Shown: piece after piece, positions 1 to 64,000 of the stretch
Layout of the letters: each line of letters opens with the position of its first letter
How positions within the stretch are numbered: position 1 is the stretch's first letter
From: Serratia nevei
GTDB taxonomy: Bacteria; Pseudomonadota; Gammaproteobacteria; Enterobacterales; Enterobacteriaceae
Direction of reading: 5' to 3'
DNA length: 64,000 bases
NCBI RefSeq assembly: GCF_037948395.1
Contig: NZ_CP149940.1
Location: 3,472,001 to 3,536,000, forward strand
Position numbers and translations under genes: made by a program
Notes under the pieces: generated by a model
What the model saw: the letters and a program-made list of their open reading frames with translations, nothing else
What the model was told of the DNA's origin: nothing
Databases searched by the model: none

Positions 1-801
1 GATCGACCAGGTGCCCGCCACCGCGCTGAGCGTGCGATCGTCGGCCACGCCGGAGCTGAGCGCCGCGCCCACCACGTCGAACAGGCCGCCGTACACCGCG
101 GTGCCCGCGCGCAGGCCACACTGCGCCGCCGCAGCGGCCGTCACCCGCCCGGCCAGCTGCGCCGAGCCGATCGTTGGCGCGGTCTTCTCCTGCGCCTCTT
201 CGATGCCGAAGGCCGCCATCAGCGCCGGATCGTAAGCGCCGCTGTGCTGATTGAACAGGTTGCTGCCGGAGATGTTGGTCACCTCGGCCGCCGCCTCGCC
301 GGTGAGGCGAAAGCGCAGGTAGTCGTGCGCCATCAGGATGCGATCGACAGCGGCGTATTGCGCCGGTTGCCGCTGCTTCAGCCAGCGCAGCAGCAGCGCC
401 GGGTGGCTGGGCCACAGCGGCTGCAGGCTGCGCGGGTAGGTCTGCGCGTCCACGCCGACGCGGCGCAGCTCAGCCACCGTGGCCGCCGCGCGGTTGTCCG
501 AAGAGAGGATGCCGTTGCCGACCGGTTTGCCGTGGCGGTCGATGGCGTACAGCCCTTTGCCGTGCGCCGAAAAGCTGACGCCGCGCACCTGCCCGGCCGC
601 CAGCCCCGCCGCGTGCAGCGTCTGGCGGATCGCCGCGCAAACGTCATCCCACAGCGCGTCCATATTGCGTTCGCTGAAGCCCGGCTGGGCGGCAATCGCC
701 GCGCCGTCGCGCTCGGCGATCGCCAGCTCTTCGCCGCTTGCCCGGTACAGCCCGGCCTTGATCACCGTGCCGCCGACGTCTATGCCAAGAAAGACTGACA
801 T
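1..801 (-). CDS. FGGY-family carbohydrate kinase, LyxK-like (partial, 3' end outside window)
   Basis: The first 267 codons are present and the frame is open to the window edge. The N-terminus has the ASKHA phosphate-1 loop (MSVFLGIDVGGT), followed by blocks typical of FGGY pentulose kinases: FSAHGKGLYAIDRHGKP, ILSSDNRA, HDYLRFRLTGE and GGLFDVV. The pattern resembles E. coli LyxK (L-xylulose kinase) more than XylB. It is the last visible gene of a leftward operon, starting 8 bp after the permease stop. It should phosphorylate the keto-sugar made by the upstream dehydrogenase; L-xylulose or L-erythrulose are both possible. The exact substrate is not determinable from sequence. Confidence 0.85.
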   Translation of the reverse strand, partial: MSVFLGIDVGGTVIKAGLYRASGEELAIAERDGAAIAAQPGFSERNMDALWDDVCAAIRQTLHAAGLAAGQVRGVSFSAHGKGLYAIDRHGKPVGNGILSSDNRAAATVAELRRVGVDAQTYPRSLQPLWPSHPALLLRWLKQRQPAQYAAVDRILMAHDYLRFRLTGEAAAEVTNISGSNLFNQHSGAYDPALMAAFGIEEAQEKTAPTIGSAQLAGRVTAAAAAQCGLRAGTAVYGGLFDVVGAALSSGVADDRTLSAVAGTWSI

Positions 802-809
802 CGCGCCTC

Positions 810-1799
810 CTATTTGCGCCGCACAGAGCTGAGGTAGATGGCGGCCAGGATGATGCCGCCCTTCACCACGTTCTGGATATACGGCGACACGTTCATCAGA
901 TTGAGGCCGTTGTTGAGCACCCCGAGCATCATCGCCCCCACCAGCGTGCCGACGATGGCGCCGCGCCCGCCGGAGATCGCCGCCCCGCCCAGCACCACCG
1001 CGGCGATGGCGTCCAGCTCGAAGCCTTCGCCGGCGTTGGGCTGCCCGCTCATCAGGCGCGAGGTCAGCACCAGCCCGGCCAGCGCGGCGGTCAGGCCGCT
1101 GATCACGTACACCAGCATCTTGTAGCGCGGCACGCGGATGCCGCTCAGGCGCGCCGCCTCTTCGTTGCCGCCCATCGCGTAGACGTAGCGGCCGAACGGC
1201 AGCTGGTTGAGCATCAGCCAGGCCAGCACATACACGCCGAGCATGATCAGGATCGGCACCTGGATGCCCAGCACCGTGCCGCGGCCGAAGAACGAGAAGA
1301 CGTCGGGCAGGCCGGAGATCGGGTAGCCGCCGGTATAGAGCAGCGCCAGGCCGCGGGCGATGCCCATCGACGCCAGGGTGACGATGATCGGCGGCATGCG
1401 CAGATAGGCGATGCAGGCGCCGTTGGCCAGGCCGAACAGCGCGCCGACCGCCAGCGCCGCCACCATCGCCAGCGGAATGGGCACCGCCGCCAGCATCAGC
1501 CCGGCGGCGACCGAACCGGCCAGCGCCATCACCGGCCCCACCGAGAGATCGATGCCGCCGGTCAGGATGGCGCAGGTCATGCCCACCGCGATGATGGCGT
1601 TGATCGACACCTGGCGCGCCACGTTGGTCAGGTTGTTGACGCTGAGGAAGCTGTCGTTCAGCAGGCTCATCAATACGAACAGGACAACGAAGCCGATAAA
1701 CGGCAAGACCGCCGGGTGATGCAGCAGTTTTTCCCAGCGCTTGCCGAGGCTGGGGCCGGCGGCGCGGCGCGCCACGGCGGGTTGTTCAATTCCGATCAT
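810..1799 (-). CDS. Ribose-type ABC transporter permease (RbsC/BPD_transp_2 family)
   Basis: A 329-aa polytopic inner-membrane protein. It carries the RbsC-family signatures: [16 protein letters not shown] in the middle and [15 protein letters not shown] near residue 215, followed by [14 protein letters not shown]. The ATG at 1799 is chosen because it forms an ATGA overlap with the stop of the upstream ATPase; a longer reading back to 1904 would lie entirely inside that gene. It forms the membrane channel of the importer encoded here, with the ATPase and binding protein upstream. Confidence 0.9.
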
Positions 1800-3286
1800 A
1801 GGGCACTCCCGGTCGCGTGAAGCATGATGTGGTTGGATTCGATGTCGTCGCCGGTCAGCTCGGCGACGATGTGGCCGCCGCGAAACACCAGCACGCGGTC
1901 GCACACGCCGATGATCTCCGGCAGTTCGGAGGAAATCATGATGATGGAGATGCCCTGCTGGGTCAGTTGCTGCATCAGCTGGTAGATCTCGGCCTTGGCG
2001 CCCACGTCAATGCCGCGCGTCGGCTCGTCGAAGATCAGGATGTTGCAGTCGTTGTTGAGCCAGCGGGCGATCACCACCTTCTGCTGGTTGCCGCCGCTCA
2101 GGGTGCTGACGGAGGTATCGGCGTCCGGGGTTTTCACCCCCACGGCGCGGATCAGCCGCTGCACCACGTCGCGATCCTTACGGGCGCTGACGAAAATCTT
2201 GCCGCGCCGGTGGTGCCGGTTGAGGGTGATGTTCTGCGCCACCGAAAACGGCAGCACCAGGCCCTCGGTTTTGCGGCTCTCCGGCAGCAGGCCGATACCC
2301 TGCGCCAGCGCCTGCGCCGGGGAGCGCAGCGCCGCCGGTTGGCCGCCGAGGCTGACGCGTTTGCGGTGGCAGCGGCTGGCGCCGATCAGCGCCGAGACGG
2401 TCTCGGTGCGCCCGGAGCCCACCAGCCCGGCGAAGCCGAGGATCTCGCCCTTGTGCAGGTGGAAGCGGTCGGTCGCGCCGTGCTTCTCGCGCTGGATCTC
2501 CGCCTCCAGCAGCACCGTCGCGGTATCGACCGGGTGCTGTTTCGCCGGGAAGGCGTTCTCGATTTTTCGCCCGACCATCAGCCGCACCAGCTCTTCCACG
2601 TTGGTGTCACCGGTGGCCAGCGTTTCGATGTAGGCGCCGTCGCGCAGTACGGTGATGCGATCGCAGATGGTGAAGATCTCGTCCAGGTGGTGCGAGATAA
2701 ACACCATGCCGACGCCCAGCAGACGCAGATCGTTCATCACGCTGAACAGGTGTTCGGCCTCGCCCGGCGTCAGCGTGGCGGTCGGTTCATCCAGCACCAG
2801 CACCCGCGCCTCCAGCGACAGCGCCTTGGCGATCTCAACGAACTGCTGCTGCGCCACGCTCAGCTGCTCCACCGGGCAATCGAGATCGATAGTCACCGTT
2901 AGCCGCTTGAAGATCGCCTCGGCCTTGCGCCGCATCGCCCGCCGATCCAGCAGGCCCCAGCGGTTCCGGATCTCCCGGTTGAGGAAGATGTTGTCGATGG
3001 CGCTCATGTAGGGAATCAACGAGAACTCCTGAAAAATAATGCCGACCCCGGCCTCGATCGCCTGGCGATAGTTGTTAAAGCGGCGCTGCTCGCCGTCGAT
3101 AAAAATATCGCCCTCGTCCGGCTGATAGATGCCGCACATGATTTTTACCAGCGTCGATTTGCCGGCGCCGTTTTCGCCCAGCAGGGCGTGCACTTCGCCG
3201 CGTTGAATGGCCAGATCGATGCCGTCCAGCGCCTTCACGCCGGGAAAGCTCTTTTTTATTCGCTTCAGTTCCAGTAAAGGTGTCAC
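1796..3286 (-). CDS. Ribose-type sugar ABC transporter ATP-binding protein (RbsA-like)
   Basis: A 496-aa protein with two fused ABC domains, the usual RbsA/MglA length. The first half has an intact Walker A (GENGAGKST), LSVAQQQ signature and Walker B with LVLDEPTA. The second half has a degenerate Walker A (GLVGSGRTE) and the LSGGNQQKV signature with IFDEPTRG, the usual asymmetry in this family. The start is GTG at 3286 with GGAGG a few bases upstream. It powers import of the sugar or polyol captured by the 3341-4258 protein and is translationally coupled to the permease. Confidence 0.92.
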
Positions 3287-3340
3287 CGCATAGCCCTCCG
3301 CGCCGAACGCCCCGCCGCAGCGGGGCGAACCCGGCCGCTG

Positions 3341-4258
3341 TTACCAGCTAAAGCCGGCCGCATTGCTGCGGTCGATCAGCTTCACTTTGACCGGCACGGT
3401 TTTCGGCACCGTGGCGCCCCAGTAGCGGGCCAGCGCAATGCCGAGCGCGATGCGCAACTGGTCGCGCGGGAACTGCGCCGAGGTGGCGATAAACGGCGAG
3501 TTCGGCTTGAGGATCTCTTTGATGGCTTCCGGCTGGCCGTCGACGCTCACCAGCTTGACCTTGGCGCCGTTGCTTTCGATCGCCGCCAGGGCGCCGAGCG
3601 CGCCGACGTCGTTGACGCTGAAGATGCCCGCCAGATCCGGCGCCGACTGCAGCATGTTTTCGGTCACGGTCAGCGCGGTGTCACGTTCCTGCTTGCCGTT
3701 TTGCTTGGTGACGATCTTGATGTCGGGGTATTTCTTCATCGCCGCTTCAAAGCCGCGCACGCGCTCCAGGATCGGCACCACCGGGATGCCGTCGAGGATC
3801 GCCACCTTGCCTTTGCCGCCCAGCGCTTTCGCCAGGTATTCACCCGCCTGGAAGCCGGCGTCGTAGTTTTCCGAGCCGACGAACGAATCCAGCGGCCCTT
3901 CCGCCTGCGCGTCGATCGCCACCACCACCGCGCCGGCCTTATGAGCGGAGATCACCGCCGACTGCACCCCCACCGAATCGGTCGGGTTGATCAGCAGGAT
4001 ATCCACCTTCTTCTGCAGCATGTCTTCCACGTCGCCGATCTGTTTGGCGACGTCATGGCGCGCATCGGCCACGTACACCTTGGCGCCGATATCCGCCGCC
4101 GCCTGATCCAGCGCCTGCTTCATGGTGACGAAGTAGTCGTTGTTCATTTCCTGGAACGACATACCGATAGTGATTTGCTTGGCCAGCGCCCCATGGCTGG
4201 CCGCCAACATTCCACCGGCGACGATAAAAGGTAAGGTCTTTTTGAATAATGAAAACAT
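3341..4258 (-). CDS. Periplasmic sugar-binding protein (RbsB-like, type 1 fold)
   Basis: A 305-aa protein. The ATG at 4258 is preferred over TTG at 4264 because AGGAG sits 8 bases before it. A Sec signal peptide covers about residues 1-27 (basic MFSLFKK start, hydrophobic core, ALA before KQITIG). The mature part reads as a Peripla_BP_4 protein: IGMSFQEMNNDYF at its start, DILLINPTDSVGV, AGAVVVAID and FSVNDVGALGA in the middle, LVSVDGQPEAI later. This is the ligand receptor of the operon's importer. The context (polyol dehydrogenase and LyxK-like kinase) suggests a pentose, pentitol or tetritol ligand, which is inference. Confidence 0.9.
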   Translation of the reverse strand: MFSLFKKTLPFIVAGGMLAASHGALAKQITIGMSFQEMNNDYFVTMKQALDQAAADIGAKVYVADARHDVAKQIGDVEDMLQKKVDILLINPTDSVGVQSAVISAHKAGAVVVAIDAQAEGPLDSFVGSENYDAGFQAGEYLAKALGGKGKVAILDGIPVVPILERVRGFEAAMKKYPDIKIVTKQNGKQERDTALTVTENMLQSAPDLAGIFSVNDVGALGALAAIESNGAKVKLVSVDGQPEAIKEILKPNSPFIATSAQFPRDQLRIALGIALARYWGATVPKTVPVKVKLIDRSNAAGFSW

Positions 4259-4393
4259 AGCCAATTCTCCTGTAGGGAAGCTTCTTGTTGTGGTTATCAG
4301 AGCAACAGCATGTCTTTACGTTTGGCCGACCGGCCGGCCCCTCATTGCGAGCGGGCCGGCGATCGTGACTGCAACAGCGGTACGGCGGGAGGG

Positions 4394-5461
4394 TCAGGGA
4401 ACCAGGATCACCTTGATGGAGTCGGTCGAGTCCGCCAGGGCGAAGGCTTCGTCCCAGTCGTTCAATGAATAGCTGTGGGTAACCACGCCATTGGAGGTCA
4501 CCAGCCCGCGCTCGAACAGATCGATGGCGATTTCGTAGCTGTAGGGCGCCAGGTGCGCGCCGCGAATGTCCAGCTCTTTGCGATCGCCGATGATGGACCA
4601 ATCGACGGTGGTTTCCTTGCCGAACACGCTGAACTCCACGAAGCGGCCCAGCTTGCGGATCATCTGCAGCCCCTGGGTGACGCCGATCGGCGCGCCGGTG
4701 GCCTCGATGTAGACGTCGCAGCCGTAGCCGCCGGTCAGCGATTTGACGATCTGGTCGGCGTCTTCCTTCAGCGGGTTAATCACCACGTCGGCGCCAAATT
4801 CCTTCGCCAGCGCCAGCCGCTCGTCGATGGCGTCGATCACGATCAGTTTCTTCGGCGTTTTCAGGCGCGCCACCTGCACCATGCACAGCCCGAGCGGCCC
4901 GGCGCCGGCCAGCACCACCACGTCGTCCAGCTGGATGTCGCCGCGCGCGACGGTGTGGATGGCGCAGGCCATCGGTTCAATCAATACCGCGTCTTCATGG
5001 CTCAGGCTTTCCGGGATCTTGTGCACGATGGCGTTCTCGGAAAAGCGCATGTACTCCGCCATGCCGCCCTCCGCCACGTCTTTTTGGAAACCGTAAATGT
5101 TATGCGTCTCACACATCCAATAACTGCCGGATTTGCAGTAGCGGCACGCCCAGCACGGCACGATCTGCTCGGCGATCACCCGCTCGCCGAGCCGGTATTT
5201 GCCTTCCGCGCCCTCGCCCAGCGCGGCGATGCGGCCGTAAAACTCATGCCCCGGCACCACCGGCGGTTTGACCCACGGGTTCTCCCCCCAAAACATCTGT
5301 GCGCCGTTCTTGCACTTGCAGTCGCCGGCGCAGATGCCGCAGCCTTCCACCTTGATCACCAGCTCGTGTGCCTTCGGCAGCGGCGTGGGCACCTGTTCGA
5401 AACGATAGTCCTGCGGGCCGTGGCAAACGACCGCGCGCATTTTTTCCGGCAACTGGCTCAT
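4394..5461 (-). CDS. Zinc-dependent medium-chain polyol dehydrogenase (erythritol/L-threitol dehydrogenase-like)
   Basis: A 355-aa MDR-family enzyme and first gene of the leftward operon. ATG at 5461 is preceded by GGAGG. Visible motifs are the catalytic zinc site (GCGICAGDCK, then PGHEFYGRI), the structural-zinc cysteines (CWACRYCKSGSYWMC) and the Rossmann glycine motif (AGAGPLGLC). The segment FWGENPWVKPPVVPGHE resembles the family annotated as erythritol/L-threitol dehydrogenases; that is from memory and not searched. It would oxidise an imported polyol to a ketose for the kinase at 1-801. Confidence 0.85.
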   Translation of the reverse strand: MSQLPEKMRAVVCHGPQDYRFEQVPTPLPKAHELVIKVEGCGICAGDCKCKNGAQMFWGENPWVKPPVVPGHEFYGRIAALGEGAEGKYRLGERVIAEQIVPCWACRYCKSGSYWMCETHNIYGFQKDVAEGGMAEYMRFSENAIVHKIPESLSHEDAVLIEPMACAIHTVARGDIQLDDVVVLAGAGPLGLCMVQVARLKTPKKLIVIDAIDERLALAKEFGADVVINPLKEDADQIVKSLTGGYGCDVYIEATGAPIGVTQGLQMIRKLGRFVEFSVFGKETTVDWSIIGDRKELDIRGAHLAPYSYEIAIDLFERGLVTSNGVVTHSYSLNDWDEAFALADSTDSIKVILVP

Positions 5462-5649
5462 CTCTTCCTCCAATACACTCGTTAAACGCTTGAATTTTCT
5501 TAATGTTGACGTTGTCATTTTTATCCAAAAAAAAACAACAAACGTTATAAAGTGATAAATTTCAATTGATTAATCATAAAACACCCAGGAAAACTCAAAA
5601 TGACAACGTGAACATAGAGCGACATATAACCAAAGCTGCAAAAATAATT

Positions 5650-5667
5650 ATTTGAGCAAAATCACAT
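5650..5667. promoter_or_regulatory. Candidate CRP site upstream of the sugar/polyol operon
   Basis: TTTGA, six bases, then TCACA matches the CRP half-site pattern TGTGA-N6-TCACA at nine of ten positions. It lies in the AT-rich 285-bp gap before the dehydrogenase, roughly 190 bp from its start codon. Catabolite control fits the operon, but the distance is long and no -10/-35 pair was confidently placed. Confidence 0.4.
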
Positions 5668-5702
5668 ATCGTTAACATTGCGACTAAAAATGCTACAAAT
5701 GC

Positions 5703-5735
5703 GGATCGCGATCCCATTTACGGGATCGGCGATCC
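5703..5735 (-). terminator. Strong inverted repeat just after the LysR gene (possible terminator)
   Basis: GGATCGCGATCCC (5703-5715) pairs with GGGATCGGCGATCC (5722-5735) apart from one bulged base, with a short ATTTAC-type loop. It begins 12 bp past the LysR stop, where a terminator is expected. No long T tract follows, so it could be a factor-dependent terminator or an mRNA-stabilising stem. Confidence 0.45.
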
Positions 5736-5746
5736 GGGGGGATCCG

Positions 5747-6700
5747 CTAAATCAGCAGGCGCACGCGATCGTAGATCTGGCGATCTTCCGGCCGCGACGA
5801 TCGCGCCTGCTGGCGCAGGGTGCGCACCAGCGTGTCGATAAACGCATGGGCGGCGGCGCTCAGAATGCTGTTACGCCGGGTGACGATATTCAGCTGCGCC
5901 GGCTGGCAGCTCTCCCGCAGCGCCAGCGGCTGCACGCGGGAGGCGAACTGCGGCAGCGCGACGATCGGCCGCGGGCACCAGGTACACATCTCAGCGGACT
6001 CCACCAGCGCCTGCAGCATGCCGAACGAATGCGCCTGGATAATGCGCTGGCGCGGCAGGCGCGCGCCGTGGCGGTGAAACACCTCGTCGAGCAGCGCATC
6101 GAAACTTTCCGGGGTATAGCTCATCACCCAATCCTGCTCCAGCAGCTGATGCAGCGAGGTACTGTGCGCCAGCGGGTGGCCGCGCCGCACCATGTACGCC
6201 GTTTCATACTCCAGCAGCGGCTCGCAGTGGAACTCCTGCGGCGCCGACGACGCCGGCAGCGGCGTAATGGCAAAGTCCATCGTGCCCTCGCGCAGCTGCG
6301 ACTGGGCGTTGGCCATCAGGCTTTCCGACAGTTCCAGCCGCACCGCCGGCACCTTGCTGCGAAACGCCATCACCGCCGGCGGCAGCACCGTCAGCATCAA
6401 CCAGGGGGTGATCGCCGCCTTGACCAGATCCGCCGCCCGCCCGCGCAGCGCCGCCATTTCCCCCTGCGCCTGCTCCAGCTGATTCAACACCAGCCGGGCG
6501 TGCGCCAGCAGGGTTTTGCCGTAGGGGGTAAAGCCCAGCCCGGTCGGGGTGCGGATCAGCAGCGGCAGCGCCTGTTCCTGCTCCAGTTCGCGCAGCGCGC
6601 GGGTCACCGCCGCCTGCGACAGCCCCAGATGCCGCGCCGCCGCGCGAATGCTGCCGCTGTCGGCGCTGGCCACCAGCGCCTGCAGTTGGTGCAGTTTCAT
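5747..6700 (-). CDS. LysR-family transcriptional regulator
   Basis: A 317-aa protein. ATG at 6700 is chosen for the perfect GGAGGTGAAC ribosome site. The N-terminal winged HTH spans about residues 1-60 (MKLHQLQALVASADSGSIR, AAARHLGLSQAAVTRALREL), followed by a linker helix and a LysR substrate-binding domain. It is divergent from the M20 amidohydrolase at 6840, with a 139-bp shared control region, so that gene and its downstream binding protein are the likely targets. It also lies upstream of the polyol operon on the same strand, so a role there cannot be excluded. Confidence 0.9.
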   Translation of the reverse strand: MKLHQLQALVASADSGSIRAAARHLGLSQAAVTRALRELEQEQALPLLIRTPTGLGFTPYGKTLLAHARLVLNQLEQAQGEMAALRGRAADLVKAAITPWLMLTVLPPAVMAFRSKVPAVRLELSESLMANAQSQLREGTMDFAITPLPASSAPQEFHCEPLLEYETAYMVRRGHPLAHSTSLHQLLEQDWVMSYTPESFDALLDEVFHRHGARLPRQRIIQAHSFGMLQALVESAEMCTWCPRPIVALPQFASRVQPLALRESCQPAQLNIVTRRNSILSAAAHAFIDTLVRTLRQQARSSRPEDRQIYDRVRLLI

Positions 6701-6839
6701 GTTCACCTCCTGACAATCATTGGTTGTCAGCATAACCGAACGGCGGCTACCCGGCAAAAACGGAGTTTGCTAGTCTCGATGCCTATCCCTCTGCCCCGTT
6801 CCGTGCCCGTTGGTCGGGACTCTTTTGCCGGAGACCGTG

Positions 6840-8021
6840 ATGAACCCTTCACTCGTACTGCCTGAGATCGCCGCCGTTCATGATGAGATGGTCGCGCTTC
6901 GCCGCCACATTCACGCCCACCCGGAGCTGGGCTTCCAAGAGTTCGCGACGTCGGCTCTGGTGGCGCAGCGGCTGGAGGAATGGGGTTACCGCGTCACGCG
7001 CAGCGTAGGACAAACCGGCGTTGTCGCCACACTGCAGCGCGGGCCGGGAAGATCGCTCGGCATCCGCGCCGACATGGACGCCCTGCCGATTGCCGAAACG
7101 ACCGGCTTGCCGCACGCCAGCACCCATGCCGGGGTGATGCACGCCTGCGGCCACGACGGGCACACCGCCATGCTGCTGGCGGCGGCGCGCTATCTGGCGC
7201 AGCAGCCGAACTTCAGCGGCACGCTGCACCTGATCTTTCAGCCGGCGGAAGAAGGCGGCGGCGGCGCCAGAGTGATGATTGAAGACGGCCTGTTTGAGCG
7301 CTTCCCCTGCGACGCGGTGTTCGCCATGCACAACGTGCCCGGCTTCCCCACCGGCCACCTGGGCTTCGCCAGCGGCCCCTTCATGTGCTCGGCCGATACG
7401 GTACACATCACCCTGCACGGCCACGGCGGCCACGGCGCGGTGCCGCAGAGCACCGTCGATCCGGTGGTGGCCTGCGCGGCCATCGTCATGAGCCTGCAAA
7501 CCATCGTGGCGCGCAATATCGATCCGCAGGAAACGGCGATCGTCACCGTGGGGGCGATGCAGGCCGGCCAGGCCGCCAACGTGATCCCGGCGACCGCCAC
7601 CCTGACGCTCAGCGTGCGCGCGCTGACGGCGGCGGTGCGTGAGCGGCTGGAGCAGCGCATCACCGAGCTGGTCACGGCGCAGGCCGCCAGCTTCGGCGCC
7701 CGCGCGGAGATCGACTATCAGCACGGCTACCCGGTGCTGGTGAACCACCCGGCAGAAACCGAGCTGGCGCGCGCGGTGGCGCTGGAATGGGCCGGAGAGA
7801 GCCGGGTTATCCCCACGCTGCGACCGTTCACCGCCAGCGAAGATTTCGCCTTTATGCTGGAGAAGTGCCCGGGCAGCTACATCTCGATCGGCAACGGCCC
7901 CACCACGCCGGGCAATTCTCTGCACAACCCCGGTTATGACTTCAACGACGACGGTCTGTCGCTGGGCGCCACCTACTGGGTCAAATTGGTCGAGCGCTTT
8001 TTGGCTCGCCCTGCGGTTTAA
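6840..8021 (+). CDS. M20-family metallo-amidohydrolase (hippurate hydrolase / N-acyl-amino-acid amidohydrolase type)
   Basis: A 393-aa cytoplasmic enzyme. It has M20D signatures: RRHIHAHPELGFQE (residues 21-34), GIRADMDALPI with a metal-site Asp at about 78-80, HACGHDGHTA (101-110, Cys103 and His105 metal ligands) and FQPAEEGGGG with the catalytic Glu at 137-138. The ATG at 6840 has GGAG six bases upstream and lies clear of the lysR control region. It would release an amino acid from an N-acyl or aminoacyl conjugate. The periplasmic binding protein 22 bp downstream suggests coupled uptake and hydrolysis. Confidence 0.9.
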   Translation: MNPSLVLPEIAAVHDEMVALRRHIHAHPELGFQEFATSALVAQRLEEWGYRVTRSVGQTGVVATLQRGPGRSLGIRADMDALPIAETTGLPHASTHAGVMHACGHDGHTAMLLAAARYLAQQPNFSGTLHLIFQPAEEGGGGARVMIEDGLFERFPCDAVFAMHNVPGFPTGHLGFASGPFMCSADTVHITLHGHGGHGAVPQSTVDPVVACAAIVMSLQTIVARNIDPQETAIVTVGAMQAGQAANVIPATATLTLSVRALTAAVRERLEQRITELVTAQAASFGARAEIDYQHGYPVLVNHPAETELARAVALEWAGESRVIPTLRPFTASEDFAFMLEKCPGSYISIGNGPTTPGNSLHNPGYDFNDDGLSLGATYWVKLVERFLARPAV

Positions 8022-8043
8022 TCGCCAACGCTGAGGAAATGAC

Positions 8044-8832
8044 ATGAAAACCATCAAAGGGCTGTTGTTGTTGCTGCCGCTGGCCGCGAGCTTTCCCGCG
8101 CTGAGCGGTGAATTCAGCGGCAAAGTGATCAAGCTGGGCATCGATCCCACCTTTCCACCGCTGGAATATAAAACCCCGCAGGGCAAGCTGACCGGCTTCG
8201 GCGTCGATATCGCCCAGGCGCTGTGCGACCAGATGCAGGCCAAATGCGTGTGGGTAGAAAGCAGCTGGGACGGCATGATCCCCGGCCTGCAGGCGAAGAA
8301 GTTCGACGCCATCGCCTCGTCGATGACCATCACGCCGCAGCGCCGGCAGCAGATCGCCTTCTCCAGCAAGGTCTCCAACGCCCCGGCGCGGCTGGTGGCG
8401 CATAAGGGCAGCAACCTGCAGCCTACCGTCGCCTCCCTGAAAGGCAAATCGGTCGGCGTGCAGCAAGGCTCCAGCCAGGAGGCCTACGCCAACGCGCTGT
8501 GGCGCCCGGCCGGCGTTAACGTGGTGGCTTACCAAAGCCAACAGGAAGTGAACGAAGATTTGGCCAACGGCCGGCTGGATGCGTCGCTGCTGGCCAGCGT
8601 CAGCGCCAGCGAGTTCTTCAAAACGCCCGGCGGCAAAGATTTCGCCTTTATCGGCGCCGAGCTGACCGACAGCAAATACTTCGGCGTCGGCGACGGCATC
8701 GGGGTGCGCAAAGACGATACCGCGCTGCTGAACGCCTTCAACGCCGCGCTGCAGGCGATCCGCGCCAACGGCACTTACAAGAAAATCAACGACAGGTATT
8801 TCGACTTCGACATGTACGGCGCGGAGCAGTAA
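8044..8832 (+). CDS. Polar amino-acid ABC transporter substrate-binding protein (SBP_bac_3)
   Basis: A 262-aa protein with a Sec signal peptide (MKTIKGLLLLLPLAASFPALS, cleavage near residue 21). The mature sequence has family-3 features: IKLGIDPTFPPLEYK near the start, GFGVDIAQALC, DGMIPGLQAKKFDAIASSMTIT, and SVGVQQGSSQEAY. It resembles lysine/arginine/ornithine or ArtJ-type receptors. It sits 22 bp downstream of the M20 amidohydrolase in the same transcription unit. No permease or ATPase is encoded nearby, so it must borrow one or act with genes elsewhere. Confidence 0.88.
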   Translation: MKTIKGLLLLLPLAASFPALSGEFSGKVIKLGIDPTFPPLEYKTPQGKLTGFGVDIAQALCDQMQAKCVWVESSWDGMIPGLQAKKFDAIASSMTITPQRRQQIAFSSKVSNAPARLVAHKGSNLQPTVASLKGKSVGVQQGSSQEAYANALWRPAGVNVVAYQSQQEVNEDLANGRLDASLLASVSASEFFKTPGGKDFAFIGAELTDSKYFGVGDGIGVRKDDTALLNAFNAALQAIRANGTYKKINDRYFDFDMYGAEQ

Positions 8833-8836
8833 CCAG

Positions 8837-8900
8837 CGTTCCCCGGCGGTCACCTGCAGATCCTGCAGGATGGGGAGGCGCCTTCGGCCGCCGGGGAACG
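8837..8900. repeat. Long GC-rich inverted repeat after the amino-acid binding protein
   Basis: CGTTCCCCGGCGG (8837-8849) and CCGCCGGGGAACG (8888-8900) are exact inverted copies. The 38-base loop contains a second small palindrome (CTGCAGATCCTGCAG). It begins 4 bp past the stop codon. There is no T run, so it looks like a REP/BIME-type or mRNA-stabilising element rather than a simple intrinsic terminator. Confidence 0.6.
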
Positions 8901-8990
8901 CCCCAACGGAAACGGCAGTGTCGGCAAGAACGGAAAATCAGGCGGGATAAAGATGCGGGCCAGGCAGGACGCTCGGCCCGCTAAAGCGGG

Positions 8991-9323
<333 letters not shown>

Positions 9324-9468
9324 TTAGTAATACACAGATTCATTTGCTTACGGCCACATGGCACCAAGATACAGGTTTGTGGCGGTCCGGCACAACAGTG
9401 ATTGCCTTATCTTACCCACTTTGCCCCGGCGGCCAAAACCCAAAGCGCCGCCTTCATGATCTGACCCC

Positions 9469-10536
9469 TTATTCGCGCCCGGCGGCGGTGCAGACCTGGA
9501 GCAGATCCCCCAGCTCTTCCAGCTGCTGCGCCAGCTCCATGCTGAGCCAGACATAGCCGTAAATCGGCGCTTCGCCGTGCTGGCCGAGGCTGACCTCTTG
9601 CATCAGCGTTTTCAGCTCGCCGGCGATCTCCGCCAGCTGCCCCACCGCCGCCTGCCGATGCGCCTGGGGCCCTTCGCGCATCAGCACCGCCAGCGATTCC
9701 AGCGAGCTCAGCGTCAGCAGCTGGGTGCTGCGCAGCGTGCGGGCGTTCAACATGATGAAGTGCGTTTCACGCGAGGCCCAGTAGGCGTCGGCCATCAGCT
9801 CCAGCGTGCACACCAGATTGCGGCTGAGGGTTTGCACCGCCTCGAACACCGCTTTGGGGATGCGGGTTTCCTTGCTGGCGGGCACGATCAGGCTGCGCAG
9901 CTTCACCACCTGATTCAGCAGGTCCTTGAGCTGCGGCTCCAGCCGCGGCCGCTCAATGACGTTCGGTGAAAAATATGCGCCGTAGAGGCGGGCGGCGGTT
10001 TGCAGGCAGTCCGCCATCTGCATGCGCCACAGAATATAGGCGCGCTGTGGGTAGATGCTGGTGAACAGCAGCGCCAGCAGCGAGCCGAAGATCACGTCGC
10101 CGCTGCGCCACAGCGCGGTATGCATGTCGCCGGCGCCAGCGCCGCACACCACCGCCAGCGTGATCCCCACCAGCAGCGCCATATACGGCCGTTTGCCCAG
10201 CGTCAGGTAGCCGCAGACGAACATCACCACGCCGCACCAAGCCAGCATCAGCGGCAGCGAATAGAGTTCCAGATACAGGGCGATCAGGCCGGACGCGGCG
10301 CCGAACACCGTGCCGGCAATGCGTTGCAGCGCCCGCTGCAGCACGTTGCCCCAAAACGAGATCGGCCCCATCACCACCACCAGGGTGATCAGCGGCCAGG
10401 TGCCTTCGGGCACCGCCAGCAGGCGGATCAGCAGAAAGGTCAGGATAAACGCCAGCCCAATGCGCACGCCGTGGACGATGCGATAGTGGCGGTAGGTCAG
10501 CAATTCAAGGGAAGAGATTTTTCGATCGAGGCGCAC
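9469..10536 (-). CDS. yeeA: FUSC-family inner-membrane protein YeeA
   Basis: A 355-aa protein. The start is GTG at 10536 with GGAGGC just upstream; the longer reading to 10683 has no ribosome site and an unlike N-terminus. It matches E. coli YeeA over its length (TYRHYRIVHGVRIGLAF, PISFWGNVLQRALQRI, LWRSGDVIFGSLLA, PASKETRIPK). The N-terminal half has about five to six membrane helices of the aromatic-acid exporter/FUSC type, followed by a soluble helical half. Function is not established. Its position next to tmaR and upstream of sbcB follows the E. coli order. Confidence 0.92.
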   Translation of the reverse strand: MRLDRKISSLELLTYRHYRIVHGVRIGLAFILTFLLIRLLAVPEGTWPLITLVVVMGPISFWGNVLQRALQRIAGTVFGAASGLIALYLELYSLPLMLAWCGVVMFVCGYLTLGKRPYMALLVGITLAVVCGAGAGDMHTALWRSGDVIFGSLLALLFTSIYPQRAYILWRMQMADCLQTAARLYGAYFSPNVIERPRLEPQLKDLLNQVVKLRSLIVPASKETRIPKAVFEAVQTLSRNLVCTLELMADAYWASRETHFIMLNARTLRSTQLLTLSSLESLAVLMREGPQAHRQAAVGQLAEIAGELKTLMQEVSLGQHGEAPIYGYVWLSMELAQQLEELGDLLQVCTAAGRE

Positions 10537-10630
10537 GATGCCTCCGATAAAGACCAGCCAGGCCGCTATTTTAGCGGAGGAAGCCCGGCAAGGAAAAGGC
10601 GAATGAGGCGTCCCCCATTCGCGATCAGGC

Positions 10631-11398
10631 TCAGGCGACGTACTTGTCGACCAGCGCGCGCAGAACGGCGGCGGTTTCGACATCCATCACGCCATCATAC
10701 TTCTGCTGGCGGAAATGCAGTTGGAACGCGCGCACCAGCTGGCGATAGCCTTCTGCGGTATTGGCCGCCGAGGTGTCGTAGCCGTATTGGGCGAACAGCT
10801 TCAGCAGCTCGGCCTGCGCCGGCAGCCCCTGGCGGCAGTATTCCTGCTGGCGCTGCTGCTTGGTCGCCTCGTCATACCAGGCACCGACGCCGGCCTGATA
10901 CAGCTGCTGCCACGGGAACTGCGGGCCCGGATCGCTCTTGCGGCCCGGGGCGATGTCGGAGTGCGCCACCACGTTCACCGGCGAGATGTCCGGGTAACGC
11001 TGCAGGATGTTTTGCGCCAGCTGGGTGACCGCCTCGATCTGCTGCGGGTTAAACGGCGGGAAGGTGATGTTTTCACCGTCGCCGCTCGCCAGGTTGACGA
11101 TCTCGATGCCGATCGAGGTGTCGTTGATATTGCTGCGGGTGCCCCACTGGCTGGTGCCGGCATGCCAGGCGCGCTCGTTCTCGTCCACCAGGTTGAAAAT
11201 GCGCACGCCGCTGAAGCCGGCAGCCTGATAGGTGGCCTCGGCCGGATCCGGCACCAGATAGTGCGCGCTGACCGATTTTCCGGTCAACGACTTCACCGAG
11301 TCGGCAAAGTTTTGCGCCGTGTAGTGCAGCACCAGAAAGCGCACGCGGTGGCCGAAGCTGGCGACCGATCGGTAGCTATTGTAATCAATCTTGTACAT
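10631..11398 (-). CDS. N-acetylmuramoyl-L-alanine amidase, AmpD/AmiD type, without signal peptide
   Basis: A 255-aa protein with ATG at 11398 (AGGGA upstream). Amidase_2 domain about 15-165: zinc ligands His25 (VLHYTAQN), His146 (VVAHSDIAPGRKSDPG) and Asp156, with Glu99 in SIGIEIVN and Lys154 as expected for AmpD relatives. A C-terminal PG_binding_1-like domain follows (about 190-250, ending GVMDVETAAVLRALVDKYVA). E. coli AmiD is an outer-membrane lipoprotein; this copy has no signal peptide or lipobox, so it is probably cytoplasmic and may act on 1,6-anhydro muropeptides. It is divergent from an S24 repressor, with operator-like repeats between them. Confidence 0.88.
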   Translation of the reverse strand: MYKIDYNSYRSVASFGHRVRFLVLHYTAQNFADSVKSLTGKSVSAHYLVPDPAEATYQAAGFSGVRIFNLVDENERAWHAGTSQWGTRSNINDTSIGIEIVNLASGDGENITFPPFNPQQIEAVTQLAQNILQRYPDISPVNVVAHSDIAPGRKSDPGPQFPWQQLYQAGVGAWYDEATKQQRQQEYCRQGLPAQAELLKLFAQYGYDTSAANTAEGYRQLVRAFQLHFRQQKYDGVMDVETAAVLRALVDKYVA

Positions 11399-11490
11399 CG
11401 TAAAGTCCCTCTCTCGTTTGATTTCACTGAGCGGCCTCTCATCATGACAGGCCACTCCGCACAGGTGAACCTTTGGCCCACCCTTTTTGT

Positions 11491-11556
11491 TTTAGCTAAT
11501 TGCTAAATTATGCGCAAGTGTTTTTTAGCAAAACCGTTATTTACCTTTTTGCTAAA
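11491..11556. promoter_or_regulatory. Operator-like palindromes between the amidase and S24 repressor genes
   Basis: TTTAGC-TAATT-GCTAAA (11491-11507) is a perfect palindrome with a 5-base spacer. A second pair, TTTAGCAAAA (11524-11533) and TTTTGCTAAA (11547-11556), is inverted about a 13-base centre. All share the half-site TTTAGC(A/T)A. They occupy the last 84 bases before the repressor start at 11575, so autoregulation is likely. Control of the divergent amidase (start 11398) is possible. Confidence 0.6.
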
Positions 11557-11574
11557 GAGTGCGATCATCGAACA

Positions 11575-12321
11575 ATGGAAACTAAAGAAATCAGGCGCAA
11601 CAATCTGCGCGAATTGATGGCCCGCTACGCCCGGCAAGGCGTCAACCAGAATGAGTTCGCCACGCTGGTTGAGTCTTCCGCGCCGACGCTGAGCCAAATC
11701 ATCGGGGAAAAATCCTCCCGCAATCTTGGCGACAATCTGGCCAGGCGGATCGAGGCCAGGCTGAATTTGCCCAAGGGCTGGTTCGACGTGTTTCACGAAA
11801 AGCAGCTGGTGCGCCCGTTTGACAACGTGGCGGCGGAGTCGGACTTCCAGCCCGCCCGTTTGAAACCGGTGGTATGGGAAGATACCGAACAGGACAAGGA
11901 AGAGTTTGTGGAGATCCCGCTGCTGGATATTGATTTTTCCGCCGGCGACGGCTGCTACGAAATCGTCGATCGCGAGGAGTTTTCGCTGATCTTCCGCCGT
12001 TACTACCTGCACAAGATGGGGGTGGCGGTCAACGCCGCGCGTATTATTCGCATCTCCGGCTCCAGCATGGAGCCGCGCCTGCAGGACGGCGACGTGGTCG
12101 GCATCAACACCGACGACACGCGCATCCGGGAAGGCAAGACCTACGCCATCCGCCACGGCAATTTGCTGCGGGTGAAGGTGCTGATCGAGCAGCCGGACGG
12201 CGGCGTCATCATCCGCTCCCTCAACCGGGAAGAGTACCAGGACGAACACCTCAGCTATCAGCAGCGCAAAGAGCAACTGGTGGTGCTCGGCCGCGTCTTC
12301 TGGTCCTCTTCGTCCTGGTAG
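11575..12321 (+). CDS. S24 (LexA/CI-like) transcriptional repressor with autocleavage domain
   Basis: A 248-aa protein. The N-terminal HTH covers about residues 5-65 (NQNEFATLVESSAPTLSQII as the helix pair). The C-terminal S24 domain has a complete catalytic set: cleavage-site-like Ala123-Gly124 (FSAGDG), Ser164 (SGSSMEP) and Lys201 (LRVKVL). It therefore looks able to self-cleave in response to RecA. It lies outside the prophage, beside no other phage genes, and diverges from a peptidoglycan amidase. It may be a relic of a phage switch or a host regulator of that amidase. The ribosome site is weak. Confidence 0.85.
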   Translation: METKEIRRNNLRELMARYARQGVNQNEFATLVESSAPTLSQIIGEKSSRNLGDNLARRIEARLNLPKGWFDVFHEKQLVRPFDNVAAESDFQPARLKPVVWEDTEQDKEEFVEIPLLDIDFSAGDGCYEIVDREEFSLIFRRYYLHKMGVAVNAARIIRISGSSMEPRLQDGDVVGINTDDTRIREGKTYAIRHGNLLRVKVLIEQPDGGVIIRSLNREEYQDEHLSYQQRKEQLVVLGRVFWSSSSW

Positions 12322-12355
12322 CGGAACAACCTCGGGCGCCCGCTGCGCCCGGCGG

Positions 12356-13465
12356 TTATTTGAAGTCCACCACCATCTGCTGCTGGATAGACAGCCCGCG
12401 GGTCGACTGTACGCAGCCGGCGATGTAGTCGGTGAAGCGCGGCGGCTTCGGCATGCCCAGCTTGAGGATCTTCTCGTTGCTGAAGCGCACGTTGAGCATG
12501 GCGAACGATCCGTACAGGCGCATCGCTTTCAGCATCAGCCGCTCGTTGCACGGGCCGAAAATGTCTTTCAGCTGGCGGCGCATTTTCACCAGCGCGTCAT
12601 ACGTCACCTGCGCATACTCATCGCCCACCGGCGCTTTTTCCAGCGCGGCCGCCATGGCGTTGTCGATTTCGGCAAAGCTGACGCTGCTCTCCACGCCGGC
12701 GGAGATGTGATACACGTCGTTCTCCAGCGTTTCGCTGTTCATCAGCATCACCAGCGCATCCGCGCAGTAGTCCGCCGGGATCACGTCGATATTGTCCTGC
12801 AGCGAGCACATGAATTTGCGCAGCATCAGCGCCATGCCGAACACCCAGAAAATGCTGCTGGAAGGCTGGCAGCCCAGGCGGGTGTGCCCCACCACGATCG
12901 ACGGACGAGCGATGGTCAGCGGCATTTGCGGGCAGCGTTGGCGCATCAGCTGTTCGATGGTGGATTTGGAACGCGTATATTCCACCAGGTGCTCGGCGTC
13001 TTCCTCAAACTCGCCGCTCTCCGCCACCAGCGAACCCGGCTCCGGCGAACAAGACATGGCGGTACCGACGTGCAGGAAACGTTTTAATCCCGGCACCTGC
13101 GCCATTCTTTCGGCAAAGGCCAGAGTGCCTTCTACGTTTACCTTCCAAATGAGCGGGTTATTACCAAATGAAGCAACGGCCGCACAGTTAATAACGTGCG
13201 TGACATTGTTAATACGTGCGTCAGTTAAAAAGTCGGCCGGCTCGGAAAAGTCGCCCAACAATATATTTTCTATCGTAATTTTAGACAGCAGGTTCGCATC
13301 GATATTAAACTTTTCCATATTCGTGCGAATACGGGCCAGCCCTTGCTGCGCATCATCGGCGCGCACCAGCAAAAGATAATTAATAGACTGATTTTCAATC
13401 AATAATTTTTCGAGAACTGCACCACCGAGAAAGCCGGTAGCGCCGGTCAACAGTAGCGTTTTCAT
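12356..13465 (-). CDS. NAD(P)-dependent extended SDR, thioester/fatty-acyl reductase-like (NAD_binding_4)
   Basis: A 369-aa protein, ATG at 13465 with GGGTGA upstream; a start 15 bases further out is also possible. The Rossmann motif TGATGFLGG is at residues 7-15 and the catalytic YTRSK (Tyr and Lys of YxxxK) lies mid-protein, followed by ARPSIVVG. The overall pattern is of the NAD_binding_4/male-sterility group seen in the reductase domains of NRPS/carboxylic-acid reductases and fatty acyl reductases. Here it stands alone without a carrier domain. The substrate is unknown. It converges with the S24 repressor; a GC-rich stem lies between them. Confidence 0.8.
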   Translation of the reverse strand: MKTLLLTGATGFLGGAVLEKLLIENQSINYLLLVRADDAQQGLARIRTNMEKFNIDANLLSKITIENILLGDFSEPADFLTDARINNVTHVINCAAVASFGNNPLIWKVNVEGTLAFAERMAQVPGLKRFLHVGTAMSCSPEPGSLVAESGEFEEDAEHLVEYTRSKSTIEQLMRQRCPQMPLTIARPSIVVGHTRLGCQPSSSIFWVFGMALMLRKFMCSLQDNIDVIPADYCADALVMLMNSETLENDVYHISAGVESSVSFAEIDNAMAAALEKAPVGDEYAQVTYDALVKMRRQLKDIFGPCNERLMLKAMRLYGSFAMLNVRFSNEKILKLGMPKPPRFTDYIAGCVQSTRGLSIQQQMVVDFK

Positions 13466-13723
13466 AATTGTCACCCACATTGGCATTGAATGTGGAAGAT
13501 TGTATCTGCGGATAATTAAACAAATATTAAATAGAATTACGGCGCCCCTACTCAATTTTCTTAATATTATCTTAAGGAATCTTTTGAAACATCCATCATG
13601 GATTTCGTAACAAAAGAGTCGGGCACGCATTGCGATTAATCCCTACTGTTTAAATACCATTGATGTAGCCCCTGATTTAATTTAACGGTCAATGTTATTT
13701 CTCTTCTCGTCCGTGGAGGACTT

Positions 13724-13930
13724 ATGACCTATAACCAAAAAGCCTGGTTGGGGGTTTTGCTGCTGTGCACCCTGTTTTGGGTGGCGGTCATCGGCGGCGC
13801 CTGTTCGCTGTATAACCGGGCGGATCGCCTCAATGCACACCAGCCGCAGAGCGAGTTCGCCGCGCGCCACAGCCTGGCCCCCTGCTCGCAGCAAGGCGCC
13901 CAGGCGTCCACCGCCCCCCGGAATGGGTAG
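13724..13930 (+). CDS. Small single-pass membrane protein, function unknown
   Basis: A 68-aa protein with a near-perfect GGAGG five bases before ATG. Residues about 8-27 form one hydrophobic helix (WLGVLLLCTLFWVAVIGGAC). The rest is polar and ends in a low-complexity AQASTAPRNG tail. I do not recognise a family. It is followed by another small gene 54 bp downstream on the same strand. Confidence 0.65.
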   Translation: MTYNQKAWLGVLLLCTLFWVAVIGGACSLYNRADRLNAHQPQSEFAARHSLAPCSQQGAQASTAPRNG

Positions 13931-13984
13931 GGACAAGACCCGCTAACGATCCTATTATGCCCTAAGGTTAACAGGGAGATAACG

Positions 13985-14173
13985 ATGGCTCGAAAGCTGG
14001 ATAGCTTACCGCAGGCACAACGCGAAAAAATAGAAACCGATTTGCTGGCCATCAGCGTGATCTACAACGAGCGCTACGGCATCGCCTCGACCCAGGCGGA
14101 AACGGAACAACAGATCCCCGACCACCTGCTCCCCTACTTTCATCAACGGCTGGATTATTATCGCCGTGCGTAA
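13985..14173 (+). CDS. Small hypothetical protein (62 aa)
   Basis: A 62-aa soluble, helical protein (MARKLDSLPQAQREKIETDL, ending PYFHQRLDYYRRA) with GGGAG upstream of ATG. No family recognised. It is the last host gene before the prophage junction and directly precedes the native sbcB promoter. Confidence 0.6.
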   Translation: MARKLDSLPQAQREKIETDLLAISVIYNERYGIASTQAETEQQIPDHLLPYFHQRLDYYRRA

Positions 14174-14198
14174 TTGCGCGCATTTCGCTAACCGCCGC

Positions 14199-14226
14199 TT
14201 GGCATCGCTCCCCACGCCGTTACAAT
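14199..14226 (+). promoter_or_regulatory. Native sbcB sigma-70 promoter, now separated from sbcB by the prophage
   Basis: TTGGCA (14199-14204), 16 bases, TACAAT (14221-14226) is a good sigma-70 promoter pointing right. It sits 38 bp before the stranded first codons of sbcB, so in an uninfected chromosome it should drive sbcB. In this lysogen it can only read into the prophage left end. Confidence 0.65.
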
Positions 14227-14263
14227 AGGGGCATCTTGTATCCGCCACTGAAGAGACGCGATT

Positions 14264-14329
14264 TTGAGCAGCAAGGCAACGGCCACATTTTATATTCACG
14301 ATTACAAAACAATTAATTTAATCTGCTGA
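14264..14329 (+). pseudogene. sbcB: Stranded 5' end of the original sbcB gene
   Basis: Reading from TTG at 14264 gives MSSKATATFYIHDYKTINLIC and then TGA. The block TFYIHDY is the same as in the intact sbcB at 55385 (NTFYIHDYETFGK), in the same frame. The match ends where phage DNA begins. This is the disconnected N-terminus of host exonuclease I left by prophage integration. The TTG start is inferred from the frame and the position of the promoter. Confidence 0.8.
14294..14305. repeat. attL core
   Basis: ATTCACGATTAC, identical to 55418-55429. The match extends imperfectly: 14288-14310 and 55412-55434 agree at 20 of 23 bases, and the three differences are all transitions. The core encodes I-H-D-Y of exonuclease I. 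The crossover must lie within these 12 identical bases. Confidence 0.85.
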
Positions 14330-14452
14330 TATTATTGATTTTTTATTTTAAAAAAATTCATGTGGTACGCAATTTTGTACGCATCATTTTCTTCAATTCA
14401 CCTCACGAAACCGGTTATTGCTTGACGTACACGAGTTCATCGAACAACATTA

Positions 14453-14468
14453 CTGTATATGCATACAG
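14453..14468. promoter_or_regulatory. LexA (SOS) box before the dinI-like gene
   Basis: CTGTATATGCATACAG is a perfect CTG-N10-CAG LexA operator, itself fully palindromic. It ends 16 bp before the ATG of the DinI-like gene. A TTGACG at 14422-14427 could be its -35. Expression at the prophage left end should therefore be SOS-induced. Confidence 0.88.
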
Positions 14469-14484
14469 TCATTCGAAGGTGCCA

Positions 14485-14733
14485 ATGTTCGTAGAGCTGA
14501 TTTTTGACCAACGTAATGTTAAAGGTTTGCCTGACGCGGCAGAGATAATCAAAGCAGAACTGACAAGGCGGGTACATCGGGTGTTCCCTGATGCAGAGGT
14601 GAAAGTAAAGCCGATGCAAACGAACGGACTCATTAGCGACGCTAACAAAAGCGACAGAGAAAAGTTAAATCGGCTTCTTGAAGATATGTTTGAAGAGTCA
14701 GAACAATGGCTGATGAGTGACATCTATGGGTAG
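14485..14733 (+). CDS. DinI-like family protein (SOS-regulated)
   Basis: An 82-aa protein; ATG at 14485 follows the LexA box directly with a weak AGGTG ribosome site. The sequence fits the DinI family: MFVELIFDQRNVKGLP start, a helix with VHRVFPDAEVKVKPMQTNG, and a C-terminal acidic helix (LNRLLEDMFEESEQWL). DinI modulates RecA filament stability and the SOS response in E. coli. Prophage copies near the tail-fibre end are common. It may tune RecA-driven cleavage of the phage repressor. Confidence 0.88.
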   Translation: MFVELIFDQRNVKGLPDAAEIIKAELTRRVHRVFPDAEVKVKPMQTNGLISDANKSDREKLNRLLEDMFEESEQWLMSDIYG

Positions 14734-14965
14734 CATTACCCTCGCCGGGCGACAGATTTTCGTTCTCAATGAGAATGACAGATACCCAGAGCCACAGCAG
14801 AACAGCCCACCTTTTTTCGCAATCCGCGAAGATGAAGAAGGCCAGCACTGGCTTTATGTGTGGCATAAAGGGCGCTGGCCGCTCGTCTCAGAAACGCCAT
14901 TCGAGAACCAGGGCAAAGCCGTTGATGCGGCGCTCGCCTTCGACTTTGCCACGCTGTACAAATAG
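14726..14965 (+). CDS. Small hypothetical prophage protein overlapping dinI-like gene
   Basis: A 79-aa protein from ATG at 14726 (a GTG at 14717 would add three residues); it overlaps the end of the dinI-like gene and is probably translated from the same mRNA. It is acidic and rich in aromatic residues (HWLYVWHKGRWPLVSETPF). No family recognised. Co-expression with a LexA-controlled gene suggests an SOS-linked role, which is inference. Confidence 0.6.
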   Translation: MGSITLAGRQIFVLNENDRYPEPQQNSPPFFAIREDEEGQHWLYVWHKGRWPLVSETPFENQGKAVDAALAFDFATLYK

Positions 14966-14992
14966 CCGGGTTCCCCCGGCTACAATGGTTGC

Positions 14993-15799
14993 TTAGATCG
15001 CATTCCAGCCATTCGCCGCAGCGATTTCTTGCATTCGCTTGTACATCAAATCGAATTCTGCGGCAGTTAGAGCGCGGTTGTAGACAGCATATGCGCCCAT
15101 GATCGTGGTGCTGCTTTGAGTTAACCGGCTACCCATATTACCCACACGGATCGTATCCTTGCCTCGCAAATCACGAATCATAGTTAGATCCGCGTTGCGA
15201 CGGTTCAGGGTGATGCCAACTGTCTTATCGATGATGTACCGACGTTTACTCGCAGTCTCCCCAGAGCCAAAATCCCCATTCCCGTCATAAATAGCGGCAA
15301 GGAATCGCCATGTTGCCGTATCCTCCGTCGCTGGCGGCGGGCTAGTGCCATTTGAAATGGAGACGTTATCAGATATAACTGTCGCTCCTGTCGGCGTGCC
15401 ATCATAAACAGATGCGACAGCTGTGCGGTAGCCATTCTGCTCCATGATCAGTCCAGAGCCTGCGACAGTAACACCGGCTGCCGATGTGGTCTGGAATGTA
15501 CCGATTAGATTGCAGGCGCTAAGCCCTGTAGGAGTCCAAATTTTATTTACACTAATATATGTGAAATTCTCCGTTTCATTAATATTAAGGTCGAGATAGC
15601 CAAACCTTCCCAATTTTGAGGATTTCGCATCTATGCGGATTGGGTTTCCGACAATTGTTGGCTGCACGCCACCTTCTACCAAGTTAATGCCCAGCATATC
15701 GCCGCCAAGGCCAAATGACACCAAACCCTCGCTAACAGGAACATCTATGGAAACTCCGGTAGAAAAAATAGAATCACCCATAACTAAATCAATAGCCAT
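14993..15799 (-). CDS. Phage tail-tip associated protein, possibly LamG/concanavalin-like
   Basis: A 268-aa protein directly after the esterase spike gene (4-bp gap), so probably part of the same receptor-binding module. The sequence is beta-rich with many G, T and N residues. Its C-terminal pattern (AYAVYNRALTAAEFDLMYKRM) resembles the end of LamG/concanavalin-fold domains, where a phrase like YNRALT-A-E is typical. It could be a carbohydrate-binding accessory or a second fibre subunit. No signal peptide or membrane helix. Functional assignment is tentative. Confidence 0.6.
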   Translation of the reverse strand: MAIDLVMGDSIFSTGVSIDVPVSEGLVSFGLGGDMLGINLVEGGVQPTIVGNPIRIDAKSSKLGRFGYLDLNINETENFTYISVNKIWTPTGLSACNLIGTFQTTSAAGVTVAGSGLIMEQNGYRTAVASVYDGTPTGATVISDNVSISNGTSPPPATEDTATWRFLAAIYDGNGDFGSGETASKRRYIIDKTVGITLNRRNADLTMIRDLRGKDTIRVGNMGSRLTQSSTTIMGAYAVYNRALTAAEFDLMYKRMQEIAAANGWNAI

Positions 15800-15802
15800 G
15801 TA

Positions 15803-18400
15803 TTAGACCTCGCTACATTCAATTGTTTGGATAGCTGCAAATGTCGCCAGCGAATAATTTTTATTTACCAACTCTGGGATATTCTCTTGCGGATATTGGT
15901 TAGGCATCCCATACTCCCACTTGTTGTAAGCAACTTCACTCCCACTATCGCATATATTGTGCGTTCCGCCATGAGCGCTATCACCTAAAGTCACGGTAAC
16001 TTTTCCAGTTAACTTTCTGGAGCACAAAATCTTAATTACCGTTGGCGAAACAGCGGTAACCGTCAAGTTATCAGAGCTAAGTGCACCTGATGAATCAGCG
16101 ACAGAGATTCCCTTATCTGAATGCTCAACATAGTTCCACCCGCTGAATACTTTGTTGAACTTCAGCGGGCTGATATGAGGTGTCATACCAAGATAAATAG
16201 CATCATCATGATATACACCCTTCTCACACTTAAATGGATATGAGCCATATCCCGACATGTGACGGAATGCATCCCGAGCAAACATAGCGCCAATAATTCG
16301 ATATGAGTTAGCCGATAAATGCGCGCCTGGATTCGATAATCCCTGATACGATCCGACCAGCACGACATTATCATTTTTTAGCGCCAATTCTATTTGCGCG
16401 GAAGGTACACCCATCCCGCGAACATAGTTATTCCCGAGTTGATTAAGCATAAACAGCGGCTTTCGGGCTTGCCCGCTTTTATCCATACATGACGCAATCA
16501 GAGTATCATGCATTGACTGCAAGCGAGGATAATAGAATTCAAACGACTGACCATTATCATTCTCACCCTGCATGTAGATAATGCCGCCAATTTCCCAATC
16601 GTAGCCAGCAGCAGCTGCGGCTTCTGCAATGCCATCCAGGGCGGTCTCCACACGGTTGTATATCTCTGGTGTCGCGCCCTTCTTCAGTTGTTCGATGGTT
16701 CGGCCGGAAACGCCGCAGCAGGCGACGCCGATGATAAAGTCCTCATCATTTTCCACACCCATGCTTTGGTTGTGATAGGCCTTCAAATTATTGGCAAAGG
16801 ACGAAGAAATAGTCTCTCCATATCCGCCAGACGTGTTGGCCACGATGTTTCCTGCGTTATCCTGCATGACCTCAACCAGCGGCCTAAAGATATTTGCACC
16901 ACCAAGCGGCGCATATTCATAAGTTGTATTGGTGGAGAACTTCATACCGCGCGGCGAATCGCCAAGCATCACATTACCTAACGATTGAGTAAGTGATAAG
17001 GCGACGCCGCTTTGCGCACCTACTGAGAACGATTGGCCGTAGACAATCCAAAACTGCACTTTCTTCTTGGTTTTATTTGGATTACCCAGCGCCGGAACGT
17101 TATTAAAAATTCTGCGACCAAAATTGGTTTTTGCCGAATCCGCAAATGACTGTACCAGAGATATAATAGAATCCTCAGACATTTTTCTTGCGGATGAACT
17201 TCCGTCATACCCTGCAATTTTCGCATGCAGCACGCAGTTTTTATCAACACGAAGCCCCACCACGCCACGGCTATCACGAAGTGCAAGAATATCGCCACCG
17301 GTTCCAATCGATATTTTTATGCTCCCGTAACTTAAATTTGTTGCAGAGTTCAATATCGCACTGATTTTCGGGAGGTAAAGGTTACCGGCTTTCGCTTTAA
17401 GAAGGGTAAGACCAAGCCTATCTTTTATCTTAAAACTACCATCATCGCTTTTAACTACAGAGAAATCTTTATTTTTAATGACATTGTCTGATACTTCTGT
17501 GTTTTCAGAGAAAAATCCATTTCTACTAAATTCAACTAATTTGCTGACAAAACCAACCCCGCCGTCATTATCTGCAGACCAATATGCGGCAACCATACCC
17601 AGCTTATCACGCCACCGCATGAATGGTTTTCCTGCGGATTTTTTTATTATATCAGTTATTGCTTTACCTGGAGCATCAGCTATGGCTATAGCTTGACCAT
17701 TAGTTTTTCGGTAATAAATGAATGAAGCATCGGCCCCCACTCCCTGGGCAACTCGGAATGATTTTCCTTCTGATGTTCCCGCTAATCCTGCAATCGTGCC
17801 GTCTGGGTCATCTTCTGTAATATAGTAGGTATTGGCGTCTGCGATGTTCTGGGCATTTTCAGCATAAGTTTTTGCTCTATCAGCGTCTGATTTTGCACTT
17901 TCCGAAGCCCCTTTAGCCTCTTCTGAGCTAACCACTGCTTGCTCTTTGTTTTCGCCAGATATAACCGCATATTCTTTCGCAGATATGCTGGCCTCTTTTG
18001 CCTGGTCTTTTGCTTCTACAGCTGTCGTTGCCGCCCCTATTGCTTCAGAGCTGTTACTGGACGTAATCCCGTACCAGCGCTTCATCTCTGCGTAGACTGT
18101 AGGATCAGCAAGAACAGGGTCAGCAAAGCGGACGTAATCATTAAGTGAGCCTGGCGGGCTATTCGCCTCAAGCTCCATGTCTCCTATCACGGTTGTCCGG
18201 TTTGCTTCCGGGTAAAGCACGGTGACACGGTAGTAGCCAGGTACAAGCTCAAATGAATATTCACCATAAGGCCCGGTTTCTTGGCTTACATGCAACTCAC
18301 GAAACGTATCAGCCGTTGTTCGTTTTGCTAAAATTATTATCTTTGCCCCAGGAACGGCGATGCCTTCCGGGTTGCGAAATTTCCCGGCTAGTTTTATCAT
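15803..18400 (-). CDS. Tail spike with SGNH/sialate-O-acetylesterase-like domain
   Basis: An 865-aa protein. Residues 1-95 form a beta-sandwich attachment domain (MIKLAGKFRNPEGIAVPGAK start, YGEYSFELVPGYYRVTVLYP). Residues about 110-210 are an Ala/Glu-rich coiled coil. A central region follows, then an SGNH-type esterase domain at about 445-720: Ser457 in YGQSFSVG, Gln611-Gly-Glu-Asn-Asp and His694 in AHLSANSYR are positioned as expected for the Ser/His active site and oxyanion Asn of SASA-type carbohydrate esterases. About 140 C-terminal residues may fold as a beta domain. It probably binds and de-O-acetylates host surface polysaccharide. It lies next to a phage acyltransferase gene on the opposite strand. 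Confidence 0.82.
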   Translation of the reverse strand: MIKLAGKFRNPEGIAVPGAKIIILAKRTTADTFRELHVSQETGPYGEYSFELVPGYYRVTVLYPEANRTTVIGDMELEANSPPGSLNDYVRFADPVLADPTVYAEMKRWYGITSSNSSEAIGAATTAVEAKDQAKEASISAKEYAVISGENKEQAVVSSEEAKGASESAKSDADRAKTYAENAQNIADANTYYITEDDPDGTIAGLAGTSEGKSFRVAQGVGADASFIYYRKTNGQAIAIADAPGKAITDIIKKSAGKPFMRWRDKLGMVAAYWSADNDGGVGFVSKLVEFSRNGFFSENTEVSDNVIKNKDFSVVKSDDGSFKIKDRLGLTLLKAKAGNLYLPKISAILNSATNLSYGSIKISIGTGGDILALRDSRGVVGLRVDKNCVLHAKIAGYDGSSSARKMSEDSIISLVQSFADSAKTNFGRRIFNNVPALGNPNKTKKKVQFWIVYGQSFSVGAQSGVALSLTQSLGNVMLGDSPRGMKFSTNTTYEYAPLGGANIFRPLVEVMQDNAGNIVANTSGGYGETISSSFANNLKAYHNQSMGVENDEDFIIGVACCGVSGRTIEQLKKGATPEIYNRVETALDGIAEAAAAAGYDWEIGGIIYMQGENDNGQSFEFYYPRLQSMHDTLIASCMDKSGQARKPLFMLNQLGNNYVRGMGVPSAQIELALKNDNVVLVGSYQGLSNPGAHLSANSYRIIGAMFARDAFRHMSGYGSYPFKCEKGVYHDDAIYLGMTPHISPLKFNKVFSGWNYVEHSDKGISVADSSGALSSDNLTVTAVSPTVIKILCSRKLTGKVTVTLGDSAHGGTHNICDSGSEVAYNKWEYGMPNQYPQENIPELVNKNYSLATFAAIQTIECSEV

Positions 18401-18445
18401 GCTAAAACACCTATTTTAATGAATGACAGATAACAGGGTAATTGA

Positions 18446-19441
18446 GTGAAAGACAGATTGTTTTACTTGGACATGGCTAGAGCACTTTCAATTATTACTG
18501 TGTTCCTTGCACATATTTATTCGGAACAGCTTCCAGAATCATACATATCTAAAATGCTTTTCCTATTTTCTCCATCTGTACCAATGGCTTTACTTGCTAT
18601 TGTGAGTGCCGTGCTAATTACTCCTTCAGTTTTAAAAAGCGCTGGTGATTACTTGAGCAGGCGGTTTGTGAGAATATATATACCTTTACTTATTTGTCTG
18701 GGTATCACTTTTGCAATTAGTAGAATCAACAACCCTTGGGGATATGATTCAACTCATATACTACTACACTCCTTAGGGCTGAGTTTGTTCTTTGAGTTAT
18801 TCAACGTGCAAAATAATGCAGGTATAGGCTATGGATTGTGGTTTATCACGGCCATACTTATCATGTATGTCACCATTCCAATGCAAGTCACGTTATTTAA
18901 AAACAAACACTCATGGCTTTACCTCCTGATACTTATAGCATTATCAACTTTGCTTGGCCTGGGTTTCAACACCCTGGCTGACTTCCCTTCTGTTTTTTCT
19001 GGTTTTTTCATAGGCGTTTATCTAACAGTTAACAACTCGTATGAAAAAGCATTAAACATTAAGTCATCATATTTGTTGATACTATTGATTATCGGAATTG
19101 CCATCAACTACTCACCAATAAATATTCATGGAAAATGGATAAAGGATTTAACATCTGGAGTAATTGCATTAATGATGCTGGCTTTATTTTATAAAATGCA
19201 AAAACTCACCCCTTATTACATTGCAAAATCAATTACATTTTTTAGCCTTATAAGCTATGAATTCTATATGTTGCACTTTTCTTTTATCAATGAACCATTA
19301 AAAAGAATACTCGGAATTACTGGAATAACAAATCAGCTAGCTGTGTCACTTGCCATTTTAATCCCTCTGTCTTTTATTACTCACAAGTTCGGTATGATAC
19401 TGATTAATAAAACAAGATCTAAAACACACAACTCGAATTGA
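18446..19441 (+). CDS. Acyltransferase_3-family O-acetyltransferase (lysogenic-conversion moron)
   Basis: A 331-aa integral membrane protein of about ten helices with the family-3 start (RLFYLDMARALSIITVFLAHI: Arg before the conserved His) and a late YEFYMLHF motif. GTG start with AGGG upstream. Relatives O-acetylate O-antigen or capsule and change serotype (for example Oac of phage Sf6). It lies in the tail-fibre locus but on the opposite strand to all structural genes. It is clearly more AT-rich than the surroundings, so it can be expressed from the lysogen. Likely role: modify the receptor polysaccharide of the host. The acceptor is unknown. Confidence 0.87.
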   Translation: MKDRLFYLDMARALSIITVFLAHIYSEQLPESYISKMLFLFSPSVPMALLAIVSAVLITPSVLKSAGDYLSRRFVRIYIPLLICLGITFAISRINNPWGYDSTHILLHSLGLSLFFELFNVQNNAGIGYGLWFITAILIMYVTIPMQVTLFKNKHSWLYLLILIALSTLLGLGFNTLADFPSVFSGFFIGVYLTVNNSYEKALNIKSSYLLILLIIGIAINYSPINIHGKWIKDLTSGVIALMMLALFYKMQKLTPYYIAKSITFFSLISYEFYMLHFSFINEPLKRILGITGITNQLAVSLAILIPLSFITHKFGMILINKTRSKTHNSN

Positions 19442-19481
19442 ACTACAGCATATTGAAATTTAGCCCCCAAAAGGGCTAAAT

Positions 19482-19904
19482 TTAATTAGGCAATTCAGGC
19501 CATGTGATTTCCGGAGCGTCCGATGGATTTACACGATTTAAAATAACGCTATAGCGCTCCCAATCTTCTAACTGTACTTTTTCAGTTTCAGTCGCCATGC
19601 TTAACCTTACAGCTCTTTCTAGCAGAGAGATCCTTTCTCCTGCATCGGCCATTAATTGATTCTTCTTTATAGTTGCAATCTGAACGGATGTATTTTTATC
19701 AGGTGGGGTTTGACTTACCCAGGCCGGCCCACCACTTTCAGAACCTAGCATCATCCCGACAGGAGGCACAGCAATATATTTCTCATAATCGGCATGAGAT
19801 ATCTCTATGGCATCATCAGGCCAACTGTTATTAACCTCGTACCGTTCTTTTGATATAACAGAAGTTGGATAAAAACCCATTGTCTTTTCACTGAAAAATA
19901 TCAT
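19482..19904 (-). CDS. Tail fibre assembly protein (Tfa-like)
   Basis: A 140-aa protein with ATG at 19904 and GGAG seven bases before it, 2 bp after the fibre gene stop. The sequence has the Tfa form: an N-terminal MIFFSEKTMGFYPTSV, a middle PPVGMMLG-containing segment and a C-terminal helix with LLERAV, then WERYSVILNRV. Tfa proteins are chaperones for folding and trimerising the adjacent fibre. Position directly behind the fibre gene supports this. Confidence 0.88.
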   Translation of the reverse strand: MIFFSEKTMGFYPTSVISKERYEVNNSWPDDAIEISHADYEKYIAVPPVGMMLGSESGGPAWVSQTPPDKNTSVQIATIKKNQLMADAGERISLLERAVRLSMATETEKVQLEDWERYSVILNRVNPSDAPEITWPELPN

Positions 19905-19906
19905 TA

Positions 19907-20716
19907 TTATGCTCCTACTGCCATCCAATAACATTGCGTTTCGCTTGAGCGCATTACTAGATCGAAACTTGTTTTTGTGACATTTTGAACGATGATGTTT
20001 TGAGATGACACTCCCATCTGTGCAGTTTGCGTTACTAGAACAGAAACACATCCAAGCGGAAATGCTATAGGAAATGTCACAGTCATAACGTCAGCCGTTC
20101 TGTATACTGTCCCACCCTGCATTATTCTATTTGTGCGGTTATTTACGTCAGCCCAATACCATGACTCCAGAGTAAAACTTGATTGTGCTGGCGGTTGATT
20201 ATATTGATTATAGCAGTTGTCATTCGCCCATTTCTTCGCATTGTTTTCTGCCGAATTGGCTTTTTCTTGCGCGATGTTCGCAGCCTGTTGCTGAGTTTCT
20301 CCTTTACTGTAAACATCAAGATTGAACCTTGAGTCACCTTTATTCGACAAGTCAGATAAGTTGTTTGCCTTTATTAAAAACCGACTATCACCCTCGCCTT
20401 TACTGTACACATCAATATTCTTTCTAGCTTCTGACTTATTTATCAAATCAGAGAGGTTACTTTGTTTAAGCAAATAATTAGCACCACTTTCTGACAACAG
20501 TTTTTTAATTGCCAAATAAAGTTGATTGTGTTTGCTTTTATCTAGGAGCATGCCCGCACCCTCAATAGCATTTGCTATTTCTTCCTGCACGGCATCCCAC
20601 ATGTCGCTGTTTAATTCTGTCGCACGTCGTCCTGTCGTGCGATCCCCATTAGTAAAACCATTTTTCCCCTGCCCAAATTTATCTACTTGGGCAGTAGGTG
20701 TGTCAATGCGATGCAT
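19907..20716 (-). CDS. Phage tail fibre protein
   Basis: A 269-aa protein; ATG at 20716 with GGAG upstream. The N-terminus (MHRIDTPTAQVDKFGQGKNGFT) is typical of Mu/P2-like fibre proteins that join the baseplate. The middle has imperfect repeats ending DVYSKGE (about residues 103 and 138), spaced by NLSDL segments, which suggest a trimeric repeated shaft. The C-terminus is a beta-rich head with tryptophan and cysteine near the end. Followed by its Tfa partner. It is shorter than most fibres, so it may carry only one of the phage's two receptor specificities. Confidence 0.87.
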   Translation of the reverse strand: MHRIDTPTAQVDKFGQGKNGFTNGDRTTGRRATELNSDMWDAVQEEIANAIEGAGMLLDKSKHNQLYLAIKKLLSESGANYLLKQSNLSDLINKSEARKNIDVYSKGEGDSRFLIKANNLSDLSNKGDSRFNLDVYSKGETQQQAANIAQEKANSAENNAKKWANDNCYNQYNQPPAQSSFTLESWYWADVNNRTNRIMQGGTVYRTADVMTVTFPIAFPLGCVSVLVTQTAQMGVSSQNIIVQNVTKTSFDLVMRSSETQCYWMAVGA

Positions 20717-20717
20717 T

Positions 20718-21296
20718 TTATTCTCCGTCAGACTCAGGATAAGAAAAAATAACAACAGTGTGAGATGGAGCTAACTTTTCAATCACACATTCCGCGACGG
20801 TGTCACCCCACGTTCTAATTGCAGAATTACAACTACTGGTGCATGTCTGCCAGGCAATGCTGGAATCTGCTGGAATAGTCACCCGCCAGTAATAGCGCCA
20901 TTTATCGCCCCACTCGGGATTAGGGCTTTCATTAAGGTTTTGGTACTGCTCTATAGTTACTGATGAATATCCTAACGCATCGAGCTGGTTCCGATAGAAT
21001 TGCTCATTGATACCACCAGCAACGTTAATTTTCGCATCCAACCGCTGCTGGCGCTGCAATAATGTTTGTGTTCCCGGTGGTGAGCAAGAGTCTGGAAGAC
21101 CACATAGCCGCTCATAGCGGTCAATTAGCTCCACTGTTTGAGCCGGGTTAATCTCCTGCATCAGGTCATCACCGCGTTTATGTACTGATGCAAGAGATGG
21201 GGCAAGCCCTCTTAATAATGCGTTATCACCTTCCCATGCAGGGCCTAAAGGAAGCAAATTATAAAGCAGGTTCGTATAGTCGTCTTCCAGTGCCAT
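20718..21296 (-). CDS. Mu gp48-like baseplate protein (YmfQ/DUF2313)
   Basis: A 192-aa protein beginning MALEDDYTNLLYNLLPLGPAW, the form of the YmfQ/DUF2313 family. It contains LIDRYERLCGLPDSC and an RQQRLDAKI segment that are family hallmarks. In Mu this protein lies at the outer edge of the baseplate, between the wedge protein and the fibre. Its gene ends 2 bp before the fibre start, in the same order as in Mu. Confidence 0.88.
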   Translation of the reverse strand: MALEDDYTNLLYNLLPLGPAWEGDNALLRGLAPSLASVHKRGDDLMQEINPAQTVELIDRYERLCGLPDSCSPPGTQTLLQRQQRLDAKINVAGGINEQFYRNQLDALGYSSVTIEQYQNLNESPNPEWGDKWRYYWRVTIPADSSIAWQTCTSSCNSAIRTWGDTVAECVIEKLAPSHTVVIFSYPESDGE

Positions 21297-21305
21297 AACA
21301 CCTCC

Positions 21306-22370
21306 TTAATAGCTTGCCCAGGTGATTGCGCCCAGCACCGGCAATTCTGTGTTACCCAACACAATGTTTTCAGTTGGTGAAACAAGTCGATGAGCATACT
21401 CTCCTGCAGCAATACTAATAGCCTCGCTTATTCGGGATAAATGGAGTGTCCCGGAAGGAATGCCATCACGAAGGAAAAGCGAGTTCAGTTCAGCTGTTAC
21501 CGCTGCCCGCGTCTCAGGATTATCATTCGCTAGGGCGATCGTCATGGGTATGATTTTCTCCGTAGCGGAAAAGGTGAAAAGACCTGCGCCCGCGACAGGG
21601 GCCAATGGTAAGATGTGTTGCCTTGTGGCTTCGACAACCTGTGGCGATGGGGCCGGATGTATAGGATCATTAGTTGCCAACATCACGCCAACAGTTCCGA
21701 CTCCCAGATAATGCCTAAACGTCCAGGCGCGACTTACACCAGGCACTTCTTTTGCCCAGATGACATAATCATGATCTGCACCACCCTGAGGCGTGTAAAA
21801 CCATCTCTCCATAATTCGAGCGCGCCAAGTCTCCAGCGGTTCGACATCCTCTCCTCCAGATATGGAGTCGGCGTAGCCAGCGGAAGGCAAATTAGTTATG
21901 GGAGCCTCCAGCCGGATAATGACGCCATCGTCTGCATTACCTATGCCGCCTGCCACGTCGGCCAAAACCGGAGCACGCAACAATCCTCCGCCTGATTTTG
22001 TCGTTGTTGTCACGGTGTAGGATTGCTGATCATCACGTAGCAATTTTGTACCGGTGGCTATTTCAACGTCATCGGGAACCCCTTCCCACCGAACATACCC
22101 ACTTGCGCGGGTTTCAGATTTGCGCGGGCAGCGTTTTATAGCTCCATGACGTACAAGCCATTCAGCATCTGCCAGATCAGGCAACATGTTACGCGCCAGG
22201 TAATCGATATAACCGTAAACAGTGTGTACCGCCGCCGCTTGAACCCGCGCATAAACCTCAGCGTCAAGCCGACGCAAAAGCACATCATCTTCAAACCGCG
22301 TCAGTAAATCGCTGCGAATGTTCGCTATCAACTGCGGCAACGTGGGCCTGCTGAAATTACTGTCAGCCAT
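21306..22370 (-). CDS. Baseplate J-like wedge protein (Mu gp47 family)
   Basis: A 354-aa protein; ATG at 22370 overlaps the previous gene end. It has the baseplate_J pattern: RPTLPQLIANIRSDLLTR at the start, PDLADAEWLVRHGAIK, GGEDVEPLETWRARIMERW in the middle, and EKIIPMTIALANDNPETRAAV in the C-terminal half. It forms the wedge of the contractile-tail baseplate, homologous to P2 gpJ and T4 gp6. Confidence 0.93.
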   Translation of the reverse strand: MADSNFSRPTLPQLIANIRSDLLTRFEDDVLLRRLDAEVYARVQAAAVHTVYGYIDYLARNMLPDLADAEWLVRHGAIKRCPRKSETRASGYVRWEGVPDDVEIATGTKLLRDDQQSYTVTTTTKSGGGLLRAPVLADVAGGIGNADDGVIIRLEAPITNLPSAGYADSISGGEDVEPLETWRARIMERWFYTPQGGADHDYVIWAKEVPGVSRAWTFRHYLGVGTVGVMLATNDPIHPAPSPQVVEATRQHILPLAPVAGAGLFTFSATEKIIPMTIALANDNPETRAAVTAELNSLFLRDGIPSGTLHLSRISEAISIAAGEYAHRLVSPTENIVLGNTELPVLGAITWASY

Positions 22371-22776
22371 TGAGAGCACTCCAAAAATCATCAAAAGTTA
22401 TGTTATGGCGTGTGCCATCACGCTGCCAGATAGTCACCCCAATGCTCAGCACCTCGATGCCGGTTCGCTGCGCCTCGATATCAACACGAGCTGCAACACC
22501 ATCTTCGGTCAACCATTGCAGGGCTTGAGAAACGTATTCCCGTGCTTTAATTGGCGTTCTATTGGTAAGCGTGGTACGTCGCAACAAATACAAACGTGAG
22601 CCTATGCGATCGTTTTGCACCGTCGGCCAGGTATCCCCCCACCATCCCATCGGGTTTTCAACGTTGTCATCCGGCTCAGCGCGTCGCCATGTAAACAGAG
22701 AAATCACAACCGCTCGGGTCAACTTATCGAGCGAAGCATTGGCCTGACGCGGAACACCATTAACAATTAGGATCAC
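22363..22776 (-). CDS. Mu gp46-like baseplate protein
   Basis: A 137-aa protein of the GP46 family (ending DGTRHNITFDDFWSALNG; middle GWWGDTWP and SRLYLLRRTTL). It is the small wedge component that partners the J-like protein, comparable to T4 gp25/P2 gpW. It overlaps both neighbours by a few bases, as expected of a tightly coupled baseplate operon. Confidence 0.9.
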   Translation of the reverse strand: MILIVNGVPRQANASLDKLTRAVVISLFTWRRAEPDDNVENPMGWWGDTWPTVQNDRIGSRLYLLRRTTLTNRTPIKAREYVSQALQWLTEDGVAARVDIEAQRTGIEVLSIGVTIWQRDGTRHNITFDDFWSALNG

Positions 22777-23309
22777 GTGTTCATCTCCTGATTGGGTTTC
22801 CCGGTTTTACCGCCGTGAGTATCGTTATGATCGTGAACGTTATATTGTTCACGCACTTTGCTCACAGTACTGGTCTTATCGCTTATTTCCCCGTTGGGGA
22901 CTTCAAGAAGCGGGGTGTTGAAGGTGGCTTTTTGTTTCGCATTCACAACAAAATGCGCTGTGCTCACTTCTATGCGGTTCCCTCGACGCAGTACGACGCT
23001 GTCCCCCTCATCCGAATAGAGCGCCACTTCACCACCCTCTAAGCCTTTGAGGCGGTATCGCCGATCTGAAACCGTCAGAATCACGCCATGAGAACGATCA
23101 CCGCCGACAAACATTGCTATGGCTTCAGCACCGGCATGAGCAGCAGAAGTGAAACCATAAGGTTCAAGATGTTCAACGCTATTCTTTGGCTCATTGGCAA
23201 CAACAGCGATATCGATCATTTGGCATTTCTGTGCTGTATCGATGCCACGCACTACCGCCCTTGCAAGTAGATTCGACAGTCCACGGTAAAGGAGGTCTTT
23301 CATGTTCAT
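22773..23309 (-). CDS. Baseplate spike protein V (Mu gp45-like)
   Basis: A 178-aa protein with an N-terminal OB-fold (DIAVVANEPKNSVEHLEPYG, ILTVSDRRYRLKGLEGGEVALYS) followed by a beta-helix and a histidine-rich C-terminus (HDHNDTHGGKTG). The latter resembles the iron-binding HxH tip of gpV/gp45 membrane-piercing spikes. GGAGG precedes the first ATG at 23309; a second ATG lies two codons in. The upstream stop and this start share one base. Confidence 0.9.
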   Translation of the reverse strand: MNMKDLLYRGLSNLLARAVVRGIDTAQKCQMIDIAVVANEPKNSVEHLEPYGFTSAAHAGAEAIAMFVGGDRSHGVILTVSDRRYRLKGLEGGEVALYSDEGDSVVLRRGNRIEVSTAHFVVNAKQKATFNTPLLEVPNGEISDKTSTVSKVREQYNVHDHNDTHGGKTGKPNQEMNT

Positions 23310-24385
23310 TAGAAATCGTCCTCCACGGCCTTCTTGCGCTTCGGCCTTTTGCCTGGTTTATTCGGCTCGGGGAGATATGCGTCCTCTGGCCCTACGCGAA
23401 TCTCGCTGGTTGTGCCATTTTCATCGAGGCTATACGTCACCTCCGCTATCACCATTTCCCGATTGTTGAAACCCAGGATGGGATCAAAAACAATTACGCG
23501 TTGATTGGGTTTCCACAAACTGCCATCCCCCTGCCGCCAGCCCTGAACGGTATAAGTGGTTTCCTCAGTGCGAGCGGCGCGTTGTAGCGCTTCAAACTCA
23601 CATCGCGATTTACAGGTTGCGCCTGTCGCATTGCCGGTTTGCTGAATTGCATAGGGGCGATAACGGGTAATCTGATCGTCTTTTGTTGATGCTCGAATCG
23701 CGGAAATGGTGGCCTCACCAAAATCGACATTTCCCCCAGCCCGTTGACCAGAAACCTGATAATCAGAGAAACGATCTCGGATACTCTGTTCGGTGTCACA
23801 AAGAAGAATGTTTTCACCAAATACCAATGCAGTAACCGCATGGGTTGAGCCTATCGCACCAATGACAAGCTGCCCTTTCGGATCGTCATAGGCTAGCGCC
23901 TGTTGCTGTGCCAACAATTTGGCAAGCACTTCCCTGACGGTTTCACCATGATCAGCCTGTATTCCCTGTAACGGGGCAGTGGGTGCCCCTTCATCTAAAA
24001 CAGTCACATTAAAAGGCTCGGCAAGCTTCTTAGCGATCTGCGCCAGCGTTCGCCCGCTAAATTGAGTTGGAGCCGCTACACAATCAATCAGATCACATGT
24101 TTTGCTTCGACCGGTAATACCGAAGCTGACCGATTGAGCATCGTAGCGAACGGGCATCGCTTCAATCCATCCGGTGATAACCAGGTCATCACCAATCAGC
24201 ACTTCAACCAGTTCGCCCTTTTTAACCCGTGGTTGCAAAGGAACGCTGCCCGTTTCACCTGGCCACTGGCGCGTAATTTGCACATTAAAATCCCGTGCCA
24301 GCCGTTCTATACCTGCCGCGATTTTTACTGACGTCCAGCCTCCCCACTCGCGGCCATTAACGCGCAGTGTTACAAAATTATTCAT
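23309..24385 (-). CDS. Baseplate hub protein (Mu gp44/gpP-like, late-control D family)
   Basis: A 358-aa protein with the Mu gpP pattern: LRVNGREWGGWTSVKI start, then ITGRSKTCDLIDC, SGRTLAQIAKKLAEPF and a C-terminal lysine-rich tail. It is the central hub ring linking the tube to the spike, related to T4 gp27. Its start overlaps the end of the DNA-circularisation gene. Confidence 0.9.
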   Translation of the reverse strand: MNNFVTLRVNGREWGGWTSVKIAAGIERLARDFNVQITRQWPGETGSVPLQPRVKKGELVEVLIGDDLVITGWIEAMPVRYDAQSVSFGITGRSKTCDLIDCVAAPTQFSGRTLAQIAKKLAEPFNVTVLDEGAPTAPLQGIQADHGETVREVLAKLLAQQQALAYDDPKGQLVIGAIGSTHAVTALVFGENILLCDTEQSIRDRFSDYQVSGQRAGGNVDFGEATISAIRASTKDDQITRYRPYAIQQTGNATGATCKSRCEFEALQRAARTEETTYTVQGWRQGDGSLWKPNQRVIVFDPILGFNNREMVIAEVTYSLDENGTTSEIRVGPEDAYLPEPNKPGKRPKRKKAVEDDF

Positions 24386-25674
24386 CTGACTGGAACCCTC
24401 AACGGTTTCGCAGGAACAAAGCCGGGATGGCTAATAACATTACGTTGCGTAATATCAGTCTCCCGAGCAGCGTTGTCATACCAACGTGCAGCCAGAACAA
24501 GCGCAGGAATAACGGCAATAGGTGTCCGCTGTACTGTTTTTTCTACCTGGCTGAGGCGAGAGGATATATCCCGATTTACATTGGTACGGATTGTTATCAA
24601 ACGCTGAAACAACTGATCGTCCGTCGTCCGTTGCAACTCCTTTTCTATTGCAACGTTCAGCGATTCACGCACAAACGTCAGTTCGTCATAACCGGCAATT
24701 GAAGGTTGTGTAGGTACATCCGTAACATTCCCCAGCGCTGGATGGGCAACCGTTAGCTGATCAGCGCTGGTTGTGTTCTCCGGTGTCCTAGGCTGTGCCA
24801 GCGTCGTCACGGTATATGCAGCCTCACTGATCGCCGTCGTCCTGATCGCTGACGCAACATAATTCCGCTGCCTGACTTCCTCTTGTGTCGTCGCACTGTC
24901 TGTTTTCCACACGCCGCGCGGGGCTAGGTCGGTTCCCAACGTGACACCGGAGAGCGTCGTAATCATTGTGACCAGATCAGCCGCATCGCCCGACAACCGC
25001 TTACCCGAGCGCCACATCCGTTGTAGGGAGTTAACGAAATCCATCCCGCTTGAAGGGGGAGACAGCAATACCGACAAATCCCCCTGCAGAAGTCGAGCCG
25101 CAGCGCTGATCCCTTCATCGATCATGTCGAATGTTTTTGTCACATAATCAAACATTTGCGTAGCACTTTCGATTACCCCACCCTGAAGGAAATCCGGCAA
25201 ACCGTCCATGCCAAAGGCGGAAAAAGCCTCTCCGATGCTGTCATCCAGCGCGGAGCAGGATGAAATAAGCGTTTGTCCAGTAGCCACACCAGAGGTAGGG
25301 AATGACAGCTCCCCAGATTCCACAACGTTAAAGCTGACCTGGCACATACGCCCGGCGCTATTGCTGTGGCTAACCCTTACTTCACCATCAATGCAGACAA
25401 CCATCTCACCATAAAACGGATGTACTAATGTTCCGGGGCCAGGGGTTTCAACTGCCTGAATTAACCGATCGCGAAGCTCAAAATAGTCATCCCCGATCAG
25501 GTATGCAGACACATTGAAACGGCGGGTGGCGCGCCCTAAATCCTCTGTGTACGGTTTATCTCGACCTGGGTATTCATGGGTCTGTACACGCCGCCCAAAT
25601 GTGCCTTCATCTTCTTCAACGTTAAACGGAACGCCCCGGAAAGAGGCCGGTTGCAATCTGTCTATCCAGCTCAT
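24382..25674 (-). CDS. DNA circularisation / tail protein N (Mu gp43-like)
   Basis: A 430-aa protein; ATG at 25674 with GGAG just upstream. The N-terminus (SWIDRLQPASFRGVPFNVE, GRRVQTHEYPGRDKPYTEDLG) is the DNA_circ_N domain. The C-terminal half is helical with repeated Arg/Thr-rich segments. In Mu the N protein belongs to the baseplate-tail junction; the name from circularisation is historical. Gene order matches Mu. Confidence 0.9.
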   Translation of the reverse strand: MSWIDRLQPASFRGVPFNVEEDEGTFGRRVQTHEYPGRDKPYTEDLGRATRRFNVSAYLIGDDYFELRDRLIQAVETPGPGTLVHPFYGEMVVCIDGEVRVSHSNSAGRMCQVSFNVVESGELSFPTSGVATGQTLISSCSALDDSIGEAFSAFGMDGLPDFLQGGVIESATQMFDYVTKTFDMIDEGISAAARLLQGDLSVLLSPPSSGMDFVNSLQRMWRSGKRLSGDAADLVTMITTLSGVTLGTDLAPRGVWKTDSATTQEEVRQRNYVASAIRTTAISEAAYTVTTLAQPRTPENTTSADQLTVAHPALGNVTDVPTQPSIAGYDELTFVRESLNVAIEKELQRTTDDQLFQRLITIRTNVNRDISSRLSQVEKTVQRTPIAVIPALVLAARWYDNAARETDITQRNVISHPGFVPAKPLRVPVR

Positions 25675-25689
25675 AAAAACTCCAGGCAT

Positions 25690-25710
25690 AAAAAAACCCA
25701 CCGAGGTGGG
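25690..25710 (-). terminator. Intrinsic terminator after the tape-measure gene
   Basis: On the minus strand CCCACC-TC-GGTGGG is followed by seven T residues (25690-25696). It starts directly at the tape-measure stop codon. Being inside the tail operon, it should reduce expression of the baseplate genes unless late antitermination passes it. Confidence 0.85.
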
Positions 25711-27579
25711 TTAACGATTAGCGAATGGGCTATAGCCGACATCATATGAAACACCGGGCGACGATCCGGCAACCGGGGCAACTCGCATACCTGGGGGAGC
25801 GTTCTCAAATGAAACCTTCAATTCGCCGCTTTGTGGTCGAGGGCTGGCTAACGGTACTTTTGAGTTTTGGCTACCGTCAATATTCAGAAGTTCTTTCAGT
25901 CGCGGGATAAATCCGGTATATCCACGTTCAGAATCACCCTGCTTAATTTTATTTGTCAGCAGACTACCTACATCGGTATTTTGCTTGGCTGCTTCCTGGT
26001 GAAGATTATCCAACCGTTTCATGATATCGAACAGGACAGCAATCGTGACGGTAATCACGCCCATGTTCGCAATACCCCTCAGATTTCTTGATAACTTCCC
26101 TGCCTCAGTATTTGCGCCGCCGATGCCTTTAACCATTGATACCATCCAGGCACCAACGGTAAATGCTGCCACGCCCTTCAACACGGTTTCCCATCCACCG
26201 AGTGCTTTCGCAACATCATCAATGTCATGCCAGACCGCTTTTACAATTGGGCCTACGGTATCCCAATTACTCACGATCAGGCCACCGGCGATTACCAGTA
26301 AAGAAACTACCTTTCCCAGCGTTGAAAGTTTCATGACAGCCTCCATCATTTTGAAAGCCTTCGTCACCACTCCAACTGTGGTAGCTGTTCCCAATAACGT
26401 CGCACCAAATTTGAACACGGATTTAATGGTCTCAGGATTACTCTTCACAAATGAGCGGAACTGTTCGATGAAAGGTGCAAGTTTGTCTAACCCCTTATTG
26501 ATCGCCGGTAAGAACATATCGCCCATTGTGATACTGACTGCCGCCATCTTATTTTTAAACAGTTGAATATTGTTCGCCGTCGTCGCTGCACGAGCGGCGT
26601 ATTCCTTCTGCATCGAACCGCCATAGATTTGAGCATCAGCAACTTTATTAAAGTTGGAACGCAGCAGATCAAGGTTAGTCAGCAATGGGGCAATAGCCGC
26701 CAGGGACTCTTTACCGAACAGTGAATTCATTACGGCTGCTTGCTTTGCTTTGGGTACTTTTGATAGTGACTCAAGCACCTTGAGCATCGCCCCTTTGGCA
26801 TCCTTCTGCATGTCTTGCGCCAGTTTGCCGGGATCGATTTTGAGGAAGCTCAGCGCTTTCTTTTGGGAAGATGTCGCCGATTTCCCTGCTGTCAAAGAAA
26901 GCATAAAGTTTTTGATCCCCGTGGAGGCAATCTCAGACTCTACCCCCATACCGGCAATCGTTGCCCCCATCGCAGCGATTTCACCCGAAGCAACGCCAGC
27001 AACTTCACCCAAAGGCCCGATGCGAGTCACCACCTCAGAAATCTTCGCCGCGCTGGCCGGGCCGGTATTCCCCAGATAGTTGATTTTATCAGCCAACGAA
27101 ACCACAGCCGGTTGAGTCAACTTAAAGGCTGTTCGCCACGTTGCCATCATTTGACCAGCTTCATCGGCGCTCTGATCAAACGCAACGCCCATTTTTACAG
27201 CCGATTCCGCAAACGACGTCAGCTCGTTTTTAGCGATGCCAGCCTGGCCACCGGCGGCAACGATCTGCCCGATGCCTTCCGCTGCCATCGGTAGTCTCGT
27301 TGATAGGTTCAACACGTCTTCCGACATCTGCTTAAACTGCTGCGGCGTGTCAAAATCAACCACTTTCTTAACGTCGGCCATCACCGATTCAAACGCTATG
27401 GCCTGGTTAATAGGGATTGCAAAGGCAGTAACAATACCCGTCCCAACCGCTGCCGCCGTTGCCATGATACCGGAAAATTCTTTCTGGAATCCCTTCAGGT
27501 TCTTGCTCATACCCTTCAGTGGGCCAGAAAGCTGATCGACGGCTGTAATGATTGCCTTTAACTGAAAGCTATCAGCCAC
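25711..27579 (-). CDS. Tail tape-measure protein
   Basis: A 622-aa protein with the TP901/PhageMin tail domain: FQLKAIITAVDQLSGPLKGM start, IVAAGGQAGIAKNEL, GNTGPASAAKISEVVTRIGP and GMGVESEIASTGIKNFML. Hydrophobic stretches occur near 390-470 and 505-520. It starts at GTG (27579), overlapping the end of the frameshifted chaperone reading by 8 bases. At about 620 residues it predicts a fairly short contractile tail. It is followed by an intrinsic terminator. Confidence 0.93.
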   Translation of the reverse strand: MADSFQLKAIITAVDQLSGPLKGMSKNLKGFQKEFSGIMATAAAVGTGIVTAFAIPINQAIAFESVMADVKKVVDFDTPQQFKQMSEDVLNLSTRLPMAAEGIGQIVAAGGQAGIAKNELTSFAESAVKMGVAFDQSADEAGQMMATWRTAFKLTQPAVVSLADKINYLGNTGPASAAKISEVVTRIGPLGEVAGVASGEIAAMGATIAGMGVESEIASTGIKNFMLSLTAGKSATSSQKKALSFLKIDPGKLAQDMQKDAKGAMLKVLESLSKVPKAKQAAVMNSLFGKESLAAIAPLLTNLDLLRSNFNKVADAQIYGGSMQKEYAARAATTANNIQLFKNKMAAVSITMGDMFLPAINKGLDKLAPFIEQFRSFVKSNPETIKSVFKFGATLLGTATTVGVVTKAFKMMEAVMKLSTLGKVVSLLVIAGGLIVSNWDTVGPIVKAVWHDIDDVAKALGGWETVLKGVAAFTVGAWMVSMVKGIGGANTEAGKLSRNLRGIANMGVITVTIAVLFDIMKRLDNLHQEAAKQNTDVGSLLTNKIKQGDSERGYTGFIPRLKELLNIDGSQNSKVPLASPRPQSGELKVSFENAPPGMRVAPVAGSSPGVSYDVGYSPFANR

Positions 27580-27987
27580 GGTTCATCTCCTCTGAAATCC
27601 TTACCGCTTCCTCCTCAAGCTCAAGAAACCGGCTCACAGGGAGCCGGCGAAGTTCGAGCGGATTCAGTTTCCAGAAGTGGGCGGTATTGTAGAGTCGCCT
27701 TCGGAGTTCGGGAGAGTTCCCGAGTCCGTAAAAAAACTGATGATGGTCATCGTGGCCATGAGGATATCTTTGGGGGCCATCTGCTGAGCAGACGATCGCG
27801 GAATACCCGCCAGAACCGGAATGTACGCAAGTGCTGACCGAGTATCCAACCGCATTTCACCTTTGTCGGTATAGGAAAAGGGAATGCCGCACGCTTCGAT
27901 TTGATCAAAGTCTGGCTCTTGAATCTCCAGCACATGCAACTTTTCGTTATGCGCCATAATGGGTTTGGAAAGTACAAGTTCTTTCAT
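27572..27987 (-). CDS. Tail assembly chaperone, -1 frameshift product (Mu gp41'-like)
   Basis: After residue 86 (IISFF) the T-TTT-TTT heptamer allows a -1 slip into a second open frame. That frame reads YGLGNSPELRRRLYNTAHF and continues for 52 residues to a TGA at 27572, inside the first codons of the tape-measure gene. Total length about 138 aa. The extension holds FWKLNPLEL-type residues typical of the chaperone's long form. This layout (short form, slippery site, extension, tape measure) is nearly universal in long-tailed phages. The ratio of the two forms sets tail assembly. Confidence 0.8.
27664..27987 (-). CDS. Tail assembly chaperone, short form (Mu gp41-like)
   Basis: The zero-frame product is 107 aa (MKELVLSKPIMAHNEKLHVL start, DILMATMTIISFF before the slip). 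It has the sequence form of phage tail assembly chaperones of Mu-like tails (PF10109-type). It lies between the tube and tape-measure genes. It would bind the tape-measure protein during tail polymerisation. It overlaps the tail-tube gene end by 4 bases. Confidence 0.85.
   Translation of the reverse strand: MKELVLSKPIMAHNEKLHVLEIQEPDFDQIEACGIPFSYTDKGEMRLDTRSALAYIPVLAGIPRSSAQQMAPKDILMATMTIISFFTDSGTLPNSEGDSTIPPTSGN
27730..27736 (-). promoter_or_regulatory. Slippery heptamer T-TTT-TTT for programmed -1 frameshift
   Basis: Seven T residues on the minus strand in the right phase (zero-frame codons AGT TTT TTT ACG). After a -1 slip the next codon is TAC. All downstream -1 codons are open for 52 residues. 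Confidence 0.8.
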
Positions 27988-28340
27988 TGATAGAATCCTT
28001 CTTCACCGTGAAATTCCAGATCGACGGTGCCTTCTTCCGGGTTGTGGTTTGCTTCGCCATGAAGCCAGGCACTTGCCAGCACATAAACCATGCCGTTCGC
28101 CAGCTCCGATGTGATCGTCATGGCTGTTGCCTCAACGATTTTGCTGATAGGGAAACCCTTCGGCACTTTGGCAGTCACTTTCGTGTACGGCGCGCGGTGC
28201 GTTTCTTTGAAATCGACGGAGCCATCCAGGCCCACCACGTCATCGCGTACCTTGGTGTTCATGGGTACTTCGATGCCGCCGGTAATAGACAACTGTTGGC
28301 CGTCAATTTTGAAATACGTGGTACCTGCGATCTTGCCCAT
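27984..28340 (-). CDS. Tail tube protein (Mu gp40/gpM-like)
   Basis: A 118-aa protein (MGKIAGTTYFKIDGQQLSITG start, ending DLEFHGEEGFYQ). Length, position right after the sheath and the GTVDLEF-type strand match Mu-like tail tube proteins. It polymerises as stacked rings around the tape measure. It overlaps the sheath stop by one base. Confidence 0.92.
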   Translation of the reverse strand: MGKIAGTTYFKIDGQQLSITGGIEVPMNTKVRDDVVGLDGSVDFKETHRAPYTKVTAKVPKGFPISKIVEATAMTITSELANGMVYVLASAWLHGEANHNPEEGTVDLEFHGEEGFYQ

Positions 28341-29833
28341 TACGCGGCCTCCTCGTTGTACTGCAGGCGGAACTGGTTAAGCAGCGCGAATACCCGCAAT
28401 TGGTTGACATAATCAGGCGGGAACAGAACGTCCAGGCGGTTCGGATCGTTGGCGTTACGCTCAACGATTAAATATTTCTCGAACAGCTCTGCATTCTCGA
28501 CAATGCCTTCCCGCACCATCTGGCGATAAGTCGCGCACAACTCACCGCGAATAACCGCAGGTGTAACGATGGCCTGCCCTGGCCCGAATCGGGTGCCGTC
28601 GTTGGCCAACTTGTGACGCCCGTACTTCGACGTAATAACCGACTTCAGGCGGCGCAGAACATAGGCGCTGGTATGCAGTGTTTCGCTGTCCAGGTAGCTG
28701 TTGTCCTTCACCCCGTAAGCGTTCTTCTGGTAGGTCGTGATTGCGCGCTGGACGCGTAACACGCCGCCTTCGGTGTAAGCCGTGGCAATCCCATGACTTA
28801 ACAGTGATTGCTGTTCTGGCAGGATAAAGCGCTTGCCGCTTTTCGGTGGCAATGCGCCGTTCAACTCCCCGGTTTGCGTTGGTCGGGCTGGATCAATGCG
28901 GATGAACACCGCATTTCGCGCAGTATGGAGCGCGGTGAGTTCATCCGCCGCCGTTTGGCTTGTTGTTTCGTGACCGGTCACGGTAATGTGCTGGTTGTTC
29001 ATCGTGCCGCCAAACGTAACCAGCGAACTGAGATCACCGAACTTAACCGAATACACATGACCATAAAGCTGGCGTGCATAGCTCCAGCGGCCGGAGCTAT
29101 CGTTCATCTCCATAGCCATTGCAGCCAGCGACGCCGCATCGTTGAATGGCAGGCCAATAAAATCAGCCAACTCATCGCCCATAGCTGCAATTGAACCAGA
29201 CAAATCAGGCGAGCCTGTGCCACTTGCCATTGCCACCAGCGCTGCGGTAATCCCTGCCGGTAATGTTTCCCCACCAGCGGATTCACGATAATTCAGCGCC
29301 AGAGGGATATCATTGCCACACAGCCCCTTGTGGCGAGCAGTGATAGTAATCACCCCTGCCGTAGCCGCAGCCGTAACCGGCAGCGCCGTATTGGCGTTGA
29401 TTGCCGCAGTGATCGACGCTGCCACCGCTGCCGCGTCATCGCCGTTTGTCACAGCGGCCTGCACCTGCACACTGCCGATATACAAAGAAACTGTGCCGGA
29501 TGCCGTTGCCGTCCCCGTGATCGTTAATGAGCCTTTTGCCGCCGAGCCTGCTGGCTCAGGTACTGCAATCGCCCACAACTCACCAAAGGGATCAACTTTG
29601 CGGTACGCCGCAACCATTCTTGCCAACTGACTGCCACGCCCTGCCAATGATCCGGCAAGGTCGCCTGATGACATAGGCGTTAAGGTGTTTGGTTTGATGC
29701 TGGAACCGGTAAGGGCATGACCGAACAACAGCGCAGGGCCTTTGGTTTGTGCCGTATTGGCCGCGCTATTGTCCATCTCGGCATAAAACAACGGGACGAG
29801 AACATCCGATGGGGTAGAGTTAAAGCTGACCAT
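28340..29833 (-). CDS. Contractile tail sheath protein (Mu gp39/gpL-like)
   Basis: A 497-aa protein; ATG at 29833 preceded by a GGCGGTG ribosome site, with an in-frame ATG 15 bases further out as an alternative. It matches Mu gpL: SFNSTPSDVLVPLFYAEMDN start, ALLFGHALTGSS, DFIGLPFNDAASL, and SYLDSETLHTSAYVLRRLKS in the C-terminal part. The presence of a sheath shows that the virion is a myovirus. Confidence 0.95.
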   Translation of the reverse strand: MVSFNSTPSDVLVPLFYAEMDNSAANTAQTKGPALLFGHALTGSSIKPNTLTPMSSGDLAGSLAGRGSQLARMVAAYRKVDPFGELWAIAVPEPAGSAAKGSLTITGTATASGTVSLYIGSVQVQAAVTNGDDAAAVAASITAAINANTALPVTAAATAGVITITARHKGLCGNDIPLALNYRESAGGETLPAGITAALVAMASGTGSPDLSGSIAAMGDELADFIGLPFNDAASLAAMAMEMNDSSGRWSYARQLYGHVYSVKFGDLSSLVTFGGTMNNQHITVTGHETTSQTAADELTALHTARNAVFIRIDPARPTQTGELNGALPPKSGKRFILPEQQSLLSHGIATAYTEGGVLRVQRAITTYQKNAYGVKDNSYLDSETLHTSAYVLRRLKSVITSKYGRHKLANDGTRFGPGQAIVTPAVIRGELCATYRQMVREGIVENAELFEKYLIVERNANDPNRLDVLFPPDYVNQLRVFALLNQFRLQYNEEAA

Positions 29834-30023
29834 TATCACCGCCTTCATCTGCTTTTGGGTTTGCTTTGGCTACCTCTTTACCTTGGGTAACCGGCTCAAT
29901 ATCACCGACCGCCAAACGGCGTAACCAGTACTGGCTTTCCTCCACATTTCGGCCAGATACAGGCAATAGGTCGCCTCGGGCAGGGTCTGGAACAGACCGC
30001 CCTTTTACGGGTTTCACATGCAT
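29820..30023 (-). CDS. DUF2635-family small tail protein (Mu gp38-like)
   Basis: A 67-aa protein beginning MHVKPVKGRSVPDPARGDLL, the characteristic DUF2635 start, with SQYWLRRLAVGD in the middle. Always found directly before the sheath gene in Mu-like tails, as here. Role unknown, probably in tail sheath or terminator assembly. The C-terminus is a short charged tail. Confidence 0.88.
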   Translation of the reverse strand: MHVKPVKGRSVPDPARGDLLPVSGRNVEESQYWLRRLAVGDIEPVTQGKEVAKANPKADEGGDNGQL

Positions 30024-30029
30024 GTTTTT

Positions 30030-30590
30030 TTACTCTTGAAGGTTAATTTCTATGTGATGCTCAATACGGCCATCTGGCCCTTTACCGGGATCAAGATAAT
30101 CCACGTCCAATGAGACGGTCTTAAAATCATCCATGTCCTGATAGGCTTCGGAAATTGCCGTATCTTCCTCTGTAATTTCGTAAGGGATCGTGAAGTCATA
30201 ACGGTAATAAAGCCGCGCCCTGTCCATTTCTATCAGCTCGCCACCCGCGTACTGAATAATGTTTTTATCGCTTTCAGGACTCCACCCAAGCAAAGCACGC
30301 CACAACATCGCCCGGATATCATGCACGGCGTCATACCCTGCCGCCTGACCACGTTCATCACGGAGATTGCTGAGAACAACCACGACAGAGAATCCTTCTG
30401 TGAGGTCTTGCCAGTAATCCGTCTGCGACTTCTGATCGCCAGTAGTATCTTCATTAGGGATGACGTAGGCCGCAGGCATCGCCAACTTGCCCACATCAGG
30501 CAGGTTTTTAAACTCTGCCGCGCCAGCAACACGCCCTTCAAACAGGGCCACCCGCCGACGAAGAGCACCGATAACTTTGGTCAGCTTCAT
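30030..30590 (-). CDS. Tail terminator protein (Mu gp37-like)
   Basis: A 186-aa protein (MKLTKVIGALRRRVALFEGR start; TDYWQDLTEGFSVVVVLSNL; ending IEHHIEINLQE). The pattern and position between the HK97-gp10-like protein and DUF2635 fit the gp37 tail terminator that caps the tube before head joining. Start overlaps the preceding gene by 4 bases (ATGA type). Confidence 0.85.
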   Translation of the reverse strand: MKLTKVIGALRRRVALFEGRVAGAAEFKNLPDVGKLAMPAAYVIPNEDTTGDQKSQTDYWQDLTEGFSVVVVLSNLRDERGQAAGYDAVHDIRAMLWRALLGWSPESDKNIIQYAGGELIEMDRARLYYRYDFTIPYEITEEDTAISEAYQDMDDFKTVSLDVDYLDPGKGPDGRIEHHIEINLQE

Positions 30591-31111
30591 TTCTTTCTCC
30601 GCTGTGGCCGTAATGATTTTCTCAACTCACGGCTGAGGTAATACCTCGTCCACGCTCTGCGGTTCTCCAACGCCTGCACCATGAAGTTTTGGCGCGGAGC
30701 AATTTTCCAACCGCTGCCGCCTGACGCCCCCCGGTGATGTCTTTTCTTACGCTTGGCACCACGGCGCACACCATAGAACAGGAACGCAGGATAAAACGCC
30801 CCGTTAATCGGGCGGTTCCCTTGTCCGTTTTTTTGGTTAGGGGCGATTTTCACCATAAACCCTGGGCGGCGTTTTGATGCCCGAGGAACCGTATAGCCGA
30901 TTGATCGGGACAACTTGCCACTACGAAAGCCTGGCGCTTCACCAGGGGATGACCGCTGCCGCTTTGCAACCAACCGGCGCGCGTCGCGCATGTGAACCTG
31001 GCCAATTTTTACAAAGGCGCGGCGGAGCCTAGCGCGGTTAAATACCAGTTCTTCCGGCTGTTCAAAATCGACGTGAAAGGCCGACTTATTGCCAGTGGTT
31101 GATTTCGCCAT
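30587..31111 (-). CDS. Tail completion / neck protein (HK97 gp10-like)
   Basis: A 174-aa very basic protein. ATG at 31111 is preferred to the upstream in-frame ATG (31135). Features include NRARLRRAFVKIGQVHMRDARR, SSPGEAPGFRSGKLSRSIGY and a run of Lys/Arg around 130-140. The S-P-G-x-P-G-xx-SG-L-xxS motif is typical of HK97 gp10-family proteins linking head and tail. Confidence 0.8.
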   Translation of the reverse strand: MAKSTTGNKSAFHVDFEQPEELVFNRARLRRAFVKIGQVHMRDARRLVAKRQRSSPGEAPGFRSGKLSRSIGYTVPRASKRRPGFMVKIAPNQKNGQGNRPINGAFYPAFLFYGVRRGAKRKKRHHRGASGGSGWKIAPRQNFMVQALENRRAWTRYYLSRELRKSLRPQRRKK

Positions 31112-31481
31112 GCGTAACCTCCCCCAGCTCTTCACACTCCAACATCAGGAAGCGCCGCGCTGAGTTCATATCCGTAATACGCCTTATGCGGTAAACCGTT
31201 TCGTTATGCGTAATTTCCGCATCAGAGGAAACGCCAGCAGGACGATATCGAATAATGATCCGATGCGTGACAATCTCACCGGCCTGCGCACCTTCATGGT
31301 AGGTCGCAGCGCTGACCTGGTTTATTTTCGCCCAGGTCGTGAACAGGTGATCATATTCAGGCTCAACACCGTAATCGCTAACCGGTGCATCCTTCCGAGT
31401 GCGAAACTTTACTCGCTCCCTTAGCTCCCCCGCCTGCGGCATCCTGTATGTGCCACTGCTTTCTACAAATCGACGTTTCAT
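31086..31481 (-). CDS. Head closure protein (SPP1 gp16 / head-tail adaptor family)
   Basis: A 131-aa protein with the adaptor pattern AGELRERVKFRTRKDAPVSDYG, LFTTWAKINQVSAATYHEG and HRIIIRYRPAGVSSDAEITH. It forms the ring that seals the filled head and joins the tail. It overlaps both neighbours. Confidence 0.88.
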   Translation of the reverse strand: MKRRFVESSGTYRMPQAGELRERVKFRTRKDAPVSDYGVEPEYDHLFTTWAKINQVSAATYHEGAQAGEIVTHRIIIRYRPAGVSSDAEITHNETVYRIRRITDMNSARRFLMLECEELGEVTHGEINHWQ

Positions 31482-31795
31482 AGTGGGATAAACCGATAAG
31501 GATCAACCAGCCAGTGATAACTGAGCGGTACCTCTGTCTGCTCAAAATCCGTCACCGCAGAGCGATTCTCATAAAAATGGGAGCAAAGCATTAACATTCC
31601 CATCTTGATGTCGGCGGGCAGCACCAGCCCATCAGGATCAGACTCAGGCACCGACTCAGCATAGAGGGTTCTGTTAATCCGGGTTTCTGTTCGTTTTTGT
31701 ACTGCTGCGCCGAGAAGCTTCAGAAATTCGTCTTCATCATCCATGTCACTGTCAATGCGACATTGCTGCTTAATTTCTTCCAGTTTCAAAAGCAT
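31478..31795 (-). CDS. Head-tail connector protein (HK97 gp6-like)
   Basis: A 105-aa protein from ATG at 31795 (MLLKLEEIKQQCRIDSD), with ADIKMGMLMLCSHFYENRSAV and a C-terminal YHWLVDPYRFIPL. This is the standard form of the gp6-like connector (DNA packaging family) which sits under the portal. It follows the capsid gene after an 84-bp gap that holds two hairpins. Confidence 0.9.
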   Translation of the reverse strand: MLLKLEEIKQQCRIDSDMDDEDEFLKLLGAAVQKRTETRINRTLYAESVPESDPDGLVLPADIKMGMLMLCSHFYENRSAVTDFEQTEVPLSYHWLVDPYRFIPL

Positions 31796-31838
31796 TAAAC
31801 CTCCCCATGCCCGCAACCCTGCGCTGGATTGCGGGCAT

Positions 31839-31858
31839 AAAAAAACCGCCGAAGCGGT
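31839..31858 (-). terminator. Intrinsic terminator after the major capsid gene
   Basis: On the minus strand ACCGC-TTCG-GCGGT is followed by seven T residues (31839-31845). A second GC-rich stem (GCCCGCAA/TTGCGGGC, 31809-31836) follows. Placed right after the capsid gene, it probably gives capsid mRNA in excess over connector and tail mRNA. Confidence 0.85.
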
Positions 31859-31879
31859 AAACGTTTTTCCGGGTTTTGA

Positions 31880-33118
31880 TTAACCGCCAGCGGCTGGTTT
31901 GCCGACCAGCGCCTTGATCGCTGCCGTATCTTCCAGAACGCAGTCAAAGCGGTGGAACGCCAGGAAACCGGTCTGGTCAAATTCGGCATAACGCTCTGTC
32001 AGGCGCTTCAGCACCATATAAGTAACCCGGCGCAGGATGAAACGGTCAAAGTCACCACAGAAGATGAACTTTTTGCCCGCGCCAACATCGGCGATGGCCT
32101 GATCGATAACGTAAGGTACCTGCAGAACAGTCGCCGGTGCGCCGCCGATAATGGACGGCAACCACAACGGACGCCCCTGGCCATCCTCCATCTCTTCCAC
32201 CAGCTTCAATGTTGCATCGTTGAACGCCCAGCGGAATTTAGGGCCATTGCGATACGCCGGATCGATACTGTGTTTCAGCGAGTTCATCTCTTTCCAGGTG
32301 AACTTGTCAGCGGCGGCGGCGTTTACCGTGCCGGTAACTGAAGCCTCAAGCCCTTTAGGTTGCAGCGGTGAACCTGTGCCAGTGCCTTTGACCAGATAAC
32401 GCGCTTCACCGCGGCCGATACGCTGAGCGATACGGCTGGCGAGATAGGCTTCCATATCAATACCGCTGTCCTGCAGCAGTTCGTTTGATACGCGGATGAT
32501 TTTGGACGACAGCTTTTTAGCCCCCAAAGTAGCACCGCCAAATTCGGTGTCCTCTTCAGAAGCCTCTTTGTTTTCGCCCAACAGCTCACCTTCTTCCGTG
32601 GTGCCATCCGCTGTAGCCCAGGCGATATCCTGGCCGGTAGACGTGTTGAGGATTTGAGCCACACTGGCGATACCGCCGTAGGCTTTCATGGATTCAACCA
32701 CCCTGTTGAGGAATTGGGTCGGCACTGTAAAACCGCCTTTATCGTCCGGTGATGTACCCTGCGCGCGCAGCTCACGCAACACTTGGCGCTCTTCCGCGCT
32801 CAGTTCTCCCTGGCCGTGGCGCATCCAACGGTCGAATACTTGTGCGCGCTTGTCCGGGTCTTGGCCATCCGGGCCTTTCTTCTGCTTCTTGCGCTCTTCT
32901 TCTTCCCGGCCCTCAACGAATGACTGATCCATTGAGCGAAGAGATTCTTCCCGTTCGATCCGTTCGTCGATGGATTGCAGCTCACTTTGAGCATTTTTCC
33001 ATTCGGTGCGTTGTTCGTCAGTCCAGACGTTTTCGCCAATTTTGTCATGCAGTGCGCGCATGTCGGTGGCGATGGTGTTACGTTTTTGCTTCAGTTCGTG
33101 CAATTTAGTTGCAGACAT
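31880..33118 (-). CDS. Major capsid protein, HK97 fold with N-terminal delta (scaffold) domain
   Basis: A 412-aa protein. Residues 1-100 are a charged coiled coil (KLHELKQKRNTIATDMRAL, then IERE and EEEERKKQKK), the delta domain removed by the protease. The mature capsid then starts around 115-125 (SPDDKGGFTVPTQFLNRVVE). It includes SSKIIRVSNELLQDSGIDME and YMVLKRLTERYAEFDQTGF, normal for the HK97 gp5 family. It is followed by an intrinsic terminator. Confidence 0.95.
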   Translation of the reverse strand: MSATKLHELKQKRNTIATDMRALHDKIGENVWTDEQRTEWKNAQSELQSIDERIEREESLRSMDQSFVEGREEEERKKQKKGPDGQDPDKRAQVFDRWMRHGQGELSAEERQVLRELRAQGTSPDDKGGFTVPTQFLNRVVESMKAYGGIASVAQILNTSTGQDIAWATADGTTEEGELLGENKEASEEDTEFGGATLGAKKLSSKIIRVSNELLQDSGIDMEAYLASRIAQRIGRGEARYLVKGTGTGSPLQPKGLEASVTGTVNAAAADKFTWKEMNSLKHSIDPAYRNGPKFRWAFNDATLKLVEEMEDGQGRPLWLPSIIGGAPATVLQVPYVIDQAIADVGAGKKFIFCGDFDRFILRRVTYMVLKRLTERYAEFDQTGFLAFHRFDCVLEDTAAIKALVGKPAAGG

Positions 33119-33127
33119 AGTTTTTCC

Positions 33128-33727
33128 TTACGCGTTGAGCAGAGTCAGCAGGCGCTCGCGCGCCATTCGTTGATTTACGGCGTTGGTGATCGCGCCGCTT
33201 TTGCGCGCCTCCTGCCATGCTTCCATAGAGCGGACGGCAGAATCAGCCGCCTGATAGGCCGGGTACGTCACAGGGCTGACGTCATACAGCCGGGAGAATT
33301 TGTGGATTTCGCGGATAACGACTCCTTCCTCATCCTCGTACCAGTGATCGCCATCACGAGCGACTTTGAACGCGAAGGAAGATTGATTAATGTCACCGCG
33401 TTTCATCGGCGCCAACACCAAATCACGAATGGTCTGTGTGTCCGGTGCGTCGATGTCGTAGTGCAATCCACGTGCATCCACGGAAACTTTTAGCGTTCCC
33501 GATGTACTGCGGCCTAAAATGAAATTGGGGTCATGGTTAAACAACCCGCGAACATCATCATTCAGCACGTCGTCAAATGAGCCAGGCTTAATGATTTCGC
33601 GAAAGCCCCAGAGTGGTTCGGAGCGAATGTTGAACACAGAGCCATAACCGATAATCCGCGTCGGCTGGTCTTCCTGCTGTTCAGCGCGCACCTCGCCGGT
33701 GTAACAGCGCATTTCTCTGTCACTCAT
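33128..33727 (-). CDS. Prohead protease, HK97 family (U35)
   Basis: A 199-aa protein from ATG at 33727, overlapping the portal gene end. It has GYGSVFNIRSEPLWGFRE and LFNHDPNFILGR (catalytic His region), FAFKVARDGDHWYEDEEG and the Ser-containing DVSPVTYPAYQAADSAVR segment. It cleaves the capsid delta domain during head maturation. Confidence 0.94.
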   Translation of the reverse strand: MSDREMRCYTGEVRAEQQEDQPTRIIGYGSVFNIRSEPLWGFREIIKPGSFDDVLNDDVRGLFNHDPNFILGRSTSGTLKVSVDARGLHYDIDAPDTQTIRDLVLAPMKRGDINQSSFAFKVARDGDHWYEDEEGVVIREIHKFSRLYDVSPVTYPAYQAADSAVRSMEAWQEARKSGAITNAVNQRMARERLLTLLNA

Positions 33728-34946
33728 CGGTCTTGTCCTCTTTGGTGTCATCGTTGAGTTTGAATTTCGTAGGATTTGCCGCGTTAACACTGACCAGCAT
33801 TTCATCCAACCCATCAACCGGGTTCATATCCTCGAAAGCTCGAGCCTCATTTCGGCTCATCCAGCCATCGGTGATCGCGTAGTGGTAGAACTGCGCGCGC
33901 TCCTGCGGTGTGCCTCGCATCAACCCAGCCAGGTTAAACCGCACATAAAAGCCTGCCGTCCGCTCCCCACGGGTAAACAGGCGTCGGTTCAGCTCCTGCT
34001 CCCAGTTAGCCACCCACGGCATGATCGTGTAACGGACAAACTGAATGGCTTGAGAGGTGATATTGCTGAAGGTGGCTTTTTCGAGGTCGTTAATCATGTG
34101 CGCTGGCACGTTGAATATTCCGGCTATCATCGATCGGTTCAGCTTCATCATGTCGATAAGCTGAGCATCGACCGGCGACACGGTAAGCGCCTGATAGTCC
34201 AATTCAGCAGGGAGTAAAAGCGTTTTGTTTTCCTGGCTTCGTAAAGCCTGCGCCGCTTTCTGCCAAACAGCCTTTAACCGCTTCCACCCTTCATCCCTTA
34301 TCTCACCCTTAACCGAAACGATACCCGCAGGTCTGGCGTTGCCACTGAAAAATGAACTGGTGTACTTCTGCCCGCTCATCCCCATACCAATCGTTTCGGC
34401 ATGCTGCATAATTGGGCTAAGGCCCATCTTCTGGTTATTACCCAATGCGCGAATGTGGATCATGTCGTCGGGGCTGACGGCAAAACTCCCCTCCTCGTTG
34501 TAAAGGCCGTATGTGTAGCGCCCTCCGGTTTTTAACAACGTGGTTTCCCACGGCATACAGGCTTCCAGCTCAGTTACCTCACCACGCCGGGAACGATGCA
34601 CACGGGTATAACCGTTACCCCAGCCTAAAACATGGCGTTGCTTCAATTCGCGCCATTTGTAACTGGTCTGCCAGTCGTTTGGCTCGTCGTGAACCAAATA
34701 GAAAACAGGATGGTCGCGAGCGGGTGTAACGGTATTTCCATCCTTTCGCATAACGTGAAGCGGCATCTGCGCAACGTTTGAGGCCAGCACATAAATGCAG
34801 GAATAAACCGCCGCCAACTTCATTGCCGTTTCAGGGCTGACATATACATCAGAGTTGAAAATACCGTCAGTTTCGGCCATTTCTGCGGTGATCGGGTTTG
34901 CCGGATTCTCCAGCGGTTCATTACGGAATAGCGCGTCAAGTATCAC
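33720..34946 (-). CDS. Portal protein (HK97 gp3-like)
   Basis: A 408-aa protein. GTG at 34946 is chosen because AGGAGGGGG lies directly upstream; longer readings run through the preceding small gene. Features: AAVYSCIYVLASNVAQMPLHV, ARDHPVFYLVHDEPNDWQT, FFSGNARPAGIVSV and ITSQAIQFVRYTIMPWVANW. The dodecameric portal is the DNA entry point and terminase dock. It overlaps the protease start. Confidence 0.94.
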   Translation of the reverse strand: MILDALFRNEPLENPANPITAEMAETDGIFNSDVYVSPETAMKLAAVYSCIYVLASNVAQMPLHVMRKDGNTVTPARDHPVFYLVHDEPNDWQTSYKWRELKQRHVLGWGNGYTRVHRSRRGEVTELEACMPWETTLLKTGGRYTYGLYNEEGSFAVSPDDMIHIRALGNNQKMGLSPIMQHAETIGMGMSGQKYTSSFFSGNARPAGIVSVKGEIRDEGWKRLKAVWQKAAQALRSQENKTLLLPAELDYQALTVSPVDAQLIDMMKLNRSMIAGIFNVPAHMINDLEKATFSNITSQAIQFVRYTIMPWVANWEQELNRRLFTRGERTAGFYVRFNLAGLMRGTPQERAQFYHYAITDGWMSRNEARAFEDMNPVDGLDEMLVSVNAANPTKFKLNDDTKEDKTDE

Positions 34947-35098
34947 GTTTTCCCCCTCCTGGCGGCGATAAGCGCAAATACCAACAGAGCAGCTCCGGCA
35001 GACTGTAAAGCGGTTGCCGTGCCAAATTGCAGGTAAATCCCGCCCACCAGCAGGCCGAGGCCAGTCAGCCCGATAGCATCGATAATCAGTGTTTTCAT
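34943..35098 (-). CDS. Small two-helix membrane protein between terminase and portal
   Basis: A 51-aa protein: MKTLIIDAIGLTGLGLLVGG, then IYLQFGTATALQSAGAALLV, then FALIAARRGKT. Two hydrophobic helices and a basic tail. The ATG overlaps the terminase stop (ATGA) and its own TGA overlaps the portal GTG, so it is almost certainly translated. Small membrane proteins at this position are seen in other HK97-type head operons, but their function is not known to me. Confidence 0.75.
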   Translation of the reverse strand: MKTLIIDAIGLTGLGLLVGGIYLQFGTATALQSAGAALLVFALIAARRGKT

Positions 35099-36825
35099 AG
35101 GAATACCAGGTCTTCGTCCGGATCGAGAGTCGAGAGGAAATCACGCGGCTCATTCAGCAATGCACGTCCTAATCCCATCATCAGAGAAACAGCACCATCT
35201 ATTTTGTTGCCATCCCCTTCTTTAATAGGTCGAACAATGTCATCACTGCCAGGTGGGTTTTTACCCACGACGTTTGAAATGCACCACGTCATCAGCGGAT
35301 TTCCATCATGATGGAATCGCCCGGAAGCTAATGCAGCCTCGATTTCACGCATAGGGTCACTCATGTTCGTGAAGTTTTGCGTAATTGTAATTGGCTCCAA
35401 ACCTTCATCAGCCAACATGTGAGAAAGGCTGGTTGCGCCATAGGGGTCAATCGGACATGTCGCTATTTTCACGGTTTCCCGCAACTTCAAAATAGTCTCA
35501 AAAATGACGCGATAATCTACCTCAGCACCGTCTGTAGGGATCAACACGTTCTGATTTACAAACGATTGATAACGCTCCGCCACATTCTTTAACGCTGGGT
35601 CTGTGGAGTACACCGTATCTTCTGGAACCCAGAACATAGGGCTGACACAGTAATAATGGCTCACACCGTTAATATCGCGGCGGAAAACAGGAACTACGGC
35701 GTTAAGGTCAAGTTTGGATGCAAGGTCAATCCCCAAATAGCATTCATCATCAGAGAAGTCAGATAGCTTGAGACTTTTATCTGCCGCACCCATCCATTTT
35801 TGCAGATTGTAATAAGCAGTTTTAGAACTCACCCACTTATTAAAGTGCTTTGTAAGTATTTTGTTTGTCTGACTTGGCGTAGACATAGCAAGTAATTGCT
35901 TGCTTTTTAAATACCCTTCTTTTAGTGAAACGCCATAATTAGGATTGGCCTTTATTAAAGCTTCTGGCTTTGTCCAGTCATCGTCATCATCAATCGTATA
36001 AATAATACCGAATATGGACTCATTCTCTCCGCCTTCTCTTATACGCTTGAGAATTTCAACAACCTGCGCCCGTTTTTCGTAACATGGGGACGATATATCA
36101 AAACCGGCAGTCGTAATGATTAATGTCATGGGCTGTTCACGTGCGCCCATACCGGTTGTCATTGTCGTGTACAGCGCATCAGTATCATGCTCATGATATT
36201 CATCAATGATCGCACATGATGGGGAGTCACCATCGCCGGGGTCGCCAATAACAGGGACGAAAATTGAACCGTCCGGGCGCGTCATCTTTTTTGCCCAAGG
36301 CTTGATACTGAATTTATTCCGCATCGCCGGTAGTTTTTTTACCATTGCCAGCGCGGGAGCAAACACTTTCCATGCCTGCTTTTCTGTTGTCGCGCCGCAG
36401 TAAACTTCCGCTGCGTACTCACCATCAGCACAGAACATGTAATTACCGACCGCTGCGGCAATTGCGGACTTACCGTTCTTTCGAGGAACCTCGATATAGA
36501 TTTCAGTGAATCGACGAAAGCCGTTGTCTTTGCGTACCCAGCCAAATGGCACACCTAACGCGAACTTTTGCCACGGTTCAAACTCAATACGCAGTTTCCG
36601 ACGCGCCCACTCACCACTGGTGTGAGGCATTTTTTGCGAGAACCGGAGAAATCGTTCGGCCTTGTTTTTGTCGAAGCGGTAAGGCCACCGCTGATCTTTA
36701 GCGCGCTCCAGGTCATCAAGGTGTCGCTGGCAAGCGAGGATGGTTAACTGACAAGCCAGAATCTTCCCGCCAACAACGTCCCGCGCATATTGGTTCGCTG
36801 CATTGACGTTCGGATATGTAGCCAT
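35095..36825 (-). CDS. Terminase large subunit
   Basis: A 576-aa protein. Walker A is PRKNGKS (residues 114-120) and Walker B is CAIIDEYHEH with Asp-Glu at 208-209; the coupling motif follows near TLIITTAGFD. The nuclease domain begins near ECYLGIDLASKLDLNAVV (RNase H-like Asp). It belongs to the HK97/Terminase_1 family used with P27 small subunits, often cos-type packaging. The ATG at 36825 shares one base with the small-subunit stop. Confidence 0.95.
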   Translation of the reverse strand: MATYPNVNAANQYARDVVGGKILACQLTILACQRHLDDLERAKDQRWPYRFDKNKAERFLRFSQKMPHTSGEWARRKLRIEFEPWQKFALGVPFGWVRKDNGFRRFTEIYIEVPRKNGKSAIAAAVGNYMFCADGEYAAEVYCGATTEKQAWKVFAPALAMVKKLPAMRNKFSIKPWAKKMTRPDGSIFVPVIGDPGDGDSPSCAIIDEYHEHDTDALYTTMTTGMGAREQPMTLIITTAGFDISSPCYEKRAQVVEILKRIREGGENESIFGIIYTIDDDDDWTKPEALIKANPNYGVSLKEGYLKSKQLLAMSTPSQTNKILTKHFNKWVSSKTAYYNLQKWMGAADKSLKLSDFSDDECYLGIDLASKLDLNAVVPVFRRDINGVSHYYCVSPMFWVPEDTVYSTDPALKNVAERYQSFVNQNVLIPTDGAEVDYRVIFETILKLRETVKIATCPIDPYGATSLSHMLADEGLEPITITQNFTNMSDPMREIEAALASGRFHHDGNPLMTWCISNVVGKNPPGSDDIVRPIKEGDGNKIDGAVSLMMGLGRALLNEPRDFLSTLDPDEDLVFL

Positions 36826-37262
36826 CAATCAAACTCATCAAATTCGTTCCCTTCATCGTCCGGGTCGTTTTTGCCGCTCGTCATTCGAATACGGCTTAGC
36901 GGGTCTAACCCAAGGAGTGAACCCAGACGGGCGATTTGCGAAACAGAGTCGTTTCTCACATTAACAGCGGGGTGTTTTTTCTCACCGCCCATTTCGCTTG
37001 ATACTGTCAGGCCGTCTTTCGCAATAACGTTTTCAGCCTCAACCATCAAATGAAACGCATTGCAGTACGCTAAAAGGATCGGCGCGTCCTCCAGCTCAAA
37101 GACTCCGCGCTCAATTAAAATCTTGCTCTGCGTTTTCCAGAGACGAATTGCGATATCCCCCATCAGCTCTGACGGTGGCGCAATCCTTGTTAATTTGCTC
37201 TTCCTGCCGACGGGTAAATTGGGTTTACGTCCGGCACCGGAAGAACGCACAACTGCTGACAT
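36825..37262 (-). CDS. Terminase small subunit, P27 family
   Basis: A 145-aa protein (KLTRIAPPSELMGDIAIRLW, FELEDAPILLAYCNAFHLM, GSLLGLDPLSRIRM, acidic C-terminus). The LGLDP-SR motif is typical of the P27 family. It recognises the packaging site, expected in the 118-bp AT-rich gap upstream (37263-37380) or close to the HNH gene. Confidence 0.9.
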   Translation of the reverse strand: MSAVVRSSGAGRKPNLPVGRKSKLTRIAPPSELMGDIAIRLWKTQSKILIERGVFELEDAPILLAYCNAFHLMVEAENVIAKDGLTVSSEMGGEKKHPAVNVRNDSVSQIARLGSLLGLDPLSRIRMTSGKNDPDDEGNEFDEFD

Positions 37263-37380
37263 AAAACCCCCTGATTAATAGGTCAAACCTTCCGGAAAAA
37301 AATTCCTTATTTTGGGCGCGTAAAAATTTGACGGGGCGGGCAGTACGGAAGATGAAAGGTTGTAGAGATTTTACCTCCCC
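37263..37380. other. Non-coding gap before terminase small subunit; candidate cos region
   Basis: This 118-bp gap separates the HNH nuclease gene from the terminase genes. In HK97-type phages with HNH partners the cos site lies here. It contains CTTCCGGAAAAAAATTCC, a run of A and a GC-rich GACGGGGCGGGC. No clear palindrome or defined cos could be named. Confidence 0.3.
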
Positions 37381-37737
37381 CTACCGCCCTGAGAGGCGCT
37401 CACGCGCCGTCTTTGCCTCATGACATGGGGTGCATAGGCTTTGGAGGTTGTCGTCGCTATCGCGGCCACCGTGCGCTGTAGGCACTATGTGGTCAACGCA
37501 TGTTGCTTCTGTTATGACGCCTCTTCTCAAACATTCTTGGCACAAGCCTTTATCACGCTTCAGAATGCGCAGCCGGAGATGCTCCCACTTGCTCCCATAT
37601 CCGCGCTGATGCCTGCTCTGTCCGGGTTTGTAGTTGCGCCATCCTTCCCCTTGATGCTCGCTGCAATATCCGCTGCGATCTGTCGTGGTGTTTCGGCATC
37701 CGCGCTTGCGACATGCCTTAGGTGTTTTCGGTGGCAT
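37381..37737 (-). CDS. HNH endonuclease (packaging-associated)
   Basis: A 118-aa protein with zinc-binding cysteines (CRKRGCRN, YCSEHQG) and the HNH core (CQECLRRG, CVDHIVPTAHGG, NLQSLCTPCHEAKT). Located immediately before terminase, as HK97 gp74, where the HNH protein stimulates cos cleavage by the terminase. Two CxxC pairs and D-H-I-V-P are intact, so it should be active. Confidence 0.92.
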   Translation of the reverse strand: MPPKTPKACRKRGCRNTTTDRSGYCSEHQGEGWRNYKPGQSRHQRGYGSKWEHLRLRILKRDKGLCQECLRRGVITEATCVDHIVPTAHGGRDSDDNLQSLCTPCHEAKTARERLSGR

Positions 37738-37738
37738 G

Positions 37739-38029
37739 CTATCTCCCGGCGCTCTGCGCCCACTTGATTAACGCCTCCATGCGTGAGGCGCATACCTTCA
37801 TTTCGCCTTGCTTGGCGTGCAGCGCTGTCACTGCATCACCGAACGTTGTACCGGTGAACGGCGCGTCATCGCACTGTTGCAGCAGCACCGCTGGCGGCAG
37901 GACGTAAATCATCTGCGTGCTCTGCGGCTTTGGCCTGTCCGCGCAGGATGTTGAGAGCAGCACCAGGCAGAGGCTTGTTGCTACAGCCGCTCGCGTCCAG
38001 AGCCTCGCGCAACGCTTTGTTTTCTGCAT
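37739..38029 (-). CDS. Rz1-like outer-membrane spanin lipoprotein
   Basis: A 96-aa lipoprotein whose first half lies inside the Rz gene in another frame. Residues 1-28 are a signal with basic start and lipobox LLSTSC, Cys29 the acylation site. The mature part contains PPAVLLQQCDDAPFTGTTFGDAV, the characteristic P2 LysC-like segment. It joins the inner-membrane spanin to fuse membranes in the last step of lysis. Confidence 0.88.
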   Translation of the reverse strand: MQKTKRCARLWTRAAVATSLCLVLLSTSCADRPKPQSTQMIYVLPPAVLLQQCDDAPFTGTTFGDAVTALHAKQGEMKVCASRMEALIKWAQSAGR

Positions 38030-38285
38030 CAGCCTTCCCTCTCAGTTTCCGCTCTTTTTCCAACTGCGCGGCGCTCGCTTGCCTGTCAGCGTCAGAAGCC
38101 TGTTTCATCGCCACCAGAGCCGCGTCTTTGGTGTCCAGCTTTTCTACCAGCGCGCCGTTGTCCCTTTTGGATTTATCCAGGTCATCGCGCAGAGAAAGCG
38201 TGTAGAGCACCAGCACAGCGGCCAGCAGCGCCACCAGCAGAGGCCACGCTTTGATGATTACATCCCACCACCAGCGCCAGCTCAT
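37866..38285 (-). CDS. Rz-like inner-membrane spanin (LysB-type)
   Basis: A 139-aa protein from ATG at 38285. It has one N-terminal membrane helix (about residues 12-28, PLLVALLAAVLVLYTLSL) and a long charged coiled coil (AQLEKERKLRGKADAENKAL). It overlaps the endolysin stop. Rz1 is nested in its 3' half. Together they form the spanin complex. Confidence 0.88.
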   Translation of the reverse strand: MSWRWWWDVIIKAWPLLVALLAAVLVLYTLSLRDDLDKSKRDNGALVEKLDTKDAALVAMKQASDADRQASAAQLEKERKLRGKADAENKALREALDASGCSNKPLPGAALNILRGQAKAAEHADDLRPAASGAAATVR

Positions 38286-38908
38286 AACAGCACCTTGCAA
38301 GCACGCTCGAAGCGTTCGCGTCTGTCTTGCAGGCCGTTTGTCCCGCCGTTAATGCGCCGCGTGGTCAACTCAACATCACCAACGTTGCGACCACAGTCGT
38401 TAACTTTCCAGTACCAGCCAGCTGAACGCATTCCGTTCAGGTCTTGTTCCAGCAGTTCTGGATGACCAACCAGGTCAAGCTTCAGCGCCGGGCCGCAAGC
38501 CATGTAGTTTTTCAGGCCGGTCGTTTGCATAGGCCCGCGTCCGCGATACTTCCAACCATCCCCGCTGGCGCTGTTACCCATTCGTCCGCCGTAGACCAGA
38601 TTGGCAATAGCTTCCTGCTTGGCTGGCTGCTGAGCTGTACGCCCCAACATCCGGCACTGATAGTCAGTCAACCGCTTGGCTTTCGATTTAGGGCCGAATG
38701 TAGCGATCAGGCCATCAACGCTGTAGTTGAATGATTCGACCTTGGCCGTGAAGCCGTTCGACTCATGGCCGATTTGCGCGATAAACATCGCCTGCTCTAA
38801 CGGCTTGTTGATGCCGAATTCTGCAAACGTTACGAGCAGATGCGGATACCAGCGCGCAGCTAACCCGGCGCTGATACCTGCCGCCCGTTGAAAGTCGTTT
38901 TGTGTCAT
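38282..38908 (-). CDS. Endolysin, GH19 (chitinase-like) muramidase
   Basis: A 208-aa protein. Catalytic Glu49 lies in FIAQIGHESNGF, with a second Glu near 58 (KVESFNYS), followed by GDGWKYRGRGPMQTTGLKNY and ELTTRRINGGTNGLQDR, all typical of GH19 phage lysozymes. There is no signal peptide, so export needs the holin. It lies between the two holin-like genes and Rz. Confidence 0.94.
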   Translation of the reverse strand: MTQNDFQRAAGISAGLAARWYPHLLVTFAEFGINKPLEQAMFIAQIGHESNGFTAKVESFNYSVDGLIATFGPKSKAKRLTDYQCRMLGRTAQQPAKQEAIANLVYGGRMGNSASGDGWKYRGRGPMQTTGLKNYMACGPALKLDLVGHPELLEQDLNGMRSAGWYWKVNDCGRNVGDVELTTRRINGGTNGLQDRRERFERACKVLL

Positions 38909-38912
38909 AGGT

Positions 38913-39191
38913 CTATCTCAAGAAAGGTTTAGCCAGGTGCATGACATTGCCGCGTGCCGCCAGCACCGTGACGCAAAACGCGATATTGATGAATGTCTCC
39001 GACCAATCTGCGCAAACGTACTCACCGGTCAGGATGCGGATTGGTACGGACGCCGCCGCGATAATGAGGAAATAAGCCGCCCATGCGGCTAATGGCCGAT
39101 GAGTGCCACCAGCCCTGCGAAATGTCATCAGACGCAACGCGATAGCCGTGCAGGCCACCGCATTCACAATCAAGATAATTTCACTGGCCAT
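38913..39191 (-). CDS. Small membrane protein, probable holin or antiholin (three helices)
   Basis: A 92-aa protein from ATG at 39191, 4 bp before the endolysin start. Three hydrophobic segments (IILIVNAVACTAIALRL, WAAYFLIIAAASVPIRI, TFINIAFCVTVLAAR) separated by basic loops. It matches a common enterobacterial prophage holin family in this position. Which of the two adjacent membrane proteins is the killer holin and which the regulator cannot be told. Confidence 0.78.
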   Translation of the reverse strand: MASEIILIVNAVACTAIALRLMTFRRAGGTHRPLAAWAAYFLIIAAASVPIRILTGEYVCADWSETFINIAFCVTVLAARGNVMHLAKPFLR

Positions 39192-39567
39192 CACCACTAC
39201 CTCCCCGCAGCCGCTTAAACCACTGCCCCGGATTTTCCGACTGCTTGCTGATGTACATGAAGATGCGAACCGCCACAGCAGCAGCAACTACAGCACCCAG
39301 CGGCCTTTCAGCGTGAATAGCATCCGGGGTCAGGTAGTTGATGGCGTCAGTGACGAACCCAGCCGCCAGCGTGCCAATCATGAACGATGCCAGGAACGAC
39401 GCCAGACGATGCCAGATTGAAAGATCAGCTGCCGACAGGACATAAATCACAGCACCAGCGAAAGCACCGATGATTACGCCCGTATCTGCTCCCGCCACCA
39501 GCCCAGCAATAGTGATACCGCCAATCATGTAAGTCCCTGCGGCGGTACTGGTTACCGGTTCGGACAT
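39181..39567 (-). CDS. Holin-like membrane protein
   Basis: A 128-aa protein with four hydrophobic segments (GTYMIGGITIAGLVAG, GVIIGAFAGAVIYVLSA, LASFLASFMIGTLAAG, LGAVVAAAVAVRIFMYI) and a polar basic C-terminus (WFKRLRGGSGDGQ). It is first in the lysis cassette and overlaps the next small membrane gene by 11 bases. It fits a P2-gpY-type or related phage holin. Confidence 0.78.
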   Translation of the reverse strand: MSEPVTSTAAGTYMIGGITIAGLVAGADTGVIIGAFAGAVIYVLSAADLSIWHRLASFLASFMIGTLAAGFVTDAINYLTPDAIHAERPLGAVVAAAVAVRIFMYISKQSENPGQWFKRLRGGSGDGQ

Positions 39568-39640
39568 GAGTTATCTCCTGTGTTAGCTCAGCCGATGCCG
39601 GGCGTTAGATGCAAAAAGCCCCAGCAGATGCCGAGGCAGT

Positions 39641-40669
39641 TCAGTTTTCCGGGAATATCTCCCGTTGTGTTTGTTCGAACCGTTCAGACTCCATCTCTAC
39701 ACCAAGACCGATACGGCCCAGCTTGATAGCTGCCTTGATGGTTGAGCCAGAACCCATGAAGAAGTCGGCCACCACGTCACCGGGGCGGCTACTGGCGCTG
39801 ATGATGTGCTCCATCATTTCGGCGGGCTTTTCACAGGGGTGCTTGCCAGGGTAGAAGGCAACCGGCGGATAGTGCCAAACGTCAGTGTAGGGAACCGCTG
39901 CCGTTACCGTGAAAGGGCGGCGGAGCGATCGGTATTCCTGGCACAATTCCAAATATTCGCGGTTCAGCGTCCGGTATTCTCGCACCAGCTCATGATGGGG
40001 CCGATTCAATCCACCAGCCTGCTGCCGCTCTTTTGCGATGCGGTCAAATAACGCCTGGAGCGCCTGATACTGCTTTTCGCTTGGCAACTGCCATTGGCTC
40101 TCAGAGAACCAGTGGCTGCACATCTGCGTTTTTGTTGCCGCGTTGATTTCCTTCGCTGACACGCCGAGGGATTGCCGGGCCGTTCTGAAATAATCGATCA
40201 GCGGTTTAAAGACGTTTTGCTTCAGTTCTCCACACTTCGCGGCGAAGCCGTCTACCTTCGGTTGTAGAGGCCCGGCATAGTGACCGGCGAAAATGATCCG
40301 CTCAGTCGATGGGAAGAAAGCCCGTAGCCCTTCTTTGTGCTGTCGCTTCCAAGCCCCCGAGGGTTTAGCCCACACGATATGGCTCAGCACGTCGAAACGT
40401 TGACGCACCAGCAGCTCAGTATCGGACGCCAACCGGCTACCGCAGAACATGTAAAGGCTACCGTTCGGTTTCAGCACCCGCCAGAATTCCACCAGCAACG
40501 CATCCAGCCAGGCGAGATACTCGGCCTCGTTCTTCCACTGGTTATCCCAATCGCAAGATTTAACCCGGAAATAAGGCGGGTCAGTCGCTATCAGGTCTAC
40601 GGAGTTGTCCGGCAGGGTTTTGATAAACGCTGTTGTGTCAGCGTTGATAAGACGTGTTTCTGAAATCAT
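39641..40669 (-). CDS. DNA methyltransferase, beta-class (probable N6-adenine)
   Basis: A 342-aa enzyme from ATG at 40669. The catalytic motif DPPY is at residues 30-33 and the SAM-binding FMGSGST lies at 304-310; this order makes it a beta-class enzyme, usually N6-adenine. A large insert occurs between (about 130-260), which should hold the target-recognition domain. No restriction gene accompanies it. Probable role: protect phage DNA from host restriction or regulate transcription. It is the first gene behind the late promoter and terminator. Confidence 0.9.
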   Translation of the reverse strand: MISETRLINADTTAFIKTLPDNSVDLIATDPPYFRVKSCDWDNQWKNEAEYLAWLDALLVEFWRVLKPNGSLYMFCGSRLASDTELLVRQRFDVLSHIVWAKPSGAWKRQHKEGLRAFFPSTERIIFAGHYAGPLQPKVDGFAAKCGELKQNVFKPLIDYFRTARQSLGVSAKEINAATKTQMCSHWFSESQWQLPSEKQYQALQALFDRIAKERQQAGGLNRPHHELVREYRTLNREYLELCQEYRSLRRPFTVTAAVPYTDVWHYPPVAFYPGKHPCEKPAEMMEHIISASSRPGDVVADFFMGSGSTIKAAIKLGRIGLGVEMESERFEQTQREIFPEN

Positions 40670-40889
40670 AAGCGCCCTTAGTTGATACGCTCGTCCTGCT
40701 GTTCGCAGCACGGGCAAAGGTTCGCTTGTGACCATTGACATGAGCACCTGGCGGACGGGGTGTTACCTCACCCTATCCGCCGCCCACTTCACAAACATTA
40801 AGGCGAAGCCCCATTACCCCGCTGCCGACACACCCCCTCAGTTGGGACACCGGTTAATGTTGGATGAGGCTTCGCTTTAATTTTTCCAT

Positions 40890-40912
40890 AAAAAAACCCG
40901 CTCAAGGCGGGT
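40890..40912 (-). terminator. Intrinsic terminator tR'-like, just after the late promoter
   Basis: On the minus strand ACCCGC-CTTGA-GCGGGT followed by seven T (40890-40896). It lies about 50-70 bases downstream of the promoter at 40961-40988 and before all late genes, so transcripts need antitermination to reach the lysis and head genes. Confidence 0.85.
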
Positions 40913-40960
40913 CATTTTGTTGCATCGCTTGATGGTACAGCTTCGCGAAAGCATACCTGT

Positions 40961-40988
40961 ATTATGCAGTTTCTTTGGCTATTTTCAA
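40961..40988 (-). promoter_or_regulatory. Putative late promoter pR'
   Basis: On the minus strand TTGAAA (40988-40983), 16 bases, CATAAT (40966-40961). It overlaps the last codons of the DUF1133 gene, as lambda pR' lies just after Q. It drives a short leader that ends at the terminator 40890-40912. The gap from there to the methyltransferase (40670-40889) has no gene; it contains inverted repeats (GGCGGA/TCCGCC near 40750-40780; AAGGCGAAGCC/GGCTTCGC around 40800-40876). Confidence 0.65.
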
Positions 40989-41633
40989 GATATTTTTGCA
41001 TTTTTCTTCATTTTCGATGCAGATAGCCGCACGAACGGCGACGAATACCGCAGAATTGAATATTTCAATGCACCAGCGCACCCGGTCATCCACCTGATCG
41101 CGTGTCAGCCAGGGAGCGTAATGATTTTGCATATAGCGCCCCAGCACCGAGACCGTATTGTTCCGGCCCGTGTAGAACAGCTTGCCGATGATGTAGACCG
41201 GGTTATCGTGAGTCATCGACGCCAACACCGCTTTTTCCATGAAGTCGCATTCCTCGCCAGCGTCAGCAGCCACCAGCATCGACTCAAGCGAGCGGTGCGG
41301 CCATAGAATTGTGGTCGCCTTCTTCAACTGCTCCTCACCGCGATACCCAAGTTTGCGCAGGTCGCCCAGCACCTTCACAATTCGCGCCGCGCTTTCGTCG
41401 TCCCACTGCTCAGGCATGATTTGCCCCCATACACCGCTGCCGCCGCTGCACTTCAACTTCCCGTCGGTGTTGCCGCCGTACATATCTCCCCAGGCGTTCA
41501 ACAGCGAGGTGATCCACAATGTTTGCAGCCGGGTCAGGCGCTGGTACTTACCCAGGTATTTCTTGCGAGGAACACCGGCAACAGTCGCCCAGGCGTTGTG
41601 TTTGATTTCTCGTTTCTGTTTTGGGGTCATCAT
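40962..41633 (-). CDS. DUF1133-family protein, probable late antiterminator (Q-like)
   Basis: A 223-aa protein with the DUF1133 look: LGKYQRLTRLQTLWITSLLN, AWGDMYGGN, RIVKVLGDLRKLGYRGEEQL, FMEKAVLASMTHDNPVYIIG. The family occurs in lambdoid phages where Q would be. The context agrees: it ends on a promoter followed by a terminator, then the late genes. It overlaps ninG by ATGA. It is likely needed to read through tR'. Biochemical function is not proven for the family, as far as I know. Confidence 0.78.
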   Translation of the reverse strand: MMTPKQKREIKHNAWATVAGVPRKKYLGKYQRLTRLQTLWITSLLNAWGDMYGGNTDGKLKCSGGSGVWGQIMPEQWDDESAARIVKVLGDLRKLGYRGEEQLKKATTILWPHRSLESMLVAADAGEECDFMEKAVLASMTHDNPVYIIGKLFYTGRNNTVSVLGRYMQNHYAPWLTRDQVDDRVRWCIEIFNSAVFVAVRAAICIENEEKCKNILKIAKETA

Positions 41634-42208
41634 GCTGCCTTCTCCTGCTTCAATGCTTTGCGTTTGGCTTTATACGTGTCGCGGATGCGCTCATAGTCAC
41701 TGCGGCCCAGCTTGCCGACTTTCGGCGGTGGCCCCATTAACCGGTCAAAACGTGCCTGCCCGATTTTTGCTATCAGGTTAGGGCGGTACTCGCTCAGGTT
41801 CGCGGATTTGAAGTTGTTGCAGACCGAGCACTGCTTGTGGCAGTTATCTTCATCAAAGCGCAGCTCCGGATGACTCCCGACGGTGCGGTAATGCCCTGCG
41901 TGATATTGGCCTGTGTGGTAGCGCCCACAGCTGATGCATGGCTCGTCGGCGTCGCGCTCGCGGATGTAGGCGTTAAATTCGGTCTGCGCCTGGTTGATGA
42001 AGTAGCGCAGCGGCTTAACTGACAGTTTGCGGATTTTCAGCTTGTCCTTACGTTCCCTTTCCTCAAGACGCTTACGCGCGTCACGCTGGTATGCGATAGC
42101 GCAGAGCGGGCCACAGACCTTTTGCAGGTACTTCACCGGCGTGAACGTTTCACCGCATTGGGCGCACTTTTTCGCCTTGTACTGCTTCGGCTTAGTTGGT
42201 TTTTTCAT
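41630..42208 (-). CDS. ninG: NinG-like recombination protein (Rap)
   Basis: A 192-aa protein from ATG at 42208 with GAGG upstream. N-terminal zinc finger (KKCAQCGETF, KVCGPLCAI), then the NinG core (AQTEFNAYIRERDADEPCIS, CHKQCSVCNNFKSANLSEYR). NinG/Rap stimulates Holliday-junction resolution in lambda Red recombination. Located between the primase and the Q-like gene as in lambdoid nin regions. Confidence 0.93.
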   Translation of the reverse strand: MKKPTKPKQYKAKKCAQCGETFTPVKYLQKVCGPLCAIAYQRDARKRLEERERKDKLKIRKLSVKPLRYFINQAQTEFNAYIRERDADEPCISCGRYHTGQYHAGHYRTVGSHPELRFDEDNCHKQCSVCNNFKSANLSEYRPNLIAKIGQARFDRLMGPPPKVGKLGRSDYERIRDTYKAKRKALKQEKAA

Positions 42209-43178
42209 TGTTTTCCTCGCGGTGGAATACCCACTCGTAGACTTCTGAGCCGTTAAGCAGCAGATCGTTAAAGTCGCCGGATTTCGGCCAGCGCACTGAG
42301 ACTTGTTGCAGATCGTTCTTTGCCAGCAGATTGGCGCGGGCGCACTCAAATGCCGCAGCGTGGCCGGATGCGTTCTTGTCTGCGTCGGCAAAGATGATCA
42401 GGCGTTGCACTCCACGCGGTACGCGGAACTTCTTCATGAAGGTGGTGTTCAGCGTCGCCCAGGTGTTGCATTGCGTGATTTGATGGCAGGACAGCGCGGT
42501 TTCGATTCCCTCAGCGATGCCCAGCGTGGTGGACGGCGGGAACATACGGATAGCGACCGAGCTGGCGTGCTCCAGATAGCTATCCTCTTGTAGCTTCATC
42601 ATCTTTTTCGGCGCACCAGCTACCGTGGCTTTCTTGTCCCCGTCGAGCAGGGTGCGGTGCAGGTAGCACAGCTCGCCTTTATCGTCCGTTGCCAGCGCAT
42701 AGATCGATTGGTATTCGCCACCCGCCGCGCGTTGCCGGTCGCAGTAGCGCACGTTGTCTTGTGGCAGACTGGTGATGCCGCGCAGCTTCAGGTAACGGTC
42801 TGCGCCGGTGCCTTTCAGGCTGGTCAGCGATGCAAACTTGCAGCTCACGCGCTGGCGTTGCGAGGCTATGCCAGATGAAGGGCCACCAGCTTGATAACCC
42901 TCTTCCGGCGAGTAGACGCGGCCAATCAGCTTATCGACCTCTGCCGCCAGCGTTTTAAAGTCCTTGCCGGTTGCCCCGGTCAGCAGCGCCCAACCGTCAC
43001 CCGCGCCGCATGCGCAGATGTAAGAACCGGTGCCGTTCTTGTCGTCGCAACGATATTTGCCCTTGCGGCCACACAGCGGGCATTCACCCTTAAAATGTTT
43101 TTTCCCAGTTACCGGGGGGAGGCCGTAAAACTCGAATATTTTCGGCCAATGGCCGATAGCTGCCTGTTTGGTATTCAT
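42192..43178 (-). CDS. Phage DNA primase with zinc finger and toprim domain
   Basis: A 328-aa protein. A zinc-binding region at 33-57 (CPLCGRKGKYRCDD, YICACGAGDGW) is followed by a toprim fold: GIAEGIETALS (catalytic Glu) and LIIFADADKNASG (DxD). It primes phage DNA replication along with the helicase upstream. It overlaps both neighbours by a few bases. Confidence 0.93.
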   Translation of the reverse strand: MNTKQAAIGHWPKIFEFYGLPPVTGKKHFKGECPLCGRKGKYRCDDKNGTGSYICACGAGDGWALLTGATGKDFKTLAAEVDKLIGRVYSPEEGYQAGGPSSGIASQRQRVSCKFASLTSLKGTGADRYLKLRGITSLPQDNVRYCDRQRAAGGEYQSIYALATDDKGELCYLHRTLLDGDKKATVAGAPKKMMKLQEDSYLEHASSVAIRMFPPSTTLGIAEGIETALSCHQITQCNTWATLNTTFMKKFRVPRGVQRLIIFADADKNASGHAAAFECARANLLAKNDLQQVSVRWPKSGDFNDLLLNGSEVYEWVFHREENNEKTN

Positions 43179-44707
43179 GCGGCTTTCCCTTCGTTTTGCT
43201 TAGATTTTGCGTAGGCGATCTGCGTTGATTTGATGAAGTTGCTCACCACTGGTGTGATGGCCATCGGTGCGTGATACAGCCCTTGCGGCCATACCCCGAA
43301 TTTTTTGCGGTAGACATGCGAGCACCAGCCGTCACTGACCGGTTTGCCCTGGGCGGCGCGCATGCGTTGGTAGTAGATGATTTGACTCCACCAGGCTTGT
43401 TTCACTTCTTTGGTGACAACCTCCTTGGCTTGCTTCACTTTTTTTAGGCTGCGTGACTTATCGGTTTCTACGTCCTCGCCAGCGATCGGCTTGAAGCCGC
43501 ATTTCGGGCAGATGTAGACGCCCACCGGCTTAACGTAGTGGCATTGGGTGCATTCTTTCGGCAGGCGCTCAGGCTGGTCAGTTTTAACCACGCGCGCGGG
43601 CGTTTTCTCCATCCCGTCAGAACTGGCGGGCAGGTAGTCGTATTCGATATCGTCGGGATAGCCGAGCTTATGCACGGTGCCGGTGTGATCGAAGATGAGG
43701 CAGTGATCTTTACCAGGCGCAGGTCGCAGGCCACGGCCAAGAATCTGAATCCAACGCATTTCCGATTTGGTCGGACGCGCGAAGATGATGCAGCGGACAT
43801 CGCTATCAAAACCGGCCACCAGCACGCCGACGTTGATGATGATCTTCGTGATGCCCTGCTCGAAGCGGCGGATCGTCATCTGGCGGTCTTCGTGTGGCGT
43901 CGCCGCCGTCATCACTTCAACGGTTACACCCGCTTTGCTAAATTCAACGGTCACGTAATTTGCGTGGGCCACGTTGACGCAAAAACAGATGGTCGGGCGA
44001 TCTTCCCCGTTCTCCAGCCAGTTCTTAACGATGTCGCCTACTAGCGTGGGGTCGCTCATTACCTCTGCAGATTGCGTTTCGTTGTAGTCGCGGCCATAGC
44101 CCGCCTGCTCTGACGTCTTAACGTCGCTTAGGTCTGGGTGAGATGGGGCGTAAAATTCGTATTTGCTCAGGTCACCGATAGCGATCAGCTCTTTCATCGT
44201 CGTGGGCTTAATCAGCTTTTGGTAATAAGTACCAATCCACGCGGCGAACGGGCTACCAGACAGGCCGACAACCTTCACATCAGTATTGGTCATCAGGTAT
44301 TCGATGAATTCCAGAATTTTTTTTCGCTTCAGGTGGGCTTCGTCGATGATCAGCAGATCGATGTTGTCGGGGAAGTCACGGCGGATCAGTGTATCGGCTG
44401 ATGCGATTTGAATAAGGCGGCTCGGGTCATAGGCCGGATGGTCGCGCCAGATGTAGCCGATTTCCTCGGCTGGCAACCCGTACTCAATAAAACGCGTTGC
44501 GGTCTGGTCGAGCAGGACGGTATACGGGGCCACAAACATTATGCGCATGTTGCGGCTGATGAACCCGCTGGCGATCAGCGCCGCGATTGCGGTTTTGCCG
44601 AACCCGACCGGGGCGTACATCATGAACGAGGCGTACTGTTTCCACGCCGCGCGCAGCATGTTCAGTGCAACTATCTGTTTTTCGCGTGGCTGGATTGTAA
44701 GCGTCAT
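43175..44707 (-). CDS. DEAD/DEAH-box (SF2) replication helicase
   Basis: A 510-aa helicase. Walker A APVGFGKTA (32-40), DEAH at 122-125, GLSGSPFAAW (motif III), and motif VI QILGRGLRPAPGK. A zinc ribbon (CTQCHYVKPVGVYICPKCG) follows the helicase core. It is the first gene of the replication module, with an unusual G-rich leader in its mRNA. It probably opens the phage origin in place of lambda O/P; the origin is not located. Confidence 0.93.
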   Translation of the reverse strand: MTLTIQPREKQIVALNMLRAAWKQYASFMMYAPVGFGKTAIAALIASGFISRNMRIMFVAPYTVLLDQTATRFIEYGLPAEEIGYIWRDHPAYDPSRLIQIASADTLIRRDFPDNIDLLIIDEAHLKRKKILEFIEYLMTNTDVKVVGLSGSPFAAWIGTYYQKLIKPTTMKELIAIGDLSKYEFYAPSHPDLSDVKTSEQAGYGRDYNETQSAEVMSDPTLVGDIVKNWLENGEDRPTICFCVNVAHANYVTVEFSKAGVTVEVMTAATPHEDRQMTIRRFEQGITKIIINVGVLVAGFDSDVRCIIFARPTKSEMRWIQILGRGLRPAPGKDHCLIFDHTGTVHKLGYPDDIEYDYLPASSDGMEKTPARVVKTDQPERLPKECTQCHYVKPVGVYICPKCGFKPIAGEDVETDKSRSLKKVKQAKEVVTKEVKQAWWSQIIYYQRMRAAQGKPVSDGWCSHVYRKKFGVWPQGLYHAPMAITPVVSNFIKSTQIAYAKSKQNEGKAA

Positions 44708-44808
44708 CGTTATCTCCTCGTTTAATCGTCTAGCCGTCTAAATGTCCGTTTGGCGTTTTTAAACACTCGATCCCTTAAAGATCTTCTCTCTGGTAAAGCC
44801 CGTTCCTT

Positions 44809-44867
44809 CCCCCACACCCCAACCCGATCACCCCCCTTTCCCCCCTCTTACCCTTCCCCTCTCCCCC
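44809..44867 (-). other. G-tract-rich leader (potential G-quadruplex) upstream of the helicase
   Basis: Eight runs of 3-6 G occur within 59 bases of the minus strand (5, 4, 3, 6, 6, 3, 4 and 5 G). The spacers are mostly 1-6 bases, and only A, T and a few C interrupt. It lies 102-160 bases before the helicase ATG in the gap 44708-44893, which otherwise contains no gene. Several different quadruplexes could form in DNA or leader RNA. Confidence 0.7.
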
Positions 44868-44893
44868 GTTTAAAAAAACACCGACTAAAAAAT

Positions 44894-45193
44894 TCATGCC
44901 GCTACCCTGTTTTGCCCCACCAGCGGTGGCGCGGTTGTCATGCCCTGGCCTGCCCGCGAATACCGCTCGACGTACTGCCGCAGGCGCGTATTAGCCGCTT
45001 TGCGGCCTGCGTTCTCCTGCCGGTAAGAAACCTCCTCGGCGTCAAACGCTGTGCGGTAAGCCTCCTCGTAGGCGTGCGCAATCTTCCCGCGCTGCCCGTG
45101 CGGTAACTTACCGAGCTGGTCTTGAATCCATGCGGCATCCTCGCGGCAATACACCGCAGGCATGGCGGTTCGAACAAACGATGCAGGCTGCAT
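44894..45193 (-). CDS. Hypothetical phage protein in the replication region
   Basis: A 99-aa basic, helical protein (MPAVYCREDAAWIQDQLGKL, HAYEEAYRTAFDAEEVSYRQ, ANTRLRQYVERYSR). It resembles proteins of unknown function found before phage replication genes, but I cannot name the family with confidence. Transcribed with ymfL-like and helicase genes from PR. Confidence 0.65.
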   Translation of the reverse strand: MQPASFVRTAMPAVYCREDAAWIQDQLGKLPHGQRGKIAHAYEEAYRTAFDAEEVSYRQENAGRKAANTRLRQYVERYSRAGQGMTTAPPLVGQNRVAA

Positions 45194-45227
45194 ACGCTTA
45201 CCCTCCGGTTGTGAAATACAGCAGTCC

Positions 45228-45761
45228 CTACGGCATAGGAGCGCGCCACTTCGCTGTGTGGATTGGGGTGACCTCCGCCGGGCAGAACACGCTATAGAGC
45301 AACAGGATGTGCTCCTGGAACGTCGCGATCAGGCGGTAGGTATTGGCGTCCAGCGCTTTACGTTCGGCGGCGTCTATCTCGCCGTCTTCGGTAAATTTGC
45401 GGACAAGTTCGGAGTGTTTGCCGATGTACTCGATGGCTTCCATCAGCTTGCCGTTGATGTCGTCTCGATCAACGTCTTCAACTTCTGGCAGACGCACGTT
45501 CACGCTGCGCGATTGGCGGGATACAGCGTCGGCAAAGTGGGTATTGCCACCAGCCTGCTGTAAAACCATAAACCAGCCGATCGGGAAAATTTGGTTGCTG
45601 TTTGGGCGAAGACGGTTAAACAGCGCGTCTTCCGTAACCCCCAGCCACTGTGCAGCCTCAGCATAGCCACCAGGCAGACCAGTGATAATTTTGCGGGCGA
45701 CACTGACCACCCATTCAGGCTGTTTTTCTGCCTGCCAGTCCGGCGCTTTTTGCTGTGACAC
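45228..45761 (-). CDS. YmfL-family regulatory protein (CII-like position)
   Basis: A 177-aa protein; GTG at 45761 with AGGAG upstream. Matches e14 YmfL: ARKIITGLPGGYAEAAQWLG, VTEDALFNRLRPNSNQIFPI, GWFMVLQQAGGNTHFADAVS, then a helical C-terminus (AFKKLQEH-like ATFQEHILLLYSVFC). It has a HTH-like start and sits where CII lies in lambdoid phages, right after cro. Probably a DNA-binding regulator of lysogeny establishment. Confidence 0.83.
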   Translation of the reverse strand: MSQQKAPDWQAEKQPEWVVSVARKIITGLPGGYAEAAQWLGVTEDALFNRLRPNSNQIFPIGWFMVLQQAGGNTHFADAVSRQSRSVNVRLPEVEDVDRDDINGKLMEAIEYIGKHSELVRKFTEDGEIDAAERKALDANTYRLIATFQEHILLLYSVFCPAEVTPIHTAKWRAPMP

Positions 45762-45819
45762 AGTTGTACTCCTCGGGCTGTGGTTACTAAGCCTTGAAAA
45801 TTGCGTAATACTTTCCCCA

Positions 45820-46050
45820 TCAAATTGATGGGCTTGTTTCACGGTGGTTTGTTGGGGGAAAAACATCATCCAACCCAACAGGCTCGCCAAGCTTGTTAAA
45901 AATCGCCACGAAACTGCGGCAAGTTTGTATATCCATGCTCCGTCGACCGGCCTCGTAATGGCCTATTGCACCCGGCGTGCATCCAGCAAGTTGAGCCAGC
46001 TCTGACTGCGTAATTCCCAGGCGCTTGCGAATCACTTGTATGTTGTTCAT
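45820..46050 (-). CDS. Cro-like repressor (HTH_3)
   Basis: A 76-aa protein (RKRLGITQSELAQLAGCTPG, AIGHYEAGRRSMDIQTC) with a classic HTH_3 at residues 8-36. Divergent from cI and expressed from PR, whose -10 overlaps an operator. GGAGG precedes the ATG. It acts as the lytic side of the switch. Confidence 0.9.
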   Translation of the reverse strand: MNNIQVIRKRLGITQSELAQLAGCTPGAIGHYEAGRRSMDIQTCRSFVAIFNKLGEPVGLDDVFPPTNHRETSPSI

Positions 46051-46070
46051 GGTGCCTCCTATTTCGACGA

Positions 46071-46099
46071 AGTATACATATCGTATTTATTGATCGCAA
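46071..46099 (-). promoter_or_regulatory. PR promoter (drives cro and replication genes)
   Basis: On the minus strand TTGCGA (46099-46094), 17 bases, TATACT (46076-46071). A repressor operator overlaps its -10 region. The start point would be near 46064, leaving a short leader before cro. Confidence 0.8.
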
Positions 46100-46147
46100 G
46101 TGAAGTATACGAATTGTGTCTCGATAGTGGCTATACAAACCGTATAA
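46074..46147. promoter_or_regulatory. OR operator region: three repressor sites between cI and cro
   Basis: Three copies of a 15-base semi-palindrome close to ATACAATTCGTATAC: ATACATATCGTATTT (46074-46088), the inverse of ACACAATTCGTATAC (46105-46119) and ATACAAACCGTATAA (46133-46147). Centres are 29-31 bases apart, about three helical turns. They overlap PR on one side and the cI -10 on the other, the arrangement of lambda OR. Confidence 0.8.
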
Positions 46148-46148
46148 T
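46143..46148 (+). promoter_or_regulatory. cI promoter (PRM) -10 box; leaderless cI mRNA predicted
   Basis: TATAAT ends 6 bases before the cI ATG at 46155, so transcription should begin at or near the start codon. No good -35 exists 17 bases upstream, as expected for a promoter needing repressor as activator. An AGGA precedes ATG, and a second ATG lies two codons later. Confidence 0.6.
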
Positions 46149-46154
46149 TCAGGA

Positions 46155-46820
46155 ATGAATATGAAATGGTATGAAGCAGCCAAGGCCAAAATGAAGGAAT
46201 CGCGCATTGGCCAAGAGCAACTCGCAGAGCACCTTGGGGTTACCAAAGGTGCCGTCAGTCACTGGCTAAACGGCAGAAGGGAGCCAGGGATCGAAATCAT
46301 CGCCAACATAATGAATTTTATTGGTTTGAAAGATTTTGTTGTTAACCCTGGCAATTCTCAGCCAGCTTCGCACCACACCGAAACCTCAAACGTTAAATTT
46401 GCTGGGCCTTATAAAAAAGGCAGGGAGTATCCGCTGATCAGTTGGGTTCAAGCGGGAGCTTGGGCTGAGGCAATGGAGCCGTATACCGTCGATGAGATCG
46501 ATGAATGGTTCGAGTCTGATGCAAAAGTTTTCGGTAAGGCGTTCTGGCTACGTGTCGATGGCGACTCTATGACAGCGCCAACAGGGATCAGCATCCCTGA
46601 GGGGACATTAGTCCTAATTGATACGGGTCGTGAGGCAGTCAACGGTAGTCTTGTTATAGCCAAGATGGTTGACGCCAATGAAGCCACATTCAAAAAACTC
46701 ATCATCGACGGCGGGCAAAAATACCTTAAAGGTCTAAACCCTGCATGGCCAATGAAAGAGATCAACGGCGACTGCAAGATTATCGGAGTTGCCATCCAAA
46801 CCATGATGCGATTGGTTTAA
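46155..46820 (+). CDS. CI-type repressor with S24 autocleavage domain
   Basis: A 221-aa protein. HTH at about 17-45 (GQEQLAEHLGVTKGAVSHWL). The S24 domain has Ala100-Gly101 cleavage site (SWVQAGAW), Ser138 (VDGDSMT) and Lys180 (EATFKKL), so RecA-assisted cleavage and SOS induction are expected. Divergent from cro, with three operators between them and three more downstream of cI around PL. An intrinsic terminator-like hairpin follows. Confidence 0.95.
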   Translation: MNMKWYEAAKAKMKESRIGQEQLAEHLGVTKGAVSHWLNGRREPGIEIIANIMNFIGLKDFVVNPGNSQPASHHTETSNVKFAGPYKKGREYPLISWVQAGAWAEAMEPYTVDEIDEWFESDAKVFGKAFWLRVDGDSMTAPTGISIPEGTLVLIDTGREAVNGSLVIAKMVDANEATFKKLIIDGGQKYLKGLNPAWPMKEINGDCKIIGVAIQTMMRLV

Positions 46821-46822
46821 CC

Positions 46823-46847
46823 AAAGCCCGGCGCAATGCTGGGCTTT
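46823..46847 (+). terminator. Hairpin after cI (possible terminator)
   Basis: AAAGCCC (46823-46829) and GGGCTTT (46841-46847) form a stem with a GC-containing loop, directly after the cI stop. The following CTCTTAATT is only moderately T-rich. Confidence 0.6.
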
Positions 46848-46964
46848 CTCTTAATTCCTGATTCCCTCCCTCAAAGAAACCCCTCTCCCTCACTCTAGGG
46901 CGAATTCTGCACAAATAATTTTTCAATAAAATCACTACGGTACGTATACTTCTGCATTTTATAT

Positions 46965-47005
46965 ATACATTTCGTATTGCAAGATAAAAATACAATTCGT
47001 ATACT
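46965..47005 (+). promoter_or_regulatory. PL promoter with OL operators
   Basis: TTGCAA (46977-46982), 17 bases, TATACT (47000-47005) is a good sigma-70 promoter pointing right. Operator copies ATACATTTCGTATTG (46965-46979) and ATACAATTCGTATAC (46990-47004) cover its -35 and -10; a weaker copy lies at 46944-46957. The surrounding gap 46848-47222 has no gene. It drives the rightward early operon, including excisionase. Confidence 0.8.
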
Positions 47006-47222
47006 CGCCCCATCGACCCGAAACGCCACCAGCAAAACACCGCCGCAAACGTTACGGGAAAGGCAGGAAGCCAACAGGAACACGCTTCGGGTGAGCGACG
47101 CAATCACCTACAGACCCCGAGAGGGACCGACCTGTTACGTTCTTTAGGGAAGAAGTGGATTTACCCTGCCGCTGCCAGTGTGGGGCGGTAGGCATAAAAC
47201 CACTACAGCAGAGGGTTACACG

Positions 47223-47378
47223 ATGCAACTCGAACAAAACGCGAATTGGCAGACCAAAGCGCGCGGTGACAACGACAGCGAATATCAGATTTACCTTGCC
47301 TGCGCTGACGACGGTAAAGGCAATGAATTTATGACCGGAAAGCCGCTGAAAACCTATGACGAGTGGCTAGCCAGCTAA
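47223..47378 (+). CDS. Small hypothetical early protein (51 aa)
   Basis: First gene after PL. Its 51-aa product (MQLEQNANWQTKARGDNDSE, YQIYLACADDGKGNEFMTGK, PLKTYDEWLAS) is acidic and without membrane helix. AGAGGG precedes ATG. No family recognised. Position corresponds to early-left accessory genes of lambdoid phages. Confidence 0.6.
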   Translation: MQLEQNANWQTKARGDNDSEYQIYLACADDGKGNEFMTGKPLKTYDEWLAS

Positions 47379-47386
47379 CACCCACC

Positions 47387-47402
47387 GCGCCCTACGGGGC
47401 GC
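47387..47402 (+). other. Stable C(UACG)G hairpin before the Arg-rich small gene
   Basis: GCGCCC-TACG-GGGCGC is a perfect six-base-pair stem closed by a UNCG-type tetraloop in the early transcript. It lies between the first early gene and the Arg-rich gene at 47419. No U tract follows, so it is not a normal terminator. Confidence 0.55.
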
Positions 47403-47418
47403 AATAGCAGGACTATCT

Positions 47419-47559
47419 ATGCGCAAAATTGTTTTGACTAACCGCATTCGCCGCCGAGCACGCCGGGAATTGCGCTCACAGCGTCGCCGAGCATTCAAGG
47501 CTTATGGTAATTGCAATAAAGCCAGCCTGCTGAATAGCTACGCCCGCTGGTACTTCTGA
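47419..47559 (+). CDS. Arginine-rich small protein (46 aa), possible RNA-binding antiterminator
   Basis: MRKIVLTNRIRRRARRELRS then QRRRAFKAYGNCNKASLLNS then YARWYF. Ten of the residues between 9 and 25 are Arg. AGGA precedes the ATG. Such a concentrated Arg patch is the feature of N-type RNA-binding peptides, and its position right after PL is where lambda N lies, but it is much shorter than N and lacks recognisable N regions. It could instead bind DNA or RNA in another way. Confidence 0.6.
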   Translation: MRKIVLTNRIRRRARRELRSQRRRAFKAYGNCNKASLLNSYARWYF

Positions 47560-47625
47560 AATAAATAGCCCCGGCTGCAGACGCCAATCTTTGCCGGGGC
47601 CTGACCAGTAGAACGGAGATTCAAC

Positions 47626-47754
47626 ATGATCAACCACAATGCTAACACAATCGTTGTAGACGGTATGCGCGTTGTCCCATCCGTGCAGGCAGTTCGCCTC
47701 ACCTTCTTTGCCCGTCTGCGCAAAATCCTCTGCCAGAAAGGTCACCCGCTCTAA
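47626..47754 (+). CDS. Small hypothetical early protein (42 aa)
   Basis: MINHNANTIVVDGMRVVPSV then QAVRLTFFARLRKILCQKGH and PL. GGAG seven bases before ATG. It has a hydrophobic-basic C-terminus (LTFFARLRKIL), possibly amphipathic. No family recognised. A GC-rich inverted repeat (GCCCCGGC/GCCGGGGC) lies just upstream at about 47568-47600. Confidence 0.55.
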   Translation: MINHNANTIVVDGMRVVPSVQAVRLTFFARLRKILCQKGHPL

Positions 47755-47819
47755 ATCTCTGCTGTGTGTAGTCTTTGGCGGCCGCCGAGCTTCAACCAAC
47801 CCAAAGGAGGATGAAGATA

Positions 47820-47876
47820 ATGTTCGTAGGCGAGCCGCCCTTTTTCATAGAGAGAAGAATTCAGGCATCCATTTAA
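47820..47876 (+). CDS. Possible leader peptide before the 47934 gene
   Basis: An 18-residue frame (MFVGEPPFFIERRIQASI) starts at ATG 47820, nine bases after a perfect AAAGGAGG; an in-frame ATG at 47811 touches that site. Its 3' half overlaps the left arm of a long hairpin that ends just before the next gene. It may be a real regulatory leader peptide or chance. Confidence 0.35.
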   Translation: MFVGEPPFFIERRIQASI

Positions 47877-47916
47877 CCGTGGAGGGCGTCACCCGGCCCG
47901 AGTTCTTCTCTGTATG
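47846..47916 (+). promoter_or_regulatory. Imperfect 17-bp stem in the leader of the 47934 gene
   Basis: CATAGAGAGAAGAATTC (47846-47862) pairs with GAGTTCTTCTCTGTATG (47900-47916): 15 Watson-Crick pairs, one G-U and one mismatch. The right arm ends 17 bases before the ATG at 47934, next to its ribosome site (GAGGAG). Ribosomes on the small frame at 47820-47876 would open the left arm. Confidence 0.55.
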
Positions 47917-47933
47917 TGACGAGGAGAAATAGT

Positions 47934-48296
47934 ATGTCTGAAAGCAAATGCACTCCCTTTAGCCAGCAGCTGGCTTATATCAACAAAGGCACCTTAGACC
48001 AGGAGCTTACCGAAGCGCTGGCCGAGGTTATTAAAATGGTTCGCGAAACCGGCAAGAAAGGCGCTGTTACTTTGACGCTGAATTGCCAGATGTTGAACAG
48101 CCGCGACGAAAACACGATGAAAATCACCCCGAACGTCAAGAAATCCATTCCTGAACTGGATCGGGCTGACACCATTATGTTCTCAACCGCCGATGGCGAT
48201 TTAATGCGTGATGATCCTTCTCAAGTGCAAATGGATTTGCGTGTTATTGACACCTCCCCATCTGTTGCGCCGATTAAGTTGACGCAAAACGGCTAA
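47934..48296 (+). CDS. Conserved phage early protein (120 aa), partner of the DUF2303 protein
   Basis: A 120-aa protein (SKCTPFSQQLAYINKGTLDQ, ELTEALAEVIKMVRETGKKG, then a beta-rich second half with TIMFSTADGDLMRDDPSQ). ATG at 47934 with GAGGAG upstream. It sits directly before the DUF2303 gene, as a similar pair (yfdP-yfdQ) does in the E. coli CPS-53 prophage; I infer it is the YfdP-type partner. Function unknown. Confidence 0.7.
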   Translation: MSESKCTPFSQQLAYINKGTLDQELTEALAEVIKMVRETGKKGAVTLTLNCQMLNSRDENTMKITPNVKKSIPELDRADTIMFSTADGDLMRDDPSQVQMDLRVIDTSPSVAPIKLTQNG

Positions 48297-48332
48297 CCAA
48301 TAATTAAACCCACTTATCCAGAAGGAAATAAA

Positions 48333-49142
48333 ATGGAAATCACCAACAATAACGAGTCTGTAAAACATATTGCCGAGTTGGCAGTAGCAAACAGCTTAAT
48401 TAAAACCGATGTTCCTTATGCTGTTGTGCCTCGCGGCTATTCTTTGGAGTCGCTGAAAGACTTCATGGTTGATGAGCAGCAGGTAAAGCAGCACGTCGTC
48501 GTTATTTCGCCATCCTCTTTCATAGGGTATGTTTCTCGCTTCAAAGATGAGCGCAGTGTTATTTTTGCTGACACTGAAAATACCCGTTTCAGTGCGTTTA
48601 TTGACTATCACCTGGACAGTAAAACGCCTTTCAAAAACACTCACTCTGTAACGTATGACTGCCCGCTTTCTGATGAATGGAAGGCATTCAGTAAATACGA
48701 TGCGGAAAAAATGGATCAGGTAACGTTTGCAGAGTTCATCGAGCAGTATATTAAATGTATTGCCCCTGCATCTGACTCTAACCCAACCTCTGGCACTGCC
48801 CTTCTGGAAATGGTGCTGGCATTCCAGGAAACTCGTACGTCTGAGTTTAAAGCGGTTACCCGCTTGAACGACGGCACCTATCAGATGGCTTTCAGCAATG
48901 AAAAAACCGGCAGTGGCAACACGAAACTGCCTGAGAAGATTTCGCTGGCAATCTCACCGTTCCATAACGGCACCCCATATCAAATTGATGCCCGTATTCG
49001 CTACCGTCTACGCGAAGGTAAGCTGATTCTTTGGTATGAACTGATTGACCCGAAAAAAATCATTGAGCATGCCTACAACGAAATCATGGTCGACCTGCAA
49101 AACCAACTGCCGGACGTGCCTGTATTCGAAGGCCGTATTTAA
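48333..49142 (+). CDS. DUF2303 family protein (YfdQ-like)
   Basis: A 269-aa protein with GAAGGAAA ribosome site. Features of DUF2303: PYAVVPRGYSLESLKDFM near the start, SRFKDERSVIFADTE, FSAFIDYH, AFSKYDAEKMDQVTFAEFIE, and KISLAISPFHNGTPYQIDAR. The family is common in prophage early operons (E. coli YfdQ) and has no established activity that I know. Adjacent genes suggest a role in early takeover or recombination. Confidence 0.85.
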   Translation: MEITNNNESVKHIAELAVANSLIKTDVPYAVVPRGYSLESLKDFMVDEQQVKQHVVVISPSSFIGYVSRFKDERSVIFADTENTRFSAFIDYHLDSKTPFKNTHSVTYDCPLSDEWKAFSKYDAEKMDQVTFAEFIEQYIKCIAPASDSNPTSGTALLEMVLAFQETRTSEFKAVTRLNDGTYQMAFSNEKTGSGNTKLPEKISLAISPFHNGTPYQIDARIRYRLREGKLILWYELIDPKKIIEHAYNEIMVDLQNQLPDVPVFEGRI

Positions 49143-49224
49143 CCCTCAGTAATGTGCAGTCTTATGCGCCGCCGTGTGTGGCGCATAGTGAAGCATTTTC
49201 ACCCCCTCAGAATGGAAGATAATT

Positions 49225-50067
49225 ATGGCAACTTTAAGTCAGCGTTATTCTGCAAAAGAAAGCATCGGCTCGGATATCACTACTCGCAAAACGTTTCTGG
49301 TTCCACTCAGTGAAATTTATGCTGAAGACGGCTATAACGTACGCGAATTAAATCAGGCGCACGTTGAAGAGTTTAGGGATGCGTTTATTGCGGGGGAATA
49401 TATACCACCGCTGGCAGTTGAAGTGACTGAGCAAGGCGTGAAGGTTATCGACGGTCACCACCGCTTCCACGGTGCGCTGTTGGCAAGTGAAGCCGGGCAT
49501 GAGGTGGCGCGTCTTGAGTGTAAGGATTTTGTGGGTACTGAGGCCGATAAAATCGCCTTCATGGTCACCAGTTCGCAGGGTCTGGCACTTACCCCTATCG
49601 AACGTGGCGCGGCCTACCAACGGCTGGTAAATCAAGGGTGGACTAACGCGGAGATCGCAAAGAAAGTTAAGCGCTCCGAGTCCGATATCCTCCAGCACCT
49701 GCAATTGCAGGAATGCAGTCCGTATATCAAGAGCCTGGTGCGCTCAGGTTCCATTAACTATGCCCTAGCTATTCAAATTAACCGCGAGCATGGCGTATAT
49801 GCCGACCGTGAAGCCGCGCGCTTAATGAAAAAGGCCAAAGAGTCCGGCAAGAAAAAAATCACTAAGAGCGTCGCCCAGCCACAATTCAACGCCACCCGCG
49901 CCCGCCGACTCTGTGAACTGCTCTACGATGCTGCACCAATGGTTCGTGAAGAAGGTGATGTTCTGCTGCTCCTTCCAGGAACCAGAGAAGAAATTAACAC
50001 CATCCTCAACGAGTACCGGCAGCAGCATCCACAGGAAGCGGAGCACAACGATGAACAAGACGAATAA
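49225..50067 (+). CDS. ParB-domain DNA-binding protein without ParA partner
   Basis: A 280-aa protein. ParB N-terminal domain about 25-110 (VPLSEIYAEDGYNVRELNQA, VKVIDGHHRFHGALLA: the H-R-x-x-A nucleotide motif), then a HTH (TPIERGAAYQRLVNQGWTNA, EIAKKVKRSESDILQHLQL) and a C-terminal acidic tail (HPQEAEHNDEQDE). No parA or parS-like cluster is seen, and the prophage is integrated, so partition is unlikely. More likely a CTP-switch-type regulator or DNA-loading factor of the early operon. Confidence 0.87.
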   Translation: MATLSQRYSAKESIGSDITTRKTFLVPLSEIYAEDGYNVRELNQAHVEEFRDAFIAGEYIPPLAVEVTEQGVKVIDGHHRFHGALLASEAGHEVARLECKDFVGTEADKIAFMVTSSQGLALTPIERGAAYQRLVNQGWTNAEIAKKVKRSESDILQHLQLQECSPYIKSLVRSGSINYALAIQINREHGVYADREAARLMKKAKESGKKKITKSVAQPQFNATRARRLCELLYDAAPMVREEGDVLLLLPGTREEINTILNEYRQQHPQEAEHNDEQDE

Positions 50068-50371
50068 CCCCACGGAGCTGCGCCAGCGGCTCGAAACCAC
50101 TCTCGACTTCATCAGCCGTTCAGCCCTGGGACATGACACAGGACATTGCGTCCACTTCGCCAACAAAGCAGAGGCAGAGCTGCACTCCGTTATCGATGAG
50201 CTGGACGCAGCACTTGCAGCTATCGAAGCTCGGAGGATGGAGAAGTTTGCCGAGCACATGCTTACCCTGGCTAATGACCCAACTTACAGCACGGCAAGCC
50301 ATCGTAATGATTTACGCGATGCTGGCGCCAAGGCGATGAATTACGCCGCCGAGCTGCGGGAGGCCAAATGA
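50051..50371 (+). CDS. Hypothetical early protein (106 aa)
   Basis: ATG at 50051 has GGAG upstream and overlaps the end of the ParB-domain gene. The 106-aa protein is helical (ELRQRLETTLDFISRSALGH, DELDAALAAIEARRMEKFAE) with an alanine-rich coiled-coil segment. No family recognised. Its C-terminal part (THRNDLRDAGAKAMNYAAEL-like) recurs in form in the 51661 protein, suggesting a repeated small family. Confidence 0.65.
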   Translation: MNKTNNPTELRQRLETTLDFISRSALGHDTGHCVHFANKAEAELHSVIDELDAALAAIEARRMEKFAEHMLTLANDPTYSTASHRNDLRDAGAKAMNYAAELREAK

Positions 50372-51018
50372 AAGAGCGCCCAGTGATTTTCAACTCAGAA
50401 ATGGTTCGCGCCATTCTCGACGGTCGCAAGACCCAGACCCGGCGGGTTATGGCTGTGCAGCCAGAATCCAATCAGTTCGGCCTGCTGCGCATTAGCGACT
50501 CCACAAAACGCAGCGACATTGGCAAATACCATTGGGCAGAATCAAATGCGACCGGCACGCATCAACGTTCAGCGCTTTTCTCATGCCAATTCGGCCAGGT
50601 AGGCGATCGGCTGTGGGTGCGCGAGACGTTCATGGACTTAACCGGCACAGGCATTGAAGCCACTACCGGTAAATTTGAAGGGTTCGCATATCGCGCCGAC
50701 ACCCCGGCTGGAAGTTATGGCGATGAAGTCCGCAAAGAGTATGGGCTGAAGTGGACGCCTTCACTTCACATGCCACGTAAAGCCTGTCGCATCCTGCTGA
50801 AAATCACCGCCGTGCGCGTTGAGCGGCTGAACGATATCAGCGACGGTGACGCGATACGCGAGGGCTGCAGCGCCGCCGACATGAAGAGTGGCGATTGTGT
50901 AGCTAACGTATTTGCGCGTCTGTGGTCATCCATCTACGGAGTTGATAGCTGGAACGCTAATCCCTGGGTGTGGGTTATCGAGTTTCGTCGTGTGGAGGTG
51001 CGTGATGCCAGCAAATGA
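50368..51018 (+). CDS. ASCH/PUA-like phage protein
   Basis: A 216-aa protein beginning MKERPVIFNSEMVRAILDGR, KTQTRRVM, the standard start of a large phage family with an ASCH-type fold, then GDRLWVRETFMD, FAYRADTP, WTPSLHMPRKACRILLKITA, VRVERLNDIS and WVWVIEFRRV. ASCH domains bind RNA or nucleotides; related small proteins act as nucleases or amidohydrolases. Precise role unknown. Overlaps the upstream gene by 4 bases. Confidence 0.82.
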   Translation: MKERPVIFNSEMVRAILDGRKTQTRRVMAVQPESNQFGLLRISDSTKRSDIGKYHWAESNATGTHQRSALFSCQFGQVGDRLWVRETFMDLTGTGIEATTGKFEGFAYRADTPAGSYGDEVRKEYGLKWTPSLHMPRKACRILLKITAVRVERLNDISDGDAIREGCSAADMKSGDCVANVFARLWSSIYGVDSWNANPWVWVIEFRRVEVRDASK

Positions 51019-51286
51019 ACTGAAGCAACAAGTCCAATACCCTGGCGACTTTGACAGCCTGGAAATCCGCAAGCTGTTAGATGGCCTTGTATCTGCGCAT
51101 ATCTCTGCCGCTATTGCCGGTGAAAAGATGAATGCCGCCGACCGCAATCGCGACCTGGCAACCATCAAGGAAAGCATCGTGAGTGCCGCACACCTGGTTC
51201 GCTCGATTATCGAAGAGCGAGAGGGTGTATGGCTGAACGGGATTAACACTGCCGATGATTTCATCAAGGATTCCCAGCATGGCTAA
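51005..51286 (+). CDS. Hypothetical early protein (93 aa)
   Basis: ATG at 51005 overlaps the ASCH-like gene; GGAGGTGCG precedes it. Helical acidic protein (MPANELKQQVQYPGDFDSLE, LDGLVSAHISAAIAGEKMNA). No family recognised. Member of a chain of overlapping small genes. Confidence 0.6.
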   Translation: MPANELKQQVQYPGDFDSLEIRKLLDGLVSAHISAAIAGEKMNAADRNRDLATIKESIVSAAHLVRSIIEEREGVWLNGINTADDFIKDSQHG

Positions 51287-51479
51287 GCGCGATGACCTCT
51301 TTAAGGTTGGCGAAGTGTGGCAGTCCCCTCGCGGGACTCTCTACAAAGTAATGGCTGTTGATGGAAATCAGGCAACTCTTCGCCTCGGTTCGCTTGGCGA
51401 TGGACGAATCGTGCGTCGCTGGGTTTATCAAAATTACGGATGGAAGTTGTGGGCCGAGGCCCAGGAGCAAGCACAATGA
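51279..51479 (+). CDS. Small hypothetical protein (66 aa), SH3/beta-barrel-like
   Basis: MAKRDDLFKVGEVWQSPRGT, LYKVMAVDGNQATLRLGSLG, then R-rich DGRIVRRWVYQNYGWKLWAE. The pattern of short strands and tryptophans suggests a small barrel. Overlaps both neighbours. Similar short sequences occur in enterobacterial phages, but I cannot name a family. Confidence 0.65.
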   Translation: MAKRDDLFKVGEVWQSPRGTLYKVMAVDGNQATLRLGSLGDGRIVRRWVYQNYGWKLWAEAQEQAQ

Positions 51480-51664
51480 AAAACAATATCGTAATTACAG
51501 GTCGTGCAATCGTTGAATTTCGCCGCGTAATCAGCGGTCTCGATAACGCTGAAACAAGAGAAATTATCAACAACCACGATTTGGCAGCTCAACAGGTCGA
51601 TCTTGAGCATTGCCATACTGTTTTGGAAATCAACGACATTGACATTGAGGTAAATCCGCAATGA
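51476..51664 (+). CDS. Small hypothetical protein (62 aa)
   Basis: ATG in ATGA overlap with the previous stop. MKNNIVITGRAIVEFRRVIS, GLDNAETREIINNHDLAAQQ, then an acidic end (LEINDIDIEVNPQ). No family recognised. Confidence 0.55.
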   Translation: MKNNIVITGRAIVEFRRVISGLDNAETREIINNHDLAAQQVDLEHCHTVLEINDIDIEVNPQ

Positions 51665-51996
51665 CTAGTCTGAGCGAACTGAGCAAACCAACAGCGTGCC
51701 GGAATAAGCACACGGGAAGAACTTTCAACGCGACCGAAAACACGGAGCCGCAGATTTACGAATCGCTCTACTCGCAAGAGTACGTCTCCGCCCTGCTGGC
51801 AGAGCTGGAAGCGAAGAATAAGTGCATAGCAGAGGCGGAGGTCAGAGGTGTAGAGAAACTGGCAGCCGCATTCAAATCATGGGCTAGTGACAAAACGTTC
51901 ACAGATTTTGAAGCGCAGCGGCATTGGGCTACTGCGAGCCAAGAGGCTTTGTCTTTTGCTGGTGATCTGCGCAATGGGAGCTGTGATGATCGATAA
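51661..51996 (+). CDS. Hypothetical early protein (111 aa)
   Basis: ATG overlaps the previous stop (ATGA). Helical second half (YVSALLAELEAKNKCIAEAE, GVEKLAAAFKSWASDKTFTD) followed by FAGDLR. The LAELEAKN-type helix is common in phage early coiled-coil proteins. Function unknown. Confidence 0.6.
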   Translation: MTSLSELSKPTACRNKHTGRTFNATENTEPQIYESLYSQEYVSALLAELEAKNKCIAEAEVRGVEKLAAAFKSWASDKTFTDFEAQRHWATASQEALSFAGDLRNGSCDDR

Positions 51997-52552
51997 ATAT
52001 CTACTCGAAGATCTGAGCCTGCGCCGTGATGAAAAAGGCGAGCTGGCACGGTGGGTTATTCAACTCCAGGCGGATGTAGACACAGAGCGGCGCAAGTCGG
52101 CATCGCTAGAAAGCGTCATTTACGCTCGCGATACGCGCATCGCCGAGCTGGAAGTCATCAGGACAGACGCCGCCCAGGTCTTCAAAGAAATCGGCTACGA
52201 TCTGGGCTGCAATCCCGACAACGAGTCGATCATGATGGTTATCGATGACCTGAAGAAAGATAACACGTCCCTGAGATACCAACGCGCGGGATTGGCGCGC
52301 GAGGCGAACGAACTGGAAGCCCAGGCAAAGGTTTGGGAGTCGGCAGCGACAAAGCATCTGGAGCGAGCAGAAGAGGCAGAAAAGCGGCTGGCTACGCCGG
52401 TGCGGTTGCCGAAGCGCTGGGATGTATCAGGACAGGTCAATCCGCCTCGCATCGTAGAGGTGCAGTTTGAGCAGCAGAACAGAACACATGACCAGTGCGA
52501 CGAAGCTATCCGCGCCGCTGGCTTCACCATTGAGGGGGATGAGCAGTCATGA
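51986..52552 (+). CDS. Coiled-coil early phage protein (188 aa)
   Basis: ATG at 51986 with GGGAG upstream. Nearly all helical: LARWVIQLQADVDTERRKSA, SLESVIYARDTRIAELEVIR, YQRAGLAREANELEAQAKVW, ending in PPRIVEVQFEQQNRTHDQCD. Similar in style to Ead/Ea22-like early proteins. Role unknown. Confidence 0.6.
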   Translation: MIDKYLLEDLSLRRDEKGELARWVIQLQADVDTERRKSASLESVIYARDTRIAELEVIRTDAAQVFKEIGYDLGCNPDNESIMMVIDDLKKDNTSLRYQRAGLAREANELEAQAKVWESAATKHLERAEEAEKRLATPVRLPKRWDVSGQVNPPRIVEVQFEQQNRTHDQCDEAIRAAGFTIEGDEQS

Positions 52553-52770
52553 CCACAGCAAGCGAACTTATCAGCCGCGACCTTTTAGAGTGGGACAATC
52601 TGCAAAAGCGCTACTGGAATGCTTCTTCTCTGCCGCGCGCTGAGCGATTCAAGCATAACCCAAAGCGCAAACAGTACCGGCGAGACATGGTGTTAATCAG
52701 GATTTTGAAACTTAACATCGATGCTACACGTAACCGAATTGCACGGGGGATGCATGACACTAGCGACTGA
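52549..52770 (+). CDS. Small hypothetical early protein (73 aa)
   Basis: ATG overlaps the previous stop (ATGA). MTTASELISRDLLEWDNLQK, RYWNASSLPRAERFKHNPKR, then basic KQYRRDMVLIRILKLNIDAT. Basic, possibly nucleic-acid binding. No family recognised. Confidence 0.6.
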   Translation: MTTASELISRDLLEWDNLQKRYWNASSLPRAERFKHNPKRKQYRRDMVLIRILKLNIDATRNRIARGMHDTSD

Positions 52771-53260
52771 GACGATCAAACAGTGGCGAAGCGATGCCGA
52801 AAATATCGCGCGACGGAGTTGCGTATACGAGACAGAATATTCCGCAGCCGAGGCTATATTGACGCTTACTTCCGAACTACTGGCTACCCGGGAGGCGCAG
52901 CCGGTGGGGTTCATTAGCGCGAAGCATGGCCCCGTGCTTTATGGTGAGCACATCGGATTACCTGCTGGCACGCATTTCTACACCGCCCCGCCAGCGCCAG
53001 CAGTTCCGGATGGCTATTGTGTCATGCCGCTGACTTTGACCGCAGCAAACGGCGCAAAAGGTGCACTGTCAGGTGAGTTTAAAGTTTCTCGGACGGTTAG
53101 ATGCCATGAGTGTGGCGGTGAAGGCTGTGTTGACTGTGGCGATGCCGGAGAGTTTGAGGAAGAAATCATCATCCCTTGGGGAACGATTAAAGATATTTAC
53201 CGCGCAGCTGTAACTACTTGCAGCACCGTAATGCAGGCAGTAGGAACGGAGAAAAATTAA
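52754..53260 (+). CDS. Hypothetical early protein with zinc-knuckle-like cysteines (168 aa)
   Basis: ATG at 52754 overlaps the previous gene. The middle has a form common in phage early proteins (PVGFISAKHGPVLYGEHIGL, PAGTHFYTAPPAPAVPDGYC). The C-terminal part has a CHECGGEGCVDCGD cluster that could bind zinc, as in DnaJ-type knuckles. Function unknown. Confidence 0.65.
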   Translation: MTLATETIKQWRSDAENIARRSCVYETEYSAAEAILTLTSELLATREAQPVGFISAKHGPVLYGEHIGLPAGTHFYTAPPAPAVPDGYCVMPLTLTAANGAKGALSGEFKVSRTVRCHECGGEGCVDCGDAGEFEEEIIIPWGTIKDIYRAAVTTCSTVMQAVGTEKN

Positions 53261-53823
53261 TGAACCACTTAATGCTTGACCTTGAAACGCTGGGTAAGAA
53301 GCCCAGCGCCCCTATCTTGACTATCGGCGCTGTGCTTTTTAACCCGCACAGCGGCGAACTTGGCGAGCAGTTCTACACCGCCGTAGACCTGCAAAGCGTT
53401 ATGGCCGGTAAGGCAACACCTGACGCCGATACGATTATTTGGTGGATGAAGCAAAGCAGCGAAGCCCGCGCGGCAATCTGCGTTGACGGTGCGCCGTCGT
53501 TGCTGTCAGCGTTGTATGACCTGAATAAGTTTATCCGGGCCAATGTCGCCAATCCTCGTAGCCTGCGCGTATGGGGGAACGGCGCTGTATTCGATAACGT
53601 TATCCTGCGTGAGTCTTACCAGCGTGAATGCGTTCCGTTGCCATGGGAGTGGTACAACGACAGGGACGTGCGCACTATCGTTGAGCTTGGCCGCGTAGTT
53701 GGCTTTGATCCCAAGCGTGATATGCCGTTTGACGGCGAGCGCCACAACGCATTAGCCGATGCTATCCATCAGGCGAGGTATGTTTCCGCAATTTATCAGC
53801 GCCTTTTCCCAGCAGCAGAATAA
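53260..53823 (+). CDS. DnaQ-fold 3'-5' exonuclease (phage exonuclease family)
   Basis: A 187-aa protein; ATG shares a base with the previous stop. Motif I LMLDLETLGKKPSAPILTIG (catalytic Asp and Glu), GNGAVFDNVIL (motif II Asp) and HNALADAIHQARYV (motif III His, Asp) are all present, with ERHNALADA as in RNase T/DnaQ relatives. It may take the place of exo in phage recombination, or degrade host DNA. It is the last early gene before excisionase. Confidence 0.9.
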   Translation: MNHLMLDLETLGKKPSAPILTIGAVLFNPHSGELGEQFYTAVDLQSVMAGKATPDADTIIWWMKQSSEARAAICVDGAPSLLSALYDLNKFIRANVANPRSLRVWGNGAVFDNVILRESYQRECVPLPWEWYNDRDVRTIVELGRVVGFDPKRDMPFDGERHNALADAIHQARYVSAIYQRLFPAAE

Positions 53824-53847
53824 CCCACCAGCCTTCCCGAGGTAACT

Positions 53848-54039
53848 ATGCAAGATATCAACCTGATCCCTGAAAAGGAGGTCATGGCGAAGCTTGGCAT
53901 TTCGTCACGATCGACCATGTACACCTACCAGAACAAACACTGTTTCCCTAAGCCGGTTCGCACTCACCCAAAAGCATATTTAGAGAGTGCGGTTAATCAG
54001 TGGATACTCAACGGCGGCATCAACCAGAAAGCTTCTTAA
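53848..54039 (+). CDS. AlpA-like excisionase / DNA-binding regulator
   Basis: A 63-aa winged-helix protein (INLIPEKEVMAKLGISSRST, MYTYQNKHCFPKPVRTHPKA, YLESAVNQWI), the AlpA/Xis form. AAGGAGG lies inside its own early codons; GAGGTAAC precedes ATG. It converges with and overlaps the last 20 bases of the integrase gene, so the two are adjacent but oppositely transcribed: excisionase from PL, integrase from its own promoter. Confidence 0.85.
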   Translation: MQDINLIPEKEVMAKLGISSRSTMYTYQNKHCFPKPVRTHPKAYLESAVNQWILNGGINQKAS

Positions 54040-55204
54040 CATGCCAAAAAAGCTTATCGGCATGTATCTCATACCCTTCCTTTTGCCCTTCTATCCAATC
54101 GTGCTTGTTGTAGACGGCCATCACCCCACCCAGCTCATGCCCCAGCATTCTTTCCGTAATGTGTGGGGCTACCCCTTCCTCTGAAAGGCGTGTCACCAAC
54201 GTCCGCCGGAAATCGTGCGCACGCCAATACCCTATATCCAAACCTTCCCGAATGCGTTTTATGTAACGATTGGCCGCAGAGATCGTTAGAGGTTCCGTGA
54301 TCAGATTCCCTGGGAAAAGAACCTTGTCATACGTCAGCATTGCCTTTTCCAGCAACGGCTCAATTTGCTTGAAGATCGGACGCCGGATTTCCTTTCCTGT
54401 TTTGCTGTGCTCTTTTGGTACAGTCCAGAGCATTTCCCTTAGATCAAACTCCTGACGCTCAGATAACCTCAACTCGGACAACCGCGCTCCCCAGAGCATG
54501 AGCATTTGGTGCAAAAGCTTATTTGAAGTTGACGCCCTGCTGCGCTCTATTGCGATCCAAATTTCTGCCAGCTCAAAGTAAGTAAGAATTCTATCCCCGG
54601 TTTCAGAACGGCTCCCTACGTCACGAGGCTCAACCTTCATTACTGAGCAATCGGGTATAAAATGCCGACGGATACACCACCCCATCGCTGATCGCAACTG
54701 GACAAGTAGTTGACGCGCCCGCCTGCTGTTTTCCCTTTCCTCTTGAGTAAACAAATCAACCCATTGCTTAACGGTAATCTCTGCTACTGGACGCCCTTCA
54801 AAAGCATCACTTAAACGTTTAATGACAGTCGATTTATACAGCTCTCTACTGTTCTCACGAAGCGAGACATCAACGTAGTTTTCCTTCCAATAATTCAAAC
54901 AGTCCTTCACTGTTGCCCTGTTGCCGATATCTCCGCTTTTATCAAAATACTGGCGCGGGTCTATCCCTCGGTCATAGAGGGTGCGCAGCTCTGATGTGAT
55001 TGCACGAGCCTCTTTCAAAGCGACGGCAGGATACCTGCCAATCCCTAATCGTTGGGCTTTGCCATGCCACCGGTATCGAAACTGAAAGTTGATCACCCCT
55101 TTGGGCGAAATGCGGGCGCTAAGCCCATCGGCATCGGACACTTCAGGACTTCCCGAATATGGTTTACCATGTAGTGAGCGCAGTTTTGTATCGCTGAGAG
55201 CCAT
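54020..55204 (-). CDS. int: Tyrosine integrase
   Basis: A 394-aa recombinase with DUF4102-type N-terminal arm-binding domain (DTKLRSLHGKPYSGSPEVSD, GKAQRLGIGRYPAVALKEAR), core-binding domain and catalytic domain. Active-site residues: Arg241 (WGARLSEL), His330-x-x-Arg333 (HDFRRT), His356 (MLGHE) and Tyr365 (AVYNKHDW). It inserts the phage at the sbcB core ATTCACGATTAC, 214 bp from its start codon. The 55205-55384 gap holds its promoter and probable arm sites. Confidence 0.95.
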   Translation of the reverse strand: MALSDTKLRSLHGKPYSGSPEVSDADGLSARISPKGVINFQFRYRWHGKAQRLGIGRYPAVALKEARAITSELRTLYDRGIDPRQYFDKSGDIGNRATVKDCLNYWKENYVDVSLRENSRELYKSTVIKRLSDAFEGRPVAEITVKQWVDLFTQEERENSRRARQLLVQLRSAMGWCIRRHFIPDCSVMKVEPRDVGSRSETGDRILTYFELAEIWIAIERSRASTSNKLLHQMLMLWGARLSELRLSERQEFDLREMLWTVPKEHSKTGKEIRRPIFKQIEPLLEKAMLTYDKVLFPGNLITEPLTISAANRYIKRIREGLDIGYWRAHDFRRTLVTRLSEEGVAPHITERMLGHELGGVMAVYNKHDWIEGQKEGYEIHADKLFWHVKKLSG

Positions 55205-55384
55205 AATAATTTTTTGTACGCAGTTGATTTAAGGTTATGTACCAAACCTGTACACAATAGCACATGGACGAAGGCAAACAAGTGAATACAGTCTTATGCA
55301 AGAATGGACAAACAAGGCAGTTAAAGCGCTAAAAAATACTTTTAAATCGGTACGTTAACCAACATACGCGGACAAACCCCGACA

Positions 55385-56815
55385 GTGAAAGACAACGATA
55401 GACAGAATACTTTCTACATTCACGATTACGAAACCTTCGGCAAAAGCCCGTCGCTGGATCGCCCGGCGCAGTTCGCCGGCGTGCGCACCGATATGGATTT
55501 CAACATTATCGAAGAGCCGCTGGTCATCTACTGCGCCCCGGCCGACGACTACCTGCCGGAACCCGAGGCGGTGATGATCACCGGCATCACGCCGCAGGTG
55601 GCGCGCGCCAAAGGCGTTAACGAGGCCGAGTTCACCCGCCAAATCCATCAGGCCTTCAGCGTGGCCGGCACCTGCATTCTCGGTTACAACAACATCCGCT
55701 TCGATGACGAAGTGAGCCGCAATATCTTCTATCGCAATTTCTACGATCCCTATGCCTACAGTTGGCAAAACGGCAACTCGCGCTGGGATCTGCTGGATGT
55801 GATGCGCGCCTGCTATGCCCTGCGCCCCGACGGCATCGTCTGGCCGGAAAACGAAGACGGCTTCCCCAGCTTCCGCCTCGAACACCTGACGCGCGCCAAC
55901 GGCGTCGAGCACACGCAGGCTCACGACGCGATGTCGGACGTTTACGCCACCATCGCCATGGCCAAACTGGTCAAGCAGGCGCAGCCCCGGCTGTTCGATT
56001 TCCTGCTGCAGCACCGCAACAAGCACAAGCTGAACGCCCTGATCGACGTCGCCGAAATGACGCCGCTGGTGCATGTCTCCGGCATGTTCGGCGCAGCACG
56101 CGGCAACACCAGCTGGGTGTCGCCGTTGGCCTGGCACCCGGACAACAAGAACGCGGTGATCATGTGCGATCTCGCCGGCGATATGACGCCGCTGCTGACG
56201 CTGAGCGCCGAGCAGCTGCGTGAACGCCTGTATACCCGCCGCGACGACCTGGCGCCGGATCAGGCGCCGGTGCCGATCAAGCTGGTGCACATCAACAAAT
56301 GCCCGGTGCTGGCGCCGGCCAAAACCCTGCTGCCGGAGAACGCCGAGCGGCTGAGCATCGATCGCCAGGCCTGCCTGCAGAACCTGCAGCTGCTGAAACA
56401 GCACCCGGAAGTGCGCGAGAAAGTGGTGGCGCTGTTCGCCGAAGCCGAGCCGTTCAAAGGCTCCGACGACGTCGACGCCCGGTTGTACGACGGTTTCTTC
56501 AGCGACGCCGACAAGGCGGCAATGAGGATTATTCAGCAGACCAAGCCGCAAAACCTGCCGGCGTTGGATCTGGCCTTCAGCGACGGCCGCATGAAAGAGC
56601 TGCTGTTCCGCTTCCGCGCGCGCAACTACCCGAATACTCTGGACGATGCCGAGCAGCGCCGCTGGCTGCAGCACCGCCAGGAAGCGTTGAGCGCGGAGCG
56701 CGTGCAGAGTTACCTGCTGCAGCTCGAATCGCTGTATAACCTGCACGAAGGCGACAAAGAGAAAACCGCCCTGCTGAAAGCGCTGTTCGATTACGGCAAA
56801 GAATTGGTGGGGTAA
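55385..56815 (+). CDS. sbcB: Exonuclease I (SbcB), N-terminus supplied by the prophage
   Basis: A 476-aa 3'-5' single-strand DNA exonuclease of mismatch repair and recombination. The DEDD motif I is in YIHDYETFGKSPSLDRPAQF, followed by LGYNNIRFDDEVSRN and HDAMSDVYATIAMAKL, then the exonuclease C-terminal domains, nearly E. coli SbcB throughout. Residues 1-9 (from GTG, VKDNDRQNT) are phage DNA; host sequence begins in the att core. A stop codon 14 codons upstream fixes GTG as the only likely start. The start lacks a good ribosome site and the native promoter is 41 kb away, so expression may be altered. Confidence 0.95.
   Translation: MKDNDRQNTFYIHDYETFGKSPSLDRPAQFAGVRTDMDFNIIEEPLVIYCAPADDYLPEPEAVMITGITPQVARAKGVNEAEFTRQIHQAFSVAGTCILGYNNIRFDDEVSRNIFYRNFYDPYAYSWQNGNSRWDLLDVMRACYALRPDGIVWPENEDGFPSFRLEHLTRANGVEHTQAHDAMSDVYATIAMAKLVKQAQPRLFDFLLQHRNKHKLNALIDVAEMTPLVHVSGMFGAARGNTSWVSPLAWHPDNKNAVIMCDLAGDMTPLLTLSAEQLRERLYTRRDDLAPDQAPVPIKLVHINKCPVLAPAKTLLPENAERLSIDRQACLQNLQLLKQHPEVREKVVALFAEAEPFKGSDDVDARLYDGFFSDADKAAMRIIQQTKPQNLPALDLAFSDGRMKELLFRFRARNYPNTLDDAEQRRWLQHRQEALSAERVQSYLLQLESLYNLHEGDKEKTALLKALFDYGKELVG
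55418..55429. repeat. attR core
   Basis: ATTCACGATTAC, identical to 14294-14305. It lies in codons 12-15 of the present sbcB reading frame. Upstream, 55205-55384 is phage DNA with the integrase promoter region; it contains the repeated words TTGTACGCA and GTACC that could be arm-type integrase sites. Confidence 0.85.
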
Positions 56816-56837
56816 AACCCGCTGCAAGCAGAAAAGG

Positions 56838-56862
56838 AAAAGGCCGCGAATGCGGCCTTTTT
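56838..56862. terminator. Bidirectional terminator between sbcB and plaP
   Basis: AAAAGGCCGC-GAAT-GCGGCCTTTTT: eight-base stem, four-base loop, with A run on the left and T run on the right, so it can serve both convergent genes. Confidence 0.88.
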
Positions 56863-56886
56863 GATGGCAGAGGAGACGGCTCGCGC

Positions 56887-58254
56887 TTAGGCGGCGTCTT
56901 CGCTCGCTTGCGGCACCGGCAAACGGAAGCTGCGGGTGACGAAGGCCAGGTAGATCAGGCCGATAGCCGCCCAGACCAGGCCCAGCGTCATCGAGCTGGC
57001 TTCCAGGTTGACCCACAGCGCGCCGACGGTCAGTGCGCCCATCACCGGCAGGATCAGGTAGTTGAACGTGTCCTTCACGGTGCGGTTCATCTTGTCGCGG
57101 ATATAGAACTGCGAGATCACCGACAGGTTGACGAAGGTGAAGGCCACCAGCGCACCGAAGTTGATCAGCGCGGTCGCGGTCACCAGGTCAAACGATACCG
57201 CGGACAGCGCGATGGCGCCCACCAGCAGCACGTTCAGCGCCGGGGTACGCCACTTCGGATGCACATAGCCGAAGAAGCGAGTCGGGAACACGCCGTCGCG
57301 GCCCATCACGTACATCAGACGCGAAACGCCCGCATGTGCCGCCATGCCAGACGCCAATACCGTCACGCAGGAGAACACCAGGATCACCGACTGGAAGAAC
57401 TTGCCCGCCACGTACAGCATGATTTCAGGCTGCGACGCGTCAGGATCCTTGAAGCGCGAGATGTCCGGGAAGTACAGCTGCACGAAGTAAGACACCACGA
57501 TAAAGATGATGCCGCCGATCAGCGCCGTCAGGAAGATGGCTTTCGGGATCACTTTCTCTGCGTCTTTGGTCTCTTCAGACAGCGAGCTGATGCCGTCGAA
57601 GCCCAGGAACGAGAAGCACAGGATGGTCGCGCCGGTAATCATCGGCACCACGTGGGCGTTATCGGACCAGAACGGACGGCTGCTGACCAGCGTACCGGCG
57701 CCTTCGCCGTGGTAAATGCCGTTGATCACCAGGCCGAGGAACACGATCATGATCGCCACCTGCACCACCACGATGATGGAGTTCAGGTTAGCCACCAGCT
57801 TGATGCCGCGCAGGTTGAAAATCGTCATCAAGCCGACCAGCACCGCCACGAAGATCCAGGACGGGACGCCCGGGAAAATCGCTTCCAGGTAAATCTTGGC
57901 CAGCAAGATGTTGATCATCGGCATGAACAGGTAGTCCAGCAGCGATGACCAGCCCACCATAAAGCCGACGTGCGGGCTGATGGCTTTCTGGGCGTAAGTG
58001 TAGGCAGAACCGGCGGAAGGGAACTTCTTCACCAGCTTGCCGTAGCTCAGGGCGGTAAACAGGATCGCCAGCAGAGCGAAGGCGTACGCAGTCGCGACGT
58101 GACCATCGGTCAGGCCGGATACGATGCCGAAGGTATCGAAGATGGTCATTGGCTGCAGATAAGCCAGGCCCATCATCACTACCGGAACCAAAGTCAGGGT
58201 TTTGCGCAGCTGGGTGCGCTGAGCCGGAGCGGCGTTGAGGGTATTATCGGACAT
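56887..58254 (-). CDS. plaP: Putrescine importer PlaP (APC family)
   Basis: A 455-aa amino-acid/polyamine permease with about twelve helices, nearly identical in pattern to E. coli PlaP (YeeF): [103 protein letters not shown]. It is the proton-driven putrescine importer. Its position next to sbcB is conserved. Followed closely upstream by puuA and puuR, so polyamine uptake and degradation are grouped here. It has a long structured leader. Confidence 0.94.
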
Positions 58255-58462
58255 TGTTCAGCCCCCCCTTACCTTGAGCCTTGCGGATGGCGGACACGCC
58301 AAGACTTAAGGTTGCGGGGAAACTTCGCAACGAGCGACTTAATTCTAAAAGAAGGGGATTGTAAGCTGGATAACGGGTCGAGGAAACCTCGGCTGCTCCA
58401 TAGTCGCTGCGGCCACAGCGGAAACCGGCGGGCACCGGTGCTAAAGTGAAAAATTGCCCCAT
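58244..58462 (-). CDS. Possible upstream ORF overlapping the plaP start
   Basis: A 72-codon frame from ATG 58462 ([20 protein letters not shown]), with GAGG about ten bases upstream, runs through the leader and ends 8 bases inside plaP (TAA in the first codons). Arg and Ser are frequent; no protein family is evident. It could be a coupling or sensing leader ORF, or chance in GC-rich DNA. The leader also folds into several stems (CGAGGAAACCTCG, GTTGCG/CGCAAC). Confidence 0.3.
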
Positions 58463-58788
58463 CTTTCTAATCCTCATGAGTCACGACCATAAAGTTTTGT
58501 TTGATCGTGCACGAAACTATTTATCTATCCGGATCGGTGTCCGGCCTCGCTTGGTGTATGAAACGCTACGTTGGTAAAACTTAATGCAAAAAAAATAACC
58601 GACGCGTTAAAACGTCGGCTATCTGCATTTGAGATATTTTGCACCAGAATGCCTCCGGATGACAAGATCCGGAAGCCCTCAAATACAAATTCTTTTTGTC
58701 GATCGAACGGAAAACCAGCCCGGCAGGCGAATTAATCCGCTACCGGCAGGCCGGTCGCCCGCACATACCTCTTACTTTATACGCCCAT
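58463..58788. other. Intergenic region between puuA and plaP
   Basis: This 326-bp stretch holds the plaP promoter area on its right-to-left reading. It also contains a terminator-like hairpin for puuA transcripts (58588-58620). No protein gene is seen. Confidence 0.5.
58588..58620 (-). terminator. Intrinsic terminator downstream of puuA
   Basis: On the minus strand GCCGACG and CGTCGG pair around TTTTAACG, followed by TTATTTTTTTT. It lies about 170 bp after the puuA stop and separates puuA from plaP transcription. Confidence 0.75.
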
Positions 58789-60207
58789 TCAGGCATTTTT
58801 CAACATCCAGTCGATCTCGGTTTCCGTCACCCGCCGTTCAAACTGCAGCAGTTCGTCCGTCTTGCAGGCGTGATAAACCTGGGTAAAACGCTCGCCCAGA
58901 TAATGGGTCAGCGCGTGCTGGTGTTCGAACTCGTACAATGCGTCGCTCTGGCGGATCGGCAACGGCAGCCCCTCCTGCTCCAGGCCGTTGCCGGTCACCG
59001 GCTCTGGCAGCGGCAGCGCGTTGTCCAGCCCGTACAGCATGCCGGCCAGGATCGCCGCCATCACCAGATAGGGATTGGCGTCGGCACCGGCCACGCGGTA
59101 CTCCACCCGGTGGTTCTCCGGTTCGCCGCAGGGAATGCGCAGCGCCACGGTGCGGTTGTTGTGGCCCCAGGCGGCCTGGATCGGCACATACATCCCCGGC
59201 TGGAAGCGCCGGTAGGCGTTGACGTTCGGCGCCAGCAGCGCCATCGATGCCGGCATCAGGGTGATCATCCCGGCCAGCGCCTGTTTCAATAGCGGTGAAT
59301 CCTCGCCTTCCGCGTCGGCGAACAGGTTGTTGCCCGCCCCGTCCTGCATGCTGACATGCACGTGCATGCCGCTGCCGGCGTAATCCTCATAGGGTTTGGC
59401 CATAAAGGTGGCGTGCATGTCGTGGTTCTCGGCCACCAGCCGCACCAGCCGCTTCAGCGCCAGCGCGTGGTCGCAGGCCAGCAAGATATCGTCGGTATGA
59501 CGCAGGTTGACCTCGAACTGCCCCGGCGACGCCTCCGCCACCGCGCCGTCCGCCGGCAGCCCCTGCAGTTTCGCCAGCGCGTCGATGTCGTTCAGCACCT
59601 CGGCGAAATGGTTCAGGTTATCGACGGAATACACCTGGCTTTGGGTGTTGCGCTCCTGGGTGCCGGGCGCACACGGCGGCTGCAGATCGCCCTCCGCGTC
59701 GCGCTGCCGATCGATGAGATAAAACTCCAGCTCTACCGCTGCCACCGGGAACAAGCCGCGCTGTCGCAGCGCCTGCCACACGCGGTTCAGCACATTGCGG
59801 GGTTCAACGTCAAAGGGAGTGCCATCTTCATCCAGCATGGTCAGCAGCACCTGGCCGATATGCTCCGGATCGGCGGCCGACGGCGTCAGCGAGCCGGGCA
59901 CCGGCAGGCATACGCGGTCCGGTTCGCCGAGCTCCTGCCCAAGACCGGTTTCCTCCACCACGTTGCCGAGGATGTCCATGGCGAACACCGACGCGGGGAA
60001 GTAGCTGCCTTTTTCCAGTTTTTTCAACCCTGAGACGGGTATGCGTTTGCCGCGGAAGGAACCATTGAGATCGGTGAGAAGGATATCGACATACTGCGTG
60101 GCGGGATGGCGTTCCAAATAATGAGCAACCTCATTTTGGAACGCGCTACTTCGCCTCTCTTCATGATGCTGTGCAAAATGTTCAACTGCTGCGCTATTGG
60201 TTTGCAT
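58789..60207 (-). CDS. puuA: Gamma-glutamylputrescine synthetase PuuA
   Basis: A 472-aa type-I glutamine synthetase-like enzyme. It joins glutamate to putrescine using ATP, the first step of the Puu pathway. Glutamine-synthetase motifs are visible: VDILLTDLNGSFRGKRIP, AAVELEFYLI, GSGMHVHVSM, NVNAYRRFQPGMYVPIQAAW, GHNNRTVALRIP and RVAGADANPYLVMAAILAGM. It is divergent from puuR, and no puuB, puuC or puuD genes lie between or beside them here. The usual puu cluster is therefore split. Confidence 0.93.
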   Translation of the reverse strand: MQTNSAAVEHFAQHHEERRSSAFQNEVAHYLERHPATQYVDILLTDLNGSFRGKRIPVSGLKKLEKGSYFPASVFAMDILGNVVEETGLGQELGEPDRVCLPVPGSLTPSAADPEHIGQVLLTMLDEDGTPFDVEPRNVLNRVWQALRQRGLFPVAAVELEFYLIDRQRDAEGDLQPPCAPGTQERNTQSQVYSVDNLNHFAEVLNDIDALAKLQGLPADGAVAEASPGQFEVNLRHTDDILLACDHALALKRLVRLVAENHDMHATFMAKPYEDYAGSGMHVHVSMQDGAGNNLFADAEGEDSPLLKQALAGMITLMPASMALLAPNVNAYRRFQPGMYVPIQAAWGHNNRTVALRIPCGEPENHRVEYRVAGADANPYLVMAAILAGMLYGLDNALPLPEPVTGNGLEQEGLPLPIRQSDALYEFEHQHALTHYLGERFTQVYHACKTDELLQFERRVTETEIDWMLKNA

Positions 60208-60602
60208 AAGTCACCCGCCATTATGCTCTTAAGGCGCGTTGGCGCCCGTCCGCCGTTCGATTCAACACATGATTGGATTTCTCGCCAGGCCGCGCCGCTG
60301 CTGGGCGCTCAAAATAACATCCACAATATGAAACATAGCCTTAACAGAATAGGTTTGCAAATGTTACAATCCTGTTTGATTATTCGCCACCGGCTGCTAA
60401 ATTGATAAAATATTGACCGAAAAGGCCTTACCGTCCTTTTTGCGTCAACTATTTCGTCCAACGCACCGAGAGTGAACATGGGCAATATATTTTCCAAACC
60501 TGCCCTAACTACCGATATCATGCAGCATCGTTATCGCCCAGACAGGCGCCCGATAGCGATATTCATGTCTGCCTGTCGCCCCTACCAGAAGGAAGTACCG
60601 TT
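60208..60602. promoter_or_regulatory. Divergent puuA/puuR control region
   Basis: The 395-bp gap has AT-rich words resembling PuuR operators: AAAATATTGACC at about 60405-60416 and GGCAATATATTTTCC at about 60482-60496, inverted relative to one another. They fit autoregulation by PuuR and repression of puuA. No further gene is seen in the gap. Confidence 0.45.
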
Positions 60603-61160
60603 ATGAGCGAAGCCAGCTTGGCACCGGGCAAACGCCTGTCGCAAATCCGTCAGCAATTGGGTTTGTCGCAGCGCCGGGTCGCCGAACTGTCCGGGTTAAC
60701 CCACAGTGCGATCAGCACCATCGAACAGGACAAGGTCAGCCCGGCCATCAGCACGCTGCAAAAGCTGCTGAAGGTGTATGGCCTGTCGCTGTCCGAATTC
60801 TTTGCCGAACCGGAAGCCGCCGACGAACCGCGCGTGGTGATCGACGCCGAGGACCTGATTGAGATCGGCAGTCAGGGGGTGTCGATGAAGCTGGTGCACA
60901 ACGGCAGCCCGACGCGCAACCTGGCGATGATGCTGGAAACCTACCAGCCCGGCACCACCACCGGCGAAAAGATCAAGCACCAGGGCGAAGAGATCGGCAC
61001 CCTGCTGGAAGGCGAGATCGTGCTGACCATCAACGGCCAGAGCTACTGCCTGACCGCCGGCCAGAGTTACGCCATCAACACCGGCATCCCGCACAGCTTC
61101 AGCAATACCTCGGCGCGCATCTGCCGCATCGTCAGCGCACACACCCCCACCACCTTCTGA
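60603..61160 (+). CDS. puuR: Putrescine-responsive repressor PuuR
   Basis: A 185-aa protein. N-terminal HTH (LSQIRQQLGLSQRRVAELSG, LTHSAISTIEQDKVSPAIST) and C-terminal cupin (PGTTTGEKIKHQGEEIGTLL, EGEIVLTINGQSYCLTAGQS, NTGIPHSFSN), the architecture of PuuR. AGAAGGAAG precedes ATG. It represses the puu genes in the absence of putrescine. Divergent from puuA. Confidence 0.92.
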   Translation: MSEASLAPGKRLSQIRQQLGLSQRRVAELSGLTHSAISTIEQDKVSPAISTLQKLLKVYGLSLSEFFAEPEAADEPRVVIDAEDLIEIGSQGVSMKLVHNGSPTRNLAMMLETYQPGTTTGEKIKHQGEEIGTLLEGEIVLTINGQSYCLTAGQSYAINTGIPHSFSNTSARICRIVSAHTPTTF

Positions 61161-61317
61161 CCGCTTATCGCTCCGGCGCAGCCTGACGCGGGTTGCGCCC
61201 CTGCCCGCCAATGCGTTTTTCACCGCCGTTATGCCATTTTGTTGGTTGCCAACGGTGCAATCTGTGTTACAACAGAGCATAACAGCCATCTAAACATCTA
61301 AACGGCCTTAATACCCT

Positions 61318-62829
61318 ATGTCGACCGCAACGCCTTCGCGCCTCGAGATGCGCAATATCTCGATCGCCTTCGCCGGCTTCAACGCACTGCAGGACGTGGA
61401 CTTCACGCTGCAGGGCGGTTCAATCCACGCGCTGGTCGGCGCCAACGGCGCGGGCAAGTCGACGCTGATGGCGATCCTCTCCGGCGCCCACGATCATTAT
61501 CGCGGCGAGATCCTGATCGACGGCCAGGCGGTGGCGATCCACTCCCCGCTGCAGGCGCGCCGCCACGGTATTCACGTGGTGCAGCAAGAGGTCGACGTCG
61601 CGCTGATCCCCACGCTGTCGGTGGCGGAAAACATCATGCTGGACTGGCTGAACGAGCCGGGCCACTGGCTGAACTGGGCGGAGCTGCACCGCCGCGCCGC
61701 GCAGTTGCTGCAGCAATGGGCGCTGCCGCTCAACCCGCGCAGGCGGCTGGCGGACTGCTCGCTGGCGGAAAAACAGCAGGTACTACTGGCGCGTGCGCTT
61801 TCGCACCGCTGCCGTTTTCTGGTGCTCGACGAACCGACCGCGCCGCTCGATCGCGCCGAGAGCGAGCGCCTGTTTAACGTGGTGCGCCGCCTGCAATCCG
61901 AAGGCATCGGCATCGTGTTTATTTCCCACCGCATCCACGAACTGAGCGACATTTGCGATCGGCTGACGGTGCTGCGCGACGGCCGGCGCGTCAGTGAAGA
62001 TCCCATGCGCGGGCTGAGCGGCGAGCAGATCGTCGAGAAGATGCTCGGCCATCGGCTGGACGACATTTTCCCGCCGCCGCGCCCGCCGCACGCCGAGCGA
62101 ATGCTGCTGCAGGTGCAAGGCTTGCGCGATCGCCACAAGCTGCGCGACGTTTCGCTGCGGCTGCATGAGGGCGAAATTCTCGGCATCGCCGGGCTGGCCG
62201 GAGCCGGCAAAACCGAGCTGTGCAAAGCGCTGTTCGGCGCCAGCGCCGTGCAGCTCGAGCGCGGCGAACTGCGCGGGCAACCCTGGGCACCGCGCGCGCC
62301 GCACCTCTCGGTCGAACAAGGATTGGCGCTGGTGCCGGAAGAGCGCCGCAAAGAGGGCATCTTCATCGATGAGGCGATCCCGATGAACCTGAGCGTCAGC
62401 GCCGACGACAGCTTCTCGCGCTGGAGCCTGTTCAGCCGGCGGCAAGAGCTGCGCTGGGCGCGCGAGATCATGCAACGCCTGAACATTCGCGCCTCGGGCC
62501 CGCAACAGCGGCTGGCGCGCCTGTCCGGCGGCAATCAACAAAAAGTGGCGATCGGCAAATGGCTGCGCGGCGACGCCGAGGTGCTGATCTTCGATGAACC
62601 GACCAAGGGCGTGGACATCAAGGCCAAGCAGGAGCTGTTTGGCCTGATCGACGGCCTGGCGCGCGCCGGCAAAGGCGTGATTTACGCCTCCGGCGAGTTC
62701 GCCGAGCTGGTTGGCCTGTGCGATCGCATCTGCGTGCTGTGGGACGGCCGCATCGTGGCGGAGTTGAACGCCGCCGACATCGACGAAGAAACCTTATTGC
62801 TCTATTCCACCGGAGGAACCCCTGCGTGA
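61318..62829 (+). CDS. Ribose-type sugar ABC transporter ATP-binding protein (second system)
   Basis: A 503-aa protein with two ABC domains. The first has Walker A GANGAGKST, signature CSLAEKQQ and [11 protein letters not shown]. The second has a degenerate Walker A (GLAGAGKTE) and [15 protein letters not shown] with IFDEPTKGVD. ATG at 61318. It is coupled to the permease downstream by a GTGA overlap. The substrate is not indicated; no binding protein or catabolic gene is in view, though one may lie beyond the window. Confidence 0.92.
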   Translation: MSTATPSRLEMRNISIAFAGFNALQDVDFTLQGGSIHALVGANGAGKSTLMAILSGAHDHYRGEILIDGQAVAIHSPLQARRHGIHVVQQEVDVALIPTLSVAENIMLDWLNEPGHWLNWAELHRRAAQLLQQWALPLNPRRRLADCSLAEKQQVLLARALSHRCRFLVLDEPTAPLDRAESERLFNVVRRLQSEGIGIVFISHRIHELSDICDRLTVLRDGRRVSEDPMRGLSGEQIVEKMLGHRLDDIFPPPRPPHAERMLLQVQGLRDRHKLRDVSLRLHEGEILGIAGLAGAGKTELCKALFGASAVQLERGELRGQPWAPRAPHLSVEQGLALVPEERRKEGIFIDEAIPMNLSVSADDSFSRWSLFSRRQELRWAREIMQRLNIRASGPQQRLARLSGGNQQKVAIGKWLRGDAEVLIFDEPTKGVDIKAKQELFGLIDGLARAGKGVIYASGEFAELVGLCDRICVLWDGRIVAELNAADIDEETLLLYSTGGTPA

Positions 62830-63821
62830 GTAAAGAATTAGCCCTGCGGCCTGCGCTGCCCTGGCGCCAACAGCTGTTCGATTTCCTCTACAAATGGGGC
62901 ATGTTGCTGACCGTGGCGGCGCTGATCGCCCTGTTCGGCCTGGCGTCGGACAACTTTCTCGATGCCAACAACATCATCAATATCCTGCGTTCGATCGCCA
63001 TCGTGACGGTGATCGCCATCGGCGTCTCTATCTCGCTGTCGGTCGGCGGTTTCGATCTGTCGGTCGGCTCAACCGCCTCGTTGGCCAACGCGCTGGTGAT
63101 TTCGCTGTTCGTCTGGCACGGATTCGGCACCACCGGCGCCATCGTGGTAACGCTGCTGCTGTGCACGCTGGTCGGCCTGTTCAACGCCCTACTGATCGTG
63201 GTGTTCAGAATTCCCGATATGCTGGCGACGCTGGCCAGCCTGTTCGTGATCCAGGGCGTGGCGATGACCTACAGCTACGGCGGATCCATCACCCAAAACA
63301 TGGTGCTGCCGAATGGTGACATGGCGGAAGGCCTGATCCCGGAGGTGTTTTCCGCCCTCGGCCAGGTGCCGGTGATCGTGCTGATCATGCTGGCGGTCAC
63401 CGTCGCGGTGCAGCTGTTCCTGTCGTTGACCAAGCATGGCCGCCGCATGTATGCCATCGGCGGCAACCCCGAAGCCGCACGTCTGTCGGGCATCCGCACC
63501 GTGCGTTACAGGGTTGCCGCTTACGTCATTTCCTCTTGGCTGGCGGCGCTTGGCGGCATCTTGCTGGCGTCACGTATCGGCTCTTCGCAGGTCAACGCCG
63601 GCGGCGGTTATCTGATGGACGCGGTGGCGGCGGCCTATATCGGCTTCTCGCTGGCCGGGGCCGGTAAACCCAATGCGCTCGGCACCCTGATCGGCGCGGT
63701 GATCCTCGGCGTGCTGCAAAACGGCCTGGTGATGCTGTCGGTGCCCTACTACGCCATGGACATTATCAAAGGCCTGGTGCTGGCGTTGGCGCTGGCCATC
63801 ACCTACATCCAGAAGCGCTGA
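62826..63821 (+). CDS. Ribose-type sugar ABC transporter permease (second system)
   Basis: A 331-aa membrane protein. GTG at 62826 (GTGA overlap, GGAGGAACC upstream) is the start. It carries [40 protein letters not shown] and GFSLAGAGKPNALGTLIGAV, the RbsC family signatures. Forms the channel for the ATPase upstream. Confidence 0.92.
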   Translation: MSKELALRPALPWRQQLFDFLYKWGMLLTVAALIALFGLASDNFLDANNIINILRSIAIVTVIAIGVSISLSVGGFDLSVGSTASLANALVISLFVWHGFGTTGAIVVTLLLCTLVGLFNALLIVVFRIPDMLATLASLFVIQGVAMTYSYGGSITQNMVLPNGDMAEGLIPEVFSALGQVPVIVLIMLAVTVAVQLFLSLTKHGRRMYAIGGNPEAARLSGIRTVRYRVAAYVISSWLAALGGILLASRIGSSQVNAGGGYLMDAVAAAYIGFSLAGAGKPNALGTLIGAVILGVLQNGLVMLSVPYYAMDIIKGLVLALALAITYIQKR

Positions 63822-63902
63822 TCCTCCCCGGCGCACGCCCGCTGCGCCGCTTTTCCCTTTAATTCATCCGGTTACCCTTTCCCGTCAGCAGAACAAGCAT
63901 AC

Positions 63903-63954
63903 AAATGATATGAATTATCATTAGCGTTTACATTCAGTAAAAAATCCTTACAAT
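63903..63954 (+). promoter_or_regulatory. Promoter with Fur-box-like palindrome at the right edge
   Basis: AATGATATGAATTATCATT (63904-63922) resembles a Fur box (inverted repeat AATGATA/TATCATT, three ATNAT-type hexamers). Four bases later TTTACA (63927-63932), 16 bases, TACAAT (63949-63954) is a sigma-70 promoter pointing right. The gene it drives lies outside the window. Confidence 0.6.
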
Positions 63955-64000
63955 ACCCTCACGCAACGCTGACGAAGCGAAGTATTTCTCAGCGAACGAT

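Follow-up and report, generated by a model that had tools for sequence, protein, structure and literature searches.

Esterase tail spike and acyltransferase gene at a prophage conversion locus of Serratia: probably two independent modules side by side

What does it mean when a prophage encodes, next to each other, a tail spike predicted to remove acetyl groups from surface sugars and an enzyme predicted to add them? The question is raised by a 64,000-nucleotide stretch of Serratia nevei DNA (contig NZ_CP149940.1, positions 3,472,001 to 3,536,000; hereafter the window), in which the spike gene (15803..18400, minus strand) and the acyltransferase gene (18446..19441, plus strand) diverge from each other, 45 bp apart. 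The locus is best read as the tail-operon end of an SfV-type temperate phage, with a Mu-like contractile tail, in Serratia. A preliminary description interpreted the two genes as an acetyl add/remove pair able to move as a cassette. Our comparisons suggest instead that they are probably two independent modules that lie side by side at a conversion locus.

The spike, a protein of 865 residues, combines an N-terminal phage_tail_N domain (residues 2-134; Pfam PF08400, E 4.5e-8) with a C-terminal SASA/SGNH O-acetylesterase domain (PF03629, E 3e-9, 37.3 bits against a cut-off of 24.8). The esterase domain and the beta-rich part that ends the protein (residues 436-865; 15803..17095, minus strand) were modelled with a pLDDT of 90.7; the predicted structure has the SGNH fold and matches a phage tailspike, carbohydrate acetylesterases, SIAE, NanS and G7C gp63.1. 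Ser457 in GQS, QGEND at 611-615 and His694 in GAHLS are numbered correctly. Ser457, Glu613 and His694 are invariant in an alignment of 23 sequences, including that of the window, and Asn614 and Asp615 are kept in at least 90% of them. The SGNH-type esterase domain described earlier is thus borne out down to its residues, and the structure prediction then suggested returned the fold of a carbohydrate esterase, with every catalytic residue in place. Judged by family match and model, the spike is probably a tail protein that removes acetyl groups from surface sugars. Related esterase spikes come from Klebsiella in 51 of 87 phage records. The receptor-binding proteins of Klebsiella prophages resemble the window spike in being temperate-phage tail proteins with an SGNH esterase domain, and two of them are active on p-nitrophenyl acetate (PMC13123978).

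The acyltransferase (331 residues) is encoded on the strand opposite to the tail operon, at a GC content of 34.5% against 52.6% for window positions 22000-50000. It matches the AT3 family PF01757 (E 5e-17, 62.4 bits, cut-off 31) and phrog_3333, 'O-acetyltransferase' (E 8.5e-20), as the preliminary description of an acyltransferase_3 protein at these coordinates had it. Since spike and acyltransferase both pass curated family cut-offs, neither match is a chance one; NCBIfam gave no match for the spike, the acyltransferase or orf268, the gene behind the spike. AT3 proteins are marked by the motifs R/K-X10-H and RXXR (PMC9558356). The window protein carries R12-X10-H23 and R73xxR76, and among 12 aligned sequences, its own included, R12 and H23 are nearly invariant and R73 and R76 invariant. 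A Kyte-Doolittle scan found six segments above 1.6, where ten transmembrane helices are expected of an AT3 protein. By tblastn no relative of the enzyme was found in other sequenced phages. One of 29 other Serratia genomes and one of 391 other genomes of the family sample (E <= 1e-20) hold a relative, each at 43% identity, and in the 20-kb surroundings of these two (L038, L039) BLASTP recognised none of 17 other window genes.

How is the locus laid out? Behind the spike, 3 bp further on, begins orf268 (268 residues, 14993..15799, minus strand; phrog_4390; predicted structure at pLDDT 34.5, too low for use), followed toward the prophage end by a DinI-like gene (14335..14733, plus strand). The constant partner of the spike is orf268: in four of four viral orf268 loci, one of them that of the window's phage, it directly follows the spike. 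On the other side lie the genes for the tail-fibre assembly protein, tfa (19482..20051, minus strand; Caudo_TAP), and for a fibre of 282 residues with a gp53-like C-terminal tip (19907..20755, minus strand), which places the two genes in the tail-fibre locus, in line with the location proposed earlier. A terminator-like hairpin (19456..19483) lies where the acyltransferase and tfa genes converge; its folding was equalled by 0 of 200 shuffles on the plus strand (z -3.9) and by 3 of 200 on the minus strand (z -2.5). The hairpin is missing from the list of a separate pattern scan. A promoter scan gave 14 sites, no more than the 14.6 expected by chance, and no near-identical DNA for the region was found in E. 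coli. A phage integrase gene (phrog_1; 54020..55204, minus strand) marks the opposite end of the prophage.

This layout is that of the SfV-type phages, with which the window's phage shares the tail type and opposite-strand conversion genes between tfa and int. Baseplate protein J of the window is 56% identical to those of SfV and SfII and about 66% to that of ST64B, and the acyltransferase gene, on the opposite strand immediately after tfa and toward att/int, occupies the SfV-type slot. As annotated, the slot of SfV contains gtr genes only (gtrV-gtrB-gtrA, opposite strand), and that of SfII an acyltransferase, a transposase gene and gtrII-gtrB-gtrA on the opposite strand, then int; the SfII_25 acyltransferase is weakly similar to that of the window (BLASTP E 0.007). 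In contrast to the window, the annotation of neither phage lists a spike gene in the interval from tfa to int. In a set of 16 viral contigs with gpJ in common, the slot holds an AT3 gene in six (window's phage included), a hexapeptide enzyme in two, a Mig-14-like gene in two, and a phosphoethanolamine-transferase-like gene, a CNF1-family domain and an unidentified gene in one each; in the remaining three there is no gene or the contig ends. These relatives with varied slot genes mostly have no esterase spike. Across a wider fibre-locus set (80 of 88 loci), an AT3 or hexapeptide gene follows the fibre or tfa in 21, always on the opposite strand (21/21); a looser count gives 22, with a single case on the same strand. 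In genomes, 27 regions with this baseplate were fetched from 29 match places outside the window (one lay inside another region and one was left out), and an AT3 gene stands right behind fibre or tfa in three (L314, L326, L330). No full esterase spike was found by our own profiles in these 27 regions, some of which end at contig ends; one (L321) gives a short, weak esterase match and another (L328) has a spike-like gene with no esterase match. That slot acyltransferases might be confined to phages with esterase spikes is ruled out by the gpJ relatives, the fibre loci and the genome regions alike. By position and by comparison, the acyltransferase is most likely the lysogenic-conversion gene of a slot between tfa and att/int; the literature consulted contains no direct account of this slot as a hot spot. 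The Mig-14-like, phosphoethanolamine-transferase-like and, in one relative, CNF1-family domain genes would also suit a cargo that benefits the host through a target unrelated to adsorption, for example antibody or peptide resistance. With acyltransferases in 8 of the 13 readable gpJ slots, and O-antigen modifiers (names as annotated) in the slot of SfV and SfII, we consider such a role for the acyltransferase unlikely.

Do spike and acyltransferase travel together? Each gene occurs without the other, and the proposal of a mobile cassette is not supported. Five other loci read with this esterase have no acyltransferase or a different one: Serratia phage MQ-4, L137 and L138 have none (the L138 sequence ends after the spike), L135 has a hexapeptide enzyme and L136 another AT3, so that a search for the same pair in other phages recovered this acyltransferase at none of the five. 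In MQ-4 (ON853583) the spike is 78.6% identical to that of the window over residues 175-864 and is directly followed by an orf268 homologue (81%), whereas there is no AT3 or hexapeptide gene within the 12 kb examined and the other tail genes of the window were not recognised. Conversely, this acyltransferase is found without the SASA spike in both other viral loci that carry it, one that lacks a spike (L053, on the contig of L238) and one with a different esterase spike (L052). In the 80 fibre loci, after omission of 28 with less than 1.5 kb following tfa or fibre, an acyltransferase accompanies an esterase spike in 3 of 4 cases against 14 of 48 without one (p 0.10, odds ratio 7.3). A further count gives 5 of 9 against 14 of 48 (p 0.14, odds ratio 3.0), and 6 of 10 against 14 of 48 (p 0.08) when phage BZS1, which was found through its paper and lies outside the 5/9 figure, is added. 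The association is not significant; the point estimate favours it, on very few spikes. In a wide SASA-spike set, by a raw count that takes in redundant loci and contig ends, an AT3 or hexapeptide gene lies within 3 kb of the spike in 6 of 60 viral loci, three of which fall in the same close clade as the window. The loci on contig 2627853940 (L051, L054, L134, L172, L232 and others) represent the window's phage or a near-identical copy and are not independent.

The closest precedent is Serratia phage BZS1 (vB_SspM_BZS1 p23-p28, MT843275), which has a gene order like that of the window: fibre, opposite-strand AT3, esterase tail protein, a following gene, att and integrase. Its tail protein was assigned to PF03629 by its authors using HHpred (PMC7556043) and matches our SASA profile at E 2e-12 (one-sequence search); p27 and p28 were detected in virions by mass spectrometry (PMC7556043). 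In the window, orf268 takes the place of the BZS1 virion-associated protein, to which it has no BLASTP similarity. BZS1 differs in backbone (baseplate J 32% identical), has no separately annotated tfa, and carries XRE and small membrane ORFs that separate AT3 from spike; these are absent from the window and recur in L233/L139 (84% and 98% identical). Its acyltransferase, spike and following gene show no significant BLASTP similarity to those of the window. The authors proposed, as highly speculative, deacetylation at entry and acetylation in lysogeny (PMC7556043); the add/remove idea is therefore not new. In its full form, the idea is that the spike deacetylates the receptor at entry and the resident prophage acetylates it, excluding relatives or freeing progeny. 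Such coordination would fit the recurrence of a closely similar order in BZS1 with BLASTP-unrelated enzymes, and the several acyltransferase types adjoining esterase spikes of different families (window, L052, L233/L139, L135, L136, BZS1; the L233/L139 spikes and that of L059 are called esterases by our own profile and motif, Pfam giving no esterase family). However, the association does not rise significantly above the slot background and the genes are separable. Moreover, O-acetyl removal is reported to be essential for infection by G7C (as cited in PMC13123978), which makes the acetylated glycan the material on which such a spike acts. Acetyl groups put back at the same position would then favour re-adsorption; for exclusion, the enzyme would have to act at another position or on another target, such as the receptor of the fibre. 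We therefore regard a coordinated pair as improbable. The esterase spikes of Moo19 and B2 likewise depend on O-antigen modifications, in a serotype with O-acetyl and glucosyl groups, the acetyl groups not all having been tested singly (PMC11654681).

If not with the spike, with what does the acyltransferase travel? Within an initial sample of 17 loci, all 10 pairs with slot genes at least 50% identical have tfa at least 58% and fibre tip at least 56% identical, against maxima of 39% (tfa) and 44% (tip) in the other 126 pairs, and seven of the ten cross backbones. The ten pairs come from three clusters and some loci were found via the slot gene, so that the pairs are not independent; a rerun without L237, a near-duplicate of L234, gave the same outcome. 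This clean separation failed in the wider fibre set, where, of 80 loci, 39 were truncated or gave no slot gene and the remaining 41 reduced to 33 non-redundant ones (the class 'other' takes any opposite-strand ORF of at least 150 residues and may include spurious ORFs), and a universal tip-slot linkage was rejected. Only 6 of 16 pairs with tips at least 50% identical have the slot gene in common, with exceptions in both directions: L082 and L087 (tip 99%, acyltransferase 27%), L082 and L106 (acyltransferase 98%, tip 29%). In this set the slot gene also tracks the backbone (J and fibre N-terminus, 0/3000 permutations), so that tip and kinship are inseparable there. No tip relative was found in 391 other family genomes (E <= 1e-12), and relatives of the hexapeptide enzyme, in seven further genomes of the family and on the second contig of the host, have no tfa-profile match in flanks of up to 1.5 kb. 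In its closest relatives, then, the acyltransferase appears to be co-inherited with fibre tip and tfa, which would make the fibre's receptor, more likely than the spike's, the one that is masked.

Based on these observations, we propose that the locus works as two modules. In the first, spike and orf268, the spike would most likely attach to a surface polysaccharide bearing O-acetyl groups and remove these during adsorption; the fold and the catalytic residues are observed, while the virion location and the substrate are inferred. In the second, the AT3 enzyme, encoded on the opposite strand and followed by the terminator-like hairpin, would most likely be expressed in the lysogen, place acetyl groups on the O-antigen or a different surface glycan and thereby block phages using it. 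Here family and slot are what is observed, and expression, target and effect are inferred. The available text on Sf6 Oac and Sf101 OacB describes a parallel: these phage AT3 proteins acetylate O-antigen, acetylation by Sf6 renders cells immune to further Sf6, and in Sf101 the order is tail spike orf15, OacB gp16 and integrase orf18 (PMC9558356, PMC4159516, PMC8787464). The Sf6 spike is an endorhamnosidase, unlike the predicted esterase of the window. What, then, is the spike for? It could act as a 'can-opener', stripping the acetyl masks of other same-type prophages to reach the fibre's receptor on converted cells. Acyltransferases are common in the slot (21 of the 80 fibre loci, 8 of the 16 gpJ relatives) and the spike adds a second predicted adhesin to the fibre; on the other hand, many related spikes come from Klebsiella, whose capsule may carry acetylation of its own, and we hold this role to be possible but doubtful. 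Equally tentative is the extension to a 'lock-and-mask' cassette of fibre tip, tfa and acetyltransferase that crosses unrelated backbones, the esterase spike being independent of it and directed against other prophages' masks. If true, masking and unmasking, the two sides of a contest over acetylation between temperate phages, would both be seen in this slot.

For Klebsiella prophages a predicted acetyltransferase is reported in 5-30% per K-locus and an interplay of acetylation and deacetylation is discussed, the accessible part of that account describing no specific gene pair in this slot (PMC13123978). The present locus provides a further Serratia example of a view already in print, in which temperate phages remove acetyl groups from surface sugars as well as attach them. 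It corrects the unit: the acyltransferase most likely belongs to the conversion slot and, in its closest relatives, appears to accompany the fibre tip instead of the esterase spike. Should tip and enzyme prove truly cognate, what the neighbouring enzyme modifies might reveal the receptor of such a fibre.

The SfV-type prophage, in a 5.46-Mb host genome of the genus Serratia, extends from a DinI-like gene at ~14 kb in the window to an integrase gene at 54020-55204. Its tail genes lie on the minus strand and run, from the baseplate, through gpI (20718-21296), the fibre (19907-20755), the tail-fibre assembly gene tfa (19482-20051), an AT3 O-acyltransferase on the opposite strand (18446-19441), the esterase spike (15803-18400) and orf268 (14993-15799), with a strong hairpin (19456-19483) at the point where acyltransferase and tfa converge. 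A DNA methyltransferase is also prophage-borne (39641-40747, minus strand; phrog_6952, E 2e-86). The acyltransferase gene has a GC content of 34.5%, against 52.6% in window 22000-50000. Its product matches PF01757 and phrog_3333 and has R12-X10-H23 and R73xxR76, conserved across an alignment of 12 sequences; R/K-X10-H and RXXR are motifs named essential for AT3 enzymes (PMC9558356). Because 13 database proteins, its own copy included, were related at E <= 0.001 among 6658 candidates, we assign it from sequence to a rare AT3 branch. Families, residues and the spike's fold are shown, and the preliminary description had read both spike and acyltransferase correctly at the sequence level.

Do the two genes keep company? 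They had been proposed to form an acetyl add/remove pair, possibly moving together as a cassette. Five loci besides the window's phage are readable for the spike's esterase clade. One (L135) has a hexapeptide acetyltransferase in the acyltransferase's place, on the opposite strand; another (L136) carries an AT3 other than the window's, encoded on the same strand; and no acyltransferase was found beside the spike in L137, L138 (where the contig ends at the spike) or Serratia phage MQ-4. Conversely, the window's acyltransferase occurs in two other viral loci: L052 (85% identical), where the spike belongs to a different esterase family, GDSL_2, and L053/L238 (73%), which has no spike and continues with HicB-like and universal-stress-protein genes. 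Each gene thus occurs without the other (L137, L138 and MQ-4; L053), therefore neither needs the other, which demonstrates their separability and leaves the co-moving cassette unsupported. Directly after the esterase-clade spike, orf268 is present in all four viral loci encoding it, the window's phage among them, and in MQ-4. Among 52 loci with enough sequence in the redundant related-fibre set described below, four have an esterase-matching tail_N spike, two of these (L233/L139 and L059) being esterases only by our own profile and motif and not by Pfam; an acyltransferase accompanies 3/4, against 14/48 spike-less loci (Fisher p 0.10), and 5/9 against 14/48 when other spike loci are added (p 0.14). 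With so few spikes, an association between esterase spike and acyltransferase is possible, but neither comparison reaches significance.

The place between tfa and att/int is a slot for varied genes. Across 16 viral contigs with a common baseplate protein J, it holds an AT3 in six, including the window's phage, a hexapeptide acetyltransferase in two, a Mig-14-like gene in two (L234:13571-14539, scanned, PF07395; L237:13571-14539, 97% identical to it), a phosphoethanolamine-transferase-like gene in one (L236:13569-15140; PF00884, NCBIfam under cut-off), a CNF1-family domain in one related prophage (L245:13409-14512, minus strand; PF05785 E 3e-52, NCBIfam E 5e-24, far under cut-off) and an unassigned gene in one; three have no slot gene or reach the contig end. 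In phages of the same tail type the slot, ahead of int, contains gtrV-gtrB-gtrA (SfV) or an acyltransferase and gtr genes (SfII). In a redundant set of related fibres (80 loci kept of 88 found), an AT3 or hexapeptide gene follows fibre/tfa in 21, on the opposite strand in 21/21; a looser count gives 22, one on the same strand. A HicB-like ORF with a near-identical start recurs just past the slot in several relatives (L053:2869-3291, PF15919; L240:14183-14605; L244:14643-15065; L246:14819-15241; L234 and L237, both 14578-15000), and an NCBIfam scan of the L244 copy gave no match. In a baseplate-oriented region, a 251-aa lipoprotein-like ORF in the slot after tfa (L321:2943-3698, minus strand) weakly matches the SASA-spike profile (23 bits). 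The host's second contig encodes a hexapeptide acetyltransferase (G000:C2:106134-106634, L344) that shares 54% identity with L240's slot enzyme.

When 17 loci with a slot gene were compared pairwise, the ten pairs whose slot genes share 50% identity or more, which are not independent because they come from just three clusters and some loci were found via the slot gene, all had tfa at least 58% and C-terminal fibre tip at least 56% identical; the remaining 126 pairs reached at most 39% and 44%. Permutations attained the observed mean in 0/10000 cases for tfa and 0/10000 for tip, against 9397/10000 for the fibre N-terminus and 9626/10000 for J, and 7/10 pairs cross backbones (J <=24% identical). 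A tip-slot gene linkage as a general rule is contradicted by a wider set of 33 non-redundant loci, in which just 6/16 pairs with tips at least 50% identical have the slot gene in common, 17/23 slot-gene-sharing pairs have unlike tips, and the slot gene tracks the backbone as well.

The add/remove interpretation is already in print, as a hypothesis, for Serratia phage BZS1. In this phage the fibre gene is followed by an AT3 gene on the opposite strand (p24), a pair of small genes, the gene for a PF03629 tail protein (p27), p28, att and the integrase gene. Its authors proposed, as highly speculative, that p27 strips acetyl groups from O-antigen to let the phage enter and that p24 acetylates the O-antigen of the lysogen to keep out superinfecting phages; p27 and p28 were detected in virions (PMC7556043). 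Our esterase profile matches p27 (E 2e-12, one-sequence search); BLASTP of p24, p27 and p28 against the window's proteins found no significant similarity. L233/L139 combines the same two small genes (L233:14470-14733 and L139:7719-7892; 84% and 98% identical to p25, XRE-like, and p26), adjoining another AT3 gene, with a divergent SASA-like spike, and in S. proteamaculans 336X p25/p26-type pairs are described as always adjoined by an acetyltransferase gene (PMC7556043). Of the Klebsiella prophage SGNH tail proteins, two are active esterases; acetyltransferases are encoded by 5-30% of prophages per K-locus, and an acetylation-deacetylation interplay is discussed (PMC13123978).

What might the two enzymes do? 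The spike, as a predicted virion protein, would remove acetyl groups from surface polysaccharide during adsorption, and the acyltransferase, presumably expressed in the lysogen, may acetylate surface glycan and so change phage adsorption. In the case of Sf6, acetylation by its Oac gives immunity to Sf6 (PMC9558356). Simple re-acetylation would not exclude the window's phage via its spike, because for G7C the act of deacetylation is reportedly required (as cited in PMC13123978), while O-antigen modifications, acetyl groups among them, are what the esterase spikes of Moo19 and B2 depend on (PMC11654681). Masking of the fibre's receptor by the acyltransferase would fit better than exclusion through the spike, and we consider it probable that spike and acyltransferase are independent modules.
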